NCBI GenBank assembly: GCA_025041175.1 | Contig: JAKCFJ010000002.1 | Location: 124,001 to 188,000, forward strand | Source: Halobacteriales archaeon YIM A00010 | GTDB taxonomy: Archaea; Halobacteriota; Halobacteria; Halobacteriales; Haloarculaceae | DNA: 64,000 bases | Direction: 5' to 3' | Part shown: positions 1 through 64,000 of the stretch, piece by piece | Position numbering within the stretch: the first letter of the stretch is position 1 | Layout: each line of letters begins with the position of its first letter | The notes under the pieces: generated by a model | Seen by the model: only the letters and a program-made list of their open reading frames with translations | The model's database searches: none | What the model was told of the DNA's origin: nothing | Made by a program: the position numbers and the translations under genes

Positions 1-1769
1 GGGAGACCAGCCTCTAGTTCATCAGTGTAGATGTACATTCGCGGGTGCTCGACAGCCGCTTCCAGCGTCATGCCGTACTCGATCATGTTGAGGATCACGT
101 CGATGACCGTCTGAGAGATGGAGCTACCGCCCGGGGAGCCACAAGCGAAAAGCGGCTTTCCGCCCCGCAACACCAGACTCGGCGCGGTCGTGGTTCGGTA
201 GCGACGGAGCGGGCCGATCTTGTTCGGCCCGCTGTAACCGAGTCCCGAACCGATCGAGTTGTTGAGGAAAAATCCGTAGCCAGGGACCACGTTCCCGGTC
301 CCGAAGCCCGACGAGAGGGTGCCAGTGAACGAGACCACGTTCCCGTCCCCGTCGGCCACCGAGAAGTGCGTGGTGTGCTCGGTCTCGGGCAGTTCCGCCT
401 CGGCAACGACGTCGTCCTCGGAAACGTCGACCGGCGGATCCGTCGTCCAGGGTTCGCCGGCTTGGTACGCCCACGGGTCGCTCGGCTCGTTGAGAATGTT
501 CGGATTCCGCGTCGTCCGGTCGATGAGCTCGCGTCGTCCGGTCAGGAACTCGCTGTCGAGGATCCCGCGGGGCACGTCGACGAACTCCGGATCGCCCATC
601 GTTCCGACGACGGGATCGTTCATCGCCGCGCGGGCTTCCCACGTGAGGTGATACCGCTCGGCCGACAGCGGATCCGTCTCCGAGAGGTCGATCCTGTCGA
701 GGATCTTCATCGCCGCCGGAACGATCGTCCCACCTTCGCCTGGCGCCGGTATGGAGAGGATGTCGACCGGTCGGTTGTTCGCCACCGACGGGTGGGGGTC
801 CTCGTACCGCGTTTGGGTGGGTCGATCGATCGTCGGGCGATACGCCTTCAGATCCTCGACTCGCATCACGCCACCCCACTCCTGTACCGCGTCGGCGATG
901 GCCTCCGCGATCTCCCCCCGATAGAACGGTCGGAGCCCGTCCGTCTCGATCAATCGGAACGTCTTTGCAAGATCTTCTTGGACGATGACGTCGCCCGCCT
1001 CGACCGGCTCACTGTCCGGAGCCCAGATCTCCCGAGCGGCCTCGTTCATCCGCCAGGCCGTGGCGCTCGCAACGCTTGCGACGTACTCGTCGACCTCGAA
1101 CCCCTCTTCGGCGAGCGCTGCCGGCGCGCTAGCGAGGTCACGGAGCGACTTCGTTCCCCAGTGTTTCAGCATGAGGTCGAGCCCGCGGAGCGTGCCCGGC
1201 GTTCCGACAGTGATTCCGCCGTAGAACAGTTCGAACCGCGGTTTGAGGTCCCCGTTCTCGTCGTATCGGATGCCGACCGAGGCGTCGATGGGCGCACGGG
1301 CCTGGGCGTTCAGCGCGTACGCCCGCTCATCGTCGGTCGAGTAAGCGGTCGCCATTGCGCTCCCACCGATTCCGGAGCCGTACGGATCGACGACCGTGAG
1401 CATCAACTGGACCATCGCCGCCGCGTCGAAGGCGTTTCCGCCGTTCCGGAGCACGTCCGCGCCTTCCTCCGCCGCGATCGGATTCGAAGCGGCGACGATC
1501 CCGTCCCCATCTCGGATGGATTCCGCCTCCCAGCCGGTCTCGCCGGCGGCACTCGCAGGTACGCCGAGCGCGCTCGGAACGGCAAGTGCCGCCAGTGTCC
1601 CTTTCAAGAAATCCCGTCGAACCGCCGACGGCCACAGCCGATCGTCGTTGCTCGCTGTGAGCGCTCTTTCTGCCCGGTCTCTCCCCTCTCGCGTCGAAAC
1701 GTGGTAGTCACTCGACTCGTCCTCCTCCCGGTTGCCGTCTGCCACCATGTTTCTCTCCATCGTCTTCAT
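1..1769 (-). CDS. ggt: Gamma-glutamyltransferase, Tat-exported (C-terminus beyond window)
   Basis: Gamma-glutamyltranspeptidase precursor. It hydrolyses or transfers gamma-glutamyl groups and matures by self-cleavage. The visible 589 residues include a twin-arginine signal (RRDFLKG, Arg51-Arg52, then a hydrophobic stretch), the autoprocessing motif TTHFSV with predicted catalytic Thr466, and the oxyanion-loop motif GSPGGS at about 544-549. The frame is still open at base 1, so only the last part of the small subunit is missing. Start: ATG at 1769 has a TATA-like TTTATAC about 30 bases upstream (1796-1802), which fits a leaderless transcript; in-frame ATGs at 1760 and 1748 are alternatives. 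The Tat motif begins unusually far from the N-terminus (about 50 residues). The protein is probably secreted or surface-bound and may recover amino acids from gamma-glutamyl peptides. Confidence 0.9.
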   Translation of the reverse strand, partial: MKTMERNMVADGNREEDESSDYHVSTREGRDRAERALTASNDDRLWPSAVRRDFLKGTLAALAVPSALGVPASAAGETGWEAESIRDGDGIVAASNPIAAEEGADVLRNGGNAFDAAAMVQLMLTVVDPYGSGIGGSAMATAYSTDDERAYALNAQARAPIDASVGIRYDENGDLKPRFELFYGGITVGTPGTLRGLDLMLKHWGTKSLRDLASAPAALAEEGFEVDEYVASVASATAWRMNEAAREIWAPDSEPVEAGDVIVQEDLAKTFRLIETDGLRPFYRGEIAEAIADAVQEWGGVMRVEDLKAYRPTIDRPTQTRYEDPHPSVANNRPVDILSIPAPGEGGTIVPAAMKILDRIDLSETDPLSAERYHLTWEARAAMNDPVVGTMGDPEFVDVPRGILDSEFLTGRRELIDRTTRNPNILNEPSDPWAYQAGEPWTTDPPVDVSEDDVVAEAELPETEHTTHFSVADGDGNVVSFTGTLSSGFGTGNVVPGYGFFLNNSIGSGLGYSGPNKIGPLRRYRTTTAPSLVLRGGKPLFACGSPGGSSISQTVIDVILNMIEYGMTLEAAVEHPRMYIYTDELEAGL

Positions 1770-1912
1770 TCATAAAATATTTTCCCACTACTATCGTATA
1801 AATTGAGATAATCCCACGTTATCGTTTCGTTAGTGCGCTCGGGATGTCAGTACTTTCCTCGGCATACGTACCGAACCGGCGTTCCGGTCGATTGTGGCGT
1901 CACGAGGGTTGA

Positions 1913-2007
1913 TACTGTCGGACCTGCGGACGGAATGCGACGGACTATCCAGCTGCTGTCTGGCGATTCACCAGCAGACGATGTTCGATCACCCCTGTCC
2001 GACAGTA
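1913..2007. mobile_element. MITE-like element, family 1 (copy 1)
   Basis: A 95-bp non-coding element with terminal inverted repeats TACTGTCGGAC / GTCCGACAGTA. It is flanked by TGA on both sides (1910-1912 and 2008-2010), read as a 3-bp target duplication. The interior carries a second foldback (GCTGCTG / CAGCAG). Its right end lies inside the 3' end of the oxidoreductase gene that stops at 1989, so it supplies that gene's last codons and stop. Confidence 0.8.
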
Positions 2008-3002
2008 TGAACCGCAACGGCTTCGTTCCGCTCGCTCGATTCCCTGATCGCCTCGATGATCCGTTGGACCGTGAGCGCTTGCTCGACCGTTTCGATGGGT
2101 GGCTCGCGCGTTCCGGCGACCGCCCCGAGGAACGCGCGGTTTTCGGCGAGATGCATGTCTTCGGGCTCGACCGATTCGGTCTCGATGGGCGCATCATCGG
2201 GTGTAACGAGCGTCAGTTCCGAGCCCGATACGTCGAAGGCAGCTCCGGCCTCCCGCCCACGAACCACACACCGTCGGGACGGTTCGACCGGGGCTTTCCA
2301 AGTGGTCTCGACGGAAACCGTCCGACCGTCCGCACACCGAAGCAGCGCGGTCGCGGTGTCGTCGACCTCGTACCCGCCAAAGGCCGATCGTGTAATGCCG
2401 CTGACTTCGATCACAGCCGGGTACTCCAGCAGATAGAGCGCGAGGTCGATGATGTGGACCCCGAGATCCATCAGCACGCCCCCTCCGGCGAGGTCCGGAT
2501 CCGTGAACCAACCGCGTCCATCGCTGGGGACGAAATCCCGCCGTAGATACTCCACACCGACGTGTGAGAGCGACCCGAACCGGCCCCTGTTCCGCAGATC
2601 GACGACGCGCCGGGTGAGCGGGGCGTATCGCATCGTGAACCCGACCATACAGAACCCGTCCGCGTCACGCGCAACGTCGGCGATCCGTCGGGCGCTATCG
2701 AGCGTGTGAGCGAGCGGTTTCTCGACGAGAACGTCGAGCCCCGCTTCGAGCGCGTCGACGGTGATCTCCTCGTGAAACCGATTGGGAACCCCGACGATCA
2801 CCGCGTCGACGCCCGCCTCGATCAGCTCCTCGTGGTCCGGGTAGGTCGGTGCATCGAACTCGTCGGCGAACGATTTTCGAGTCACGACGTCGAGATCAGC
2901 GCCGGCGAGTTCGCTGCCGAGCCTCGTGATTCGCTCCGCGTGGATCCGTCCGATCGTGCCGAGTCCGACGATCCCGACACGGACCGGCGTGTCTGTGGCC
3001 AT
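1989..3002 (-). CDS. Gfo/Idh/MocA-family oxidoreductase with element-derived C-terminus
   Basis: NAD(P)-dependent sugar or inositol dehydrogenase family, 337 residues, cytoplasmic. Rossmann motif GLGTIG near residues 13-18, EKP motif at 94-96 (the Lys is the usual catalytic residue), and the family GGGVLMDLGVHIIDL segment in the C-terminal domain. Start ATG 3002 has a CTTTTTG box about 27 bases upstream. The final residues HTVGQG and the TGA stop come from the inverted-repeat element inserted at 1913-2007, so the ancestral C-terminus has been replaced. Substrate unknown. It is one of nine such genes in the first 35 kb, which suggests a role in converting unusual sugars or uronic-acid derivatives. 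Confidence 0.88.
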   Translation of the reverse strand: MATDTPVRVGIVGLGTIGRIHAERITRLGSELAGADLDVVTRKSFADEFDAPTYPDHEELIEAGVDAVIVGVPNRFHEEITVDALEAGLDVLVEKPLAHTLDSARRIADVARDADGFCMVGFTMRYAPLTRRVVDLRNRGRFGSLSHVGVEYLRRDFVPSDGRGWFTDPDLAGGGVLMDLGVHIIDLALYLLEYPAVIEVSGITRSAFGGYEVDDTATALLRCADGRTVSVETTWKAPVEPSRRCVVRGREAGAAFDVSGSELTLVTPDDAPIETESVEPEDMHLAENRAFLGAVAGTREPPIETVEQALTVQRIIEAIRESSERNEAVAVHTVGQG

Positions 3003-3065
3003 CGATGGACGAATGGCACGGTTGCTACAAAAAGCTGACCGTCACCCGCTCGGCGTGGATCGTTA

Positions 3066-3161
3066 CACTGTCGGGCAGAGATGATCGAATATCAGATGCT
3101 GGTGAACCACACAGCAGATGGATATTCCGTCGCAATCCGTCCGTGGCTCTGTCCGACAGTA
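3066..3161. mobile_element. MITE-like element, family 1 (copy 2)
   Basis: A 96-bp element with ends CACTGTCGGGCAGAG and GTCCGACAGTA; the left end differs from the consensus TACTG at its first base. Right flank TCA (3162-3164) is also the reverse complement of the TGA stop of the next gene. Left flank is TTA, so the duplication is imperfect. It lies between two Gfo/Idh genes. Confidence 0.7.
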
Positions 3162-4151
3162 TCAGTAGTCGACGCGGACGGGCTGGCCGCGCTCGTGGGA
3201 CTCGTAGGCGGCGAGGACGACCGCCAGCTCCCGCAGGCCGTCTTCGCCCGATACGAGTGGTGGTCGCTGGGATTCGATCGCGTCGACAAAGTCCCGAAGG
3301 GAGCCGTCGTTGGGATCCGACCCCCAGTACACCTTATCGATTCCCGTGCCGTCACGCGTCCGCTTGAGTGTTTGATCGAAACAATCCACCGTCAGTTCGC
3401 CGTCGGTTCCGATCAGGTTCAGCGTCGCGTCGCCCCAGTAATCCCAGTCGTCCGGACGGTTCCACGAACCGTCGAGCGTGAAGATACTGCCGTCGGAGAG
3501 CCGCATCGAAAGGACGTTGACGTCCTCGACATCCAGGCCCTCGTGCATCGTCGACAGCTCGGCGTTGACTTCCACGACCTCCTCACCGGTGATCCACCGC
3601 ACCAAGTTCACGATGTGGACGGTGTGGTCCATTACGGCCCCGCCACCGGCCCGTTTCGGATCGGCCGACCAGCCCGTGCGGTGGCGGTCTCGAAGCCACG
3701 CGCGGTTGGTGCCGACGGCCACGCGGAGATCCCCGATCTTCCCGGCGTCGTACGCCTCCTTCGCCCGTCGGGCCGGCGCGCTGAAGGGTAAGGGCATGCA
3801 CAGCCCCAGCCGAACGTCCGCTTCGTCGCAGGCGTCGACGATGGCCCGGGCGTCCTCGATGGTCGTGGCCAGGGGCTTCTCACAGAGCACATCGACGCCG
3901 CGGTCGGCAGCGCGCTGGACCCACCCACGGTGGGTGGTGTTGGTCGAACAGACGATCGCCCCATCGACCGCCGCCAGGAGGTCCGCAGGATCGTGGAATG
4001 GCGCGCCGTACTCCCGCGCCGCGTCGCGGCCGCGCGCCGGATCGTCGTCTGTGACGCCGACGAAATCGACGCCGTCCATGGTCGTGAGCCGTGACGCGAA
4101 CCCGCCGGTGTGAACGTGTGCGGTCGAGGCGATCCCGATCGTGACGCTCAT
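3162..4151 (-). CDS. Gfo/Idh/MocA-family oxidoreductase (module 1, second gene)
   Basis: 329 residues. The N-terminal nucleotide-binding segment is atypical (IGIASTAHVH instead of a clear GxGxxG). CEKPLATT carries the EKP motif at 91-93, and GGGAVMDHTVHIVNL lies in the C-terminal domain. It overlaps the upstream gene by 4 bases (ATGA), which indicates translational coupling. A paralogue of the same length and organisation lies at 32468-33457, also 4-bp-coupled to an upstream Gfo/Idh gene, so the pair is a duplicated two-gene unit. The stop codon abuts an inverted-repeat element whose flanking TCA is the stop itself. Precise substrate cannot be told. Confidence 0.87.
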   Translation of the reverse strand: MSVTIGIASTAHVHTGGFASRLTTMDGVDFVGVTDDDPARGRDAAREYGAPFHDPADLLAAVDGAIVCSTNTTHRGWVQRAADRGVDVLCEKPLATTIEDARAIVDACDEADVRLGLCMPLPFSAPARRAKEAYDAGKIGDLRVAVGTNRAWLRDRHRTGWSADPKRAGGGAVMDHTVHIVNLVRWITGEEVVEVNAELSTMHEGLDVEDVNVLSMRLSDGSIFTLDGSWNRPDDWDYWGDATLNLIGTDGELTVDCFDQTLKRTRDGTGIDKVYWGSDPNDGSLRDFVDAIESQRPPLVSGEDGLRELAVVLAAYESHERGQPVRVDY

Positions 4152-5125
4152 GGCGACACCTCCGCGACCGCGACGGGGCGACCCGCACTCGCGGATTCCA
4201 CGGCCGCAAGCGCGATCCGCAGCGCTTCGAGCCCGTCGTCAATCGTGACCGGCGGCTCCTCGTTCGACCGAGCGCAGCCGACGAACGCTTCGAGCTCGCG
4301 CCGATGCGGATCCGTCCCGAGGCGGTCGCCGATCGAGTCGCGGCCGCGTTCGTTCGTGTCAGCGTCGCTGTCGATCTCGATCGGTGCGCTGTCTTCGCTG
4401 TCGAATTCGAGTAGTCCCTCCTCGCCCGCGATCTCGAACCGCGTAACGAACGGGAGATCCGAGCGGTCCCGTGCATCGACGTGCGCAACGGCGTCGCTCT
4501 CGAACCGTATCGTCGTGAGTGCGTACTCGTGGTCGTCCCAGCGCCGGCGGCGAGCGAAGACCCGTTCGACCGCACCGAGCGACCACCGGAGGAAATCGAA
4601 GTCCCGGATCGCCAGATCGATCAGTACGCCGCGGCGTTGTTCCTCGTCGGCCGGGTCGTGGCGGTGACCAAACGGCGACTGCCGGAACGTTCGAGCGGTT
4701 CCGGGAGGACCGATGTCGCCCGCGTTCAGCCGCTCGCGCGCTTTCACGTACTCCGGGACGAACCGGAGCGTGTGCCCCGGCATCACCGTCGCATCGGTTG
4801 TGTCGGCGGCGTCGGCGATCGCTCGGGCGTCCGCCGTCGTCCGCTCGATCGGCTGCTCACAGAGGACATCCAGTCCGCGCTCGAGGGCGGGCACGACCAG
4901 CTCCCGGTGGGTCGTGGGTGTGCAGACGTCCACCGCGTCGAGCGTCACTTCGTCGTACATCTCGATAGCGTCGTCGGTGACCGTCGCGTTGGGGACGTCC
5001 TGGGCGAGCGCAGTCGGTTCGTCCGGTGCGGCGACGGCCGCCACCTCGACGCCTTCCATCCCGGCGTATCGTCGGGCGTGGGCCGTGGCGAGAAACCCAC
5101 AGCCGAGAATTCCGATCCGTACCAT
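4148..5125 (-). CDS. Gfo/Idh/MocA-family protein with EQP instead of EKP (module 1, first gene)
   Basis: 325 residues. Rossmann motif ILGCGFLATAH at the N-terminus is intact. The position normally occupied by EKP reads EQP (residues 90-92, codons GAG CAG CCG), so the usual catalytic lysine is absent; this may be a non-catalytic or altered-chemistry member. Start chosen at ATG 5125: the Rossmann fold begins directly there, and a box AATACTTATC (5151-5160) sits about 27 bases upstream, as in leaderless haloarchaeal genes. A longer open frame to 5221 is not supported. First gene of a two-gene operon with 3162-4151; its paralogue at 33454-34416 retains EKP. Confidence 0.86.
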   Translation of the reverse strand: MVRIGILGCGFLATAHARRYAGMEGVEVAAVAAPDEPTALAQDVPNATVTDDAIEMYDEVTLDAVDVCTPTTHRELVVPALERGLDVLCEQPIERTTADARAIADAADTTDATVMPGHTLRFVPEYVKARERLNAGDIGPPGTARTFRQSPFGHRHDPADEEQRRGVLIDLAIRDFDFLRWSLGAVERVFARRRRWDDHEYALTTIRFESDAVAHVDARDRSDLPFVTRFEIAGEEGLLEFDSEDSAPIEIDSDADTNERGRDSIGDRLGTDPHRRELEAFVGCARSNEEPPVTIDDGLEALRIALAAVESASAGRPVAVAEVSP

Positions 5126-5220
5126 CACCCGAGTGTACAGACAGTGCCCCGATAAGTATTCCGTCGCTGGATCACCGAACGCGTCCCCGGCGGTGGGTGT
5201 CCGACGAACCGAAACCATCA

Positions 5221-5329
5221 TACGGGTTGTTGGGGCTTGTTACCGGTGAGCGAGGAGACTACCCCGTTCAGGACGAGCGAGACACCCGCGATGTGGGGGT
5301 GGCAAAGAACATACGCCCAACAACCCGTA
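5221..5329. mobile_element. MITE-like element, family 3
   Basis: A 109-bp non-coding element with terminal inverted repeats TACGGGTTGTTGGG / CCCAACAACCCGTA. It is flanked by TCA on both sides (5218-5220 and 5330-5332). The right TCA is the reverse complement of the TGA stop of the ceramidase-like gene. The sequence is unrelated to family 1, but the first bases (TA), size and target duplication match. Confidence 0.7.
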
Positions 5330-6643
5330 TCAGCTGCCGGGTGGAGTGACCCGACGAGCCAGCGCTGTCGCCGTCGAGAGCACGCGATCCTCGACGCTCC
5401 GGTCGAATCGGGCAGGGAACTCGGTGAAGTGGACGAACCGGTCGGCCTCGTAGCCGCCGGCGGACAGGTCGTCGACCGTGGGGATGTACGTGAAGTAGTT
5501 GTTCGAGTAGCCAGCGACCCACAGCGGTCCCGGGAGTCGATCCTTGAGCTTCAACGAGTAGCCCACGAGCACCTCGCCCGTCAGCGCGATCAGCGTGAGG
5601 TCGCCGCCGAAGCCGACCGCCTGGATCGGATACGGATGTCGTCGCGGCAGTTCCCCGTGTTCGTCGAGCTCTCCGAGGAGGTGTTTTGCGTGACGTCGCA
5701 CATACCGATCGTCCACGTCGAGCCGCGATTCGAGTTCCTCCCGGGCTGGCGGCTCCTCGAATTCGAGATCGATCTCCTCCGTGACACACCGGAGGGGTCC
5801 GCGTACCGGGCGACGGTTCGCCACCAGCGCCCCCCGTACGGACGTTGCGAGCGCTTTCCCGTAGTGTTTCGTGAGTTCGAGTTCGCGCTGGGGGTACGCT
5901 TTCTGATCGCCGCCACAGCCCTGTATGAACACGGCAACAGCGTCGGGATATTCAGATTCGAGGTGCTCCATGGCGTAGCCGGCCCAGTCGCCCGTCCACT
6001 CGCGGCCGAACAGCGTCGTCGGGTGACACGCATACCCGAAGAGGACCGCCCGGAGCGTCTCCCCGTCCGGGGACTCGACAGCCAGAACCGGCACGTCGTG
6101 ATCGACCGGACCGTCCGGATACGGCTGGAATCCGATCCCCTCCTCCAGCGGCGGTCGTCGGTTCATCGCGATGCCACACCGCGCGTGGCTGTAGGTGATT
6201 CGTGCTGGCGTCAGGTCGGCCAGCGCCGTCCCGACGATATCCACGAGCGTCTCTTCGAGGAACTCCTTGTAGTCGTGGGCTTGGGCTCGCTCCTCCTCGC
6301 TCAGCGAGAACACCTCCGTCTTCCGGTCGCGGTAGACCGGCCCGCCGTGGGTGTGGGACGCGTTCAGCAGGAGGTTGGCCGCCGGAAGGCCGTGCTCCCG
6401 CTCGACGGCGTCGGTGACGCTCGCGTGCAGCTCCCGAGAGACCGCGAGCACTTCGAGGCCGACCGCGACGAACTGTGTTCCCCGCTCGTCCTCCAGGGCC
6501 ACGGCCTTCGCGTGAAGATCCTGGAGCGTTCCCTCGGCCGGTTCCTCGCGCGCGCCGTAGCCGGCCATCCGCATGGGTTCCGACGGTGTGATCACCGCCG
6601 TCGCGGTTCCCGCGCTCCACTCGGTGGCTGTATCGTCACCCAT
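5330..6643 (-). CDS. Neutral/alkaline ceramidase-like hydrolase
   Basis: 437 residues, resembling the catalytic N-terminal domain of neutral, non-lysosomal ceramidases, zinc amidases that cleave N-acyl bonds. Seen: NASHTHGGP at 94-102 (zinc-ligand histidine region), CHPTT at 206-210 and QGCGGD at 241-246, the same order as in the family. The usual C-terminal Ig-like domain is not evident and no signal peptide is seen. Start ATG 6643 is chosen because the similarity begins just after it, with a GTATTTTG box about 30 bases upstream. Archaea are not known for ceramides, so the substrate is probably another N-acyl compound, perhaps an N-acetylated sugar. The stop codon is rebuilt by the flanking TCA of a mobile element. 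Confidence 0.78.
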   Translation of the reverse strand: MGDDTATEWSAGTATAVITPSEPMRMAGYGAREEPAEGTLQDLHAKAVALEDERGTQFVAVGLEVLAVSRELHASVTDAVEREHGLPAANLLLNASHTHGGPVYRDRKTEVFSLSEEERAQAHDYKEFLEETLVDIVGTALADLTPARITYSHARCGIAMNRRPPLEEGIGFQPYPDGPVDHDVPVLAVESPDGETLRAVLFGYACHPTTLFGREWTGDWAGYAMEHLESEYPDAVAVFIQGCGGDQKAYPQRELELTKHYGKALATSVRGALVANRRPVRGPLRCVTEEIDLEFEEPPAREELESRLDVDDRYVRRHAKHLLGELDEHGELPRRHPYPIQAVGFGGDLTLIALTGEVLVGYSLKLKDRLPGPLWVAGYSNNYFTYIPTVDDLSAGGYEADRFVHFTEFPARFDRSVEDRVLSTATALARRVTPPGS

Positions 6644-6743
6644 GGCTCTCCACTCCTCGGGAACGGACAAAATACCTCCGGCCGTCATCTCGCGGGCGGT
6701 CCGCGCGGAACGTCGAGTCGATCGAGGACGGGCGTCGCCAGCC

Positions 6744-8747
6744 TCAGGCGAATCGATCCGAATCGCTGCCCTCCAGAGAGAGATCCCGATTTTCGAGTGC
6801 CGGCAACACCTGTGGAACGTCACACTCGCCGACGACGCCGTGCACGCGAAGCCGGAAGTCGATGTCGAACTCGCGGGTCGTGGCGATATGGTAGAACGAG
6901 TACGGAAGCTCCTCGGTGTGGATCACACGGAACTGCGGTTCGGCAGCGGCCGCATAGAGCGCGTGCAACGCGCCGACGCCCCTTCCATCGAGACCGAACT
7001 CCTCGGCAGCGGTGAACCGCTCGTCGAGGTACTTTCGAGCACGGAGAACGTCGAAGACGCGCATTCCGAACAGCGATTCACCCATCATGATCGCGTCGCT
7101 ACCGAGCTTGTACTCCGTGCCGTGGTAGTCGAGGTATTCCCCGCCGTTTTCCTGTGGTGTGTTCACGTCTCGCGCCCGCACGCCGCCCACCCCGCGCGGA
7201 TCGAACAGCAGCGCAGCGCCCCGTTCTCTCGCGCTCGCCGCGAGACGGCCTTCGAGTTCGTCGAACTCGTCCGTGCCGCGGTTCGAGAGCACGATCGTCG
7301 GCACGGGTGTCTCGGGCGCATCGAGTGCCACCGCGAGGATGCCGGAAACGAGCACGTCCGGCTCGGCGTAAAAGAACACCGACTCCCAGCGAACGCCGCT
7401 GTTCTCCTCGACCTCGGTCTCGATCCGACGGGAATGAAGCGCCGGTCGTGACCGCTCTAAGCCGAGCCGATCGATCACGGTCTCACGGAGTGATTCGGCG
7501 TACGCGTCGTGGTTGTCGACGGCCGGGCGCCGTCCGGCGTCGTCGTACTGCTCATCGACATACGCCTCGACGAGATCGACGACGTGGGTCTCGTCAGGGT
7601 AGGCAGCGTGCACCTGGCCCCGGTCGGTACACCACAGCGATTCCTCGTTCTCGACAGGGGGGTCGCTGGTCTCGAACGTCGGGTCCACGGACCGAAGATG
7701 CTCGCGGAACCAGTTCACCATCGCTTCGCGCAACGGTGCCGACAGGCCGTGGGTCCGATCGGCAACGGCGAGCTCGACGTTCTCCGATCGATCGTACAAC
7801 TCGTAGATCCGTTCGACCCGATCGAAGGATTTCCGGGTCCCCTCGATACAGAGGAAATCCGACTGAGCCGCTCCGATGAGGGTGGGTTTGGGCGCGAACG
7901 ACGCGAGGAAATCGTCGTAGTTGAGTCCGCGTTCGATCGCCCGGTGGAGGATCTGTTCGCCGTCTTGTGCTTGTCCGGTTTTCATATACTCCTCCCGAGA
8001 AGTGACGAAACAGCACGGAACGGCGGCGTCGAGACGGTCGTCGATAAGCATGAGAAAGCCCGTCTGCATGCCACCGCCGGAGTTGCCGGCCACGCCGAGG
8101 CGATCGCCGACGTCGTCGCGCGATTCGAGGTAATCGAGCGCACGAACCATATCCCAGACGAAGTAGCGTGCGAGGTTCGCACCGGCAACCAGACAGCTCT
8201 GTCCGAGATACGTGTGTTCACGAATGCTCTGACGGCGTCTCTCGTCCGTCTCGGGATCGTAGCTCTGAACGCGCTCACCCTGACCGATCGGATCGATCAC
8301 GAGGGTGACGAACCCGTTTCGAACGAGGTCGATACAGGCGCGTTGGTACACCGGGCTCGCCTTCGCGGACGGCGAGTGCCCACACGGAAAGAGGACCGCC
8401 GGAAACGGGCCGTGGCCCTCGGGGCGGTACAGGTTTCCAGTGACGTGGAACCCCGGCAGGCTCTCGTATACGATCTTCTCGATCGTGTAGCCCTCTCGCT
8501 CTTCGGTTCCCGTTACGTCGACGTCGAGGGCGGTTCGCTGTTCGGGAAGCCCGCCGAGGGAATCGAGGAACGCCTCCCGCATCTGCTCGGTGTGACGTTC
8601 GTGCTCTTCGATCGAATCGATCGATCCTTTCCGGTCCCGTTCGGCGGCGAAATACTCCCCGGCCCGCTCCCGGAGGTACCGCGGAAGTTGGTTTTCGACG
8701 TCGTAGTAGCCGTCAAGGTTCTGACTGAACTGATCCATCGTGGCCAT
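6744..8747 (-). CDS. Alpha/beta hydrolase, acetyl xylan esterase-like, two-domain
   Basis: 667 residues. The first half is an alpha/beta hydrolase with nucleophile motif GNSGGG (Ser223), preceded by PCGHS and VIDPIGQGE segments typical of acetyl xylan esterase/dienelactone-hydrolase relatives. The second half repeats a hydrolase-like architecture (SNRGTDEFDELEG, DPRGVGG) without a clear GxSxG serine. No signal peptide, so probably cytoplasmic. Start ATG 8747 (or Met4 at 8738). It lies 68 bases downstream of the lyase gene and 100 bases upstream of the ceramidase-like gene in one direction, so the three may be co-transcribed. Likely removes acyl groups from imported oligosaccharides. Confidence 0.82.
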   Translation of the reverse strand: MATMDQFSQNLDGYYDVENQLPRYLRERAGEYFAAERDRKGSIDSIEEHERHTEQMREAFLDSLGGLPEQRTALDVDVTGTEEREGYTIEKIVYESLPGFHVTGNLYRPEGHGPFPAVLFPCGHSPSAKASPVYQRACIDLVRNGFVTLVIDPIGQGERVQSYDPETDERRRQSIREHTYLGQSCLVAGANLARYFVWDMVRALDYLESRDDVGDRLGVAGNSGGGMQTGFLMLIDDRLDAAVPCCFVTSREEYMKTGQAQDGEQILHRAIERGLNYDDFLASFAPKPTLIGAAQSDFLCIEGTRKSFDRVERIYELYDRSENVELAVADRTHGLSAPLREAMVNWFREHLRSVDPTFETSDPPVENEESLWCTDRGQVHAAYPDETHVVDLVEAYVDEQYDDAGRRPAVDNHDAYAESLRETVIDRLGLERSRPALHSRRIETEVEENSGVRWESVFFYAEPDVLVSGILAVALDAPETPVPTIVLSNRGTDEFDELEGRLAASARERGAALLFDPRGVGGVRARDVNTPQENGGEYLDYHGTEYKLGSDAIMMGESLFGMRVFDVLRARKYLDERFTAAEEFGLDGRGVGALHALYAAAAEPQFRVIHTEELPYSFYHIATTREFDIDFRLRVHGVVGECDVPQVLPALENRDLSLEGSDSDRFA

Positions 8748-8815
8748 ATCTCGTCAGCGGTGCCTTGAACGTTGCGCTGATCCACTGCCACCGGAACGAC
8801 GTGCGCGGTCGAGGG

Positions 8816-11800
8816 CTATTCGATCAGTTCGCCGATCGGGAGGTCGAACGCGGCCCCCTCCTCGATGCTGTAAGAGTAGCCGTCATCCGGATCGTTGGTG
8901 TAAAACCGGCGAATGAGCGTGTGTTCGCCGATATCGATCGTTGCGCGGTTGCCGCGATCGCTGTTGATGTCCTCGATCTGGATGGAGGCGTTCCGTCGGT
9001 CTCGGGCCACAACGGAGTAGCGTCGATCCGTCTGGACGCCGTCGGGAACCGGATCGGGGGGTGCTGGCTCGATGACGATGGACTGACCGACGAGATCTTC
9101 GAGGTCGACGTCCCTGGGCGTGTTCGTGATCTTCAGACCGATCTCGTTTTCGAGGGTGATCTCCTTCGTGAAGCTCTCCACTTCGCCGCGGACGCGCGAC
9201 TGACTCCGTTGGACGAGCGGACTGCCGCCGCCCGTGGCTCGGAGGAGCTTCGTGTCGTTCGTGTAGACGAACTCGGCGTCTCCGTTTCGCTCGGCGTACA
9301 CCGCGAAAAACCCCTTGAAGACGAACCGATCGTCGATCACGAAGTTCGAGTCTCGGTCGAGCGACCGGACCACGTAGTCCGTCCGGCCGTTCGTGAGTTC
9401 GACCCTGAGTGCGACGATGTCATCGAGATCGGCATCCGCATCGTCCGTCTCGACCGGTGCTTTCTCGATGGATTTCACGGCGCGACTTCCCTCGTACGGT
9501 TCGATCACCGACGTGAAGTCGGAGGTGAGGCTCTCGCCGGCACGGTGTGCGAGCACGAACCGGAGTTCGTTCGGATTGTTCTCCCGGACCTGTTCGGCGG
9601 GTCGCCCCGTCGCCAGCGCGACATCGTCAACGTCGTTCAGCATCGTCAGACGGAGATGAACCGGGGCGCCGTCGTCGTCGCGTACCTTCCAGTAGTCCTC
9701 GATGTCCCAGTCGATGCTGAAACCACCCTCCGGCGAGTCGTCCCGCTCGACGTCGTAGAGGTACGAAAACGGCCCCCCATCCGTGAACCCGACGTTCTCG
9801 CCCTCGTAGGTTCCACCGTCCTGGGGTTCGAGCTCTACCCCCTCAGCAACCACGTCAAAACTGGTCATGCCATGGAAACTGAAGTGGTGGTCGTCCCCTC
9901 CGTCGACACGGAAAACGTCCACTACGTAGGAGGCTTGCTCGTCGACGTTGACCATCGCCGTGGTCCGCCGGAACGCGTCGGTCTGCTCGTAGGCATGCCG
10001 GGACTCGACGTCCATCAGCTGGACACGGTCGTTGTAATCGTGGTGCAGCGGGTAGCCAACCCACTGTGGCTGGTTGATGTTCTCCTCGTCGACCGTGACC
10101 GTGTTGTGTGCGGGCGTGCTCTCGACCCAGCTGTCGAGGTCGTTGTCCTCCCAGTCGTGGCCCTGGCGGCCGAGCTCCGGCGACAGATCGAGGTCGTACC
10201 CGTACACCCCGATGTTGTGCGTGTCCCGGTGGGTGTGTGCGGAGCCGACGCTGTTTCCGGCTTGGTAATCGAAGTAGTTGCGGCCGTAGTACTGGTACAC
10301 ACCGCGAAGGTTCGACCCCTCGCCGTCTCGGAGCGCCGAAAAACCGTAGCCGCTCTGCTGGTTGCTCCCCGGATCCACGTAGGGTCCGTGTTCGTCGACG
10401 AGCGCCTCGATCTCGTCTTTGATACCGATCGGGTCGGGGTGGTGGATCCCTCGTTCGAGACCGTCGGTGGAGAACCCGTTCAGCATGTACGCCCACTGCG
10501 CGAGTTCCACGGTGCGGTACCGATCGAATCCCGTCAGCGCGAAGTCCACGTTCTGGACGACCCTGTCGTTTCGTGGCGTCGCACCCGCAACGGCCTTCGG
10601 GTTGCCACAGCCGTGCGTGTTGGCGATCTGGGGGATGTACTGATTGAACGTGAGCTGCCAGTGGGAGTTGATCGCGTTCTTGAACTTGGGATTCTCATAG
10701 AGGTCGGCCCCCTCGTACGCGTCGTACCCGGCCAGCTCCTCGGCGAGCGACTCCAGGGAGTTCTGCTGGGACGTGTTGTAGTGAACCGCGGACTCCGATG
10801 GGTAGCCGTCCTCGTCCACCCAGTACCCGGACTGGGGCGAACCCACCAGGAACCCGAAGACATCCCCGCCGGTGCTTCGCCACTGCCCGGTCGGACTGTC
10901 GTCGGGATGAAGCAACGTTCCCGGCTGGAAGACGAAATCGATCGCCTCGCCGGTGAACGCCTCGGGATCGTCGGCGGCGATCGCCGCGACGCCGAGCGTC
11001 TGCTGGTGGAAACCGAAGTTTCCCCTGATCTGCGCGTTTTTGACCGCTGGCAACATCTCCTGGAGGAACCCGGTTTCGATGTTCTCGCGGATCGCACCGA
11101 TCGAGTTCTTATCCCCGATCTCCGGATACGCGCCACCCATATCCGAGAGCACATCGAGGAGCTCGTCGTCCCCATCCATTCCGGGGAACACTTTGTCGTA
11201 GTTCCGGAGCTGTTCACGGATCTGGTAGGCCTCCCAGATCGCGCCGACGAACTTGCCCCGACCGGTGCCCGAGGAGTTGTGGTATCCGGCTTCGGGGAAA
11301 TCGTCAGCAGCGTGTGGGCGCTCCTCGCGCATCCGGTTGAGGCTCAGGTCGTGGTACACGTCTGCGACCCGGTCGAGGACGACCGCCACCGGCGTGACGT
11401 ACCGCTCATCACCCGTATACAGGTACGCGTCCGCCAGTTCGACACAGAGCTGGCGCATGCCGTAGATGACCGCCCAGTGGTTGATCCACGCGACGGGGTT
11501 CCACCACGTCGGCTCGCCGTCGTCCCGCAGGTACCCCGCCTCGTCCACGAACCCGGTCCCATCGTCGACACCCCATCCGTCGCCGAGTTCGGGGTGTTTC
11601 TCGTTCACCAACAGCGAGTCGTCCGCGAGCGCGGGCTGGAACTCGCCCGCCTCGTCACGACCGCTCTCGCGGTAGGCCGCGAAATCGTTGGTCGGAATGG
11701 TGATTTCGCGTTGCTCGCCGTCGATCTCGACGGTGTTCGTGATCTCCCAGTCGAACGTGGGCGCGGTGCCGTACACCGACTCCACGCCGTCCAGACGATC

Positions 11801-12199
11801 GAACGACCAGTCCGTCGTCGTGACGTAGCTGATCCACGGCGTGAGGATGTAGCTGCGGGGAACGTTCTGGGACGGGACGAGCCGCCAGAGTTCCTCCAGC
11901 GACCACGACTTGAGGACGGCCTCCGCACCCTCGACCGCGCGGTCGCGCTCGGCCGCCGCCCAGTCGTAGTTCTCGATGTTGTCGGCGGCGTTCTGCCGGT
12001 CCGCTTCGGTGAAGACCGTCGGTCTCCGCTTGCGGTAATACTCGGCCTCGGCCGCGACGGCACTCCCGGAACCGAAAATCCCCAAGGCCGCGGCAGTGCT
12101 GGTCGCTTTCAGGAAATCTCGACGCTCGACGTCCGGAACGACGTCCGGGTCGACGAGCGGACCTGTCCATTCGTCTGGCGTACAACTGTCCCGTGACAT
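8816..12199 (-). CDS. Heparinase II/III-family polysaccharide lyase, Tat-exported
   Basis: 1,127 residues. The N-terminus has a twin-arginine signal (VERRDFLKAT, Arg26-Arg27, then an alanine-rich hydrophobic stretch). A long, tryptophan-rich helical region follows, as in the alpha/alpha-toroid of alginate and heparin lyases. A beta-rich segment then carries SAHTHRDTHNIGVYGYDLD and STPAHNTVTVDEEN, characteristic of heparinase II/III C-terminal domains. Roughly the last 250 residues are an acidic extension beyond the usual family length. Start at ATG 12199, since an ATG six codons upstream places the Tat motif less well. Lyases of this type cut uronic-acid polysaccharides by beta-elimination. 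It is probably the extracellular entry enzyme of the island, secreted folded through Tat. Confidence 0.88.
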   Translation of the reverse strand: MSRDSCTPDEWTGPLVDPDVVPDVERRDFLKATSTAAALGIFGSGSAVAAEAEYYRKRRPTVFTEADRQNAADNIENYDWAAAERDRAVEGAEAVLKSWSLEELWRLVPSQNVPRSYILTPWISYVTTTDWSFDRLDGVESVYGTAPTFDWEITNTVEIDGEQREITIPTNDFAAYRESGRDEAGEFQPALADDSLLVNEKHPELGDGWGVDDGTGFVDEAGYLRDDGEPTWWNPVAWINHWAVIYGMRQLCVELADAYLYTGDERYVTPVAVVLDRVADVYHDLSLNRMREERPHAADDFPEAGYHNSSGTGRGKFVGAIWEAYQIREQLRNYDKVFPGMDGDDELLDVLSDMGGAYPEIGDKNSIGAIRENIETGFLQEMLPAVKNAQIRGNFGFHQQTLGVAAIAADDPEAFTGEAIDFVFQPGTLLHPDDSPTGQWRSTGGDVFGFLVGSPQSGYWVDEDGYPSESAVHYNTSQQNSLESLAEELAGYDAYEGADLYENPKFKNAINSHWQLTFNQYIPQIANTHGCGNPKAVAGATPRNDRVVQNVDFALTGFDRYRTVELAQWAYMLNGFSTDGLERGIHHPDPIGIKDEIEALVDEHGPYVDPGSNQQSGYGFSALRDGEGSNLRGVYQYYGRNYFDYQAGNSVGSAHTHRDTHNIGVYGYDLDLSPELGRQGHDWEDNDLDSWVESTPAHNTVTVDEENINQPQWVGYPLHHDYNDRVQLMDVESRHAYEQTDAFRRTTAMVNVDEQASYVVDVFRVDGGDDHHFSFHGMTSFDVVAEGVELEPQDGGTYEGENVGFTDGGPFSYLYDVERDDSPEGGFSIDWDIEDYWKVRDDDGAPVHLRLTMLNDVDDVALATGRPAEQVRENNPNELRFVLAHRAGESLTSDFTSVIEPYEGSRAVKSIEKAPVETDDADADLDDIVALRVELTNGRTDYVVRSLDRDSNFVIDDRFVFKGFFAVYAERNGDAEFVYTNDTKLLRATGGGSPLVQRSQSRVRGEVESFTKEITLENEIGLKITNTPRDVDLEDLVGQSIVIEPAPPDPVPDGVQTDRRYSVVARDRRNASIQIEDINSDRGNRATIDIGEHTLIRRFYTNDPDDGYSYSIEEGAAFDLPIGELIE

Positions 12200-12217
12200 A
12201 CTGTAACTGATCACCAA

Positions 12218-12399
12218 ACCACACGAATACTGAATCTATTCTAATGAAACAAATGAATATCGGTTTTTATTATCCATTATAAAATCAAATTTTTATCATT
12301 CTGCGTCCGTTCGGGCGATGGGGAAGGGCATCGCCGGCAGGAGGAATCGGTTCCCAGCGTCCGAACGACATTTATGTGATTCGCTCCCACTGTTCGAGC
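12218..12399. promoter_or_regulatory. Divergent promoter region, lyase and enolase-superfamily genes
   Basis: 182 bases between two divergent genes. Rightward: TTTATG at about 12370-12376, 24-30 bases before the ATG at 12400. Leftward: an AT-rich stretch (12230-12300) with AGTATTC about 30 bases from the ATG at 12199. A shared operator for the two sugar genes is plausible but none was identified. Confidence 0.5.
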
Positions 12400-13839
12400 A
12401 TGGGAGTCGCAGTCACCGGTGTTGACCGGTACGTCAAGAACAACGAGACGCGCATGGCGTTTCACTTCGGGAACGTCGTCGCGACGGACGGTGCCCACCA
12501 CTTCTTGGATCTCACGCTCGAAATCGACGGCGAGCAGGCGGGCGGCCTCTCGATGGTCGGCATCGCACCGGCGTGGTTCCTCAAGGATTCGAGCCTCACG
12601 GCCGACGCCACCGAACGCCTGCTGGCGGTGTTCGACGCCGCGTGCGAGCACGCCCTCGCCATGGATCCGGTCCCGACCGTCTTCGAACTCTGGCACACCC
12701 TCTACGAGCGCCAGCGGGAGTGGGCTGCTGACACCGACCACCCACCACTCCTGTGGAGCTACGGGGTGAGCATGGTCGAGCAGGCGGTGATCGACGCCTA
12801 CTGCCGTCACGAGGGGGTTTCCTTCGGGCGGGCGGTGCGGGACGGCACCCTGGGCGTCGCGCCCGGATCGATCTACCCCGAGCTCGAAGGCGTCGATCCC
12901 GCCGACTACCTCCCGGACGAACCGGCGCGCGAGGCCGCGGTGCGCCACACGGTCGGGCTGTCCGACCCGATCGAGGACGACGACCTCGACGGAGAGGGCC
13001 TCGACGACGGCCTTCCCCAGACGCTCGCTGAGTACGTCGCTGTCGACGGCGTCGACCATTTCAAGATCAAGCTCTCGGCCGACGAGGAGCGCGATGCGGA
13101 GCGACTCGGGCGGATCGGCGGCGTTCTCGGATCGGAACTGGACGAGTTCGTCTGTACGCTCGATGCGAACGAGCAGTATGATGACATCGCGGCGTTCAAA
13201 ACGCAGTGGGAGCGCCACGCCGACGATTCCGAGCTCGCCGTCGTGGTCGATCGCGTCGCCTACGTCGAACAGCCCTTGCCACGCGACCGGGCGCTGACCG
13301 AGGAGACGGGCGAGGTGCTCCAAGCATGGACCGAGCGCCCGCCGATCATTATCGACGAGTCCGACGATCGTCTCGACAGCGCCGGTCGCGCTCTCGATCG
13401 GGGCTACGCTGGGACGAGCCACAAGAACTGCAAGGGCGTCTTCAAGGGACTCGTCAACGCGTGCCTGATCGAGAAGCGGCGTCGTGAGGACGATCGGGAG
13501 TATCTCATGAGCGGTGAGGACCTGACGACGATCGGGCCGATCGAGCTGCTGCACGACCTCGCCGTGATGGGAACGCTGGGGATGGACCACATCGAGCGCA
13601 ACGGCCACCACTACTACCGGGGACTCGGCTTCCTTCCGGCGGATCTTCAGCAGACCGTCCGCGACGCCCACGACGACCTCTACCGCTGCCACAGGGATGG
13701 ATTCGTCACGCTGGACGTTCGGGACGGTCGGATGGAATACGGGAGCGTGATCGATGCCCCGTTCGGCCGGGACGTCGATCTCGACCCCGCACGGTTCACG
13801 CCGCTCGGTGAGTGGGACGTCGCTTCGAGGTACGGGTAG
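12400..13839 (+). CDS. Enolase-superfamily protein (mandelate racemase/muconate cycloisomerase-like)
   Basis: 479 residues. Barrel motifs in family order: FKIKL (Lys222, Lys224, candidate acid/base lysines), TLDANE (Asp255, Asn257, Glu258, candidate first metal ligand), YVEQP (Glu290), IIDESD (Asp319-Glu320) and GTSHKNCKG (338-346). Such enzymes abstract the alpha-proton of a carboxylate, commonly dehydrating sugar acids. Start ATG 12400 is supported by TTTATG 24-30 bases upstream; a Met eight codons earlier is less likely. Divergent from the lyase gene and upstream of a Gfo/Idh and a DegT gene. Best guess is an acid-sugar dehydratase or epimerase; the exact reaction is not determinable. Confidence 0.85.
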   Translation: MGVAVTGVDRYVKNNETRMAFHFGNVVATDGAHHFLDLTLEIDGEQAGGLSMVGIAPAWFLKDSSLTADATERLLAVFDAACEHALAMDPVPTVFELWHTLYERQREWAADTDHPPLLWSYGVSMVEQAVIDAYCRHEGVSFGRAVRDGTLGVAPGSIYPELEGVDPADYLPDEPAREAAVRHTVGLSDPIEDDDLDGEGLDDGLPQTLAEYVAVDGVDHFKIKLSADEERDAERLGRIGGVLGSELDEFVCTLDANEQYDDIAAFKTQWERHADDSELAVVVDRVAYVEQPLPRDRALTEETGEVLQAWTERPPIIIDESDDRLDSAGRALDRGYAGTSHKNCKGVFKGLVNACLIEKRRREDDREYLMSGEDLTTIGPIELLHDLAVMGTLGMDHIERNGHHYYRGLGFLPADLQQTVRDAHDDLYRCHRDGFVTLDVRDGRMEYGSVIDAPFGRDVDLDPARFTPLGEWDVASRYG

Positions 13840-13983
13840 CCGCTCGTCGGACCCCGACCGGTGATATCCACGCGCCGTGCTGGGTCGAGTGACGGCTGAT
13901 CGACCGCACTGACGCCGAGATCGTTTTCCCAGACTAAAGCGTTAAAAGGGTTGGAAACAGAGAATCGTGTCGAAGGATTCGCC

Positions 13984-14895
13984 GTGACCGATACTGGAAC
14001 AGCCGTGATCGATATCGGTATCCTCGGCCTCGATACGAGCCACGCCGAGAAGTTTACCGAGATCGTCACCCGACGATCGGATGCAACGATCAGTGCCGTG
14101 TGGGACGGTGGGGAGGTACGCGATGAGACGTACGTCACCGCGTTCTGTAATGAGTACGATACGATAACGCATGACCGTCCGGAGGCTCTCATCGAGCGCG
14201 TCGATGCGGCGATGGTTTTAGCGGTCAACTGGGATCGTCATGCCCCGCTGGCGAAGCGGTGTTTCGATGCCGGCGTCCCGATGTTGATCGACAAACCCAT
14301 CGCCGGATCGATCGAGGACATCGAAACGATCCGCCGCAGGGCAGGTAATTCGACGCCCGTATTTGGGGGTTCGGCGGTGCCGTATCACCCATCGCTATCG
14401 GAGATGCGGAGGAGCGACGGACGCCACGACCTCTTCGCGGCGGGCTACAACAGCCCGTTTTACTACGGGGTGCATCTCACCGACACCGTGCGCACGATCT
14501 GTGGTGCGGACTGGCGGCGCATCGAACCGGCCGTCCACGACGCGGCGGTGACCGTCGCGTTCGCGGATGGATCGAACGCAACCCTCCGTTTCGACGGCCC
14601 GACGGAGGACGCAGCGTTCGGCCTGCTCGATGTCAGCACCACCGTCCGGACGGCCTCCATCGAAGGAAACGAGACGGCGTTCCAACGGATGTATGGGCCG
14701 TACATCGACGCGTTCCTCGAAACGGTTCGCGGAGAGCGGGGGCGTTCGGACTGGTTGTTCGATGCGGCGACCCTTCACCTCGGGATCCAGGCCGCACTGG
14801 AGGGGAATGAGACGATCTACCCCGACAGTTCCGAACTGTTCGCGGTCTCCAAAGACGGAACGGCGTTCACCCAGGCGTACAAACCGCTGTACTGA
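13984..14895 (+). CDS. Gfo/Idh/MocA-family protein (IDIGILGLDTSH type)
   Basis: About 303 residues from a GTG start at 13984. An earlier TTG at 13951 lies too close to the TTAAAA box at 13942-13947 to be transcribed with it. N-terminal strand IDIGILGLDTSHAEKF replaces the classic GxGxxG, and IDKPIAG stands where EKP usually occurs. The C-terminal domain is short. A fragment of a close relative (IDIGVLGLDTSHP) survives at 39223-39302. It lies between the enolase-superfamily and DegT genes, all rightward, so it probably acts in the same pathway. Confidence 0.8.
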   Translation: MTDTGTAVIDIGILGLDTSHAEKFTEIVTRRSDATISAVWDGGEVRDETYVTAFCNEYDTITHDRPEALIERVDAAMVLAVNWDRHAPLAKRCFDAGVPMLIDKPIAGSIEDIETIRRRAGNSTPVFGGSAVPYHPSLSEMRRSDGRHDLFAAGYNSPFYYGVHLTDTVRTICGADWRRIEPAVHDAAVTVAFADGSNATLRFDGPTEDAAFGLLDVSTTVRTASIEGNETAFQRMYGPYIDAFLETVRGERGRSDWLFDAATLHLGIQAALEGNETIYPDSSELFAVSKDGTAFTQAYKPLY

Positions 14896-14966
14896 TCGAT
14901 TGGGATCCGAACCGCGTACCGGCCTGGTGGTTTATGTGGGCCGACTCGTAACGGTTCGATAGAGCA

Positions 14967-16283
14967 ATGGAGACGACCGAAGAGCTCGCGATCGCGGGTG
15001 GCGATCCCGCGGTCACGATCGAGGAGCCAGAGGAGTGGGAGCGACCGGTCCAGAAGGAAACGGAGTTCGTCGCGGAACTGCTCGAAGACGGCGAGATCAG
15101 CGGCGCTGGTCGGGGGCTGCCGGCGTCCTTCGAAGCCGAGTTTCGGGAGTACACCGGCGCGGAGTACTGTTTGACCGTCGATCACGGATCGACCGCGCTC
15201 GAAAGCGCGTTTTACGCGGTCGGCGTCGGTCCGGGGGACGAGGTCATCACGCCGACCGCCGGCTACATCGGTGCGTACGCGGGGGCGCTACATCTTGGTG
15301 CCCGTCCCGTGTTCTGTGAGATCGATCCGGAGACGCTGCTCGTGGATCCCCGAGACGTGGAACGACGGATCACCGATCGAACGGCGGCCATCGCCGTTAC
15401 CCACTGGAACGGCCGGGTCTGTGATCTGGACGCGCTGGGGGAGATCAGCGACCGCCACGACGTTCCGATCGTCGAGGACGCCGCCCACGCGCACGCCTCG
15501 CGGTGGAACGGGGAACACATCAGCAGCGTCGGCGACATCGCGTGCTATAGCTTACAGGGAGTCGCACCGCACGGCAAGCCGATCACGGGTGGTGAAGGAG
15601 GGATCGTTACCACGAACGACCGCGAGTACTACGAACGACAGCTCTCCTACTGCCACCTCCACCGCACCGGACTGAACGAGGAGCTGACACGCGAGCCCTA
15701 CACCGAACTCGACTACGAGGCGCTCGGACTGAAATACCGTGCCCACCCGCTGGCGCTGGCCATAGCGACGGTGGAGATGGACTCGATCGAATACCGGACG
15801 CGGAACCGACTGTCGTACCGTGACGAACTGTTCGGTCGAATCGGCGCACTCCCCGGCGTTCGACCGGTCTGGCCCTACGACCGGTCCGAAACCGATGGGC
15901 TGTACGGCGGGTTGAAAGTCGTACTGGAGCCGGACGAACTCGGTGGCGTCTCGCCACAGCGGATCGTCGAGGCGCTCGAGGCGGAAGGGGCACCGGTCCG
16001 GGGCCCCGGCTTTCCCTACATGGAACACCTGCGCACGATCTTCCGCGAGGGATACGACCTCTGGGGGGACGGCCGGAGCCCGATTCAAGGAGAGTTCTGT
16101 GGCCTCCCACCGTATAACGGCTATCAGGAGGGTGATTTTCCGATTTCCGAAGAGATCAACGAGCGCGTTCTCACCGTGGGGTCGTACATCGAACCCGCCG
16201 ACGGGTACGTCGACCAGGTCGCAACCGCCTTCGAGAAAGTGGTCGGGCATTCATACTGTCGGACAGAGTCACGGACGGATTGA
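14967..16283 (+). CDS. DegT/DnrJ/EryC1-family aminotransferase with element-derived C-terminus
   Basis: 438 residues; PLP-dependent sugar aminotransferase fold. Seen: VEDAAHAHA (Asp171, PLP ring nitrogen contact) and HGKPITGGEGG with predicted Schiff-base Lys204. Most relatives act on 3- or 4-keto nucleotide sugars; a few are dehydratases. The open frame runs into the inverted-repeat element at 16254-16352: the last residues (YCRTESRTD) and the stop are encoded by the element, so the native C-terminus has been altered. It sits 71 bases after a Gfo/Idh gene, a common pairing in which the oxidoreductase makes the keto sugar that the aminotransferase uses. Confidence 0.87.
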   Translation: METTEELAIAGGDPAVTIEEPEEWERPVQKETEFVAELLEDGEISGAGRGLPASFEAEFREYTGAEYCLTVDHGSTALESAFYAVGVGPGDEVITPTAGYIGAYAGALHLGARPVFCEIDPETLLVDPRDVERRITDRTAAIAVTHWNGRVCDLDALGEISDRHDVPIVEDAAHAHASRWNGEHISSVGDIACYSLQGVAPHGKPITGGEGGIVTTNDREYYERQLSYCHLHRTGLNEELTREPYTELDYEALGLKYRAHPLALAIATVEMDSIEYRTRNRLSYRDELFGRIGALPGVRPVWPYDRSETDGLYGGLKVVLEPDELGGVSPQRIVEALEAEGAPVRGPGFPYMEHLRTIFREGYDLWGDGRSPIQGEFCGLPPYNGYQEGDFPISEEINERVLTVGSYIEPADGYVDQVATAFEKVVGHSYCRTESRTD

Positions 16284-16352
16284 GACGGAATATCCGTCTG
16301 CTGTCCGTCGGTTCACCAGCAGCTGATATGCAATCACCGCTGTCCGACAGTA
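16254..16352. mobile_element. MITE-like element, family 1 (copy 3)
   Basis: A 99-bp element with ends TACTGTCGGACAGAG and CTGTCCGACAGTA and a perfect TCA duplication (16251-16253, 16353-16355). An inner foldback is visible (ATATC..CTGCTG against CAGCAG..GATAT). It sits at the 3' end of the DegT gene. Confidence 0.82.
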
Positions 16353-16488
16353 TCAGCTAACGATCCCCGAAGTGGTGCGCTCCCGGCGTCGAATCCGCTC
16401 GAGCCAGGATCGTGTCGGGTGATCGCACCAGCATATGTATCACACATTTATTAAGTTGCCAAAGATATAAGTTTCGGTAGGTTCTCCG

Positions 16489-18390
16489 ATGATTCGCATG
16501 CGAGAGGATACCAAGCTGAACGTTTCGCGTCGGCGGTATCTCGGTGCCGTTGGAGCGGTCACGGCCGGAGTGATCGCTGGGTGCATGGGGGAAGACGGGA
16601 GCCCCGTCGACCACGAGAGCGGCGGTGATGCGAACCGGTTTAACTACATGCGCGGGGGGGTACACTTCCCCGACCTCCAGTGGAATCCGGAGGCCGACCA
16701 GTATAACAGCACGATCGCGAACTGGGTCGACGAGCCGACGTTGATCGTCCGCAGCGCGGACAACGCATTGGACGCGTGGGGACTGACGAACTGGGAGTAC
16801 AATCCCGACGAGCGACGCTTGACGCTCGAACTCCGGGACGACCTGGTGTTCTGGAACGGTGATCCGTACACCGCCGAGGACTTCTACGCCTACCAGGAGA
16901 TGCTACGGCTGGTCAACCCGGATGGGAGCCAGTACGAGGAGATCACCCACGTCGACGAGCGGACGATCGAGTTCGTCACGAAGGAGTCGATGAATCCTGA
17001 GATCGCCTACCGTTCCGCCGTTCCCGTGACGCTCGTTTCCTCGGGCGGGACGGACGTTTGGACGGAGTGGGTGGAGCGCTACCAGAACGCCGCCAACACG
17101 GAAGAACGCGACGCGATCACCACGGAGCTGATCGAGTATCGGATCGAGAACAAGGAACTCATGGAGAACGGCTGGGGGATCGGCGCGTACGAGATGGTCG
17201 ATGTCACGGACGAATACATCGACTGGGTCGCCCACGAGGAGCATCCCTTTTGGGGTCCAGCGGCCGAGGAGAAGTGGGATCGAAAACCCAACATCGAGGA
17301 GATCCGCCTGTGGTACGCCGAAGAGACCGGCCGGCGAGAGCAGTTCATCGTCGATGAGCGCGTCGACATCGCCGGCCACGGCCACAACTGGAAGACCTTC
17401 AAGGGACAGCTCCCGGACTACTGGGAGCAGATCATCTACTACCCACAGCCGGACTTCCGGAAGATGAACATCAACTGGCGGAACCGGGCGTATCTCCAGG
17501 ACGTCAACTTCCGGCGCGCGATGGCCGCCGCGATCGACTTCGAGAACAACGCGACCAACGTCAGTGAGTATACGGTCGAGTCCCACTCGGGGATGTCGGT
17601 CGCGTTCAACGAGGAGTACTGGGGCGAGCACCCGCCGGGGAACCTCATCGACTACGGCGTCACCACCGACGAGGCGCTCGCCGAGCAGTACCTCGAACGC
17701 GCCGGCATCACGCGAGAGGAGGGGACGATGTACGGTGAGGACGGCGAGGAGCTCGCGGAGATGCGCTTCGTGCTGGGCAGTAGCCCGTGGTCCGACATCG
17801 GCCAGTCCGTCGCGGGCCAGCTCGAGCAGTTCGGCTTTCCAATCGACGTGCAGCCGATCGGTCGGGACGCGAAGCTCGAAACCGTCCTAGAGGAGATGGA
17901 GGCGTGGGACCTCACGACCGAGACCCACTACGTCTCGGGCATCATGCACCCGAGCGCGTACTTCGACCCCGAGTCGTTCTGGGGGTGGCGGATCGGTCCC
18001 GGTAACTTCGAGGCGGAGCCGGAGTGGGGTGATCTGGTGAATGGCTGGCTCGAGGAAGGCCGGACGCACTCGCCGTTCAACGGCAAGCCGATGGTGTTCG
18101 AGATCCCCGAGGAGGTTGGCGCCGAAACCCGCGATGGGTCGACCAAGGAGATCAACCTCGTCGAGCACTACAACGAAGTGACGAGTCCGATCGAAGAAGA
18201 ACGTGACCGTGAGCTCATCCGGGATTTCTCGTGGGCGTGGAACTTCCTGCTCCCGGATATCGACCTGACAGTCACCGTTGAAGACGCGTTCGGTAACACC
18301 GAGAAAATGGCGTACGGAGAAGAAAAGGAGCTCACGTCCTACCACGCCATGTTCCGGCCCATCAACGGCCTCATGCGACTCCGGGAGTAG
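16489..18390 (+). CDS. ABC transporter substrate-binding lipoprotein, family 5 (Dpp/Opp type)
   Basis: 633 residues. Tat lipoprotein signal: SRRRYLGAVGA with arginines at 14-16, then lipobox VIAGC with Cys32, so the mature protein should be lipid-anchored outside the membrane. The body matches the extracellular solute-binding family 5 layout used for peptides and, in archaea, often for oligosaccharides. TATA box GATATAAG at about 16463-16470 lies about 25 bases before ATG 16489; ATG 16498 is equally possible. No permease or ATPase adjoins it; the matching Dpp/Opp-type components lie at 27264-31547, and the two probably work together. It ends convergently 8 bases from the next gene. Confidence 0.87.
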   Translation: MIRMREDTKLNVSRRRYLGAVGAVTAGVIAGCMGEDGSPVDHESGGDANRFNYMRGGVHFPDLQWNPEADQYNSTIANWVDEPTLIVRSADNALDAWGLTNWEYNPDERRLTLELRDDLVFWNGDPYTAEDFYAYQEMLRLVNPDGSQYEEITHVDERTIEFVTKESMNPEIAYRSAVPVTLVSSGGTDVWTEWVERYQNAANTEERDAITTELIEYRIENKELMENGWGIGAYEMVDVTDEYIDWVAHEEHPFWGPAAEEKWDRKPNIEEIRLWYAEETGRREQFIVDERVDIAGHGHNWKTFKGQLPDYWEQIIYYPQPDFRKMNINWRNRAYLQDVNFRRAMAAAIDFENNATNVSEYTVESHSGMSVAFNEEYWGEHPPGNLIDYGVTTDEALAEQYLERAGITREEGTMYGEDGEELAEMRFVLGSSPWSDIGQSVAGQLEQFGFPIDVQPIGRDAKLETVLEEMEAWDLTTETHYVSGIMHPSAYFDPESFWGWRIGPGNFEAEPEWGDLVNGWLEEGRTHSPFNGKPMVFEIPEEVGAETRDGSTKEINLVEHYNEVTSPIEEERDRELIRDFSWAWNFLLPDIDLTVTVEDAFGNTEKMAYGEEKELTSYHAMFRPINGLMRLRE

Positions 18391-18398
18391 ACGCCCTC

Positions 18399-19442
18399 TT
18401 ATGGGCCCGGTGGGAGGGCGTCGGATTCGACCATGTCTTGGAGAGGGTTGTCGGAGATTTCGAGCGGAAGGTCCACTCGCCCCCGTCGGCGGGCCGATTC
18501 CCAGATCGAGAAGACGATCTCGGTTGCCGCGAGACCGACCGCACCGCTGTGGATCGGCTCGGCCGGGCCGTCGAGTCCCTCGGCGACGAATCGCACGGCG
18601 CGGTTCTGGGGCGACGTGTCCCCGGCCTCGATCGTCTCCCAGCCAGCGTCGGGGGTCCGGATCCGGGCCTCGTGGGCGGCCAGCGACAGCTCGATTCGGC
18701 CCTCCGTGCCGATGAACCGGTTGGTGGCGGTGCCGACCGCCGCTTGTCCGTTCCCGGTCGTGGCGAGCCCGTGAACCCCCGTCGCGTACCGCCACAGTCC
18801 GAGACTTTGGGACTCCGTGTGCATATCGGTGTACCACACCGACTCCTCCGGATAGTCGATCTGGCCGAGGACCCACTCCACGGCCGTGTCGCCCGCTACG
18901 TAGTTCGCCAAGTCGATGTGGTGGATCCCGGTCTGGAGCAGATCATGGCGCGCGACCTCGATGCGCTCCAGCTCGCCGATGGTGCCGTCGGTGACCAGCT
19001 CCTTCACGCGGTGGGCGAGCTCGCTGCACCGGTTCTGTACGTTGATCGTCAGCTGGATCCCCTCCGCCTCACACAGCTCGACCATCCGCCGACTCCGGCC
19101 GAACGTCACCGCCATCGGCTTCTCGCAGTGGACGGCTCCGACGGCGTTGTGGCGGGCGCAGTCGGCAACGAGTTCGAAGTGGGTCGCGGGGGGCGTACAG
19201 ACGCTGACGATGTCCGGCTCGGTTTCATCGAGCATGCGTACGTGGTCGGTGTACCCAGCCTGCGGATCGAGGTCATACGCCGCGACGAACGCCGCGACGT
19301 GCTCCTCGACGACATCCGCGCACGCAACGAGTTCGACGCCCTCGGTGGCGCGGTAGCTGTCCGCGTGCCGATACCCCATCGAGTACCCCTCGTGATCGGC
19401 GTCCGGAGGGGGACCCGTGCCGATGATGGCAACAGTACTCAT
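18399..19442 (-). CDS. Gfo/Idh/MocA-family oxidoreductase
   Basis: 347 residues from ATG 19442. N-terminal IIGTGPPPDADHEGYSMGY is a Rossmann strand with an unusual insertion after GTG. HCEKPMAV gives EKP at 107-109; TGIHHIDLANYV matches the active-site His/Asp region of the C-terminal domain. It lies 71 bases downstream of the sugar-isomerase-like gene 19514-20371 in the same direction, so the two probably form an operon. Substrate unknown. Confidence 0.86.
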   Translation of the reverse strand: MSTVAIIGTGPPPDADHEGYSMGYRHADSYRATEGVELVACADVVEEHVAAFVAAYDLDPQAGYTDHVRMLDETEPDIVSVCTPPATHFELVADCARHNAVGAVHCEKPMAVTFGRSRRMVELCEAEGIQLTINVQNRCSELAHRVKELVTDGTIGELERIEVARHDLLQTGIHHIDLANYVAGDTAVEWVLGQIDYPEESVWYTDMHTESQSLGLWRYATGVHGLATTGNGQAAVGTATNRFIGTEGRIELSLAAHEARIRTPDAGWETIEAGDTSPQNRAVRFVAEGLDGPAEPIHSGAVGLAATEIVFSIWESARRRGRVDLPLEISDNPLQDMVESDALPPGP

Positions 19443-19513
19443 ACACTCCTCCGGGTTCGGTGAACGCGCTGATAAGTGTACCGCCCGGCCTCCGTGGAAC
19501 CCGCGCGGCGTGG

Positions 19514-20371
19514 CTACGTCGCGCGCTCGAAGCGTTCGGAGAGCCTGTCGAGTTCTTCGGCGGCGACCGTCTCTGGATCGATCCGTGTGACGTTGCTCTC
19601 GAGGGTGGCGTATCCGCTGTATCCCGATTCCGCGAGCGCACCGATCAGCGGTTCGTGGTCGACACCGCCGTCGCCGAGGAGCTCGTGGCGGAACGACGCG
19701 TCCCCGTCGGGGGTTTCCAGCCAGAACGTGTCGGCGAGTTCCGGGTCGGTGCTCCGGGAGAGGTCCTTTATGTGGGCGTGCAGCAGGTCCTCGTTCAGCC
19801 GCTCGACCGACTCCGGGCCGTACGTATCGGAAACGATGAACATGTTCCCCGCGTCGTGGATCACGCCGACGTTGTCGCGGTCGACCAGTTCGAGCAGCCG
19901 GAGCGTCGAATCGACCGTCTCGGTCAGACGGTTGGGGTGGATCTCCAGCCCGATCGTCCGGTCGTACGCAGCGGCCCTGTCGGCCGCCCGCCCGAGCCAC
20001 GCGGCCGCCGTCTCGATCTCCTCGTCGGTCGCTTCCCGAGGGGTCGGTCCGCCGGCGCCGTGTCGTAGGAGCTCCACCCCCAGGGGTTCGGAGAGCTCGA
20101 GGTAGCGCTCGAACGTTTCGAGTTCAGCCGCCCGTTCGTCGTCGCTCGCCCGTGCGTAGCCACCGGTGTACGTGGCCAGACACGGGATTTCCACTCCGTG
20201 TTCGTCGACGAGCTCTCGGAGCCGCTCGCCCTGTTCTCGCGTGATGTCCGGTGGCAAGTGCGGGTCGCGGGCCATGATTTCGACGCCGTCAAAACCGATC
20301 TCCGCGGCCGTTTCGATCGCGGCTTCGAGTGGTCGATCGTCGAAGATCTTCGTGAATATCGCCGGTTTCAT
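19514..20371 (-). CDS. Sugar phosphate isomerase/epimerase-like TIM barrel protein
   Basis: 285 residues of the xylose-isomerase-like barrel family (AP endonuclease 2 fold). Metal-ligand type motifs in order: LEIHPNR, GVIHDAGNM, HAHIKDL, and a C-terminal GYATLESN. Relatives include hydroxypyruvate isomerases, inosose dehydratases and sugar epimerases. Upstream, the junction with an inverted-repeat element creates a TATA-like TATACTTTTG about 27 bases before ATG 20371, so the element may provide part of the promoter. Followed by a Gfo/Idh gene, a frequent partnership in inositol and rare-sugar routes. Confidence 0.85.
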   Translation of the reverse strand: MKPAIFTKIFDDRPLEAAIETAAEIGFDGVEIMARDPHLPPDITREQGERLRELVDEHGVEIPCLATYTGGYARASDDERAAELETFERYLELSEPLGVELLRHGAGGPTPREATDEEIETAAAWLGRAADRAAAYDRTIGLEIHPNRLTETVDSTLRLLELVDRDNVGVIHDAGNMFIVSDTYGPESVERLNEDLLHAHIKDLSRSTDPELADTFWLETPDGDASFRHELLGDGGVDHEPLIGALAESGYSGYATLESNVTRIDPETVAAEELDRLSERFERAT

Positions 20372-20394
20372 CCGTCGAGGGTTTTTCGGCCATC

Positions 20395-20404
20395 AACAAA
20401 AGTA
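20395..20404 (-). promoter_or_regulatory. TATA-like box at the edge of a mobile element
   Basis: On the minus strand the bases read TATACTTTTG. They lie about 25-33 bases before the ATG at 20371, the right spacing for a leaderless haloarchaeal gene. The TATA portion is formed by the terminal bases of the element at 20405-20502 and its flank. Confidence 0.5.
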
Positions 20405-20502
20405 TACTGTCGGACAGAGCCACGTACGGACTGAGACGGAATATCCAGCTGCTGTCTAGCGGTCACCAGCAGCTGATATTCAATCATCTCTGTCCGACAG
20501 TC
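20405..20502. mobile_element. MITE-like element, family 1 (copy 4)
   Basis: A 98-bp element; left end TACTGTCGGACAGAG, right end CTGTCCGACAGTC (last base differs from consensus). No clean target duplication (GTA and TAT), so this copy is decayed or has a rearranged flank. It lies between the class III aminotransferase gene and the isomerase-like gene. Confidence 0.75.
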
Positions 20503-20525
20503 TATCGGGGTCGATCGGAGCGGAT

Positions 20526-21827
20526 TCACCCCTGTCCGTCCACCCGATCGGCGACGACGTCGCGCTCGATGGCCGCCGCGAGAATGGCGAGAACCTCGTC
20601 GTACACCGCGAGCGTGTACTCGACGTCCGCGTCGGAGTGCGCAGCGGAGGGGATGTGGCTTCCGGGAACGAAGACGCCGCGCTTGTGGGCCTCCTGGAGG
20701 AACAGCGACCTTGCGTCCGGGTCGGGGGTGCCCGCTTCGTCGGTGAACCGAGTGACGACCCGGGGCGCGATGCCCGACGCGCTCGCGCGGTCGTCGATGC
20801 CGTGGGCGGCTGCCAGATCGTTGAATCCCTCGCGGATCGCGTCCCCGACGGCGTAGATCCGGTCGTAGATCTCCTCCTCGTTCGACTGCAGGACGTCGAG
20901 ACAGGCCTTCGTGGCGGCCAGTGACACCACTTCGCCGGCGTACGTCATCGAGAAGGTGAACCCCGGCTCCCCGATCGTCTTCATGACGTCGCGCCGTCCC
21001 GCGACGGCGGAGATCGGATAGCCGTTGGCCATCGCTTTCGCAAAACAGGCCACGTCGGGCGTCACCCCGAAACGTTCCTGGGCGCCGCCGAGCGCGAACC
21101 GGAACCCCGTGAACACCTCATCGAAAACCAGGAGCGCCCCGTGTTCGTCCGCCAGCTCACGGAGTCCCTCCAAAAAGCCGTCATTCGGGGTTCGGGCGCT
21201 CGCCGGGGTCGTGATGATCGCGGCCACGTCGTCGCTGTCCTCGAAGATCCGCCGGGCCGATTCGAGATCGTTGTAGCCGAACCGTTCGGTGTACTCGCTC
21301 ACGCCCGATGGGATCCCGCGGGCGGCGTCGCTGGCCGAGAGGAACACGTCCGGCCAGCCGTGGTAGCCCGCGGTCGCAATGGTGTCCCGCCCCGTGTAGG
21401 CCCGCGCCAGCTTCGCCGAGAGTGCCGTCACATCGTTGCCGTTCTTCCCGAACCGCACCATCTCCGCGCAGGGAACGATCTCCGTGATCGTCTCCGCGAC
21501 GTCGACCGCCAGCGGATGGGGCAACGAATACATCGAGCCGTCCGACACCTGTTCCGTCACGGCGTCCATCACCGCTGGGTGATCATACCCCAGGATGACC
21601 GGGCCACAAGCCATCAGATAATCGATGTACTCGTTGCCGTCGACGTCCCAGAAGTGACTGCCCTCCGCACGAGCCGCGTGCGTTGGCGACACCCCCACAA
21701 CGAACCGTTCGGGGCGTTTGCTGTTCGTCTGTGCCGCGTCCGGAATGACCCGGCGGGCTCGCTCGAAGAGCTCGCGTGATCGCTCGATCGACCGCTCTCG
21801 GGGATGAAGCTGCGGTTCCCGACTCAT
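20526..21827 (-). CDS. Class III aminotransferase, glutamate-1-semialdehyde aminomutase-like
   Basis: 433 residues. PLP enzyme motifs: AGYHGWPD, LLVFDEVFTGFR (Asp236-Glu237) and CFAKAMANGYP with predicted Schiff-base Lys264. Overall layout is like glutamate-1-semialdehyde 2,1-aminomutase, but the placement in a sugar island and differences around the substrate loop (FGKNGNDVTALSAKLAR) suggest a sugar or amino-acid transaminase rather than a haem-pathway enzyme. Start ATG 21827. No operon partner; the element on its downstream side separates it from the next gene. Confidence 0.84.
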   Translation of the reverse strand: MSREPQLHPRERSIERSRELFERARRVIPDAAQTNSKRPERFVVGVSPTHAARAEGSHFWDVDGNEYIDYLMACGPVILGYDHPAVMDAVTEQVSDGSMYSLPHPLAVDVAETITEIVPCAEMVRFGKNGNDVTALSAKLARAYTGRDTIATAGYHGWPDVFLSASDAARGIPSGVSEYTERFGYNDLESARRIFEDSDDVAAIITTPASARTPNDGFLEGLRELADEHGALLVFDEVFTGFRFALGGAQERFGVTPDVACFAKAMANGYPISAVAGRRDVMKTIGEPGFTFSMTYAGEVVSLAATKACLDVLQSNEEEIYDRIYAVGDAIREGFNDLAAAHGIDDRASASGIAPRVVTRFTDEAGTPDPDARSLFLQEAHKRGVFVPGSHIPSAAHSDADVEYTLAVYDEVLAILAAAIERDVVADRVDGQG

Positions 21828-21900
21828 ATCTGCGACAGAGATCGCCGTTCATCATAAATTTTCGCGCCGATCGGGAACGGAACTCATGAACCATCGTTCC

Positions 21901-22114
21901 TAGGGACTGTTGTGAGTATGTTCGGCACGGTCGTTGACTGACGACTGCTCTGGGGGTTCATACTGTCGGTCATAGGCCTGTCACCATGGGGTGGCCTGTT
22001 CGATATAGTCATCGCCACGAGAACCCATTCACGACACTATGGCGTGACGTAAGTATGACCGACAGTATCACGAACCGTTCTGTGGCGCGCGGGACGGAAT
22101 CACAACAGTCCCTA
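21901..22114. mobile_element. MITE-like element, family 2 (copy 1), containing a nested element
   Basis: Terminal inverted repeats TAGGGACTGTTGTGA / TCACAACAGTCCCTA. The outer element is about 105 bp once the inner insertion (21961-22067 plus TCA) is removed. Much of the outer sequence (AGTATGTTCGGCACGGTCG, CGAACCGTTCTGTG) is shared, inverted, with the copy at 34547-34755. Flanks show no clear duplication. Confidence 0.78.
21961..22067. mobile_element. MITE-like element, family 1 variant, nested in family 2
   Basis: A 107-bp element with longer inverted repeats TACTGTCGGTCATA / TATGACCGACAGTA and an interior different from the other family 1 copies. It has a perfect TCA duplication (21958-21960, 22068-22070). 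The family 2 copy at 34547-34755 shows the same site uninterrupted (GGGGTTTCACGAACC, on its minus strand), which proves insertion. Confidence 0.8.
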
Positions 22115-22224
22115 CCGACCACGCCCACGACCGGCGTCGATCCGTGTTCACAAACTAGCCGTGGTGTAACCCCCCGTTCTGCCGGGATCGAAGCCTACAA
22201 GGTGGTTTGTTCGTTGGGCGACGT

Positions 22225-23214
22225 ATGGAGGTCGGATTCATCGGTGCCGGCAAGATGGCTGGCATCCTGATGGAACACATCGATAGCATCGATACCACGA
22301 CGATCACTGCTGTTTGTGACGTGGACGAGGATGCGGCCACAGCGGCAGCCGCTCGACGGGACGCGTCGGTGTACACTGATCACGAGGTGATGTACGCCAA
22401 CGAGGATCTCGACGCGGTCTTCATTGCGATCCCGCCCTTTGCGTACGACGATCAGGTACGGCTGGCCGCCGAACGGGGGATCGACGTCTTCGTCGAGAAG
22501 CCGGTCGCGCTGCGTCCGAGCCACGGAGCGGCGACGCTGGCGGCGATCGAGAACGCGGAGATCGTCACGGGGACCGGGTACGTCTTCCGGTACGACGAGA
22601 TCACCGAGACGGCGCTGACCGTTCTGGAAGGGCGCGAGATCGCCACTCTCGCTGGACGGTATTGGAACGGGCTGCTCGCAAGCCCGTGGGGAAATGAACT
22701 CGAAAAATCCGGCGGAGAGATCGTCACCCGAACGACACACATCTACGACCTGATCCGGTATTTCGGCGGTGCGGTCGAGCGTGTCTTCGCGGCCGGGTCC
22801 GATCGGATCGACACCGATGCGGTCGATTACCCCGACGCGACGACGACGACGATGGAACACGAAAACGGGATCGTCAGTTCGGTGTCTTCCGGGGTGACAT
22901 CGCCGTCGTGGACGGCCGAACTCGACATCGTGGGCGACGACTTCTTCCTGCAGCTCGACTACGTCGCCCAAGAACTCTCGGGCTCGGTCGACGGCGAGGA
23001 GATCCACCACGAACAACCGACCGATCGGTACGGCCGGGAGGTCGAGTCGTTCCTCGAGGCGGTCCGCCGCGGCGATCCAACTCTCGTCCGCTCGGATTTC
23101 GCTGACGCGCTCCGGACGCTGTCGCTGAACTGGACCGTTATCGACGCCGCGGTGTCCGGTGAGCCCGAGACCGTCGGCGAAACCTCCCGGTCGTGTTATG
23201 ACGGCGAGTCGTAG
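22225..23214 (+). CDS. Gfo/Idh/MocA-family oxidoreductase
   Basis: 329 residues from ATG 22225; a TTG six codons upstream is less likely because the Rossmann strand EVGFIGAGKMAG starts immediately after the ATG. EKP occurs in FVEKPVALRP near residues 90-95, and the C-terminal domain contains SGGEIVTRTTHIYDLIRYF, the active-site His region. It ends convergently, with an 18-base overlap, against the acetyltransferase gene on the other strand. It stands alone rather than in an operon. Substrate unknown. Confidence 0.86.
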   Translation: MEVGFIGAGKMAGILMEHIDSIDTTTITAVCDVDEDAATAAAARRDASVYTDHEVMYANEDLDAVFIAIPPFAYDDQVRLAAERGIDVFVEKPVALRPSHGAATLAAIENAEIVTGTGYVFRYDEITETALTVLEGREIATLAGRYWNGLLASPWGNELEKSGGEIVTRTTHIYDLIRYFGGAVERVFAAGSDRIDTDAVDYPDATTTTMEHENGIVSSVSSGVTSPSWTAELDIVGDDFFLQLDYVAQELSGSVDGEEIHHEQPTDRYGREVESFLEAVRRGDPTLVRSDFADALRTLSLNWTVIDAAVSGEPETVGETSRSCYDGES

Positions 23215-23975
23215 CGCTCGATCCGCTCCCTGGCGTACTGGCAGCGATCACACCCCGGCAGGGAACACAACAGCGCGCCTGGATCGGTATCTAACAGCCC
23301 GACGGTCAGCGACAACAACGCGGCGCCGTCGAGTAATCGTGCGTCGGCGTCGCCGATCGATCCGTGGGAGACGATCCCGGCCTGCCGGGCGAGCGGGCCG
23401 ACGACTTCGAACCCACGCGAACAGTGCACGCGGTTCACCTCGACCGATCTGACGGCGTTCTCGGCGTGCGTTTCGACCGTGGCCGTCTGATCACGGTAGG
23501 GCACCGCGGCGAGTCGTTCCGCCACGTGGATCGCGGAGTTCGCCGTGTGGTCGACGCCCAACAGCAGGATCCGTCCGTCGGGATCGAGCAACCGATGGAG
23601 AGGGCTGCCCGGCCCGATCGAATTCGACGGCTCGTGTTCGGCGACCAGCGCACCGGCGTTGGGACCGATGGCGGCGACTGACTTCGTCGGGTGAGGACTG
23701 CGAACCGCCTTCTCCCGCCGACGAAACGCCTCCGTGATCGCACCGGTCGTTGATGGGGATGTCGCGGGATCGTACGGTTCGTCGTACCGCGTGAACGTCG
23801 GAACCATGACGGTCCCGTCCGGTCCGACGGTTCCACACAGCGCGTCCACCACCGCGTCGGCCCCGCCACGGACGCGCCCGAGGCTGCTGAGCGAACTGTG
23901 GACGACGACGGTAGCGCCCGGTTCGAGACCGAGCCCCCGAAATCCACTTCTGAGTTGTGCCCGAGTGAGCGTCAT
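23196..23975 (-). CDS. AAC(3)-family N-acetyltransferase
   Basis: 259 residues, aminoglycoside 3-N-acetyltransferase family. Seen: VVVHSSLSSLGRVRGGADAV near the N-terminus (acetyl-CoA binding region), TVMVPTFT, and LLGVDHTANSAIHVAE with the conserved histidine. Start ATG 23975, with ATTTACGG about 25 bases upstream; a longer frame to 24035 is not needed. Relatives in archaea are usually not drug-resistance enzymes, and the sugar-amine context suggests acetylation of an amino sugar or polyamine. It follows a GNAT gene by 50 bases in the same direction but has its own TATA-like box. Confidence 0.82.
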   Translation of the reverse strand: MTLTRAQLRSGFRGLGLEPGATVVVHSSLSSLGRVRGGADAVVDALCGTVGPDGTVMVPTFTRYDEPYDPATSPSTTGAITEAFRRREKAVRSPHPTKSVAAIGPNAGALVAEHEPSNSIGPGSPLHRLLDPDGRILLLGVDHTANSAIHVAERLAAVPYRDQTATVETHAENAVRSVEVNRVHCSRGFEVVGPLARQAGIVSHGSIGDADARLLDGAALLSLTVGLLDTDPGALLCSLPGCDRCQYARERIERYDSPS

Positions 23976-24025
23976 GCAAGACGAAGCGTTTTCGCTCCGT
24001 AAATCCGTTCCGACCGGACCGCGGA

Positions 24026-24868
24026 TCAACCCCATTCGAACCCGGCTGCGGCGAACACGCCGTCGTTCGTGAGCGCCGGCCGCGGATCGTCGTGTGTCAT
24101 TCGACGGAGACAGCGTTGCACCTTGAAGTCGAACTCCGAAAGGAGCTCCGTGGTCGATTCCCCCCGGATCGCATCGATACTGACCGGCGTATCGAATCGA
24201 TCCGCCACGGCCGCGAGGAGCGCCGCCGCGTCCGCACGGCTGTCGGCGACCAGCGGGCCGACGTGGGGCCGAACTCGGCCGGGACGGAGGATCGCGTACC
24301 CGTCGATCCCCTCATCGGCGTCGGAACCGCGAACGAGAGCGGTCGTTCCCCGAGAACCGAGCAGGTGCCCGAGGAGCACGCACCGGTCGACGCCGGCATG
24401 AGAGGTGTCAACGGCTTCGACCTCCTCGACAGCGCTCGTCTCACGGACGCCCCCACCGTCGGATTCGGCCGGTCGTGACGGCGTTCCAGCCCAGCGATCG
24501 ATACCCACGACGGATTCGAACCCGTACGTTTCGTACACGGCGGCTCCGGCATCGGTCGCGTCGAGACCAATGATTTCGAGGTCGCGTTCGTGACTCGCCT
24601 CGAGCGCCCGTTCGAAAAGGGCACTTCCGTATCCCTGCCGTCGATGCTCCGCTTCGACGAGTACCATGCCGATCCATCCGACCGTCCCGTCGTACGTCGC
24701 AAGGGCGCTCGTGGCGACGAGTTCGCCGTCGATGCGACCCGCGAAACACCCCTCCGCGAAAAGATCTAGGAACCGTCGCCAGTCGGCACGGGTCTGGTTC
24801 CAGCCGGCCTGTGTCGAGAGCCGCCACGCATCGTTGACATCGGCGTCCGTGAGTCGGTCGATCTCCAT
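24026..24868 (-). CDS. GNAT-family acetyltransferase, double-domain
   Basis: 280 residues from ATG 24868, with GTTTTAGACC about 26 bases upstream. The N-terminal GNAT domain shows VLVEAEHRRQGYGSALFERAL, the acetyl-CoA pyrophosphate-binding loop (RxxGxG/A pattern). The second half (GYAILRPGRVRPHVGPLVAD) resembles the C-terminal domain of two-domain GNATs such as YitH. Substrate unknown. Upstream is a family 1 inverted-repeat element, downstream the AAC(3)-like gene. Confidence 0.8.
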   Translation of the reverse strand: MEIDRLTDADVNDAWRLSTQAGWNQTRADWRRFLDLFAEGCFAGRIDGELVATSALATYDGTVGWIGMVLVEAEHRRQGYGSALFERALEASHERDLEIIGLDATDAGAAVYETYGFESVVGIDRWAGTPSRPAESDGGGVRETSAVEEVEAVDTSHAGVDRCVLLGHLLGSRGTTALVRGSDADEGIDGYAILRPGRVRPHVGPLVADSRADAAALLAAVADRFDTPVSIDAIRGESTTELLSEFDFKVQRCLRRMTHDDPRPALTNDGVFAAAGFEWG

Positions 24869-24922
24869 ACTACCTCCAGTACGACCACGAGGTCTAAAAC
24901 TACTGCTGGGCTCGAACGATTC

Positions 24923-25018
24923 ATACTGTCGGACCTGCGGACGGCGTGGGACGGACCATCCAGCTGCTGTCTGGCGGGTCACCGGTAGCCGAGACGCAAT
25001 CACCGCTGTCCGACAGTG
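24923..25018. mobile_element. MITE-like element, family 1 (copy 5)
   Basis: A 96-bp element; left end TACTGTCGGACCTGCGGACGG, right end CTGTCCGACAGTG, perfect TCA duplication (24920-24922, 25019-25021). It lies in the divergent region between the GNAT gene and the luciferase-like gene. Confidence 0.8.
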
Positions 25019-25135
25019 TCAGGACGGTCGGTGACGTTCGAGAACGTGCCCGACCACAACGTACATTATGTCCGAACGCCTCAAACACCACAGGATGTGC
25101 GTCAGTAGCACGATTCGGACGGGGGTGTCCCTGCC

Positions 25136-26116
25136 GTGAGATTCGGCGTCTTCCTCAACCAGTACTACACTGAGGATGGCGATTTCGAGGCGACGAATCT
25201 CTACGAACAGGTCGACCTGATGGAGTGTCTGGGGCTCGATGGCGCGGCAGTCGGTGAACGCCACGTCCACGAGGAAGGGTTCATCGAACCGATCACCGCG
25301 CTTTCGGCCATCGCCGCGCGAACGGAAACCATCGATCTCGCGACCATGGCGATGCTCCCAATGATCTACGATCCACTGCACCTCGCCGAGCAGGTGGCGA
25401 TGATCGATCAGTTCTCGGGCGGACGGATGCGCTTTGGAGCGGCCATCGGGTATCGCGACCGGGAAATCGAGACGTTCGGGATCGACATGGATGACCGCTC
25501 GACGGCGTTCATCGAATCTCTCCACGTTCTCGGCCGTCTCTGGAACGAGGATCGTGTCTCTCACGACGGGGAGTACTGGTCGTTCGACGACGTGTTCGTC
25601 AGTCCCAAGCCGACCGGGGAGCTGCCGGTCTGGATCGGTGGCCACGCAGACATCGCGATCAAGCGAGCCGCCTACCGTGGTGACGGCTGGATCGCCAGTG
25701 CTTCCTCCACTACCGAAGATCTGCGCCACCAAATCGGCGTCTACGAGGACGCACTGGCAGAGTTCGATGAGGATCGCGACGATCACGAGATCGTTCTGAT
25801 GCGTGATTGTTTCGTCGCTGATTCCGTCGAGGACGCCCGAGAAACCATCGAACCGTACCTCCTCCGACTGTATGAGTGGTACGCACGCTGGGGCCAGACG
25901 TACATGGACGAACACGAGATAACGGTCGATTACGAGGAGCTGGCGGAGAAGTTCGTCCTCGGCTCACCGGCGGCGTGTATCGAACAGCTCCGCGAATACG
26001 AGCGCCTAGGTGTCGATCAGGTGTATTTTCGGTGTCAGTTCCCCGGTCAGCCACAAGACACCACCCTCGAGACCATCGAACGGTTGGGAACGGAGGTCAT
26101 CCCCGCGTTTTCATGA
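25136..26116 (+). CDS. LLM-class flavin-dependent oxidoreductase (luciferase-like)
   Basis: 326 residues from a GTG start at 25136. Bacterial-luciferase-like monooxygenase family: N-terminal MRFGVFLNQYY strand, GERHVHEEGF, the central LAEQVAMIDQFSGGRMRFG segment that identifies the family, and LPVWIGGHADIAIKRAA. Uses reduced flavin (FMN or F420) on an unknown substrate. Overlaps the next gene by 4 bases (ATGA), so it is translationally coupled to a Gfo/Idh oxidoreductase and probably shares a substrate pathway with it. Confidence 0.87.
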   Translation: MRFGVFLNQYYTEDGDFEATNLYEQVDLMECLGLDGAAVGERHVHEEGFIEPITALSAIAARTETIDLATMAMLPMIYDPLHLAEQVAMIDQFSGGRMRFGAAIGYRDREIETFGIDMDDRSTAFIESLHVLGRLWNEDRVSHDGEYWSFDDVFVSPKPTGELPVWIGGHADIAIKRAAYRGDGWIASASSTTEDLRHQIGVYEDALAEFDEDRDDHEIVLMRDCFVADSVEDARETIEPYLLRLYEWYARWGQTYMDEHEITVDYEELAEKFVLGSPAACIEQLREYERLGVDQVYFRCQFPGQPQDTTLETIERLGTEVIPAFS

Positions 26117-27168
26117 CAGACAGAACCATCGGATACGTCGGTCTCGATCACCACCACGCCGAGCCGTACCTCAGAACCCTCGAACGACTACCGGTGGCGA
26201 TCACGTGCGCGTGCGAACCGAACCACTCGTTCGACCCTTCGACGGTCGATCCCCTGGATGATGTACCCGTCTACCGGGACCTCGATAGGCTCATCGCGGC
26301 GCAATCGGTCGACGCCATCTTTGTGTCCCTCCCGAACCGGGACACCCCTAGAGCGATCGAACGGGCGGTACGAGCGGGGATCGACGTTTACACGGAAAAG
26401 CCGGCCGCTCGGACCGCCACGGAACTAGAAGAGTTGGCCTCGTGGGTTGAAGACACCGACGCAACGGTGTGTATTTCCTATCCCTGGCAGTCGCACCCGA
26501 TATCACGAGAACTCGCCGACCGCCTCGATGACGGCTTCTTCGGCGACCTTCGCGCGTTTGACGCCCGCTTTGTCGCCTCACAGCTGACGTTTCGGGACAC
26601 CTCCCACTTCATTTTCGATCAGGCGGCCAGCAGGGGCGGCATCCTCCAGTGGCTCGGGATCCACTGGATCCAGTTGCTCTCGTGGCTCCTCGAAGACCCG
26701 ATCGATCGTGTCAACGCCACCATCTCCCACGGTACGTCGGGCGTTGATATCGAGGACGGGGCGGCGCTGCAACTCGAAACCGAGGGGGGAACGCTCGGCA
26801 CGCTCCAGTGTGGCTACTACCTTCGGGAGGGAATCTACGACACGCGACTCGACCTCTATGGCAGCGACGGCCGGAGCGCCTGGGATCCCATGGGCAGAAC
26901 GTTCGGGTTCGACGGTGAGACCACGCTCGAACTCGACGACACTAGCGGGGAGTGGAACAGTACGCCACACCGATCGGTTACCCACGAGTACAACCCCGAA
27001 CCGGGGTACGGTGGTGCGTGGGGCCGGACATTCGTCGAGGAGTTCTTCGCAGCCTGCGATGGCGACGGTGATCCTCCCGTCACTCTCGAGGACGCCATCG
27101 AAGTGCTCCGAATCCTCGATGCGGCCTACGAATCTGCCGAAACCGACCGGTGGGTCGCAGTCGAGTGA
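26113..27168 (+). CDS. Gfo/Idh/MocA-family oxidoreductase
   Basis: 351 residues from ATG 26113, coupled to the luciferase-like gene by an ATGA overlap. N-terminal TIGYVGLDHHHAEPYL lacks the classic glycine triad, and YTEKPAAR carries the EKP motif. The C-terminal domain includes GGILQWLGIHWIQLLSWLL, where HW replaces the more common HxxD layout. A TTTATTTG promoter for the ABC operon starts 60 bases downstream, so this gene ends its own unit. Confidence 0.85.
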   Translation: MTDRTIGYVGLDHHHAEPYLRTLERLPVAITCACEPNHSFDPSTVDPLDDVPVYRDLDRLIAAQSVDAIFVSLPNRDTPRAIERAVRAGIDVYTEKPAARTATELEELASWVEDTDATVCISYPWQSHPISRELADRLDDGFFGDLRAFDARFVASQLTFRDTSHFIFDQAASRGGILQWLGIHWIQLLSWLLEDPIDRVNATISHGTSGVDIEDGAALQLETEGGTLGTLQCGYYLREGIYDTRLDLYGSDGRSAWDPMGRTFGFDGETTLELDDTSGEWNSTPHRSVTHEYNPEPGYGGAWGRTFVEEFFAACDGDGDPPVTLEDAIEVLRILDAAYESAETDRWVAVE

Positions 27169-27229
27169 ATAGACGGATTCACGACACGTCTTGGTTGGAT
27201 TCGTCAGCTACCCCTTCCCCCACCGAAAT

Positions 27230-27237
27230 GTTTATTT
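27230..27237 (+). promoter_or_regulatory. TATA-like box of the ABC transporter operon
   Basis: TTTATTTG lies about 27-34 bases before ATG 27264 and is followed by no other open start. It is the only evident promoter for the four tightly spaced transporter genes that follow. Confidence 0.5.
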
Positions 27238-27263
27238 GTATCGGTTGTAAGACCATACCATGG

Positions 27264-28322
27264 ATGAATGAAACAAGCATCCATTCTACTCGCTCGTCCA
27301 CCAGTTCAGAGACCATTTTCGAGGTGGAGGACATCACCGTGGAGTTTGGGATGGATCGCGGCACGTCACGGGTCGTCGACAATGTTTCGATGGAGATCGA
27401 ACGCAATGAGATCATCGGCATCGTCGGCGAGTCGGGAAGTGGTAAGTCGATGTTTGCGTCGACGCTGCTCGATGCCGTCGAAGAGCCGGGACAGGTCACG
27501 GGAACCGTCACCTACTACCCCGAGGATGGCGAGCCGGTCGACGTTCTCGATCTGGACGAAAAAGCGCTGCGGACGTTCAGGTGGGAAGAGGTAGCGATGG
27601 TCGATCAGGGGGCGATGGACTCGTTCAATCCCACGATGGATATCGAGACGCATTTCAAGGAAACCCTCATTGCCCACGGCTCGGACGTGGACGGCGGCAT
27701 GGAACACGCCCGTGAACTCCTCACGGAACTGTATCTCGATCCCGACCGCGTTCTGGGTGCCTATCCCCACGAACTGTCCGGCGGGATGCAACAACGGACG
27801 CTCATCGCGTTATCGCTCGTGTTGAAACCGGACGTCATCGTGATGGACGAGCCGACCGGGGCGTTGGATCTGCTCATGCAGCGCTCGATCACGGGTTTGA
27901 TCGCCCAGCTCCACGAGCGATACGGCATCACGATCCTCTTCATCACGCACGATCTCCCTCTCATCGCGGACCTGGCCGACCGGATCGCGGTGATGTATGC
28001 GTTCGAGTTCGTCGAACTCGGTCCGGCGTACGACGTTCTGAAGCACGCAGCACACCCTTACACGCGGGCGTTACTGAAGGCGGTTCCGAACACGATGACG
28101 CCGCTCGAAGAGATGGCACCGATCGAGGGCGACAGTCCGGATCCGGTAAGCGTTCCTCAGGGCTGTTCCTACCACCCACGGTGTCCACTGGCCACGTCGA
28201 AGTGTCGGGAGACGGATCCGGGGTTCCACGACGTCGATACGGCCCGAACGGCGGCGTGTTTTCACTGGGAACGATCGGCAGCGGCGGTCTCGTACACGCT
28301 GAGCGGACCGAACGAACACTAA
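27264..28322 (+). CDS. ABC transporter ATP-binding protein (DppD/OppD type)
   Basis: 352 residues from ATG 27264. Walker A GESGSGKS at 55-62, signature LSGGMQQR, Walker B VIVMDEPTGALD, and a C-terminal extension with CSYHPRCPLATSKC. That cysteine cluster is typical of oligopeptide-family ATPases and binds an iron-sulphur cluster in some. First gene of a four-gene transporter operon (ATPase, ATPase, permease, permease). The next gene starts 2 bases after its stop. It energises uptake of peptides or, more likely here, oligosaccharides. Confidence 0.92.
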   Translation: MNETSIHSTRSSTSSETIFEVEDITVEFGMDRGTSRVVDNVSMEIERNEIIGIVGESGSGKSMFASTLLDAVEEPGQVTGTVTYYPEDGEPVDVLDLDEKALRTFRWEEVAMVDQGAMDSFNPTMDIETHFKETLIAHGSDVDGGMEHARELLTELYLDPDRVLGAYPHELSGGMQQRTLIALSLVLKPDVIVMDEPTGALDLLMQRSITGLIAQLHERYGITILFITHDLPLIADLADRIAVMYAFEFVELGPAYDVLKHAAHPYTRALLKAVPNTMTPLEEMAPIEGDSPDPVSVPQGCSYHPRCPLATSKCRETDPGFHDVDTARTAACFHWERSAAAVSYTLSGPNEH

Positions 28323-28324
28323 CG

Positions 28325-29458
28325 ATGGCACGGACGACTGATTCAACCGACGAACGCTCGACTGATCGCGCATCGACAGGGGCGAACGACTCCGTGGTTT
28401 CGCTGGAGGATGTCCGGGTCCATTTCGACGAGACGGGGCTCATCGACGGTCTTCGGGGAGAAGACGAGACCGTCCGTGCTGTCGATGGCGTCTCCATCGA
28501 CATTCCGGAGAACGAAATCATCGCGCTCGTTGGCGAGTCCGGCTGTGGGAAAACCACCCTCGGCAAGGTCGCGGTCGGGCTCCAACGGCCAACCAGCGGC
28601 ACGGTGACGTACCGCGGGCAGGACATCTGGGACGCAAAGGAGGGAAACGGGGATCCAGCGATCCCCTATCCGGAGATCCGCGAGGCCTTACAGATCATCC
28701 ACCAGGACCCGGGGAGTTCCCTGAATCCCAACCGGACCGTGCTGACGAGCCTGCTGGTGCCGCTGAAGCTCACGGAACCGGAACTGGGACCGAACCAGCG
28801 TGAACAGCGGGTCTACCAACTCCTCGAATACCTCGGCATGAAACCGTCCGAGGACTACGCCCACCGCTATCCGCACCAGCTGTCAGGTGGCGAACAACAG
28901 CGTGTGGTGCTCGGGCGCGCGCTGTTGATGAGTCCGGACGTGATCCTCGCTGACGAGGCCGTGAGTGCGTTGGATGTCTCGTTGCGCGTCGAGATGATGG
29001 ATCTAATGCACGACCTCCAGAGCGTGTTCGATACGTCGTTCGTCTTCGTCTCCCACGATTTCGCCAACGCCCGGTACTTCGCCGGGACGGTCGGCGGCAA
29101 GATCGGCGTGATGTATCTGGGCGAACTCGTGGAGTTCGGTCCTGCGGAGGAGGTCATCCGTGATCCACAACACCCATACACGAAGGTCCTGTCGTGGGCG
29201 ACACCGACGCTCGACCCCGATCTCGCGGCCGAGGAATCGATGGACCCCCCTGTTCGTGAGATCGACATTCCGGATCCGATCGACCCGCCCTCTGGCTGTC
29301 GGTTTCACACCCGCTGTCCGGAGGCGCGGGCGGTGTGTGAAACGACCACGCCGGAACTGGTTGCGACGGACACCGACAGGCAGACGGCGTGCTTCCGGAT
29401 GGACGAGACCCACGAGTACTGGGATAGCCAGCCGATCACCGGGGGGAACGATGGGTAA
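28325..29458 (+). CDS. ABC transporter ATP-binding protein (DppF/OppF type)
   Basis: 377 residues from ATG 28325. Walker A GESGCGKT, signature LSGGEQQR, Walker B VILADEAVSALD (Ala in place of the more common Pro after the Glu), and the C-terminal oligopeptide-type motif CRFHTRCPEARAVC. Forms the ATPase heterodimer with the preceding gene product. A 42-residue acidic N-terminal stretch precedes the domain. The permease gene begins 60 bases downstream. Confidence 0.92.
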   Translation: MARTTDSTDERSTDRASTGANDSVVSLEDVRVHFDETGLIDGLRGEDETVRAVDGVSIDIPENEIIALVGESGCGKTTLGKVAVGLQRPTSGTVTYRGQDIWDAKEGNGDPAIPYPEIREALQIIHQDPGSSLNPNRTVLTSLLVPLKLTEPELGPNQREQRVYQLLEYLGMKPSEDYAHRYPHQLSGGEQQRVVLGRALLMSPDVILADEAVSALDVSLRVEMMDLMHDLQSVFDTSFVFVSHDFANARYFAGTVGGKIGVMYLGELVEFGPAEEVIRDPQHPYTKVLSWATPTLDPDLAAEESMDPPVREIDIPDPIDPPSGCRFHTRCPEARAVCETTTPELVATDTDRQTACFRMDETHEYWDSQPITGGNDG

Positions 29459-29518
29459 CGCGCGCCGGGCCCGATCGCCCGATGGAACCACGAGGAGCCG
29501 ATGGGAGGTGAACGTCGG

Positions 29519-30538
29519 ATGAACCGGTACGCGCGTCGACTCTTCCAGTCCGTGTTTACCCTCTTTGTAGTGATCACGATCACGTTCGTGCTCTACCGGA
29601 TGATGCCGAACGGGCCGATCGAGGCGATGCAACAACAACTCGTCTCGGAAGCGCTCGCCAAGGGTGAAAATCCCGATATGAGCTACATCAATCACATGGT
29701 GGCAATCCGGACGGGGATCGACCCCAACACCCCGATGCACGTCGCGTACTACGAGTATATGCGTGACATCATCCTGTATCAGGATTTCGGACAGTCGATC
29801 GCGTTCAACGCACCGGTGTTCGAGGTCCTGTTTTACGCGATGCCGTGGACGGTTCTGGTCAGTGTGTACGGCATCCTGATCGGTTTCACCACGAACATCA
29901 TCCTCGGCGCTGTGATGGCCTATTATGAGGGCAGCATTTTCGACACTGGATCGACGATCGTCGCCATCGTGCTGAACTCTATCCCGTACTACGTGGGCGC
30001 GATCGTGTTCCTAGCGTTTCTCGCGTTCCAGTGGGGGCTGTTTCCCACGGGTGGCCGGATGTACCCCGACTCCACCGCCGGCTTCAACTGGTACTACATC
30101 CAGGGGGTGATACACCACGCAGCGCTCCCGATCCTGTCGTCGGTCCTGATCGGCTTCGGTGGCACAGCGCTGTCGATGCGGGGGAACTGCATCCGCGTGA
30201 TGGGATCGAACTACCTGCGGGTGGCCCGCCTTCGGGGGCTCAGTGACGGCCGGATCGCGGTCCGGTACGTGGGACGGAACGCGATTCTGCCGCTGTACAC
30301 CCAGTTCATGATCGGACTCGCCGGGATCTTCAGCGGTTCGATCATCATGGAGCAGATCTTCACGTACCCCGGCGTCGGATGGTACACGTACGACGCGCTG
30401 GTGAACCGCGACTATCCCCTGTTGATGGGGATCCTGATCTTCTTCTCAGTGATCACCGTCGTCGGCGTGTTGATCGCCGATCTCACCTACGGGCTGATCG
30501 ATCCACGGGCGAACACCGGCGAGAAGGAGGGATACTGA
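29519..30538 (+). CDS. ABC transporter permease (DppB/OppB type)
   Basis: 339 residues from ATG 29519, chosen because GGAGGTGA (29504-29511) stands 7 bases upstream as a Shine-Dalgarno site; an ATG at 29501 would add six residues. About six membrane segments: the first (LFQSVFTLFVVITITFVLY) is followed by a long external loop, and the coupling loop includes NYLRVARLRGLSDGRI. The next permease gene begins one base after its stop. Confidence 0.92.
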   Translation: MNRYARRLFQSVFTLFVVITITFVLYRMMPNGPIEAMQQQLVSEALAKGENPDMSYINHMVAIRTGIDPNTPMHVAYYEYMRDIILYQDFGQSIAFNAPVFEVLFYAMPWTVLVSVYGILIGFTTNIILGAVMAYYEGSIFDTGSTIVAIVLNSIPYYVGAIVFLAFLAFQWGLFPTGGRMYPDSTAGFNWYYIQGVIHHAALPILSSVLIGFGGTALSMRGNCIRVMGSNYLRVARLRGLSDGRIAVRYVGRNAILPLYTQFMIGLAGIFSGSIIMEQIFTYPGVGWYTYDALVNRDYPLLMGILIFFSVITVVGVLIADLTYGLIDPRANTGEKEGY

Positions 30539-30539
30539 G

Positions 30540-31547
30540 ATGAGCGACGGTGATTCATCCTCCACTGACGCCGGTGCACAGGCGTTCTTCGAGCAGACGG
30601 CCGACGGGGATGTCCCGGACGCCTCGTGGAAGGATCGGGGCTACCGCTACTTCGATCTGTACCTCGCCGCGCCCTTCCGCGTGGCGTGGAGTGACTGGCG
30701 GGCCCGGATCGGGACCACGATCATCGTCTTTTTCGTCTTGCTCGGTACGGTCGGTGTCCGAGTCGTTGATCCCCCGGTGATGAACGAAGGCGAACTGTAC
30801 GTCCCCTGGTTCCAGACCACGGAGTTCATCTTCGGCACGGAACGATTCGGTCAGTCGATCGGCAAAATGCTCGTCCATTCGACGCCCGCGATCCTCAAGA
30901 TGGCGTCGGCCGGCATCCTTTTCGCGGTCGGTCTCGCCATCGCCATCGGTGTGGTTGCCGGGTACAAAGGGGGTACTGTCGACTACCTCCTGATGACGAT
31001 CACGGATATCGTCATGATCATTCCCGGTCTGCCGCTGATCGTCGTGCTCGTTGCGATCTGGCAACCCCGCGATCCGTTCATCGTCGGGGCGATCCTCGCG
31101 ATCGACAGCTGGCCCAGTCTCGCGCGAATGCTCCGCTCGCAGGTGTTGACTGTCCGGGAGGAGAACTACGTCGAGGCCGCCCGTGCAATGGGTGTCTCGA
31201 CGCGCTCGATCGTCCAAAAGGACATCACACCACAGCTGATGCCGTACATCATGATCAACGCGGCCAACGCCGCCAAGAGCGTCATTTTCGCTGCGGTCGG
31301 ACTGTACTTCCTCGGTTTTCTGCCGGAAGCAGGCCTGAACTGGGGCGTGATGATGAATCAGGCGTACAACCAAGGCGGTGCGCTGGCGAACCCGATGAGT
31401 CGGGGTCACTGGCTGTTCGCGCCGATGCTGCTGTTGGTCGTGTTCACGATGGGTCTGATCCTGTTCTCACAAGGGATGGATCGCGTGTTCAACACCAAGA
31501 TCCAAGCCAAACACGCCAAGACGGTCGAAGACGACGACTCGCTGTGA
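30540..31547 (+). CDS. ABC transporter permease (DppC/OppC type)
   Basis: 335 residues from ATG 30540, with GGAGG about 10 bases upstream inside the end of the previous gene. A long soluble N-terminus of about 55 residues precedes the first membrane segment (TTIIVFFVLLGTVGVRVV). The coupling loop is NYVEAARAMGVSTRSIVQKD. Last gene of the transporter operon; a hairpin follows its stop immediately. Confidence 0.92.
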   Translation: MSDGDSSSTDAGAQAFFEQTADGDVPDASWKDRGYRYFDLYLAAPFRVAWSDWRARIGTTIIVFFVLLGTVGVRVVDPPVMNEGELYVPWFQTTEFIFGTERFGQSIGKMLVHSTPAILKMASAGILFAVGLAIAIGVVAGYKGGTVDYLLMTITDIVMIIPGLPLIVVLVAIWQPRDPFIVGAILAIDSWPSLARMLRSQVLTVREENYVEAARAMGVSTRSIVQKDITPQLMPYIMINAANAAKSVIFAAVGLYFLGFLPEAGLNWGVMMNQAYNQGGALANPMSRGHWLFAPMLLLVVFTMGLILFSQGMDRVFNTKIQAKHAKTVEDDDSL

Positions 31548-31561
31548 GCGCCGAGGGCGCT
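31547..31561 (+). terminator. Short GC hairpin after the transporter operon
   Basis: AGCGCC-GAG-GGCGCT overlaps the last base of the TGA stop. No T-run follows, so a termination role is only suggested. The left end of an inverted-repeat element begins directly after it. Confidence 0.3.
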
Positions 31562-31563
31562 CA

Positions 31564-31658
31564 TACTGTCGGACAGCGGTGATCGACTATCGGCTGCTGG
31601 AGAATCGCCAGGCGGCAGCTGGCTAGTCCGTCGCACTCCGTCCGCAGGTCCGACAGTA
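31564..31658. mobile_element. MITE-like element, family 1 (copy 6)
   Basis: A 95-bp element in the opposite orientation to copies 1, 5 and 8: left end TACTGTCGGACAGCGG, right end CCGCAGGTCCGACAGTA. Flanks are TCA on the left and TGA on the right, so the duplication is not exact. It lies between convergent genes. Confidence 0.8.
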
Positions 31659-31669
31659 TGAGTCCGCCG

Positions 31670-32413
31670 CTATCGCTCGGTGACTTCGTTGCGGAGCGTG
31701 CCGACGCCTTCGAACTCCACTTCAACGACGTCACCGGCCGAGAGACCATCAGGGCCGTACGGCGTTCCTGTGGCGATGAGGTCACCCGGTTCGAGCGTGA
31801 TCAATTCGGACGTTTCACTCACTAGTTCTTCGGCAGAAAATATCATGTGTTCGGTGGTGGTCTCCTGTTTCAGCGTACCGTTGTGTCGGAGCGTCAGCCG
31901 GGCGTTCTCTGGCACCTCATCGGGCGTTGCCACGACCGGACCGGCCGGGAGTGATCCATCGAAGGCTTTCCCACGGACCCAGTTCCGCTCGTCCGACTGA
32001 TCGTCGCGGTTCGATATATCGTTGACACACGTGAACCCGGCGATGTACTCCATGGCCTCGTCTGTCGCGACGCCACGACACTGCTCTCCAATAACGATAG
32101 CGAACTCCGCCTCGAATTCGATAGTATCACGATCTGGTGGGAGTTCAATCGTATCGTTGTGACCGATGACACAGTTCGGTGTCTTCAGAAACAGTTCCGG
32201 ACGGTCAGGAACGTCGCCAAGCCCTGATTCCTCCCGGTGGTCAATGTATCCACCAGCCTGACAGATGACCTTCGTCGGTTCGGAAGGAGGCAGTATTTCG
32301 ACCGCGGCGGGATCGTATACCTTGGTACTCGTCGTGATCTCTTCGTCTTCCTCTCCGGACCAGTCGCCCATCCGGACCAACCCTGTCGGATCGCGGAATC
32401 GAACGTGAGACAT
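31670..32413 (-). CDS. Fumarylacetoacetate hydrolase-family protein
   Basis: 247 residues. FAH-family core: EFEAEFAIVIG (metal-ligand glutamates), IAGFTCVNDISNRDDQ (ligand aspartate), KAFDGSLPAGPVV and DLIATGTPYGPDGL. Members hydrolyse or decarboxylate 1,3-diketo or 2-keto-3-deoxy acids; in sugar-acid clusters they often act on 2-keto-3-deoxy or 2,4-diketo sugar acids. That fits the upstream dehydratases here, though the substrate is not provable from sequence. It ends 8 bases from the right flank of a family 1 element. Confidence 0.87.
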   Translation of the reverse strand: MSHVRFRDPTGLVRMGDWSGEEDEEITTSTKVYDPAAVEILPPSEPTKVICQAGGYIDHREESGLGDVPDRPELFLKTPNCVIGHNDTIELPPDRDTIEFEAEFAIVIGEQCRGVATDEAMEYIAGFTCVNDISNRDDQSDERNWVRGKAFDGSLPAGPVVATPDEVPENARLTLRHNGTLKQETTTEHMIFSAEELVSETSELITLEPGDLIATGTPYGPDGLSAGDVVEVEFEGVGTLRNEVTER

Positions 32414-32467
32414 GGGTGGCTGTTGAAGCCGAGTGGTTACGTTCCTTCCGATTCTGGGTCGACGCGT

Positions 32468-33457
32468 TTAGTCGACGACACCGACGGACCTGCCCGTTTC
32501 GGCGGATTCGTAGGCGGCCTCGACGACGGCCACGGCCGAAAGGCCCTCGTCCGGCGTCGTCATCGGTTCGCGGTCGGTCCGAACCGCAGCTGCGAAGTCG
32601 CCAATCAGCGCTTCCGTCGTGTCCGACCCGTGGAAGACCCGGTTGACGCCGGCGTCCGGACCGGATGCCTGCGTGTGAACGATCGACTGATCCGTGCAGT
32701 CGACTGCCACCGTTCCGTCGCTCCCGGTCAGCTCGACGGCGGCGTCACCCCACGTGTGCCACGACTCCGGCTTGCTCCAGGAGCCGTCGAGGAGGAACGG
32801 TGTCCCATCGGACAGCTCCATCGAGAGGACGTTGACGTCGTCGACAGGGATGTCGTGAAAGCGCGTGTCGACCTCGGCGTACACTTCGGCCACGGTCTCG
32901 TCGGTGAGATGAGAAACGAGATCGACAATGTGGACCGTGTGATCCATGACGGCGCCGCCGCCGGACAGCTCTGGATCGACGAACCAGCTACCGGGCATCT
33001 TCCCGCGGTTCGTTCCGGAAATCGAGCGGATCACTCCGATCTCGCCGGCTTGGAGGCGCTCTTTCGCCTGGCGGACGGATTCGCAAAAGCGAAGCGGCAT
33101 TGCCACGCCGACGCGGATGTCCGAACCACGCCAGCGGTCGACGATGGCTCGCGCGTTCTCGACGGTCGTGGCGAGGGGCTTCTCGCAGAGGACATCGACG
33201 TCCGCCGCGGCCGCCCGGTCGATCCAGTCGCGGTGGTCGACGTTCGGAGAGCAGACAACGCCCGCGTCGATCCGCTCGAGGAACGCCTCGACGTCCGCGA
33301 CGTACTCCGTCCCGTGGCGATCGGCCGTCTCCCGCCCGCGCTCGGGATATTCGTCGACGACGCCAGCGAACTCGATCCCCGCCTGCTCGGCGAGTTGGCC
33401 GGCGTATGCGTCGGCGTGGACGTGGGCCGCCGAGAGGATTCCGAACGAGACCGTCAC
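32468..33457 (-). CDS. Gfo/Idh/MocA-family oxidoreductase (module 2, second gene)
   Basis: 329 residues from a GTG start at 33457, overlapping the upstream stop (GTGA). N-terminal FGILSAAHVH parallels the atypical strand of its paralogue at 3162-4151; CEKPLATT carries EKP near 91-93, and GGGAVMDHTVHIVDL is almost identical in both. An open frame extending to 33877 was rejected because similarity starts at the GTG. Together with 33454-34416 it reproduces the two-gene arrangement at 3162-5125. Confidence 0.87.
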   Translation of the reverse strand: MTVSFGILSAAHVHADAYAGQLAEQAGIEFAGVVDEYPERGRETADRHGTEYVADVEAFLERIDAGVVCSPNVDHRDWIDRAAAADVDVLCEKPLATTVENARAIVDRWRGSDIRVGVAMPLRFCESVRQAKERLQAGEIGVIRSISGTNRGKMPGSWFVDPELSGGGAVMDHTVHIVDLVSHLTDETVAEVYAEVDTRFHDIPVDDVNVLSMELSDGTPFLLDGSWSKPESWHTWGDAAVELTGSDGTVAVDCTDQSIVHTQASGPDAGVNRVFHGSDTTEALIGDFAAAVRTDREPMTTPDEGLSAVAVVEAAYESAETGRSVGVVD

Positions 33458-34416
33458 GCGACCACCTCCTCGGGTCGGACGGGTTCGCCGCGCTCTGCTG
33501 AGCGCTCCGCGGCGAGAGCAAGCCGCAGCGATTCGATCGCGTCCTCGGCACCGACATCGGGATCGGTTCTCGCCTCGAGACAGTTCACGAAGTGCTCGAG
33601 TTCGCGTCGATAGGGGCTTTTCGCGACCGGCCTCTCGACGGCCGCACCGTCGTCGGTCCACTCCTGGTACGGCGATTCCGCCTCGCTCGAAAGCTCGACC
33701 AGCCCGTCGTCCCCGGCGAACTCGAGTTCGGTCGTTAATGAGCGTGATTCGGGCTGTTCCCACGAGGCTTCGACGTAGCCGACGGCTCCGTTTTCGAACC
33801 GGAGCGTGACGAACCCGTGCGCGGCACGAGAGCCGCGCTGTCGGCGCGCGAACACCCGCTCGATGTCGCCCCAACACCAGCGGAGGTAATCGAGATCGTG
33901 AATCGCCAGATCCACGAAAATTCCACCGCTCTTCTCGCGGTCAGCGAACCAATCCCCTGATCCCCAGTCGGGGAACGGCGACAGCCGCCGGGCGCGAGCA
34001 ACGCCTTCGGAGCCGATCTCGAGGTCTTTGGCCGTTCGGTAGCCCTGATCGAACCGAACGACGTGACCCACCATGAACGTCGTGTCCGCATCCTCGACGA
34101 TGGCAGCGATTTCGTGGGCCTCTTCGATGGTTCCCGCGATCGGTTTCTCTACGAAAACATCGATGCCCGCCTCGACCGCCGTTCGAACGAGATCGACGTG
34201 GGTGTGTGTCGGCGTACAGACGTCGAGATAATCGACATCGGCACGGTCGCACAGCTCGGAGGCGTCCGTGTAGGTCTCGGTGCCCTGGTCGAGCTCGTCG
34301 ACGAACGCTTCCGGACCGCTCGGTGACGCGACGGCGGCGATCTCGACGTCCATTGCCGCGTACTCCGTTGCGTGCGTTCGAGCCATAAACCCCGCGCCCG
34401 CGATACCAACTCGCAT
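33454..34416 (-). CDS. Gfo/Idh/MocA-family oxidoreductase (module 2, first gene)
   Basis: 320 residues from ATG 34416. Rossmann motif GIAGAGFMARTH, VCTPTHTHVDLV, and FVEKPIAGT with an intact EKP. SGGIFVDLAIHDLDYLRWCW is the C-terminal active-site segment. A TTTATTATTA box (about 34439-34448) lies 25-30 bases upstream. A Met four codons earlier (34428) is possible. Paralogue of 4148-5125, which has EQP instead. Coupled by GTGA overlap to the next gene. Confidence 0.88.
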   Translation of the reverse strand: MRVGIAGAGFMARTHATEYAAMDVEIAAVASPSGPEAFVDELDQGTETYTDASELCDRADVDYLDVCTPTHTHVDLVRTAVEAGIDVFVEKPIAGTIEEAHEIAAIVEDADTTFMVGHVVRFDQGYRTAKDLEIGSEGVARARRLSPFPDWGSGDWFADREKSGGIFVDLAIHDLDYLRWCWGDIERVFARRQRGSRAAHGFVTLRFENGAVGYVEASWEQPESRSLTTELEFAGDDGLVELSSEAESPYQEWTDDGAAVERPVAKSPYRRELEHFVNCLEARTDPDVGAEDAIESLRLALAAERSAERGEPVRPEEVVA

Positions 34417-34546
34417 ACTGAGAAACCACATTTCACTGTAATAATAAACTTTCGGGCGGCGTGAATCGACGATCGGCCGACGGAACGAAGCTGGGCTGTG
34501 GAGGCGGTCGCCCGTCCGTCTTTCGTGGTGGACCGACCCACTCTCA

Positions 34547-34755
34547 TAGGGACTGTTGTGATTCCGTCGCGCTGTGACGACACAGAACGGTTCGTGAAAC
34601 CCCAGAGCAGTCGTCATACTGTCGGACAGAGATAGTTGAATATCAAATGCTGGTGACCGCCAGACAACAACTGGATATTCTGTTTCAGTCCGTACGTGAC
34701 TCTGTCCGACAGTATCACTCAACGACCGTGCCGAACATACTCACAACAGTCCTTA
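34547..34755. mobile_element. MITE-like element, family 2 (copy 2), containing a nested element
   Basis: Ends TAGGGACTGTTGTGA and TCACAACAGTCCTTA, flanked by TCA on both sides (34544-34546, 34756-34758). The right TCA is the reverse complement of the TGA stop of the mannonate dehydratase gene. Inverted relative to the copy at 21901-22114. It holds a family 1 element at 34617-34714. Confidence 0.8.
34617..34714. mobile_element. MITE-like element, family 1 (copy 7), nested in family 2
   Basis: A 98-bp element; ends TACTGTCGGACAGAG and CTCTGTCCGACAGTA, perfect TCA duplication (34614-34616, 34715-34717). The other family 2 copy has the unoccupied site GACTGACGACTG at this point, so the insertion is directly demonstrable. 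Confidence 0.82.
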
Positions 34756-35718
34756 TCAGACCGCTTCGATGAGCCCCTTCATGTATCCGATGGCGAAAAG
34801 CCGGCCGTTCATCTCATAGCCCGCGGTCTGTTGTTTCTCGCCCGCCGTCGTTGGGACGTGATCCGGGCGGGCTGGGCCGTCGAAGCCGATGTCGCGGTAG
34901 GCCTCGATGCAGGCTTCCATGTCGGTCGGTCCGTTGTCCTGCCACGTCTCGACGAGCGACTCGCTGGAGCCCCGCACGTCGCGGAAGTGGACGAAGGAGA
35001 TGTCACCACCGAACCGACGGATGAGCGGGGGGAGCTCCTCGCCCATCGCGGCGAACGATCCCTGGCAGAACGTGATGCTGTTGGCCTCGCTGGGGTAGCT
35101 GTCGAGCAGCCGCTCATAGGCTTCGACGCTCCGCATCAGCCGCGGGACGCCGTGAACACGGGAGACCGGCGGATCATCGGGGTGCATCGAGAGGCGGACG
35201 CCGGCCTCCTCGGCGACGGGGACGACGCGCTGTAGGAACCGTTCGAGGTTCTCCCAGAGCTCCCGTTCGGTGATCTCGGGAACGTCTCGGGTCCGACGCT
35301 GCATCCGTTCGTGGTCGTAGGCAGTAGTCCAGGCGCCGCCGCGGATCGGGTGGGTGTCGGTGGTGCGGAGCCACCAGAAATGGGTCATCCACGAGTAACA
35401 GATGACGGGGATGTCGAGCGCCCCAACGGTCCGAACGAACTCCTTGAACCGCTCGATCTCCTCGTCGCGTCCCTCACGTCCGAGCCGGGTGGTGTCGGTG
35501 AGTGGGGTCCCTCCCTCGATGACCCCGACTTCGAGACCGGTTCGTTCGAATTCGGTTTGCATGCGCTCTAGGGCGTCGTACTCCCAGGGGGTGTCACCCC
35601 GGCGACCGGCGTCTCCATCGCTCATGTGGGGGTGAACGACCGCCTGATCGACGCCGATCTGCGCGGCGAGCTCCCAGCGGCGATCCCGCTTGGCGGGCAG
35701 CGCGAGTGCCGTCTTCAT
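34756..35718 (-). CDS. uxuA: Mannonate dehydratase
   Basis: 320 residues from ATG 35718; CATAAAG at about 35751-35758 is a plausible TATA box. UxuA-type TIM barrel that dehydrates D-mannonate to 2-keto-3-deoxygluconate in hexuronate catabolism. Seen: LSMHPDDPP with HPDDP at 179-183, TFCQGS at 217-221 and FVHFRDVRG with His244 and Asp247, all in family order (metal ligands and active site). Somewhat shorter than the roughly 390 residues of enterobacterial UxuA. It is the clearest pathway marker in the island and points to uronic acid breakdown. Its stop codon abuts a family 2 element. Confidence 0.9.
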   Translation of the reverse strand: MKTALALPAKRDRRWELAAQIGVDQAVVHPHMSDGDAGRRGDTPWEYDALERMQTEFERTGLEVGVIEGGTPLTDTTRLGREGRDEEIERFKEFVRTVGALDIPVICYSWMTHFWWLRTTDTHPIRGGAWTTAYDHERMQRRTRDVPEITERELWENLERFLQRVVPVAEEAGVRLSMHPDDPPVSRVHGVPRLMRSVEAYERLLDSYPSEANSITFCQGSFAAMGEELPPLIRRFGGDISFVHFRDVRGSSESLVETWQDNGPTDMEACIEAYRDIGFDGPARPDHVPTTAGEKQQTAGYEMNGRLFAIGYMKGLIEAV

Positions 35719-35969
35719 TGACTCTCGTCCCGATGAACACACCCGGGCGACTTTATGCTTTCCATGCGCTGGAGCGGCCACCGTTCCACGTCCCGGGCGG
35801 TCGTTCAGTCACAATGAACAGACACGGTGGCTGCCGCCGGTGGGGATTCGAGAACCCGTGTGGACGAACGAGCGTACGTCTGTAACGGCCTCCCGGATCA
35901 CCGTGATTCACCACCCCGACCGTTGGGTTGAGATGAACACTTATGTGTCAGTGCTCGTAACAGCGTGGT

Positions 35970-36728
35970 ATGTCAAACAAAAACGTAGTTGATGCGGTTC
36001 GGACGACGTTTGCCGTCCTCAAAGCGCTTGTAGAGCTCGATGGGGCTGGCGTGACTCGCCTGGCGAATCGACTACAAATACCAAAGAGCACGATTCACAA
36101 CCACCTCACAACGCTTCGTGAGGACGGCTGGATCGTGAAGGATCGTCACGATCAGTATCACGTGGGGTTCCGGTTCGTCGACGTTTCATACCACGCCAAA
36201 CGACGGCTTCGCATCTACGATATGGTGAAGCGTGAAGTGAACGAGCTGGCCGAGGAAAGCGGTGAAATGGCGCTCTTCACGGTCGAAGAACACGGAATGG
36301 GTGTCTGTCTGCACCGCAAGCTCGGTCCGAACGCCATCGAGACGCCGCTGTACGTGGGCTACCGATCCACGCTCCACCACACTGCCGTCGGGAAGGCCAT
36401 TCTCGCGTTTCTTCCCGAAGAGCGCGTCGAAGAGATCATCGAGAGGCGGGGACTCGAACCGGAAACCGAGCACACGATCACCGATCGTGGTGAACTGTAC
36501 GCCGAGCTCGAAGAGATCCGCGAAACGGGCGTCGCGTACAATCACCAGGAAACGATCACCGGCTTAGTAGGTGTGGGCGTTCCGATCAAACGACAGAACG
36601 GCTCCGTCGTGGGCGCGATCAGTATTATCGGCCCGACGAGTCGAATGGGAACTGAACGCCTGGACGAATATCTGACAATGATACAGCGCAGCGTCAACGT
36701 AATCGAGATCAACTCGACCACCGTTTGA
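35970..36728 (+). CDS. IclR-family transcriptional regulator
   Basis: 252 residues. Winged helix-turn-helix at about 10-75 (GVTRLANRLQIPKSTIHNHL is the recognition helix region), then an IclR effector-binding domain at about 85-250 (GYRSTLHHTAVGKAILAFLP, NHQETITGLVGVGVPI). CTTATGTG about 30 bases upstream fits a leaderless start. Divergent from the mannonate dehydratase gene. It is the only regulator in the first 39 kb, so it may control hexuronate or polysaccharide genes in response to a pathway intermediate. Confidence 0.9.
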   Translation: MSNKNVVDAVRTTFAVLKALVELDGAGVTRLANRLQIPKSTIHNHLTTLREDGWIVKDRHDQYHVGFRFVDVSYHAKRRLRIYDMVKREVNELAEESGEMALFTVEEHGMGVCLHRKLGPNAIETPLYVGYRSTLHHTAVGKAILAFLPEERVEEIIERRGLEPETEHTITDRGELYAELEEIRETGVAYNHQETITGLVGVGVPIKRQNGSVVGAISIIGPTSRMGTERLDEYLTMIQRSVNVIEINSTTV

Positions 36729-37063
36729 TCTCCTTACACTCGGACACGATTCATGTACCGATATGTCGCCTGATTAGCCGGAAACAATCCTGTTGTCCGG
36801 GATGCGGTCACCTGCGTGTTGATCTATTCGTCTCCGGGTGTACTGCTACCGACGATCGCCGGACGGTCGATCGCTTGCCGGACGACCCGGCCCAGCATGG
36901 AATCTCGATTTCCCGGCGGCGATGGAGTTCGAAGACGTGTGATGGCCCGGTTGTTCAGCTAGACTGGACACGATCACGGCTGTCTCCACCGTCTCGGTGT
37001 GGGCCGGTCAACACTGGCTGTTTCCGATCGTAACGCCTTTCCTCGAGATTCCCCAGGGCTCAG
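36729..37063. other. Intergenic stretch without recognised gene
   Basis: 335 bases between the IclR gene and a small membrane-protein gene. No convincing coding frame, RNA gene or inverted-repeat element was seen. Base composition is slightly less GC-rich than the flanking genes. Confidence 0.5.
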
Positions 37064-37309
37064 GTGATGACGGAGACGCTCGGCGGGACGATTCTGAACG
37101 CACTCTGTCGGCACCGGCGGTACTTCCTCGTGTTCGTCGGCCTGCTCGGAGGGGTGTTGCTGATGACCGGCGTCGGTTTCCTGGTCATCGCGCCCGGGAC
37201 CCCCGCCTACACCATCAACGTGTTGAACGCCGTCGGACTGAGCGTCTTTCTGCTGGTGTTCGGTGGGCTCACCGTCTACTGTTACCGGACCGATCGCCGG
37301 TACGCGTGA
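37064..37309 (+). CDS. Small two-helix membrane protein
   Basis: 81 residues. Start GTG 37064 followed directly by ATG 37067; either may be used. Two hydrophobic segments (YFLVFVGLLGGVLLMTGVGF and about residues 50-70) separated by a short polar loop, with charged ends. No family recognised. Convergent with another two-helix gene 59 bases away. Confidence 0.55.
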   Translation: MMTETLGGTILNALCRHRRYFLVFVGLLGGVLLMTGVGFLVIAPGTPAYTINVLNAVGLSVFLLVFGGLTVYCYRTDRRYA

Positions 37310-37368
37310 TGTCTTTGTCATCACGTTGTCCAGGGGAGACGACTCTCGCGTTGTCCGTGGCGACGGTT

Positions 37369-37602
37369 TCATCGGCTCCGCAGCTTCCAGCGGGCGATAC
37401 TCCGGCCGAGAACCCCCACGATCACCGCACTGCCGCCATAGATCGCTAGGTGTCCGGCCATGATCCCCACGCCGATCGCCATCCCCGAGACGAGGAGGAC
37501 GACGCCGAACGCGATCATGAATCGCCAAAACGAACCAGTGATGAAACGGATCCCGGCGAGGAATTCATCGATGATCCGGGTCGGCCACAAGTTCGACACC
37601 AT
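37369..37602 (-). CDS. Small two-helix membrane protein
   Basis: 77 residues. Two hydrophobic segments (about residues 27-47 and 50-68) and a basic C-terminus (RSIARWKLRSR). CTTATAATCG on the minus strand about 25-30 bases before ATG 37602 is a good TATA box, which supports expression. No family recognised. Convergent with the 81-residue membrane protein. Confidence 0.6.
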   Translation of the reverse strand: MVSNLWPTRIIDEFLAGIRFITGSFWRFMIAFGVVLLVSGMAIGVGIMAGHLAIYGGSAVIVGVLGRSIARWKLRSR

Positions 37603-37683
37603 CGTGTACCCACTGAAAACCCACGATTATAAGCGTTTTGCCCATCCAATGGCTGGTAGGTTCTTTCCCATGGAGCCGACTAA

Positions 37684-37777
37684 TACTGTCGGACCTGCGG
37701 ACGGATTGCGACGGAATAGCCGTCTGCTGCTGGCGATTCACCAGCAGCCGATATTCAACCACCACTGTCCGACAGTA
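37684..37777. mobile_element. MITE-like element, family 1 (copy 8)
   Basis: A 94-bp element; left end TACTGTCGGACCTGCGGACGG, right end CTGTCCGACAGTA. Flanks TAA and TCG do not match. It lies upstream of the Nramp-like gene. Confidence 0.78.
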
Positions 37778-37855
37778 TCGACCGCTGACGGTCGGCCACG
37801 CGGTGGTCGACGGTCAATGGAAAGATCTATACACATTCCTTTGTCTTTGTGTGTC

Positions 37856-39100
37856 ATGGTAGAGGTGAGTAGCTTGAGGCAGCGGCTTGGAACCGTCGGA
37901 CCGGCCCTCCTCCTCGCTGCAGTGGTCGTCGGACCTGGAGGGATCGCGTTATCGACTATCGCCGGTGGTACGTACGGCTATACACTCCTCTGGGTTCCCG
38001 TCGCTGCCACCGTCTTCATGATTACGTACACGTGGATGGCAGCACGCATCGGTCTTGTAACAGGAATCACGTTCTTTAGCGCGACGCGTGAGAAGTACGG
38101 GGATACGATCGCCAAAGTAGGCGGGATTTTCGGCTTCCTCACCATCCTCTCCTTTCAGGCCGGCAACAATGCCGGCATCGGGTTTGCGTCGGCTGCCCTG
38201 TTCGGCGTCGGGGGTCCGGAGATCTGGGCCGTCGTCTTCACAGTCCTGTCGGCAGCCTTTCTCTGGCTCCCTTCACTCTACGATAAAGTCGAAGTGATAG
38301 TGACAGTAGTAGTCGGCATCATGCTGGTTTCGTTCGTCGCCACCCTCGCCATCGTCGGGATCGACGTGTCCGCAGCCGCTAGGGGTCTCGTTCCGTCGTT
38401 TCCGAACCAGGCAGCCGTGTTGCTCTCGCTGGGTCTCGCGGCGACCAACTTCTCTATCGCTGCCGCCGTCTACCAGACCAACTTGATGAGAGAAAAGGAG
38501 TGGGGGCCGGAGCGACTCGCCGAAGAGGGCGTTGACTCCATTCTGGGGATCAGCGTTCTCGGTCTCATCGTGATGACCATCCTCCTCACCAGTGCCGCCG
38601 CCATCTTTGGTACCGACGCGCAGGTCTCCTCCGCCCAAGGAATGGCCGAGCAGCTCCGTCCGTTTGCGGGTCCGGCCGCGTTTTATCTGTTCACTATCGG
38701 CTTTTTCTTCGCCTCGCTGTCGTCGCTCGTCGTTAACGCGCTGATCGGAGCAACGCTGCTCATTGACGGCTTCGGCCGCGAGGCGTCGATGGAAGCCCGG
38801 CCTGTCAAGTACTGGGCGACGGCTGCGATGGCTATCGGTACTATCGTTATTCTCCTCACACGGAGCGCCGGGTCACCGACGGAACTCCTCCGGGCAGCCC
38901 AGGCACTCGCCGTCGTTGCGTTTCCTCTCCTCGGATTCCTCGTCATCGCCATCGCACGCGATGAGTCGATAATGGGACAGTACAAAAACGAGTGGTACGT
39001 TGATGTCCTCGCTGGGCTCGGCTATCTCACCATCATCGGGATCATCTTCAACTACCTCCAGACGGTGCTCGCCGGCTTCGGCATCAGACTACTAGGGTAG
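37856..39100 (+). CDS. Nramp-family-like membrane transporter lacking canonical metal motifs
   Basis: 414 residues, about 11 membrane segments. The first helix region GPGGIALSTIAGGTYGYTLLW aligns with the Nramp segment that normally contains DPGN, but the Asp and Asn are missing; the helix 6 region (ATNFSIAAAVYQTN) lacks the MPH motif. It therefore probably does not carry Mn or Fe like a standard Nramp and may move another cation or solute. Start ATG 37856 with CTATACAC about 27-30 bases upstream; longer frames upstream run through the mobile element and are rejected. Placed at the end of the sugar island beside the regulator. Confidence 0.75.
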   Translation: MVEVSSLRQRLGTVGPALLLAAVVVGPGGIALSTIAGGTYGYTLLWVPVAATVFMITYTWMAARIGLVTGITFFSATREKYGDTIAKVGGIFGFLTILSFQAGNNAGIGFASAALFGVGGPEIWAVVFTVLSAAFLWLPSLYDKVEVIVTVVVGIMLVSFVATLAIVGIDVSAAARGLVPSFPNQAAVLLSLGLAATNFSIAAAVYQTNLMREKEWGPERLAEEGVDSILGISVLGLIVMTILLTSAAAIFGTDAQVSSAQGMAEQLRPFAGPAAFYLFTIGFFFASLSSLVVNALIGATLLIDGFGREASMEARPVKYWATAAMAIGTIVILLTRSAGSPTELLRAAQALAVVAFPLLGFLVIAIARDESIMGQYKNEWYVDVLAGLGYLTIIGIIFNYLQTVLAGFGIRLLG

Positions 39101-39222
39101 TTGGAGCGTTTCGCCCGTGATGCATACTCTATCGGCTCCAGCAGCCACCGATCGTGTGTCGGACCGAGGGGATCCCTGGTCGGTCGCTGCGGAGTACGAT
39201 TTAAATTCTACAAAAAGAAGAC

Positions 39223-39302
39223 GAAATTATTGACATTGGCGTGCTCGGACTCGATACGAGCCATCCCGCATCGTTTGCCGACCGCACAGCGCACCGTTCG
39301 GA
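39223..39302 (+). pseudogene. Gfo/Idh-family gene fragment
   Basis: The frame reads EIIDIGVLGLDTSHP and continues to RTAHRSDTR, matching the N-terminus of the gene at 13984-14895 (VIDIGILGLDTSH, RRSDA). A TTTAAATT box precedes it by about 20-25 bases, so the promoter survives. After about 27 codons the sequence switches in frame into an IS6-type transposase remnant. Confidence 0.7.
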
Positions 39303-39589
39303 TACCCGCCTCAACGGTTGTTTCGACCAGATCGGCGTGGGTTTTGTGGAGCGGGAAGCAACACCGCAACTGTTGATGACGCTCGGTATTTAGATCCATC
39401 TTACGCACTCATCACTCTCAAATACTGTTTCTGATATTGGTATATCCGGTGTTGAACGGGCTCGTTCGACCGTTCACGACTGGGTTCACACGGCCGATCC
39501 CCAGCCCGAGGATGGACGAAGCCTGGATCACGTTGTCGTCAATGAAAACCGTGATCTGACGCAATGACGGGCAGTAGTGGCTGTATGCT

Positions 39590-39855
39590 GTCGCCGGCCT
39601 GCGGCCGGCTGCCCGAGACGCGTAGCGTCTCGCTGTCGCCAGAAATCGGAGATTTCTGGTGATGTCGTCGGGCTGCGCCCGACTGTTACCGGCCGTAGGC
39701 CGGTTGCCCGAGGAACGTTGTTCCTCGCTGCTTGAGGCGCGTAGCGCCTCTCTGTCGCCAGGCGAAGCCTGGCTGCTAGCCAAAACCTTCGGTTTTGGCG
39801 ATGTCACCAGAACTCAAAATTTCTGGTTGCCCCACGAGACTTTGCTCTCGTGACT
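39590..39855. repeat. Palindrome array 1 (11 hairpins)
   Basis: 266 bases, almost entirely palindromes. Each is two 6-9-base arms around a mostly 3-base loop, joined by 4-8-base linkers. Examples: GAGACGC-GTA-GCGTCTC (39615-39631), CCAGAAATC-GGA-GATTTCTGG (39639-39659), GTCGGGC-TGC-GCCCGAC (39667-39683), GAGGAAC-GTT-GTTCCTC (39710-39726), CCAAAACC-TTC-GGTTTTGG (39780-39798). Stem sequences differ among units but arms stay matched. It interrupts the transposase codons between WLYA and AVDP; the other copy is uninterrupted there. Confidence 0.9.
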
Positions 39856-39969
39856 GCGGTCGATCCCGAAACAAACGAATTGCTCCCCACAACGCTTGAG
39901 ACGACCACAACCACGATTCTCGCTCATTCATTTCTTACTGGACTCGCCGAGAAACACGATGGTGACGAT

Positions 39970-40242
39970 AACTCGAGAACTGCATGCAGTTCTCGTGGGC
40001 ACGCAAGACCGAAGGTCTTGCGAACGTCCCCAGAAGCCTTCGGCTTCTGGTGTGCGAACGAGACGCTTTGCGTCTCGTCAACGTCGCCGGAACTCTCCGA
40101 GTTCCGGCTGCCGACAAGAGCTACGCTCTTGTCAACGTCGCCGGACTACGTCCGGCTGGCTCGAAAGACTCTCCCCATCTTTCGAACGACCCCAGAAATC
40201 GTTGACTTCTGGTTGGTCCACAAGACTATCAGTCTTGTGAAC
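39970..40242. repeat. Palindrome array 2 (10 hairpins)
   Basis: 273 bases. Begins with the 22-bp perfect palindrome CGAGAACTGCA/TGCAGTTCTCG (39974-39995), then CGCAAGACC-GAA-GGTCTTGCG, CCAGAAGCC-TTC-GGCTTCTGG, ACGAGACGC-TTT-GCGTCTCGT, CCGGAACTC-TCC-GAGTTCCGG, ACAAGAGC-TAC-GCTCTTGT and GCCGGAC-TAC-GTCCGGC. Two weaker units follow, then CACAAGACT-ATC-AGTCTTGTG (40219-40239). Two hairpin types alternate with linkers like AACGTCG and TGCC, giving a composite period of 53-58 bases. Confidence 0.9.
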
Positions 40243-40465
40243 GCTGTGTTTCTCGTTGAGGGCTCACACTCAGTACCTGAAGTCAGGCAGGTGGCCCAGT
40301 AATGCATAATCCAGACGTTCTTTCTAGCCGTTTTCCCGACAGCGAAAACTGACGCCGACCCAAACCAGGTCGTCATTTTGGAATCTCTCGGATATGGCGT
40401 GAAACAAAGCAGCCTGACACAGTGCCGCCACTCATGATTCGGGCGAATACAGGGGGAGTCTGGCG

Positions 40466-40738
40466 TTAGTCAGGCGGATCGAGACTGTACCACCGCTTGG
40501 CGACCGTCAGAAACTGGTTCGCGTCCACCAGCGGCGCATACGTCCTGTTCTCGCCGTCGATGGTGAGTTTCACCAGCAAATCGACGAATCGCCAGACGTT
40601 GTACAGCACGCACGCGAACGCGACGTTGAAAAAGCGGTAGTCGCGCTCGGTCGAGGTCGTCTGGACCATGAAGTGTTTCCGAGGAGAAGTATCCGCCGCC
40701 GACCGATTCGTTCGGAAATCGAACCCCCTGAACGACGT
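40466..40738 (-). pseudogene. Transposase C-terminal remnant (DDE type, probably IS4-like)
   Basis: An open frame on the minus strand. Its end (RFFNVAFACVLYNVWRFVDL, then VDANQFLTVAKRWYSLDPPD) resembles the C-terminal part of haloarchaeal IS4-like transposases. The catalytic N-terminal two thirds are missing, so it is a dead fragment. Family placement is from memory of such tails and could be another DDE group. Confidence 0.55.
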
Positions 40739-40754
40739 GGGCCTAACCCTCTGT

Positions 40755-40791
40755 GAGGGAAGCCCACGAGTTCACTCGTGGGAGTAGTCAC
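40755..40791 (+). mobile_element. IS200/IS605 (TnpB-type) right-end remnant
   Basis: GGGAAGCCCACGAG is followed by the hairpin CCCACGAG-TTCA-CTCGTGGG (40763-40782) and AGTAGTCAC. This layout (AAGCCCAC, hairpin, terminal GTCAC) is typical of the right end of haloarchaeal TnpB elements, which overlaps the 3' end of the guide RNA. No tnpB gene remains beside it. Confidence 0.5.
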
Positions 40792-40857
40792 AACAGAGGT
40801 CGTGGTACCGTGACTCTCGGAAGTGTTATGCGTCACTGGGGACAATGTCTGTTCGCA

Positions 40858-41064
40858 ATGGCAAACGGTAAGGTTGATTTCTTCAACGACACTGGCGGTT
40901 ACGGTTTCATTTCGACTGACGACGACGATGTAGACGACGACGAGGACGTGTTCTTCCACATGGAGGACGTTGGTGGTCCGGATCTGGAAGAGGGTCAAGA
41001 AGTCGAGTTCGACATCGAATCATCCCCGAAGGGACCCCGCGCGACGAACCTCGTCCGCAACTAA
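40858..41064 (+). CDS. Cold-shock domain protein (CspA-like)
   Basis: 68 residues. Single-stranded nucleic-acid-binding OB fold: GKVDFFNDTGGYGFIS (RNP1-like), DVFFHMEDV (RNP2-like), then EEGQEVEFDIE. Length equals that of bacterial and haloarchaeal CspA. An acidic insert (DDDDVDDDED) between the motifs is a haloarchaeal adaptation. Start ATG 40858 with TGTTATGC about 30 bases upstream; a longer frame to 40753 runs through a mobile-element remnant and is rejected. Intact among remnants. Confidence 0.92.
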   Translation: MANGKVDFFNDTGGYGFISTDDDDVDDDEDVFFHMEDVGGPDLEEGQEVEFDIESSPKGPRATNLVRN

Positions 41065-41320
41065 CGACTACGTCTGCCCGTCGTTTGTAGCGATGGTCGG
41101 AAATTCGTTCTTTCAGACAGTCACATGCTGTAGCTAGTGCTCTCTGTCTGCTCTTTATATACCGATAGGTAAAGCCCGGCATCGCTGGAATGGGAACTGC
41201 TCTGCAACACTCTGTCTCTCTACGCGAGGTGAGAGATATCTTCAGGTTCGTCGACGTTGTCGAACTCTCCCCGCTCGACCGACTCCCAATTGTCGCCGGT
41301 TCGGGACTCCACCAATCGTT

Positions 41321-41744
41321 CTCTCGGCCGATCTCGACGCTCTCACGCGCGTTCTGCACGAGTCGGCCGAGACGATTGCATGACGATTGAGGAGAACGAC
41401 GAAGGGAGACCCTCACTGTCGGTGGGGGTATCGATTTCACCAGTCTCAAAGAGAATATTGCTCTGACGACGGCGCAGGGAAAGCTGTTTCTCAATATCAT
41501 TGGCGCGTTCAACCAGTTCTGGGCTGATCTCGCCCGTAGGCGCGCGAACGAGATGGTTCAACGGCGCAAGGAGGAAGGCAAACCGATCGGCCGCCCAAAG
41601 AAACTCGATACAGAGGAGCTCGAACGGGTCTATGAGTGGCGCGAGAAGGGACTGAGCTACGGCGAGATTGTCACGCTCGCTGGTGAGATCTTCGACACCA
41701 CATCACCCGACAGACGATCTACTGTACTGCAAGGACGGCCTTGA
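41321..41744 (+). pseudogene. Serine recombinase (resolvase) remnant
   Basis: First piece: SADLDALTRVLHESAETIA (from about 41321), the part of a resolvase catalytic domain after the active site. After a frameshift, IDFTSLKENIALTTAQGK continues to ARRRANEMVQRRKEEGKPIG, then a C-terminal helix-turn-helix start. The active-site serine region is missing. About 40% of a typical 200-residue resolvase remains. Confidence 0.7.
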
Positions 41745-41864
41745 TGCGTAAGTGGTACTAGACCGCGGAGCTTCCGACGTGGAGCATACTGGGGGCCGCT
41801 CGCCAGTACGAGGCGATATGGCATGTACTGTATATTTTTATTGATGGGGAAATGAGAAAGTACT

Positions 41865-42647
41865 ATGTCTCGACAGAAAGCCGTCCTCGTTGGGATCCTC
41901 CTCAGCCTTACCGTCGGATGTACTGCTCCCGGGGTGGCACGTGCCCCTCCCCAAGCGGCGTGTGGGATCTGTACTGACGCTCTCGATCGGGCTGCTGCTG
42001 ATCACGGGGTGACGCTTACCCGAGGGCAGTCGAAGCTAGTGATCCAGGTCTATGAGAACACCTCGACACGGTGGACGGCGACCGTGCAACTCACAGATGG
42101 TGCCAGTGCCCTCCAGAACGATTCACTGCGGAGAGCCATCGTTTCGGACGTCTTCGATCGCGCTCGAATGGTTGCCGAACCAACTCATGTGACCAGTCAC
42201 CTCTCGGGACAGACCCTTACCGTCTCGTATCGTGATCCCGGTGCTGCTGAGACGCATGATGATACCATCGTTTTTACTCGGTTCCATGCTACCGAGCCTC
42301 AGTCCCCGTTCGTTATAGGCGGCGATGGGACGCCGTATCCCGGTGCAGACACGGTTGTGCTTCGAGCTCCGAACGGCTATACGGTCACGGGCGACTACGC
42401 GTCAGCAACGGAATCCGAAACCGCCATCCGGTGGCACGGCAACGGAACCACCGAGCACATCGACCGCTCGACACGTGTCACGTTTATTGACGACCAATCT
42501 CCTCAGCCGGACTCAAACGACGCTACGCCGATGGCTGGGCTGAGCGATGTCTGGAATAGTCTGTATCGCTCCCCCGTTGCCGTGCTGTGTGTGGTTTTCA
42601 TCGTTGGCATCTTGTTTGTATACCTACACAGACTCACTCAGGACTGA
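41865..42647 (+). CDS. Exported protein with C-terminal membrane anchor, unknown family
   Basis: 260 residues. N-terminal signal-like stretch VLVGILLSLTVGC (Cys19 could be a lipobox cysteine), a CGICTDAL motif shortly after, a beta-rich acidic middle, and a C-terminal hydrophobic segment (VAVLCVVFIVGILFVYLH) with a short tail. Topology is therefore outside-facing with one anchor. Promoter TATATTTTTAT (41831-41841) is strong, about 25-33 bases before ATG 41865. I do not recognise a defined family. It precedes an ABC exporter pair but is separated by 278 bases. Confidence 0.7.
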   Translation: MSRQKAVLVGILLSLTVGCTAPGVARAPPQAACGICTDALDRAAADHGVTLTRGQSKLVIQVYENTSTRWTATVQLTDGASALQNDSLRRAIVSDVFDRARMVAEPTHVTSHLSGQTLTVSYRDPGAAETHDDTIVFTRFHATEPQSPFVIGGDGTPYPGADTVVLRAPNGYTVTGDYASATESETAIRWHGNGTTEHIDRSTRVTFIDDQSPQPDSNDATPMAGLSDVWNSLYRSPVAVLCVVFIVGILFVYLHRLTQD

Positions 42648-42925
42648 GACGTTCGGTTGTACGTCGTTCCCACTGTTATCGTCGCGGTCTTGTGGTGGCG
42701 AAATGCCGCCGATCAACCGTATGAGTTCGCTGATCGTCTGCGTGTGGTTCACTCTGACCGTCTGGCTGGAGGACGACTGTCTTTATACCTCACTACTTGC
42801 GGGTGGTGCGATATCCCGCACTGGGATGAGGGTTCGGTAATCAGCGGGTAGATTCTGATGCATAGAGGATATATTAAAAAATCAGAAGTTCTAATAGTCG
42901 GGCGTGGTAATCCACTCCAATCGCG

Positions 42926-43684
42926 ATGACAGCAATTGAAACCACCGCCCTCACCAAGCGGTATGGTGATACCCTCGCAGTTGATTCGTTGGCTCTCCAG
43001 ATTCCGTCCGGCGTCGTGTATGGATTTCTCGGTCCGAACGGCGCGGGAAAGACGACGACGATGCGGATGTTGACCGGGTTGCTCACACCTAGTAGCGGGA
43101 GTGCGCACGTGGGAGGCGTTTCAGTTGCCGATCGAGACGCCCTGCGGTCACAGATCGGCTATCTTCCAGAAACACCACCGTTATACGACGAAGCGACCGC
43201 GTTCGAGCAGTTGACCTACGCAGCTGGGTTGCGTGATCTTCCTGAAGGTCCGACACAAGAGCGCATCGAAACGCTTCTGGACGATTTCGATCTCCTCGAC
43301 GATGCCGACGATCGGATCGACGGCTATTCGAAAGGAATGCGACAGAAAGTCGCCTATATACAGGCAGTCTTACACGAACCGCCAGTGGTGTTTCTCGATG
43401 AGCCAACTTCAGGGCTCGATCCCCGGGCTGCAAAGACGATTCGACAGCGGATTCGCGGGCTAGCAGACGATGGGACGACGGTGTTTCTGTCCACGCACAT
43501 CCTTCCGGTTGTCGAAGACGTTGCAGACACCGTCGGAATTCTCGCCGATGGAGAGCTCATCGCCGAAGACACGCCCGACAGCATGACTCAGCGCGCCGAA
43601 AGTGGCCAAAAACAGTCACTCGAAGACGTGTTCCTGGAGCTGACTGACACTGAGCCAGCTGCTGAGGTGCAGCCAAATGGCTGA
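42926..43684 (+). CDS. ABC transporter ATP-binding protein (exporter type)
   Basis: 252 residues. Walker A GPNGAGKT, Q-loop YLPETPPLYD, signature YSKGMRQK, Walker B VVFLDEPTSGLD and a switch His in STHILPVVEDV. Classic subfamily used by ABC-2-type exporters. Its end overlaps the start of the permease gene by 8 bases. The promoter ATATTAAAAA (42871-42880) is about 46 bases upstream, so the mRNA probably has a short leader. Confidence 0.92.
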   Translation: MTAIETTALTKRYGDTLAVDSLALQIPSGVVYGFLGPNGAGKTTTMRMLTGLLTPSSGSAHVGGVSVADRDALRSQIGYLPETPPLYDEATAFEQLTYAAGLRDLPEGPTQERIETLLDDFDLLDDADDRIDGYSKGMRQKVAYIQAVLHEPPVVFLDEPTSGLDPRAAKTIRQRIRGLADDGTTVFLSTHILPVVEDVADTVGILADGELIAEDTPDSMTQRAESGQKQSLEDVFLELTDTEPAAEVQPNG

Positions 43685-45392
43685 GGCGGGCTGGCTTATC
43701 CACGCCTGGCAGATGGGTCGGTTCGATTTTAAGCGAACGCTCTCGGGGATGTGGGACGACAAAGCGCGATTGGCGATGACAGTTGGACCAATGGTGTTCA
43801 TCGGCGTCGTCGGACTCGCATTGCTCGTTGCGTTTGCTGATGAGTTGCAGGGATTTTCGGGGGTGACACTCACAGATGGCGCTCGAGGACAGTTAGCAAT
43901 GTTCTGGGTATTCGGTGTCTACATCTTCACCAACCGAGTAGTCACCCAGCGGAGTCGCGTTGAAGCCGAGGAGCTAGTGTTGACGACAGTGTCTGCACGA
44001 ACGGCTGCTATGAGCCACATTATCGCCGAAACGCTGCGAGGACTGGCGTATTTTGCGGCTCCAATAATCGTGCTTACGGCTGCTGGGTTCATTATCTTCG
44101 GTTCACCCGGCGTATTTCTCACTATTCCGATCGCGGCGTTGACGTTCGTGATGACCACTATAATCACAGGGACTGCTGTTGGGTATTCGATCGCCTGGTT
44201 GCTCACTCACGTGAAATTCGTCCGACGGTATAAGACTATCATCGGTGGAGCAGCAGTAGCGATCGTAATGGGTGGGTATCTGTTCGCGGTATTTGGCCCG
44301 ATGGAAGGGATGAATATGTCCTTTATGGGCTGGTTTCCAACGGGATGGGTTCTCGATGTTGGCGTGTTGGGGGTAGGAGGAGCGATCGAAGGATCGACAG
44401 TGAAGGCTATTGGATCGATGGTGACGAGCGCACTGGTTATCATCGGTGGAATTTTCGCAACTGAACGAATCACCAGTGGTTACTGGTTCAGTGAACCAGT
44501 CAGCATCGACGATGACGATGAACCGACTGATCACAGCGAGCGTTCATTTCGGCTGGGCCCACTTCCGTTTCCGGAGTTTATTTCCCAGCCGACTCGCCGG
44601 GTGTCTGAGTGGGTGATTGTGCGTTCGATCCGCGATCCAAGCCGGCTCTCGTATCTCACACTTCCGGCAGTTGTCGTCTTCGACGCCGTATTTATCGCCT
44701 ACAGCGATGGTGTACTCGACGTCACCCTGGCACCGGTGCTTGCAATTGGGCTGCCCTGGATTCTCAGTGAGATTGCCGCGATGAATCCACTCGGTGATGA
44801 AGGGTCGATGTTGCCAATGACGGTCGCTACCATCTCTGCACGCCAGTACATCCACGGATTGCTGGTTCCAGGGCTGCTCTATGGTCTTCCAATCGCGGGA
44901 GTACTCACCGCACTCGCTGGAATGATCTCATCCTACTCGCCAATGGAAATTGCTGGATTGGTCGGTATCGCTCTTTATTTGACCCTGGTAGCGGTGACAA
45001 TCGCCCCCGCACTAGGGATGATGATGCCACGATTCGATGCGATTTCAATCGGTCGGAGCGACGACGTACTCCCCCCACGGATAAGCACGATCGTAATCCA
45101 CAGTTTGAGTGTGGTCGTTCCTGGCGCATTACTCGGTGGCCTACTGCTCGATCCCGAACTGACCCGGACTGTACTGTCGTTCATCTTCGGTGGCCTCCCA
45201 GCACTCGTGCTCGGACTGCTCGATGTGGGTGGGGTCGGTTGGTTCGAACAGTTGATGAACGATATCCAAGCAATTGACATCGCAACGTTGCGCTATGGCC
45301 TTGGTGGAGGACTCTTTGCTGGTGGCCTCCTCGTGGCAGGAGTCTGCTATCGAAACGCAATCAGTCGCTTCGAGAAATACGAGCCACAGTAG
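43677..45392 (+). CDS. ABC transporter permease (large, ABC-2-like)
   Basis: 571 residues with about 12 hydrophobic segments and a cytoplasmic loop near 285-320 (DDDDEPTDHSERSF). Overlaps the ATPase gene by 8 bases and is surely its partner. Substrate unknown; such pairs export lipids, drugs or peptides, or act on the envelope. Codon use is a little less GC-rich than in the sugar island. A mobile-element remnant begins about 70 bases after its stop. Confidence 0.87.
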   Translation: MAEAGWLIHAWQMGRFDFKRTLSGMWDDKARLAMTVGPMVFIGVVGLALLVAFADELQGFSGVTLTDGARGQLAMFWVFGVYIFTNRVVTQRSRVEAEELVLTTVSARTAAMSHIIAETLRGLAYFAAPIIVLTAAGFIIFGSPGVFLTIPIAALTFVMTTIITGTAVGYSIAWLLTHVKFVRRYKTIIGGAAVAIVMGGYLFAVFGPMEGMNMSFMGWFPTGWVLDVGVLGVGGAIEGSTVKAIGSMVTSALVIIGGIFATERITSGYWFSEPVSIDDDDEPTDHSERSFRLGPLPFPEFISQPTRRVSEWVIVRSIRDPSRLSYLTLPAVVVFDAVFIAYSDGVLDVTLAPVLAIGLPWILSEIAAMNPLGDEGSMLPMTVATISARQYIHGLLVPGLLYGLPIAGVLTALAGMISSYSPMEIAGLVGIALYLTLVAVTIAPALGMMMPRFDAISIGRSDDVLPPRISTIVIHSLSVVVPGALLGGLLLDPELTRTVLSFIFGGLPALVLGLLDVGGVGWFEQLMNDIQAIDIATLRYGLGGGLFAGGLLVAGVCYRNAISRFEKYEPQ

Positions 45393-45460
45393 CCCAAGAG
45401 GCTAACGGATATAGGGATTCGACCGGTGGGACAGTGCAGATGACGCGGGTGATCCACCGC

Positions 45461-46240
45461 ACTGTTCAGATACGGATGAAGGTCGAGGCGGGACGATATT
45501 CTGATGATCTATGGCAGAAATCGCCCGCTTCGGTGGTTGTAGCGACTGTATGGAAGTAGATTTTGTGGAGTGCGAAGCGACACCGGAGCCGCTGATGAAG
45601 CTGGGTATTCGCCTTCACTTGGCAGGGCTGTCACTTTTGAATACTATCTCTGAACTCGAACGATTTGGTGTCGATCGACCCAAATTAACTGTCCATAACT
45701 GGGTGCAGAAAGCCGAGCTACAGCCCGAGGAAGAGCAGGATCCGGATCACAGTGCGGTTGACGAGACAGTGATCCAGATCGATGACCAGCGGTACTGGCT
45801 GTATGCAGCTGTCGACCCAAAACAAACGAATCCCTCCATGTAAAACTGATAACCGCGCAAAACACCGGTCTTTCAGATCTCTTTTCAGCGAATTGAAAGA
45901 GAAACACGACGTCTCCGACGTCTCGAGAACTGCATGCAGTTCTCGTGGGCTCACAAGACCTTCGGTCTTGTGAACGCCGTGTTTTTCGTCGATAGAGCGC
46001 TGTGGCTTCAGCAAGCAGTTCGTCGCCATGGACGTACCGTTCGTCATGAAACGCACGGACAACGAAATACGATCGAACGCCTCTATAAAGAGATCAAACG
46101 ACGAACTAACCAACTTTCAATCACTTCTTCCACCTCGATCCGATGACTGCTGAAACATGGCTTCGTGCTCGAGCCTTCTGCCAAAATCAGCTAATCTGAA
46201 CAATGCTTCGCATGGAATCAGCTAATCTGAACACTACGGT
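45461..46240 (+). pseudogene. IS6-type element remnant 2 with transposase pieces
   Basis: Transposase start MAEIARFGGCSDCMEV at 45511, open to 45843, then out of frame: SLFSELKEKHDVSD (about 45880-45919), a two-hairpin array, AVFFVDRALWLQ and HETHGQRNTIERLYKEIKRRT (45976-46115), and TAETWLRARAFCQNQLI ending at 46196. Ends resemble inverted repeats: left TGTTCAGAT (about 45465), right ATCTGAACA, present twice (46192-46205 and 46228-46238). It carries a DDE transposase but is inactive. Confidence 0.8.
45920..45975. repeat. Palindrome array 3 (2 hairpins)
   Basis: 56 bases: the perfect 22-bp palindrome CGAGAACTGCA/TGCAGTTCTCG (45924-45945), then CACAAGACC-TTC-GGTCTTGTG (45952-45972). It is inserted between the codons for VSD and AVFFVD. 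The insertion point, the first hairpin and the final hairpin type match array 2, which has eight extra hairpins between. Confidence 0.9.
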
Positions 46241-46410
46241 CTCCGCGATCCGAATACCTAAGTAGTGGACCGGAGTGTGATCGTATATGAGGGCGCCAAC
46301 GCCGTCCCGGTGTGTGGTCGAAGGGGCGTCCAGTAGCAGTGTGATCGTAGCCCCCCGATAGGGGGCACTCCATCTTTTCTGGGATTTCGAACGCCAGGGA
46401 ACAGGCTTCA
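46241..46410. other. Intergenic stretch between IS6 remnant and element upstream of valS
   Basis: About 170 bases with no coding frame of note. A short hairpin CCCCCC-GATA-GGGGG occurs near 46353-46368. No tRNA or leader RNA could be recognised. Confidence 0.4.
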
Positions 46411-46509
46411 TACTGTCGGACAGAGGTGATCGAATATCGGCTGCTGGTGAATCGTCGGACAGCAGCTGGATATTCCGTCTCAACCCATACGTTGCTCTGT
46501 CCGACAGTA
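46411..46509. mobile_element. MITE-like element, family 1 (copy 9)
   Basis: A 99-bp element; ends TACTGTCGGACAGAG and CTCTGTCCGACAGTA with perfect TCA duplication (46408-46410, 46510-46512). Its right end is 31 bases before the valS start, and its terminal AGTATC is the nearest TATA-like sequence. Confidence 0.82.
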
Positions 46510-46540
46510 TCAGCCACGAGTACTACCACGATCACACAGC

Positions 46541-49171
46541 ATGAGTAACGGAATACAACGCGAGAAGGACGCATCGACCACCGAACAGTTGGACGGACGG
46601 TACGATCCAGCCGCGGTCGAACCGAAGTGGCACGACCGCTGGGTTGCAGAGGACACCTACGCCCACAACGGCAACACCGATCCTGCCACGCTCTTCACGA
46701 TCGACACGCCGCCACCGACTGTCTCGGGTGACCTCCACATGGGCCATCTCTACCAGTTTACACTGCAGGACTTCGTCGCCCGGTTTCATCGGATGCGCGA
46801 GGGTGACGCCTACTTCCCGTTCGGATTCGATGACAACGGAATCGCGTCCGAGCGTCTCACCGAGCGCGAACTGGGTGTTCGTCGCCACGAGTACGAGCGT
46901 CACGAGTTCCAGGATCTGACTCGGGACGTCTGTGCCGAGTACGAGACTGAGTTCACCGAGAGCGTCCAGTCGCTCGCGGTCTCGGTCGACTGGGATAACA
47001 CGTATACGACGATCGAGCCGCGCGTCCAGCGCCTCTCCCAACTGTCGTTTATCGATCTCTACGAACGAGGGCGTGAATACCGTCAGACCGCGCCGACGAT
47101 CTGGTGTCCGGACTGCGAGACCGCTATCTCCCAAGCCGAGACGGAGGATGCCGAACGAGCCGCTCACTACACCGACATCCGCTTCCCGCTCGTGGATCAT
47201 CGGCGAGACAGCGTCACCATTGCGACGACGCGCCCGGAGCTACTGCCGGCGTGCGTTGCGATGTTCGTTCATCCTGACGACGAGGGGAACGCGGCTCTCG
47301 CCGGCGGGACGGCGCGCGTTCCCCTCTTCGAACACGAGGTTCCGATCATCGCCGACGAACGGGTCGACGCGTCGACGGGGACCGGCGTCGTCATGTGTTG
47401 TACGTTCGGTGATCAGACCGATATCGAGTGGTATAAGGCCCACGACCTCCCGCTTCGGGTCGCTGTCGATGAGTCGGGGATCATGACCGACCAGGCCGAT
47501 ACGTATGCTGGCATAGCCACCCACGAGGCGCGTGATGCCATCGTCGAGGACCTCCACAATGCGGGATATCTGGGTGATCGACGGCCGATCACGCATACCG
47601 TTCGGGTGCACGAACGCTGCGGGACTGATATCGAGTTTCTCGTCACCGACCAGTGGTACGTGAAGCTTCTCGATCGTGCCGACGAGTATCTCGCTCTCGG
47701 CCGGGAGATGGACTGGTTCCCGGAGAGCATGTTCACGCGGTATAAGCACTGGATCGAGGGTCTCGAATGGGACTGGTGCATTTCTCGGCAACGCGATTCC
47801 GGCATTCCGTTTCCCGTCTGGTACTGTGGGAACTGCGGCGAGCCGATCCTCGCGGAGAAGACCGCGCTCCCGGTCGACCCGATCGCCGACGATCCGCCCG
47901 TCGGTGCCTGTCCGGAGTGCGATCACGAGGAGTTCGAGCCGGAAACGGACGTTTTCGACACGTGGGCCACGTCCGCGCTGACGCCGCTACTCCACGCCGG
48001 CTGGGGGTACGACGCCGAAGCCGACGCCATCACGATGGATTCTCCCCATCTCTACCCGTTCGACCTTCGGCCACAGGGCCACGACATCATCAGCTTCTGG
48101 CTGTTCCACACGGTCGTTAAGTGTTACGAACACACTGGTGCGGTGCCGTTCGGCGCGGTCATGATCAACGGGATGGTCCTCGACGAGAACCGCGAGGCGA
48201 TGTCCAAGTCGAAGGGCAACGTCGTCACGCCTGCGGAAGTCCTCGAGGAGTACCCGGTCGACGCTGCCCGCTACTGGGCTGCTGGGACCTCCATTGGGGA
48301 CGACTTCCCCTTCACGGAGAACGACCTCGTCACTGGGGAGAAACTCCTCCAGAAACTGTGGAACGCCTCCAAGCTCGTCGACTCGCTTGCGAATGAGCGC
48401 CCAGACGAGCCTGCCACAGTGGACGCACTCGACGAGTGGCTGCTGGCCGAGTTGGACGACATCACCGCCGAAATCACTACCCACCTCGAGAACTACGAAT
48501 TCTCGAACGCTCGTGACCGGCTCCGGAGCTTCTTCTGGCACACGTACTGCGACGACTATCTCGAGATCACCAAGCAACGAGAGTCCCCATCGTCGGCATT
48601 CACGCTTCGATCCGCTCACAAACGATTGCTGAAGCTGTTTGCTCCCTTCCTTCCCCACATCACCGAGGAGCTGTGGCACCGGTTGTACGGCGAGAGCAGC
48701 ATCCACACGCAGTCGTGGCCCACGCCAGTTGGCTACGAGACCGACCGCGAGGCTGGCGAAACGGCGATGGAAATCATCGGTGCACTCCGGGGGTACAAGA
48801 CGACCCACGGACTCTCGTTGAACGCGGATCTCGGACGCGTCTCGGTGTACGGTCCGATCGATGGGTTCGAGGATGCCATCGCGTCGGTGATGCACGTCGA
48901 GGAGTTCGATCGGCTCGACGATCCACCGGAGACGGAGACGCGCGTCATTGCGGTCGACCTCGACTACGCGATGGTCGGTCCCGCGTACGGTTCGAAAGTC
49001 GAGGAGATCGACGCGGCTCTCGAAGCCGGCGACTTCGACGTTCGAGACGGAGTGCTCAACGTCGCTGGCGAGCGCATCGATCGTGACCGCTTCGAAGCCC
49101 ACGAACAACGCCACTACGGCGGCGACGGCGATCTCCTCCAGACGGAGAACGCTCTCGTGATCGTCGGCTGA
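46541..49171 (+). CDS. valS: Valyl-tRNA synthetase
   Basis: 876 residues, the usual archaeal length. Class I signature HMGH at 66-69 (within VSGDLHMGHLYQF) and MSKSKGN at 554-560. Editing-domain segments (TIATTRPELLPACVA) and zinc-finger-like CxxC pairs (WCPDCE, WYCGNCGEP with CPECD) are visible. It charges tRNA-Val. The start ATG 46541 lies directly after a family 1 element that may have altered its promoter. If this is the only copy the gene is essential; the sequence cannot tell whether a second valS exists elsewhere. Confidence 0.93.
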   Translation: MSNGIQREKDASTTEQLDGRYDPAAVEPKWHDRWVAEDTYAHNGNTDPATLFTIDTPPPTVSGDLHMGHLYQFTLQDFVARFHRMREGDAYFPFGFDDNGIASERLTERELGVRRHEYERHEFQDLTRDVCAEYETEFTESVQSLAVSVDWDNTYTTIEPRVQRLSQLSFIDLYERGREYRQTAPTIWCPDCETAISQAETEDAERAAHYTDIRFPLVDHRRDSVTIATTRPELLPACVAMFVHPDDEGNAALAGGTARVPLFEHEVPIIADERVDASTGTGVVMCCTFGDQTDIEWYKAHDLPLRVAVDESGIMTDQADTYAGIATHEARDAIVEDLHNAGYLGDRRPITHTVRVHERCGTDIEFLVTDQWYVKLLDRADEYLALGREMDWFPESMFTRYKHWIEGLEWDWCISRQRDSGIPFPVWYCGNCGEPILAEKTALPVDPIADDPPVGACPECDHEEFEPETDVFDTWATSALTPLLHAGWGYDAEADAITMDSPHLYPFDLRPQGHDIISFWLFHTVVKCYEHTGAVPFGAVMINGMVLDENREAMSKSKGNVVTPAEVLEEYPVDAARYWAAGTSIGDDFPFTENDLVTGEKLLQKLWNASKLVDSLANERPDEPATVDALDEWLLAELDDITAEITTHLENYEFSNARDRLRSFFWHTYCDDYLEITKQRESPSSAFTLRSAHKRLLKLFAPFLPHITEELWHRLYGESSIHTQSWPTPVGYETDREAGETAMEIIGALRGYKTTHGLSLNADLGRVSVYGPIDGFEDAIASVMHVEEFDRLDDPPETETRVIAVDLDYAMVGPAYGSKVEEIDAALEAGDFDVRDGVLNVAGERIDRDRFEAHEQRHYGGDGDLLQTENALVIVG

Positions 49172-49225
49172 AATCGCTCTCAGGGGCCGATACTGTTATT
49201 ATCCTCCGAGTGAATTTGTCATATT

Positions 49226-49594
49226 ATGACAAAGGCGGGCGGAACCAGCGAGAGCGAACTACCCGAAGCTGGAGAGAGCTGAGCCGAAGACTCCACTGCG
49301 TCCACGGAGCGCCCTCCGGGTATTCGAAACAAGACGCTGAGTCAGCTCATCTTCCTCAAACGGCGGCTGGTAATCGAGTTCGTCGCGGACCAGCACGATG
49401 TCGACTACAGCGAATGGTGGATGACGGTCGAGGAGCCCGAGCCCTCCGCGCAAGAGCGCAGCTTCGGTGCGTATCTCGATGAGGATGTGACGGCAGGGGA
49501 CGTTCAAGAGATTCTCGAGAGCTACGAGGGATGTGAAGGCAAACGAAAAGCCTACGACTACCTCAACACGCTTCGAGAGATCGAATCGACGTAA
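49226..49594 (+). pseudogene. Small gene with an in-frame TGA at codon 19
   Basis: Reads from ATG 49226 (GTTATTATCC box 24-31 bases upstream) through MTKAGGTSESELPEAGES, then TGA at 49280-49282. The same frame continues open to TAA at 49592 (NKTLSQLIFLKRRLVIEF, DQHDVDYSEWWMTVEEPE, ending LNTLREIEST). The downstream part looks like a real acidic haloarchaeal protein of about 100 residues, but no good internal start is seen. It is either a recent pseudogene, a sequencing error or a recoded gene. Family not recognised. It lies just beside the gas-vesicle locus, convergent with gvpO. Confidence 0.5.
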
Positions 49595-49659
49595 TCCTCG
49601 ACCGTAGGACGTACGCATCACCGACCGTCCGTATCGCCGTGGACTGGTCGATAACGTCG

Positions 49660-50196
49660 TCACTCCACCGGAGTGGTATCGCCCCGTCGATAGCGGTCGA
49701 GGCGTCGGTAGCTGTGAATCCGACCGTCCGCATCGAGGAGGACCTCGTATCGACCGAGAATGTCCTGTGTATCCGGGACGGCGCGCCGCTCGACGAACTC
49801 CGCGATGGCCCTCCACCCGTCGTCAGTCCGATTCACTTCGATAACGCCATCGAGGGGGCGGTTGATCAGTTCCGGCGTATGCTCACGGAGGTGTTTCTGA
49901 AGCTCCACGATGGAACTCACCGTCTCCTCGTCATCGCCTGACTCCTCTATCCCCTCGAGGCTGCGTTCGATCGCCTCCTGGGTCTCCTCGATGGAATCGT
50001 TTGTCTCCTCACTGTCCGTAGCGCTGTCGAGCTCTTCGAGACGGGATTCGATGGCCTCCTTTGCCCCTTTTCGGTCCTGGCTTTCGGACTCGGCCTCGTA
50101 GATCGATTCGAGCGCCTCGGAATCGTCGATCGATTCGATCTCGTCCGTTAGCTCATCGATCGTATGCGCGCTCGGATCGACGTCTGATTCAGCCAT
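49660..50196 (-). CDS. gvpO: Gas vesicle protein GvpO
   Basis: 178 residues from ATG 50196. The C-terminal half is diagnostic: WRAIAEFVERRAVPDTQD, then GRYEVLLDADG and RRLDRYRRGD, as in halobacterial GvpO. The N-terminal half is an acidic, coiled-coil-like extension longer than usual. GvpO is required for gas vesicle formation in Halobacterium and its transcript stability affects gvpA expression. It lies 173 bases downstream of gvpA; in other haloarchaea gvpC and gvpN occupy this gap. Confidence 0.93.
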   Translation of the reverse strand: MAESDVDPSAHTIDELTDEIESIDDSEALESIYEAESESQDRKGAKEAIESRLEELDSATDSEETNDSIEETQEAIERSLEGIEESGDDEETVSSIVELQKHLREHTPELINRPLDGVIEVNRTDDGWRAIAEFVERRAVPDTQDILGRYEVLLDADGRIHSYRRLDRYRRGDTTPVE

Positions 50197-50369
50197 GGTG
50201 GTGTCTTCCGGAGAGCGGTTTCGGTCTCGGGCTGTTCGATCGCAGGGAGCAGCCACTGCCAAATCGAGCGACAGCCCGCCGACAACGATCCGTTACAGAT
50301 CGGCGTCGGTGCGGATTGTACTCTACAGCTGCATCTCGAACCCGGCTCATGGTTGGTTTCCGGAGCGTG
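50197..50369. other. Gap between gvpA and gvpO where gvpC and gvpN usually lie
   Basis: 173 bases on the gvpA-gvpO strand without a coding frame. It is too short for gvpN or gvpC, and no decayed remnant of either was recognised. Confidence 0.5.
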
Positions 50370-50648
50370 CTACGCTCCTGGATCTGGTTCTACCATCGGG
50401 GACGTTCCGGTATCGAGGTCTTCGAGGTCTTCCAAGTCGTCCGACTGACTGGCCTGCTCTATCTTCGATATTTCCTCCGCGTAGTGGAGGAACGTATCGA
50501 CGGACGCAACAACGATGCGGGCCTCGACAGTCAGGATCTCGATCCCGACGACCGATACCCGCGCCCAGATATCGATGACGATTCCTTTGTCTAGGATCCG
50601 ATCTAGTACCTCCGCGAGGCTGGCCGTGCTCGGACGCTCATTTGCCAT
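50370..50648 (-). CDS. gvpA: Major gas vesicle structural protein GvpA
   Basis: 92 residues from ATG 50648. Near-canonical core [40 protein letters not shown] and [17 protein letters not shown]. The hydrophobic beta-hairpin subunit assembles into the vesicle wall. The C-terminal tail ([10 protein letters not shown] onward) is longer and more acidic than the typical 76-residue protein. It is the only gvpA in the window; J and M are the minor relatives on the other strand. A leader of roughly 70 bases is implied, because the nearest TATA-like TAATAAG is about 80 bases upstream. Confidence 0.95.
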
Positions 50649-50822
50649 TGCAGTATGTCTACCATTCAGATCGACGTTAGTGTCTCGCCTGCTCTTGCAG
50701 GGCAAATAGACAAACACTCCGGAAGACATCTTATTACGTACGGTGGCAATGTGTATCGATAGGTGCGCTACGACCGAAGTCGAAGGACGTACGACCACGT
50801 CTACCCTGTGTGAGTGGTTCCA
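50649..50822. promoter_or_regulatory. Divergent gvpA / gvpF control region
   Basis: 174 bases. Leftward, GTACGTAATAAG (minus strand, about 50730-50741) is the best gvpA promoter box. Rightward, no strong TATA box stands at the expected distance from gvpF, which suggests activator dependence, although no gvpE regulator gene is in this locus. Confidence 0.45.
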
Positions 50823-51449
50823 ATGAGCGAGTATCTGTACGCGTACGGCGTGATCGAGAACGAGGAGATGGAAGCCACCATCGATGGCGTCGAAGGAGCA
50901 ACAACAGCCTACACGATCGATCACCGAACCCTCTCGGCAGTCGTGTCGGATATAGATGCCATGGATCCCGAGCAAACGGACGAAAACGCCCGGGCGCACG
51001 ACGATGTGCTTCAGACGATCATGTTCTGGGAGGGAGGCCGAACCGTCGTACCGATGCGGTTCGGGATGACATTCAAGAACGCACGCCCGTTGAAGAACAT
51101 CCTGCGGAGCGGACGACGTGCATTCACGCGCGCGCTTCGGGATATGGATGGGATGGTCGAGCTCGGGGTGAAACTCCTCGTCGATGAGGATGCGACGATC
51201 GATCGGGATGCTGTGCGCGAGTCCACAACGGAGCAGCTCGCAGCTGCGAGCGAACAGGAAGCACACAACGACCTGTTCAGCGATCGTCTCGTCGTCAACC
51301 GTTCGTACCTCGTCGACCGAGAGGAGCAGGCTGCGTTCGAGGCGGCTGTTGATGCCATCACCGACGAATACAGTGACACTGTAACCGTCCAGTACACGGG
51401 TCCCTGGGCCCCGTATAACTTCGTCGACATCGAGATCAGCTCCCAGTAA
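50823..51449 (+). CDS. gvpF: Gas vesicle protein GvpF
   Basis: 208 residues from ATG 50823; a GTG three codons upstream is possible. GvpF/GvpL family: N-terminal [11 protein letters not shown], middle [13 protein letters not shown], and the C-terminal hallmark [15 protein letters not shown]. GvpF contacts GvpA and minor proteins during early assembly. It overlaps gvpG by one base, opening a run of overlapping genes. Confidence 0.93.
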
Positions 51450-51700
51450 TGTTCCTCCTCGATGATCTCCTCGTCAGGCCGTTCACGTCCGTGCTCACGG
51501 TCATTCAAGCGCTGGCGGTCGAGGAGATCTACGATCGAGAAGCGATCAGAAACGATCTGAAAGAAAATCGTCTCCTGTTCGAGATGGGGGATCGATCTCG
51601 TGCGGAGTACGAACGCCGTCAGGAGGAGTTACGGACGCAACTCGACGTTGCAGAACAGGTTCACGAAACGCTGAGCGGTAAGATACAGGTGAAACAATGA
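51449..51700 (+). CDS. gvpG: Gas vesicle protein GvpG
   Basis: 83 residues, typical length. [20 protein letters not shown] is the conserved start, followed by a charged coiled-coil half. Minor assembly protein in the accessory complex. Overlaps gvpF by 1 base and gvpH by 4 (ATGA). Confidence 0.93.
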
Positions 51701-52155
51701 CCCACGAGAGCAACGGGGACGATGGAATCATCCGGGCACTCCGAGAGATTCTCGAAACGATCGCTGCTGCCGAAGAGGAACGCCGACGCCACGGGAGGGG
51801 ATCGACCACTCTCGGCGGGACGCGACTCGGCTACGAGTTCTCGATCGGTGCTGGAAGCCTCTCCGAGTTCGAACCCGATTCCCCGCAGCCACGACACCCC
51901 TCCTCGACACCGTCGGACCGGGCAGTAGCCGTTCGGCATAGAGACGGGGACGTTCTGATCACGATAGACGTCCCCGAGGCAGATCCGGAAAACGTGTCTG
52001 CTGGCATCGACGACGGCGAACTGCTGCTCGGCATCGATGGAGTGATCGAAGAACGCATCCCGTTCGGACGGCGGGGGTTCGAGATCGTCACTGCCTCCGT
52101 CACCAACGGTGTCCTCGAACTGCGCCTCCAGCCAACAGGGGAGATCAAAGAATGA
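51697..52155 (+). CDS. gvpH: Gas vesicle protein GvpH (Hsp20-like)
   Basis: 152 residues. The C-terminal 80 residues form a small-heat-shock-like beta domain (VRHRDGDVLITIDVPEADPE and NGVLELRLQPTGE). The N-terminus has IIRALREILETIAAAEEERR. In other haloarchaea GvpH is a chaperone-like partner of GvpA and GvpI. Overlaps the next gene by 4 bases. Confidence 0.88.
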   Translation: MTHESNGDDGIIRALREILETIAAAEEERRRHGRGSTTLGGTRLGYEFSIGAGSLSEFEPDSPQPRHPSSTPSDRAVAVRHRDGDVLITIDVPEADPENVSAGIDDGELLLGIDGVIEERIPFGRRGFEIVTASVTNGVLELRLQPTGEIKE

Positions 52156-52700
52156 TCGACGTGAACGACTCGGAGGAGCCACGCGAGCGATCGGCGTCTC
52201 ACACGAGAGACGCCTCCGGTGTAGCGCGGGCTACGCTCCTCACTGATGGTGGCGACGACGCCGAGAACGGCGGTGATGACGAAGCCGAGAACGGCAACGG
52301 TGGCGATGAAGCCGAAAACGGTGATGAGACGCGGATTCTCTACCTCGATGTAGAGGGGCTTTTTCTCGATCTCCTCGGTCTCGAGGTTGACCTCAATGAG
52401 ATCGTTCTCGACGTTTCAGCCGTTCCGGGGCCGGGAAATCTCCTGGGCAACCTTCTGTCGGCTGTCGCGGGAGTGCTCGATGGTGGACTGCCTGATCTGC
52501 TCGACGGAATCCTCCCGGATGACCTGCTTCCGGACGTCCTTCCGGACGATCTACCGGATGAGATGGCTCTCGACGATCGAATACCGTCTCTTTCCGACGT
52601 TATATTCGGGTTCGTGAACATCCTGTTGGATATGATTTTGGATGCTCTCGAAGACGGAGAATCGACCGATGAATCATCGTCTGATACCCAACAATCATGA
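52152..52700 (+). CDS. Acidic protein with LLGLEVDLNEIVLDVSAVPG domain, in the gvp operon
   Basis: 182 residues. After an acidic linker of DAENGG-like repeats comes a domain of unknown function (LLGLEVDLNEIVLDVSAVPG, then GPGNLLGNLLSAVAGVLDG). That domain is familiar from secreted or orphan proteins of bacteria and haloarchaea, not from gas vesicle sets. It continues with leucine/proline/aspartate-rich repeats (LPDLLDGILPDDLLPDVLP) and a hydrophobic helix (VIFGFVNILLDMILDAL). No signal peptide seen. It lies where gvpI is normally found and is coupled by 4-base overlaps on both sides. Unlike basic GvpI, it is strongly acidic. Confidence 0.7.
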   Translation: MIDVNDSEEPRERSASHTRDASGVARATLLTDGGDDAENGGDDEAENGNGGDEAENGDETRILYLDVEGLFLDLLGLEVDLNEIVLDVSAVPGPGNLLGNLLSAVAGVLDGGLPDLLDGILPDDLLPDVLPDDLPDEMALDDRIPSLSDVIFGFVNILLDMILDALEDGESTDESSSDTQQS

Positions 52701-53170
52701 GTCAGAAAGAAGAAACAATACAGAAGCTCTCACAACTGCGAACGAATCTGACTAGCGAGGAGAACAGCGGAGCGCTCCGCGAAAAGATCGACATCGATAC
52801 GGATGCACCATCGTACGACAACAGGATCGGTGAGCTAGTCGGACGACAGCTCGGGGAAATCCTGGGCCGGCGAGTAGGCGAACGATTCGGTCACGCGTTC
52901 GATGAGCGTTTGGGTGGGGAGACGACCCTGTCGTCGCTCACTGATCCGGTTTCGAGCGCGCTCGAAACCGACAGCGAGTCCGACACGGAGGAGTCCGATT
53001 CGGACGATTCGGACGATTCGGACGATTCGGACGATTCGTCCGAATCGGCTGACGACGATTCCGACGATGAGGAGTTCGAAGCGGATCTCAGCGAGCTGTC
53101 GACTGGAAAGCTTCAGTCGCTGGCCAATCAATTGATGGACGAGCTTCAGCAACGGAGCGAAACGGAGTGA
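52697..53170 (+). CDS. Acidic helical protein of unknown function, in the gvp operon
   Basis: 157 residues. N-terminal helix, then a glycine-spaced amphipathic segment (ELVGRQLGEILGRRVGERFG), an Asp-Ser repeat tract encoded by tandem 9-bp units (GATTCGGAC, about 53000-53037), and a C-terminal ELSTGKLQSLANQLMDELQQ helix. No family recognised. Coupled by 4-base overlaps to both neighbours; it must be translated with the gas vesicle genes. Confidence 0.65.
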   Translation: MSQKEETIQKLSQLRTNLTSEENSGALREKIDIDTDAPSYDNRIGELVGRQLGEILGRRVGERFGHAFDERLGGETTLSSLTDPVSSALETDSESDTEESDSDDSDDSDDSDDSSESADDDSDDEEFEADLSELSTGKLQSLANQLMDELQQRSETE

Positions 53171-53175
53171 TACGT

Positions 53176-54159
53176 ATGAGTGATCTCGCACACGACACAC
53201 CGAACGAGCCCGTCGAGGAAACAATGGAGCAGCTGTCCGGGATCGCTGAAACTGCGGATGTCGGTGATAGCGGGGGATCTGGTGGGGGGACCACAGACGA
53301 AGCCACGGTCGGAGAGACGGTGGACGAAAGCGTGGCGACGTTACTACAACGGGCCGAAGGAGCTGTCGAATCACTGCTCAGTGCGCTCAGCGACGGGACA
53401 GCAACGGAGGCTCGCGACGACTTCGAAGAGCTCCGAAACGTTGTCGAAGAGACCGGTGAGCTGCTCGAAACGGTCGATCTGACCGAGGTACCTGGAGCGA
53501 TCGACTACGACGACGTGGATGACGCGGTCGACGCGAGCGACATCCCGGACGCGATCGCCGAGGGAGATGTCGATGAAGCTGTGCGGTACAGCAAGCTTCT
53601 GACGTTGATCGAGTTCGATGAGTTGCTCGATACGGTCGACATCCGGAGCTTCAGGCAGAACAAAAAGGAGCTTGACGCGGCTGTCGAGGAGTTCGTCGAC
53701 GATCGAGACGAAGACAGCGGCTGGATCGTGTTCGATGCGCTCGAGTGGCTCCTCGAGACGGCCAGTGGAGTGGGTGGTGACGGCGGTGACGGGATCGCTG
53801 TGGACGTTGACGCTGGAGAGACGGCCGAGCTCGCTTCGGACGGGCAGGTGAAACAGATAGCCATGCAGTCGAAGCTGCGCGAGGCGGTAGAAGAGTTCCG
53901 CGAGAGCGTTTTCGAGGCGCACGAACGCATGAAGGAGCTGCGCGAGCAGGCCAACGAGCAGGTAACCGAGAAGACCGGCGATATTGACCAGCCCTCTTCA
54001 CGGAATCCGACCGCCTACTCGACGCTCCCATCCACGGAACGCAGCCGTCTCCAGACGCAGTTCTCGACGGTGCCACGGAATACGCGCTACTCGACCGCAT
54101 CGAACCCCCCAAGAATCTACGGCTCCCGGTTCGAGAGCCGGAGGGACGACGATGAGTAG
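53176..54159 (+). CDS. Acidic helical protein of unknown function, in the gvp operon
   Basis: 327 residues from ATG 53176; a GTG at 53167 overlapping the previous stop (GTGA) is also possible. Mostly predicted helix with heptad-like spacing (LLQRAEGAVESLLSALSDG, FEELRNVVEETGELLETVDL, and MQSKLREAVEEFRESVFEAH) and a basic, serine-rich C-terminus (STVPRNTRYSTASNPPRIYG). No recognised domain; long coiled coils suggest a scaffold or assembly role. Its end overlaps gvpJ by 8 bases. Confidence 0.65.
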   Translation: MSDLAHDTPNEPVEETMEQLSGIAETADVGDSGGSGGGTTDEATVGETVDESVATLLQRAEGAVESLLSALSDGTATEARDDFEELRNVVEETGELLETVDLTEVPGAIDYDDVDDAVDASDIPDAIAEGDVDEAVRYSKLLTLIEFDELLDTVDIRSFRQNKKELDAAVEEFVDDRDEDSGWIVFDALEWLLETASGVGGDGGDGIAVDVDAGETAELASDGQVKQIAMQSKLREAVEEFRESVFEAHERMKELREQANEQVTEKTGDIDQPSSRNPTAYSTLPSTERSRLQTQFSTVPRNTRYSTASNPPRIYGSRFESRRDDDE

Positions 54160-54625
54160 CCCCGGACCGACGCGCCAGAGCGACAGTCTCGCTGACGTGG
54201 TGGAACTGGTGCTGGATAAAGGGGTCGTCATCAACGCCGACATCGCCGTTTCGATCGGCGACACGGAGCTGCTCGGAATACAACTCCGCGCCGCTTTGGC
54301 CTCCTTCGAGACGGCCGCGAAGTACGGACTCGAGTTTCCCGAGGGCACGGATATGCAACGGGTCGCAGCGGCCGCCGGAACCGAAGAAATCGCAACTTCC
54401 GAGTCACAAACCGAGGAACTGGACGAATCCGACGCTACAACCGTTCAGACAGAGATTGATCAATTGGATGAAACGGAACGGGATCCGGATTCGGACGGAG
54501 ACTCGGATTCGGACGGAGACTCGGACAGCGACCAGCAGTCGTCTCCAGAGCTGACCCAGCAGTCGACGGGATCGTCCGAGGATGATTCTGGGAGCGATCA
54601 CGAGGTGACAGATGACACAGATTGA
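54152..54625 (+). CDS. gvpJ: Gas vesicle protein GvpJ
   Basis: 157 residues from ATG 54152. GvpA-like core: LADVVELVLDKGVVINADIA, then VSIGDTELLGIQLRAALASF and TAAKYGLEFPEGTDM, diagnostic for GvpJ. The C-terminal tail is about 40 residues longer than usual and contains Asp-Ser-Gly repeats encoded by imperfect tandem units (about 54490-54530). Minor shell or tip protein. Overlaps gvpK by 14 bases. Confidence 0.92.
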   Translation: MSSPGPTRQSDSLADVVELVLDKGVVINADIAVSIGDTELLGIQLRAALASFETAAKYGLEFPEGTDMQRVAAAAGTEEIATSESQTEELDESDATTVQTEIDQLDETERDPDSDGDSDSDGDSDSDQQSSPELTQQSTGSSEDDSGSDHEVTDDTD

Positions 54626-54941
54626 TATCGATGGAGAGAGCGCACGCGACGGGTTGATGACGCTCGTGATGACGGTCGTCGAACTGTTGGTCGATGTCAT
54701 GGAGCGAGAGGCGATCCGCCGCATGGAGTCTGGGGATCTCACTGACGAGGAGATCGAACGAGTCGGCACCCAGTTCGCTGCGCTTGAGGCCGAAATAGAA
54801 TCGATCAAAGAGGACGAGGAGATCGATGAACCGGTCGACCAGCTGCGTGAACGACTCGATGGGCTCGTTGCGGATGCTGTCAGGACCGTAGATGAGCCCC
54901 CTCAGCAGGGGTACAGTCACAACCCGATCGAAGATGACTGA
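54612..54941 (+). CDS. gvpK: Gas vesicle protein GvpK
   Basis: 109 residues, family-typical. IDGESARDGLMTLVMTVVEL, then LLVDVMEREAIRRMESGDLT and a C-terminal helix. Accessory assembly protein. Overlaps gvpL by 8 bases. Confidence 0.93.
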   Translation: MTQIDIDGESARDGLMTLVMTVVELLVDVMEREAIRRMESGDLTDEEIERVGTQFAALEAEIESIKEDEEIDEPVDQLRERLDGLVADAVRTVDEPPQQGYSHNPIEDD

Positions 54942-55761
54942 ATCTTCGTTCGAATCCGGTCGCTATCTCTACTGCGTCGTCCAGCTGCCGGAGACGGAGC
55001 CGACCGAGTTCTCGACAACAGGGGTCGATGGAGAGCAGACGTATGTACTGACAGTGGGGGAGATCGGTGTTGTGGTCCACGAGTGCAACGCGCTCTATGA
55101 CACGTCGGATGTCGATCTGGTGCGGAAGTGGCTGTTAGAGCACCAAAACGTCATTGACACCGCAGGAGAGCGGTTTGGTACGCCCATCCCGTTCCGGTTC
55201 GATACGATTCTTCGAGGCGACGATGAGCGCGTCCGAACGTGGCTCGAAAGCGAGCAAGACACGTTCACGTCCCACCTCGACGCCATGGCGGGGTGTTGGG
55301 AGTACCGTATCGACGTTCAGCGCGATGAAGCCGCCCTGGAGGAGGAGTTGAGCAACGACGAGCAGTTAGTCGAGCTCGAGGAGCGTATTGCTGAGTCCAC
55401 TGCGGGAACGAGCCACCTCCTCGAAAAGCAGTACGAACAGCGATTCGAGACGTTGAAACAACAACAGCGTGCTGATCGAACGGCCGCGCTCACAGAGCAG
55501 CTCCGTCCAATGGTTCGCGACCTCCAAGATCTCGGTCAAAAACCGGCGGCGCTCGCTCCGGCGGACGAGACGGACGAGACGGTAACCAGGGAGGCACGGC
55601 TCGCCGTCCTCGCTCACGAGGAGCAACAACGAAACGTGGATGAACTGCTCGATGAGGTGGCGGCCGATCCGGGCGTTGAAATACGCTACACTGGTCCATG
55701 GCCCCCCTATACGTTTACACCGACCATCGAAGCAAACGACTCCAACCCTGACACCGCATGA
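54934..55761 (+). CDS. gvpL: Gas vesicle protein GvpL
   Basis: 275 residues from ATG 54934; an upstream in-frame Met at 54892 lies inside gvpK and is unlikely. GvpF/GvpL family: GRYLYCVVQL start, GTPIPFRFDTIL, a long coiled-coil middle, and the C-terminal hallmark YTGPWPPYTF. GvpL acts as an assembly platform for other minor Gvp proteins. Overlaps gvpM by 4 bases. Confidence 0.93.
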   Translation: MTESSFESGRYLYCVVQLPETEPTEFSTTGVDGEQTYVLTVGEIGVVVHECNALYDTSDVDLVRKWLLEHQNVIDTAGERFGTPIPFRFDTILRGDDERVRTWLESEQDTFTSHLDAMAGCWEYRIDVQRDEAALEEELSNDEQLVELEERIAESTAGTSHLLEKQYEQRFETLKQQQRADRTAALTEQLRPMVRDLQDLGQKPAALAPADETDETVTREARLAVLAHEEQQRNVDELLDEVAADPGVEIRYTGPWPPYTFTPTIEANDSNPDTA

Positions 55762-56000
55762 AACCGACACAGCCCGAGGACGGAATCGTCGATCTCGTCG
55801 ATGTCGTCCTCCGAGATGGGGCGGTTATTCAAGCTGACGTTATCATCACCGTCGCCGATGTCCCACTCGTCGGACTCAAACTCCGAGCAGCACTCGCTGG
55901 CATGGACACGATGACCGACTACGGTCTGTTCGAGGCGTGGGACGAGCGCCAACGCGATCGACACCGAGAACGGCCGGACGCATCCGACAGGGAACAATAG
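55758..56000 (+). CDS. gvpM: Gas vesicle protein GvpM
   Basis: 80 residues. GvpA-like core LVDVVLRDGAVIQADVIITV, ADVPLVGLKLRAALAGMDTM and TDYGLFEAWDERQR. Minor, aggregation-prone shell relative. Last gene of the rightward gvp operon. Confidence 0.92.
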   Translation: MKPTQPEDGIVDLVDVVLRDGAVIQADVIITVADVPLVGLKLRAALAGMDTMTDYGLFEAWDERQRDRHRERPDASDREQ

Positions 56001-56123
56001 CAGCAGCTCGGAGCTCGTTGCGTGAGATCTCACATGGTGCATGAGTCTGCAGACCCATGGATCGTTATATCCTTGCATAGGTCACCATTGGTATTAAGCG
56101 ACTAACTTACGTTTGTAGACCTC

Positions 56124-56516
56124 GTGATCCACCAACGCCGGTTCCAACTACTTACTGTGGTCGTGCTTGTGGTTTCTGGGAGCAGCGGCTGTTTCACTCT
56201 CGACCCGAACGTGAGTCTTAACACCACTGGTTCGACTGTCTTCCAGACGGCGTCCTTCTCCGGTTCCTGGGCAACCCAGGTCGCAGCGAACATCTCACTC
56301 ACCCCCAATGCGACGACTACGCGAGGAATAACACACCTGGATATAATCACATCGAGCGGAAACACGTTCGATACGACCGCACTCGATAGCGGGGAATCAA
56401 CTGCCACAGTACTGCTTCCCGCGAACGGCACCGTAACGATCGTTGCCGTCAACACGATCAACGGAACGACAGTCGAATCACGCAATGCTACCGTTACTGG
56501 CGACCCGCTGGTATGA
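56124..56516 (+). CDS. Small putative lipoprotein, unknown family
   Basis: 130 residues from GTG 56124. Hydrophobic signal LLTVVVLVVSGSSGC with lipobox-like SSGC, then a threonine- and asparagine-rich beta-strand region (about 12 Asn-x-Thr/Ser sequons, possible N-glycosylation). Looks like a surface-attached beta-sandwich domain. No family recognised and no clear link to the gas vesicle genes upstream. Confidence 0.65.
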   Translation: MIHQRRFQLLTVVVLVVSGSSGCFTLDPNVSLNTTGSTVFQTASFSGSWATQVAANISLTPNATTTRGITHLDIITSSGNTFDTTALDSGESTATVLLPANGTVTIVAVNTINGTTVESRNATVTGDPLV

Positions 56517-56550
56517 CCTATGACCACTTGTCATCTTCTCATTAGATCAC

Positions 56551-57492
56551 ATGAATAACGTGAAGAAGTGGTTTTTGATCGATGGAAATCGGTTGGTCGT
56601 TGCCGGTCTCCTCGTAGTTGGATCGTTTTTCGTCACGTACGGACTCACGAAATTCGGATTCATCACCTTTCAGCCCGAGAGTCCCGTCTCGACGATGTTC
56701 GGGAGTGGTATCATCTCTGGTGTATTTTCGCTCATTACGATTACCATCACCGTCAATCAAATGATCCTCTCGCGGGTGTTTGGAACGGTTGACGAGCTCA
56801 CTGACCGCATCGATGGCTCGTTCGAGTTCCGTCACACTGTCGAGGATCTTGCCGACCAACCAACGAGTCCAAGTCAGCCGGATCAATTCCTCGTCCTCAT
56901 CGGCGAGACGATATCCGAGCGAGCAAACGCGTTCGAGACCGAACTCGACGGCGTGGATCGGGCGTTGAAGGACGACGCCGACGAGTTCCTATCGGACGTG
57001 TACGCGTACGCCGATCGTGTCGAAGAGGTCGAAGGGATCGAAGACACGCTACAGACCGTCTCGATACTTCTCGGACCGGCGTACGCCCAGAATCTCACGG
57101 CGACGGATCACCTTCTCCGGAAATACGATGGAGAGTTTTCCGAGGCCGCTCGCACCGAACTCGAAGCGATATTCGAGCTGATCAAATCAGTCGCTATCAC
57201 TCGGCAGTTTTTCAAGACGATCGTGATCCAGCAAAACCTCGCGCAATTATCGCGTATTCTGGGGTATCTCGGCGTGCCGATCCTGTTGAGCACCTTCGTT
57301 GTGACGACAATGTACACGACGATTCCGAGTGCAACCGTCCCGCAGCCACTGCTAGCCGAAGTCGTTAGTCTCGGAATCGCTGTCGTGCTTATCCCGATGT
57401 CCATCCTTCTCAGCTACATACTCAGGGTCGCCTCGATCGCACGATACACCATCTCCGTTGGCCCGTTCCTTCCGCCAGAAGAACAGATCTGA
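56551..57492 (+). CDS. Multi-pass membrane protein, unknown function
   Basis: 313 residues. Two N-terminal membrane segments (about 15-33 and 47-70), a soluble helical middle (about 75-230; DRIDGSFEFRHTVEDLADQP), and two C-terminal membrane segments (about 240-262 and 270-292). This two-plus-two layout with a coiled middle occurs in several haloarchaeal membrane proteins of unknown role. Start ATG 56551, 34 bases after the preceding stop. Confidence 0.7.
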   Translation: MNNVKKWFLIDGNRLVVAGLLVVGSFFVTYGLTKFGFITFQPESPVSTMFGSGIISGVFSLITITITVNQMILSRVFGTVDELTDRIDGSFEFRHTVEDLADQPTSPSQPDQFLVLIGETISERANAFETELDGVDRALKDDADEFLSDVYAYADRVEEVEGIEDTLQTVSILLGPAYAQNLTATDHLLRKYDGEFSEAARTELEAIFELIKSVAITRQFFKTIVIQQNLAQLSRILGYLGVPILLSTFVVTTMYTTIPSATVPQPLLAEVVSLGIAVVLIPMSILLSYILRVASIARYTISVGPFLPPEEQI

Positions 57493-57887
57493 GCGCCTTT
57501 TTCCTGAGCGATAAACCTCCATCTCTGTACTCACAGGGGTAGAGTAGTTGCTAGCGTACCCCCGCTGACTTCCATCACTCGCGTCGAACCGGATAGCGGG
57601 AGTCAGTCCGGAGTAGCCTGAACCAGCTGAGTACTTTGTGAGCAACCAATCTCGCTGTCTGAGAACACGTAGCTCCCGATGATGAATGCGACGACGCCGA
57701 AAAGGACCGGATAATCAGTTCGTTCCAGGCACCGAACGTGCTGTGATTGCCACAGCACCGATAATAGCCGTTGTTATCTTGGTGTAACGGCCGAGTGTTT
57801 CGGGGATGTCGGGATTGATATGGCGCTAGATCCGTCGAGGCTCGGCGAAAACGTCGGGTGGAAGCTCAGGGGGATCATCAAAGTGGA
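57493..57887. other. Non-coding stretch with a possible decayed membrane-protein fragment
   Basis: 395 bases. On the minus strand, short pieces in shifted frames read like a hydrophobic segment (VLFGVVAFIIGSYVFSDSE, about 57660-57715) and an upstream amphipathic stretch, broken by stops. Possibly the decayed end of a membrane-protein gene; nothing intact. Confidence 0.35.
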
Positions 57888-59261
57888 TCAGGCGTTATAT
57901 TTCTGGACTTGAGTGGTAGCGACTCTTTCGATACGATTGAGTGAGGAATTAGATATCTGACTATCTTCTTCGATCACCGAACGAACTGTCTCCGGATCCT
58001 CGGAGAAAATATACTGGAGATATACTCCAGTATTAATGCCACGACTCGTTTTTTCCACCTCTAGGATGCCATACGTTTCTCCTTTACCAATGTGGCTATT
58101 GACAGTCTCCTGTGTATAGGTGTCCGCACCAATATCTCCACAGATACACTTATAAGTTTCATATACTGCAGGACTCGGGGCAGCACGAGACGTTCCGACC
58201 ATCGCAGCTGTCGCAGCTGCGTACAAAGCAAGCTTTTTCTGGGCCGCCATCCCTCGGATGAGTTCCAGCGAACGGTTTTTTTCGACAGCATCGTTCGCTT
58301 CTCGGACATGTTCCTCTTTTACAGTTTCATCATCCAAATCGTCTGCTAGTTCACCAGCACTTCTGAGAAGATCAATCGCTTTGCGAGCATCGCCTTCGTT
58401 CTGGGCCGCAAATGCAGCAACAAGAGGGATAACATCGTCTTCCAGACAGCCATCACGGAATGCATCTGTCCGTCGGTGTAGAATTTCTCGTAGCTGATGA
58501 GCATCGTAGTCGTCGAACTTGATTTCGTGTGGGGTGTAGGAACTATCGGTACGGCTATCGAACTCTTTTGTGAAGGTTGGGTCATTCGTGACCGCGATTA
58601 CTGAAATTGGAGTGGCAATAATCTGTTCCTCTAATGCACGGCTCAACCCATATAGCAACCGCGAGAATGCAGGCTCGGGTTCGTCACTCCGACCTGTGAG
58701 AGCATCTATTTCATCCAAAATGAAGACGATAGCATCGAAGTGTTCGTCAACAAGTTCATAGAGCTGAATATATTTTGTATCTGTCGAGACACCTTTTGGT
58801 GGTACATCCCATTCCACATTGGCGGTACGTGCAGTTTGCCAGCCAAGTTTCCAAACAGCTCTATCTAGCGTGTGTGTCTCCATATGTTTGAAATTAACTG
58901 GGATAGAAGCAAAGTCAATACGCCGCTGCTCACACCGCTGTTTGACTTTCTTTGCAACAGCCTTGACTGTGACGGACTTACCGGTGCCACTTGCGCCGTA
59001 GAGTAGGAGATCAGGTGGTCGTTCACCCTTAAGCGTATCTTTGAACGCTCGGGCTTCTTCCGCGAGATGTTCGTCCCGACCATAAATACGATCTTCATCA
59101 ACCACGTACGACGAATCGACAAGTCGTTTGTTTGCAAAGACCGTTTTCTCGTTATTATCGCTTTCAAGAATTTTGTCAATCACCGTCCAATTATCGTCCT
59201 CTGCCGTTTCAATGGCATTTTTCCCATTCCTGGCTGATATGTCGGGGATGTCATTATTCAT
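57888..59261 (-). CDS. orc1: Orc1/Cdc6 replication initiator
   Basis: 457 residues from ATG 59261. AAA+ ATPase with Walker A GASGTGKS at 89-96, Walker B FILDEIDAL, sensor region SVIAVTNDP and a C-terminal winged-helix domain (about 370-457; SPAVYETYKCICGDIGADTY). Binds origin recognition boxes and loads the MCM helicase. The box-rich region at 59289-60010 starts directly upstream, and one box overlaps the promoter, so autoregulation is plausible. Haloarchaeal replicons each tend to carry an orc gene next to their own origin. Confidence 0.93.
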   Translation of the reverse strand: MNNDIPDISARNGKNAIETAEDDNWTVIDKILESDNNEKTVFANKRLVDSSYVVDEDRIYGRDEHLAEEARAFKDTLKGERPPDLLLYGASGTGKSVTVKAVAKKVKQRCEQRRIDFASIPVNFKHMETHTLDRAVWKLGWQTARTANVEWDVPPKGVSTDTKYIQLYELVDEHFDAIVFILDEIDALTGRSDEPEPAFSRLLYGLSRALEEQIIATPISVIAVTNDPTFTKEFDSRTDSSYTPHEIKFDDYDAHQLREILHRRTDAFRDGCLEDDVIPLVAAFAAQNEGDARKAIDLLRSAGELADDLDDETVKEEHVREANDAVEKNRSLELIRGMAAQKKLALYAAATAAMVGTSRAAPSPAVYETYKCICGDIGADTYTQETVNSHIGKGETYGILEVEKTSRGINTGVYLQYIFSEDPETVRSVIEEDSQISNSSLNRIERVATTQVQKYNA

Positions 59262-60040
59262 GGCGGAGTCTTGTATCGGTGGCACAAACCATTTTCGAAA
59301 TGCACGCTGTAGAATTCTACCAATACAGGTGTTACAGGGGCCACTTGTGAAATATGAAGAATAACCATAGTCGAATTGGATACACTGTTTTCGAAATGGG
59401 TGTGGGGATGTGTAGAATCTGGGAACACACACACCGTTTTCGAAATGGAGCGACTTAGACGAAACCGTATCTAAGAGGAAAACGGTGGTGTTTGGATGAT
59501 CTTCAGTGAATATGTTATTATGAAAGAATATTTTTAATAGGAAACATTTATGTATTAGAGGTGTTAACCGTGGCCGTATTGTGGACAGTACGGCCTAAAT
59601 GGCTATAAGGGAGTGATAAATCATTAATTATTTATTATAAAAATTAATTTGTTATAGTTCTTATGTCAGTTGCTATGATAATTAACGAAATATTGGTAAA
59701 TACCGATAGGTTTGGGATGATCTAGATATTAATCAGAGACGATACACTGATAATAGTTGTATTCATCTTTGAGAAATAGTTCAGCATCTGTAATTATCAC
59801 ATGCTGTGCATCGAAGATCTCCTTAAGATCGCCCTTGTGTTTTCTCCTCCATTTCGAAAACGGTGTGTGACTCTTCCCTATCCCTGTGTTTTCTCCTCCA
59901 TTTCGAAAACGGTGTGTGACTCTTCCCTATCCCTGTGTTTTCTCCTCCATTTCGAAAACGGTGTGTGACTCTTCCCTACCCCTGTGTTTTCTCCTCCATT
60001 TCGAAAACGGGGGTGGATTCTACAGATAAAGCAGGCCGAG
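59262..60040. other. Putative replication origin next to orc1
   Basis: Three copies of an origin-box-like sequence on the orc1 side (around 59289-59305, 59386-59400 and CCGTTTTCGAAATGG at 59434-59448). A markedly AT-rich stretch follows (about 59505-59850, a candidate unwinding element), then four inverted-orientation boxes CCATTTCGAAAACGG (from 59849, 59898, 59947, 59996). The two sets point toward each other across the AT-rich core, the layout of haloarchaeal orc-linked origins. Confidence 0.8.
59836..60015 (+). repeat. Four 49-bp direct repeats containing origin boxes
   Basis: Unit TGTGTTTTCTCCTCC followed by ATTTCGAAAACGG and GTGTGTGACTCTTCCCTA. Box starts at 59849, 59898, 59947 and 59996 give an exact 49-base period; the last unit diverges after the box. 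These could be stacked Orc1 binding sites or iterons for copy control. Confidence 0.9.
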
Positions 60041-60055
60041 CAGTTCACAGGACCA

Positions 60056-60256
60056 TCATTGCTCGTTTTCTACCTTAGTGGTATTGTAAGGGTTAAATCT
60101 CCCCGAGCGATCGAAGGACGCGAGTTGGTAGGAGATACAGTACTCGTCATCAGTTAGCAGGTAACGCTTGAAAAAGAACCGACAGGCGAGTAGTTTGCTA
60201 CCGTTGGCGTCGAATCGCTCAGCAAGGGTGGTGTTGGCCCGTGGACCAGCAATCAC
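60056..60256 (-). CDS. Possible 66-residue protein coupled to the zinc operon
   Basis: GTG start at 60256 overlaps the TGA stop of the permease gene (GTGA), the junction type used between the other genes of this operon. Sequence is polar and aromatic-rich (CRFFFKRYLLTDDEYCISYQ), without membrane segments. No family recognised. It could be a chance frame, and base composition is less biased than in the operon. Confidence 0.35.
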   Translation of the reverse strand: MIAGPRANTTLAERFDANGSKLLACRFFFKRYLLTDDEYCISYQLASFDRSGRFNPYNTTKVENEQ

Positions 60257-61290
60257 TCTTCTCCTCCGTCGGCTTTGATCCCGTCTCCGGAACGACCGTC
60301 TCGAGCGTGTGGTGTCTTCGCCACACGAACCTCTCGGGTGAGTTTTCGGAGACCGAGGACGACAGCGTACACGGCGATGGCCGCGAGGACGATCGAGCCG
60401 CCGGCCGCGATCCCGTAGACGTAGGAGAGGCTGACGCCCGTGATGGCCGCGAACTCGGCGGCGACTATCGCGAGCAGTATCGACTGCTTGAAGCTCCGTG
60501 CAACGAGCGCCCCAACGGCGACCGGGACGACGAGCATCGCAGCGACCAAGATGACACCCATGATCTGCATCGCGCTGACCACGACTAGTGCCGTGAGAAC
60601 GACGAGCAGACGCTTGTACAGGCGGACATCGAGCCGAGCTGCCCGAGCGGCGGTTGCATCGAAGGTGACGTACAGGAGCGGTCGGTAGGCGAGCGTGAGG
60701 AGGCTGGCGACGAGCACGCTCATGAGCACGAGAATCCCGACGTTCTCCTTCGAGACGGTCGAGAGACTTCCAAAGAGGTAGGCGTCGATACCGACGGCGA
60801 TGCCTCCGTCCGTCGCAGTGATCAGAATACTCCCGACGGCGAATCCGCCGGTCAGGACGATCGCCAGCGAGGTGTCGCTGTACGCCCCGGCGTGTTCGAT
60901 GAGCAACTCGACGAGCAACGCCGTACCGACAGCCACCACGAGCGCGGTGAGTAGCGGTGACAGCGTGAGTGACAGCGTCGCGTTGAGGAACAGTCCGGCG
61001 GCCACGCCCGCAAACGCTGTGTGTGCGAGCGTATCACCGATCATCGCCATCTCGCGGTGGACGAGAAACGTGCCGACGAGCGGGCCGATGACGGCGATAC
61101 ACACCGCCGCGAGATACGCCCGCTGCATGTAGGGGTATCCGAGCATCGTCACACCAAGGAGATCAGCGAGGATCTCCATCCCTCCGCCGTACACGTCCTC
61201 GAGAAACCACTCGAAGACAGCGAACAACCCGCCGAATCTCCGCACGTTCGGAGCGCTCGAGCCGACCGTGATGAGTGACTGTGGGAGCAT
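60253..61290 (-). CDS. znuB: Zinc/manganese ABC transporter permease (ZnuB/MntB type)
   Basis: 345 residues from ATG 61290, two bases after the ATPase stop (a TTG at 61296 would overlap it). About eight membrane segments; family motifs IGDTLAHTAFAGVAAGLFL and MQIMGVILVAAMLVVPVAVG. C-terminal tail polar with histidine and glycine. Third gene of an operon for high-affinity metal uptake. Confidence 0.9.
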   Translation of the reverse strand: MLPQSLITVGSSAPNVRRFGGLFAVFEWFLEDVYGGGMEILADLLGVTMLGYPYMQRAYLAAVCIAVIGPLVGTFLVHREMAMIGDTLAHTAFAGVAAGLFLNATLSLTLSPLLTALVVAVGTALLVELLIEHAGAYSDTSLAIVLTGGFAVGSILITATDGGIAVGIDAYLFGSLSTVSKENVGILVLMSVLVASLLTLAYRPLLYVTFDATAARAARLDVRLYKRLLVVLTALVVVSAMQIMGVILVAAMLVVPVAVGALVARSFKQSILLAIVAAEFAAITGVSLSYVYGIAAGGSIVLAAIAVYAVVLGLRKLTREVRVAKTPHARDGRSGDGIKADGGEE

Positions 61291-61292
61291 TA

Positions 61293-62045
61293 TCAATGGT
61301 CGTGGTGAATGACGTACTGGTCGGTTCCGTACGCCCTTGTGAGCGCATCCGTTTCGACGAGTTCGTTCGGGTCGCCGTGGAAGCAGAGTTGGCCGTTGAG
61401 ACAGGCGATGTCCGTCGCATACGTGGTGACGACGCCGATGTCGTGTTCGATGAGAATGATCGTCAGACCGGTCGCGTTTAGGCCACAGAGGAGTTCGTAG
61501 AACGCTTCTCTGGATTCCGCGTCGATCCCGACCGTCGGTTCGTCGAGCGCAAGGAGATCTGCCCCGGACGCGAGCGCGCGGGCGATGAAGACCCGTTGGC
61601 GCTGTCCGCCCGAGAGTCGATCCACACGTCGCGACGCGAGATCAGCGATCCCGACCTGTTCCATCGCCTCGCGTATCGCTCGTCGGTCTTCTGTGGAAAA
61701 TCGCCCGACGAGCCGTCGGGGATACCGTCCCATCTTGACGGCCTCGCGGACCGTCACCGGCATGTCTCCGACGGCCTTCGTCGCGTCCTGTGCGACGTAG
61801 CCGATGCGCTCGCCCGCCTCGAACGCGTGTGCGGGCTCGCCAAAGAGCGTCACCGTTCCGTCGTCAGGTCGTCGCAACCCGAGCATGAGATCGAGCAGGG
61901 TGCTTTTGCCGCTTCCGTTCGGTCCGATTAGCCCGAGATACGCACCCGGCTCGACATCGATGGACACCGCTTCGAGAACCGGTCGGTCGCCGTACCCGAA
62001 CGTGACACCGTCGACGCTGATGATCGGCTCCGTCGAACCGGTCAT
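61293..62045 (-). CDS. znuC: Zinc/manganese ABC transporter ATP-binding protein (ZnuC type)
   Basis: 250 residues from ATG 62045, overlapping the binding-protein stop by 4 bases (ATGA). Walker A GPNGSGKS, signature LSGGQRQR, Walker B LLALDEPTVGID and switch-region LIEHDIGVV. C-terminus HGDPNELVE then YVIHHDH. Drives the adjacent permease. A longer frame to 62126 is an artefact. Confidence 0.92.
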   Translation of the reverse strand: MTGSTEPIISVDGVTFGYGDRPVLEAVSIDVEPGAYLGLIGPNGSGKSTLLDLMLGLRRPDDGTVTLFGEPAHAFEAGERIGYVAQDATKAVGDMPVTVREAVKMGRYPRRLVGRFSTEDRRAIREAMEQVGIADLASRRVDRLSGGQRQRVFIARALASGADLLALDEPTVGIDAESREAFYELLCGLNATGLTIILIEHDIGVVTTYATDIACLNGQLCFHGDPNELVETDALTRAYGTDQYVIHHDH

Positions 62046-63040
62046 TCTGCGTCCAGAGCCGTCTCGAGCGTTTCGAGATTGACGTTTTCCATGATCTCGA
62101 CGTATCCCCAGCCCTTCTCCGTCCACTCCTGTGTCTGGCCGGGAATCGGCGTCAGCGGGAGCACTTCCCTCGCGTCGGTTTCCTCGACCAGTTGGTTGGC
62201 CGCCGTCTGAGATTCGAGCGGATCGACACAGACGTGTTCGAGGTCGTGTTCCGAGATGATCTGCTGGGCCCGCTCGATATCCTTGGGCGTGGGCTGCTCG
62301 TCCGGAGACAGTCCGGTCAGCGTCTTCACTTCGAAACCGTACCGCTGCCCGAGATACCGAAACGCGTTGTGGCCCCCGACCAGCACGGTTTCCTTGGCCG
62401 CGTTTTCGAGCGCCGACTGAAACGCGCTATCGAGTTCGTCGAGTCTGGAACGATACTCATCGGCGTTGTCGGTGTACGTGTCAGCGTTTGCGCTGTCGAC
62501 ACCGGCGAACCCACTACGGATCGTGTCGACTGCTTTCTTTGCCCGTTTGGGGTCCAGCCAGAAGTGGGGATCTCCGTGGCTGTGGCCGTCGTCTTCCTCG
62601 TGTTCGCCGTCGTGGCTCCCGTCACCACCGTGGTCCTCCTCGTGACTGTGATCGTGGTTGTCCTCGATGCGGTCGATCCCGCTGCCAGCAGCCACGACTT
62701 CGATGTCAGCGTCGTCGCTGAGACTCCTTATGAGGTCGTCAGCCCAGGGCTGGAATCCTTCCATTCCGTAGATGAATAGATCCGATTCGAGGACGGTTCC
62801 CTGAACCTGCGGCCCAGGCTCCCACCCGTGGCCGTGCTGCCCGAGGGGAACCAGCGTTTCTGCGGTTGCGGTTTCCCCCGCCACTTCGGTCGCAAAATCC
62901 CCGAACACGAAAAACGAGGACTGCGCCCTCGGACCGCTGTTCGACGCGTCCGACGTGCGTGACGTGCATCCTGCCGTGGAACCGATCGTGACGGTACCAA
63001 CTCCGACTGCGAGAAATTGCCGCCGGGTGTATCGTGGCAT
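62042..63040 (-). CDS. znuA: Zinc ABC transporter substrate-binding lipoprotein (ZnuA type)
   Basis: 332 residues. Tat lipoprotein signal: TRRQFLAVGVG and lipobox STAGC (Cys about 25). A histidine/acid-rich loop (about 128-158; HDHSHEEDHGG, DDGHSHGDPHFWLD) precedes the metal-site residues, as in ZnuA. Further ligand motif GGHNAFRYL. Zinc is more likely than manganese because of the His-rich loop. An AT-rich stretch (about 63045-63105) upstream contains several TATA-like sites and could hold a metal-responsive operator, but none is recognisable. Confidence 0.9.
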   Translation of the reverse strand: MPRYTRRQFLAVGVGTVTIGSTAGCTSRTSDASNSGPRAQSSFFVFGDFATEVAGETATAETLVPLGQHGHGWEPGPQVQGTVLESDLFIYGMEGFQPWADDLIRSLSDDADIEVVAAGSGIDRIEDNHDHSHEEDHGGDGSHDGEHEEDDGHSHGDPHFWLDPKRAKKAVDTIRSGFAGVDSANADTYTDNADEYRSRLDELDSAFQSALENAAKETVLVGGHNAFRYLGQRYGFEVKTLTGLSPDEQPTPKDIERAQQIISEHDLEHVCVDPLESQTAANQLVEETDAREVLPLTPIPGQTQEWTEKGWGYVEIMENVNLETLETALDAE

Positions 63041-63205
63041 GTTAATAATCTACTCTCTCTAGATAATAAGAGCTATGATTTTAGAATACAATGTTAATAA
63101 TACCTCCTCGGCCCGATCACCACTTCGTGTGCCGTACACTGTGCGTGCTACTAGGCGACGAGAACGGGTTTTCAGCGCGTTCGGCTCGATCTCCAGAGCC
63201 GTGGA

Positions 63206-64000
63206 TCAGCGATCGCGCCGGAGCCTCCCGAGCAGTTCGTAGTCGTGATCTGGGGTGTACCGCCGGAACAGCAGGCTGTTCGTGAGCACCGACACCGAGG
63301 AGAACGCCATGGCCCCCGCGGCGAGCACCGGCTGGAGCAACCCGATCGAGGCGAGTGGGATCATGGCTGTGTTGTATCCCAGCGCCCAGAACAGGTTCTG
63401 CTTGATCTTCCGGAGCGTTCCCTCTGAGATCCGGATAGCCTTCACCACGCCGAGCGGATCATCACTCATCAGCGTCACGTCCGCGGCCTCGATAGCGACG
63501 TCGGTCCCCGAACCGATCGCGGTTCCGACGGCGGCTGTCGCCAGCGCGGGAGCGTCGTTGACGCCGTCACCGACCATCATTACCCGTTCGTCCCCCGTCT
63601 GAACGGCGTCAACCGCGTCGGCCTTGTCTTCGGGGAGAACGCCGGCACGAACGTATTCCGGATCGATTCCGAGGTGCTCCGCGACCGCCCGAGCGGTCCG
63701 CTCGTTGTCGCCGGTGATCATGTGGACCTCGACACCGCGCTCGAAGAGGGTACGAACAGCCGCGGCCGCGTTCTCCTTGACCGCATCAGCCACAGCGACG
63801 ACGCCAACGAGTTCGCCGCCGGTCGTGCCGGCAGGCACGCTCGTGCCAGCGGGCACGCGGGCGACGAGCATTGCGGTTTTGCCCTCCCTTTCGAGGCGTG
63901 TGAGGGCATCCTCTGCGGGCGACGGATCGATATCATTATCGCGCATGAGCTTGCGGTTGCCGACGAGCGTCGTCTGTCCGTCCACGGTCGCCCGGACCCC
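63206..64000 (-). CDS. Heavy-metal P-type ATPase, C-terminal part (gene continues beyond window)
   Basis: 265 codons visible; the frame is open at base 64000. HMA-type P1B ATPase: GVEVHMITGDNERTARAV (nucleotide-binding domain), then the hinge MVGDGVNDAPALA and a final pair of membrane segments (about 205-245). The phosphorylated DKTG motif and the CPx metal-binding helix are outside the window, so the metal (copper, zinc or cadmium) cannot be assigned. It lies 165 bases upstream of the zinc-uptake operon in the same direction. Ends RRYTPDHDYELL with a basic tail. Confidence 0.88.
   Translation of the reverse strand, partial: GVRATVDGQTTLVGNRKLMRDNDIDPSPAEDALTRLEREGKTAMLVARVPAGTSVPAGTTGGELVGVVAVADAVKENAAAAVRTLFERGVEVHMITGDNERTARAVAEHLGIDPEYVRAGVLPEDKADAVDAVQTGDERVMMVGDGVNDAPALATAAVGTAIGSGTDVAIEAADVTLMSDDPLGVVKAIRISEGTLRKIKQNLFWALGYNTAMIPLASIGLLQPVLAAGAMAFSSVSVLTNSLLFRRYTPDHDYELLGRLRRDR

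Follow-up and report, generated by a model that had tools for sequence, protein, structure and literature searches.

How can two stretches of archaeal DNA consist almost entirely of small hairpins whose stems differ from one hairpin to the next, and whose two arms still match each other? This question is raised by a window of 64,000 nucleotides (the whole stretch of DNA that was analysed) from Halobacteriales archaeon YIM A00010. The host genome of the window is haloarchaeal and has a size of 6.0 Mb, and a protein encoded near the arrays is 94% identical to a Halocatena marina protein. The hairpins are grouped in two arrays.

The hairpin arrays and their two-hairpin unit

39591..39856, + strand: array 1, 11 hairpins in 266 bp, with unit ends that are mostly (C)TG
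39591..39754, + strand: array-1 units that are probably newer and added at the left boundary; the block partly recurs at three other loci (L014, L015, L016)
39755..39856, + strand: older part of array 1, common to another IS copy (L012), whose array consists of this part only; 89% match over query positions 164-380
39971..40243, + strand: array 2, five tandem A-B units in 273 bp, with AACG closing every unit
40027..40083, + strand: canonical 57-bp unit, TCC-A-TGTGCGA-B-CAACG; 87.3 bits with the covariance model R1
40189..40243, + strand: last array-2 unit, with one mismatch in hairpin A; 37.7 bits with R1

A strict scan for hairpins (arms of at least 6 bases, loops of 3-4) finds 9 perfect hairpins in direct succession in array 1 and 7 in array 2; local shuffles of the window contain no run of even 3. 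Slightly decayed hairpins lie at 39806-39827 and 39834-39852 in array 1, and at 40160-40186, 40192-40212 and 40219-40239 in array 2. With these included, the totals of 11 hairpins in 266 bases and 10 in 273 bases given by an earlier sequence-only reading both hold. The DNA of the arrays folds with z scores of -11.8 (array 1) and -12.7 (array 2) relative to dinucleotide shuffles, and none of 200 shuffles folds as well. The alternation of two hairpin classes and of their linkers, described in the same reading, is real. Its statement that nearly all arms match their partners exactly is mostly correct, with unpaired changes in the last hairpin pair of array 1 and in the hairpin at 40192-40212. It also described the stems as not being copies of each other. 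The stems do vary, but the outer stem, the linkers and the ends follow a consensus, and because these parts share a consensus the arrays constitute a repeat family.

The arrays are modular. The unit consists of TC, hairpin A, a short linker, hairpin B and AACG, with a canonical length of 57 bp and the consensus TCC-CCAGAAnnC-NNN-GnnTTCTGG-TGTGCGA-ACGAGAnnC-NNN-GnnTCTCGT-CAACG. Its ends (TCCCC and CAACG) do not form an inverted repeat. When array 2 is cut between AACG and TC, it resolves into units of 56, 57, 54, 51 and 55 bp that add up to its 273 bp. Array 1 is built from a sister unit type that mostly ends in CTG. Fifteen unit instances from many genera can be aligned without gaps, and the alignment contains 25 double-changed cells compared with 7.6 in shuffles.

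Plain sequence searches detect the unit family poorly, and copies were located through a combination of similarity and model searches. The unit is spread across the class: R1 has 88 matches in the host genome and finds matches in 139 of the 145 haloarchaeal genomes. An assembly artefact is ruled out because the unit occurs in so many genomes. Outside the class, a phylum-wide sample yields R1 matches in only three genomes of one genus (G233, G242 and G249 of genus g104, with 13, 3 and 9 matches), possibly as a result of lateral transfer. Phage records contain no unit match, and a phage origin was dropped; the Haloquadratum plasmid PL47 has no R1 match either. A CRISPR array, with identical direct repeats and unique spacers of constant length, was also rejected, as the region has only one 8-base direct repeat. 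A search of the arrays against Rfam returned no family at threshold and nothing convincing.

Insertion sites and the association with IS200/IS605-type elements

Both arrays are inserted in a single decayed gene for an IS6-type transposase. The DNA to the left of, between and to the right of the arrays (HVVVNEN..., VDPETNELL...LAEKHD and VFLVEGSHS) belongs to this one gene according to tblastn, Pfam and an alignment with 12 further copies of the IS6-type gene from the host genome.

39310..39590, + strand: 5' part of the decayed IS6-type transposase gene (tblastn to a DDE_Tnp_IS240 transposase; nucleotide alignment with 12 copies)
39588-39590, + strand: CTG, the left flank of array 1 and end of the 5' part of the gene
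39857..39970, + strand: middle part of the gene, VDPETNELL...LAEKHD (alignment with 12 copies)
40244..40302, + strand: 3' remnant of the gene, VFLVEGSHS... (alignment with 12 copies)
45921..45976, + strand: one-unit version with 2 hairpins in a second IS6-type copy (45541-46120); 35.5 bits with R1

Both sites exist in empty and filled forms. Array 1 is inserted at TATGCTG^CGGTCGATCC (the caret marks the insertion point); this site is empty in 11 gene copies (TACGCTG^CGGTTGATCC) and filled in L012 and others. The array-2 site exists in several states, being empty in 6 copies, occupied by one two-hairpin unit in 6 and occupied by five units in the window. Since L012 carries the last part of array 1 only, array 1 in the window has probably been extended on the left by additional units, loss in L012 being the alternative. 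The second IS6-type copy (45541-46120) is diverged and carries one unit at the homologous codon with an identical A hairpin, a sequence present in the host genome only, among the 145. On the left, the unit with this hairpin is flanked by CG in the second copy and by TG in the other IS6 family; on the right, it ends in AACG in both. Because the left flanks differ while the right end is the same, insertion appears to take place without target duplication.

The target is well defined. Its logo, CG^CC, is supported by 28, 27, 25 and 24 of 29 flanks at the four positions, and CG^TC, with the CG coming from the target, precedes hairpin A at nearly all sites. An exact pattern search finds the predicted empty target, GGGGATACAGCG^CCG, at 56 places. 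The empty near-terminal palindrome TTCACnCCCG^CC(G/C)TnAA(C/G)GGCGGG, which the unit splits at TTCACnCCCG^CCGTnAACGGCGGG, is found as an exact pattern at 24 places. The reversed-pattern control gave 0 in each case. Their context identifies the empty targets as the leader and near-terminal palindrome of IS200/IS605-type elements. At 18 of 28 loci of other genomes, IS605-type genes are found no more than 1.5 kb from a unit, compared with 8 of 200 control windows, the controls being drawn from the host genome. On annotated plasmids, units are found about 110 bp upstream of an intact tnpA. In the host genome, units also interrupt TnpB at codons of conserved motifs (VLGIDLG^VNSLAV and HADYN^AAKN) and disrupt the reading frame (L078, L079, L080, L085). 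A coding constraint as a general rule, suggested by units of 57, 54 and 51 bp, was rejected, as units of 55 and 56 bp shift or stop TnpB frames (L078-L080).

An enzyme of the DDE or integrase type that duplicates 2 bp (CG) when it inserts the unit would account for the CG found at both the left flank and the right end in nearly all sites. Such a duplication is excluded solely through a few left flanks other than CG. In one insertion, the left flank is TG and the right end AACG in all copies; in another, at L018, CAG precedes the unit and the right end is again AACG. Moreover, the unit has no terminal inverted repeats, and an enzyme of this type is quite improbable.

It is also improbable that the arrays grew only by slippage or unequal recombination of an old repeat, with no transposition. 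Near-identical multi-unit blocks do recur at several places, and a comparison of array 2 with L013 looks like a block indel. However, the units inside one array differ from each other, and the same unit is present at homologous codons of two diverged IS6-type genes. Single units, furthermore, occupy numerous distinct CG^CC sites across many genera.

Hairpins are also found in other contexts. One block of four hairpins is inserted in frame, close to the C-terminus of an otherwise intact chromosomal gene, presumably MaoC-like (L016 8142-8225; G000:C1 about 1948133-1948228), and orthologues of this gene in sister species are without the block. The coding regions of two Y1 transposase genes (L061 and L062, G000:C1) apparently contain in-frame hairpin insertions, respectively about 20 and 14 residues long. 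In the window, the sequence at 40730-40790 (GAAGCCCACGAGTTCACTCGTGGGAGTAGTCAC) is similar to the right end of an IS605-type element and lies just upstream of a cold-shock-like gene (ORF 40753-41064).

Paired stem changes and loop inversions

Stem changes between homologous copies are mostly paired. A comparison of homologous array segments with an unselected subject yields 1212 paired, 311 one-sided and 19 two-sided unpaired differences between arm pairs, counts that are not independent. The rate of one-sided change is 1.45% per arm base; linkers differ by 9.9% and loops by 57.7%. Paired changes also exceed one-sided changes in close copies of at least 88% identity (74 vs 22). The sequence-only reading had proposed pairing of the changes as a check, and it regarded independent mutation of the arms in relatives as evidence against itself. 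Independent mutation does occur, but weakly, as the one-sided counts indicate.

The tips of the hairpins are far from random. Of the 236 hairpins that occur in pairs or arrays, 235 are closed by a C-G pair. GNA tips number 88 and tips with the reverse complement, TNC, number 77, which makes 165 of 236 or 70%; the C[NNN]G sequences of this DNA would lead one to expect 18%. Mixed tips (GNC and TNA) total only 6. Minihairpins of the form d(C-GNA-G) are unusually stable. Where the arms are identical and the loop changes its strand class, 55 of 85 changes are exact inversions compared with 43% expected (p = 6e-5, the counts again not being independent), and among the closest copies (at least 88% identity) the fraction is 23 of 31. 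Examples are TTC to GAA between L041 and L120, and GGA to TCC and TTC to GAA between L071 and L018.

The earlier proposal was that either selection on folding or the rewriting of one arm from the other keeps the stems. The paired changes indicate that the fold, and not a fixed sequence, is kept, and the loop inversions favour a rewriting process similar to template switching. In inverted repeats, template switching is reported to homogenise the arms and invert the spacers (PMC8604942; see also PMC8794818). A flip of the whole palindrome during transposition would have the same outcome. The loop flips could also reflect exchange between units instead of inversion, and selection alone could keep the GNA tip.

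Pure selection, in which a hairpin-binding protein keeps the stems, the loops are free and no arm is rewritten, is unlikely, though it deserves some weight. The conserved bases of the outer stem and linkers resemble a binding site. However, the loops are not free, given the predominance of GNA and TNC and the near absence of mixed tips. Exact inversions account for a larger share of the strand flips than expected, and the excess of paired changes is already evident in close copies.

The paired changes and strong folding could alternatively reflect a functional RNA, such as a regulatory leader, an omega-RNA-like molecule or a processed hairpin array, whose stems covary through selection on the RNA fold. 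Many units are indeed located upstream of tnpA or tnpB. This explanation is nevertheless very improbable. There is no Rfam match, units are also found inside genes and relatives have empty sites. G-T pair intermediates are rare, at 2 of 18 one-sided changes. Because GNA and its complement are about equally common (88:77), a single RNA strand is disfavoured, and the ratio suits a DNA hairpin that forms on either strand.

A candidate mechanism and its known relatives

We consider it probable that the arrays are tandem stacks of a tiny, non-autonomous, single-strand hairpin element similar to REPINs and PATEs, which recreates its own target and has homogenised stems and inverted loops. An element with two hairpins, A and then B, would enter the DNA directly 3' of a short motif, in most cases CG (CG^CC), and would not duplicate the target. 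As the right end of the unit repeats the target motif, every inserted copy would create a new target at its edge. Additional copies, or blocks of several units, could insert at this new target and so build up an array. Mobilisation would involve single-stranded DNA and an IS200/IS605 enzyme of the Y1 type (HUH) acting in trans, as for REPINs and PATEs. This mechanism is suggested by the lack of duplication, the short target motif and the paired subterminal hairpins. Template switching between arms may homogenise the arms and invert the spacer, and hairpins may be copied or flipped whole. The C-GNA-G tip may be retained by selection for easy folding.

The number of units correlates with the number of Y1 transposases (rho 0.33, p = 6e-5, medians 6 and 3, with kinship ignored). 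No Y1 transposase match is present in 45 of the 145 genomes; most of these still carry units, and seven of them carry at least 10. No full-length element bounded by A on one side and B on the other, with a transposase between them, was found in the examined loci, which were chosen by the pair model. Because of these seven genomes and the missing parent element, the Y1 enzyme is put forward only as a candidate. A more speculative reading, somewhat less likely than not, is that a class-wide archaeal element is continually rewritten. Its hairpins would be flipped or copied whole, so that the stems diversify only in matched pairs and the tip inverts, and an easily folding single-stranded DNA tip (C-GNA-G) on either strand would be required for enzymatic mobility.

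A tiny mobile element that is carried by nearly all haloarchaeal genomes examined (139/145), prefers IS605-type elements and is poorly visible to plain sequence search also provides a natural setting for testing how DNA hairpins remain perfect. Since many natural replicates of homologous hairpins exist, the choice between compensatory selection and template switching in stem maintenance is directly testable.

The sequence-only reading saw the arrays as the reverse of a conserved repeat and knew of no named element of this form. This view has to be abandoned: there is a mobile two-hairpin unit with a consensus, which almost all haloarchaea carry and which shares its target class with the PATE and SMR elements of Haloquadratum (PMC3119063). 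In the literature searched, which was not exhaustive, we found no description of the unit or of its arrays.

Several known elements are similar to the unit. The PATEs (palindrome-associated transposable elements) of Haloquadratum walsbyi and the SMR-A elements (short mobile repeats) of Haloquadratum are transposase-free, cause no duplication and are tied to IS605-type elements, and 52-bp PATEs that consist of termini only appear to be mobile (Dyall-Smith et al. 2011, PMC3119063). Like PATEs, the unit is haloarchaeal and non-coding (57 bp is too short to code), has palindromes near both ends, makes no target duplication and is tied to IS605-type elements (PMC3119063). It differs from PATEs in its own A/B consensus, its copy-specific stems with paired changes and its tandem arrays, and no parent transposon with its ends was found in the examined loci, chosen by the pair model. 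SMR-A elements enter the near-terminal palindromes of IS605-type elements and PATEs, and their mobilisation is enigmatic (PMC3119063). The unit also inserts without duplication in near-terminal palindromes of IS605-type elements, the empty form of which was found at the 24 places described above. SMR-A elements, however, are about 110 bp long with prominent terminal inverted repeats, whereas the unit has 57 bp and two internal hairpins; this separation is based on their description (PMC3119063).

REPINs and BIMEs, which are mobilised by RAYTs, resemble the unit in being mobile and two-hairpinned, with alternating classes and linkers and tandem clusters (PMC3116915, PMC2817692). In contrast to them, the unit consensus has no GTAG tag, no flanking RAYT was found and the stems are far more variable; genomes without a Y1 match (45/145) mostly carry units. 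The CGTC-tagged REPs of bacteria, which include Rickettsia elements, also lack a transposase (Di Nocera et al. 2013, PMC3733652). They share with the unit short stem-loops, a CGTC-like tag (the unit has an unpaired CG^TC 5' of the stem), head-to-head dimers, locations inside genes and the lack of a known transposase (PMC3733652). In contrast to the unit, these bacterial REPs have loops of 4-5 bases, their own stem consensus, stems that start with A-T, a CCA tail and only rare clusters (PMC3733652); the unit has 3-base C-GNA-G tips, A stems that start with C-G C-G and a CAACG tail.

SMR-A and CGTC-tagged REPs each have at least one defining feature that the unit lacks, and for a PATE the parent transposon is missing. 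The PATEs and SMR-A of Haloquadratum and the bacterial CGTC-tagged REPs are nevertheless its closest known kinds, and the unit may explain the enigmatic mobilisation of SMR and PATE elements.
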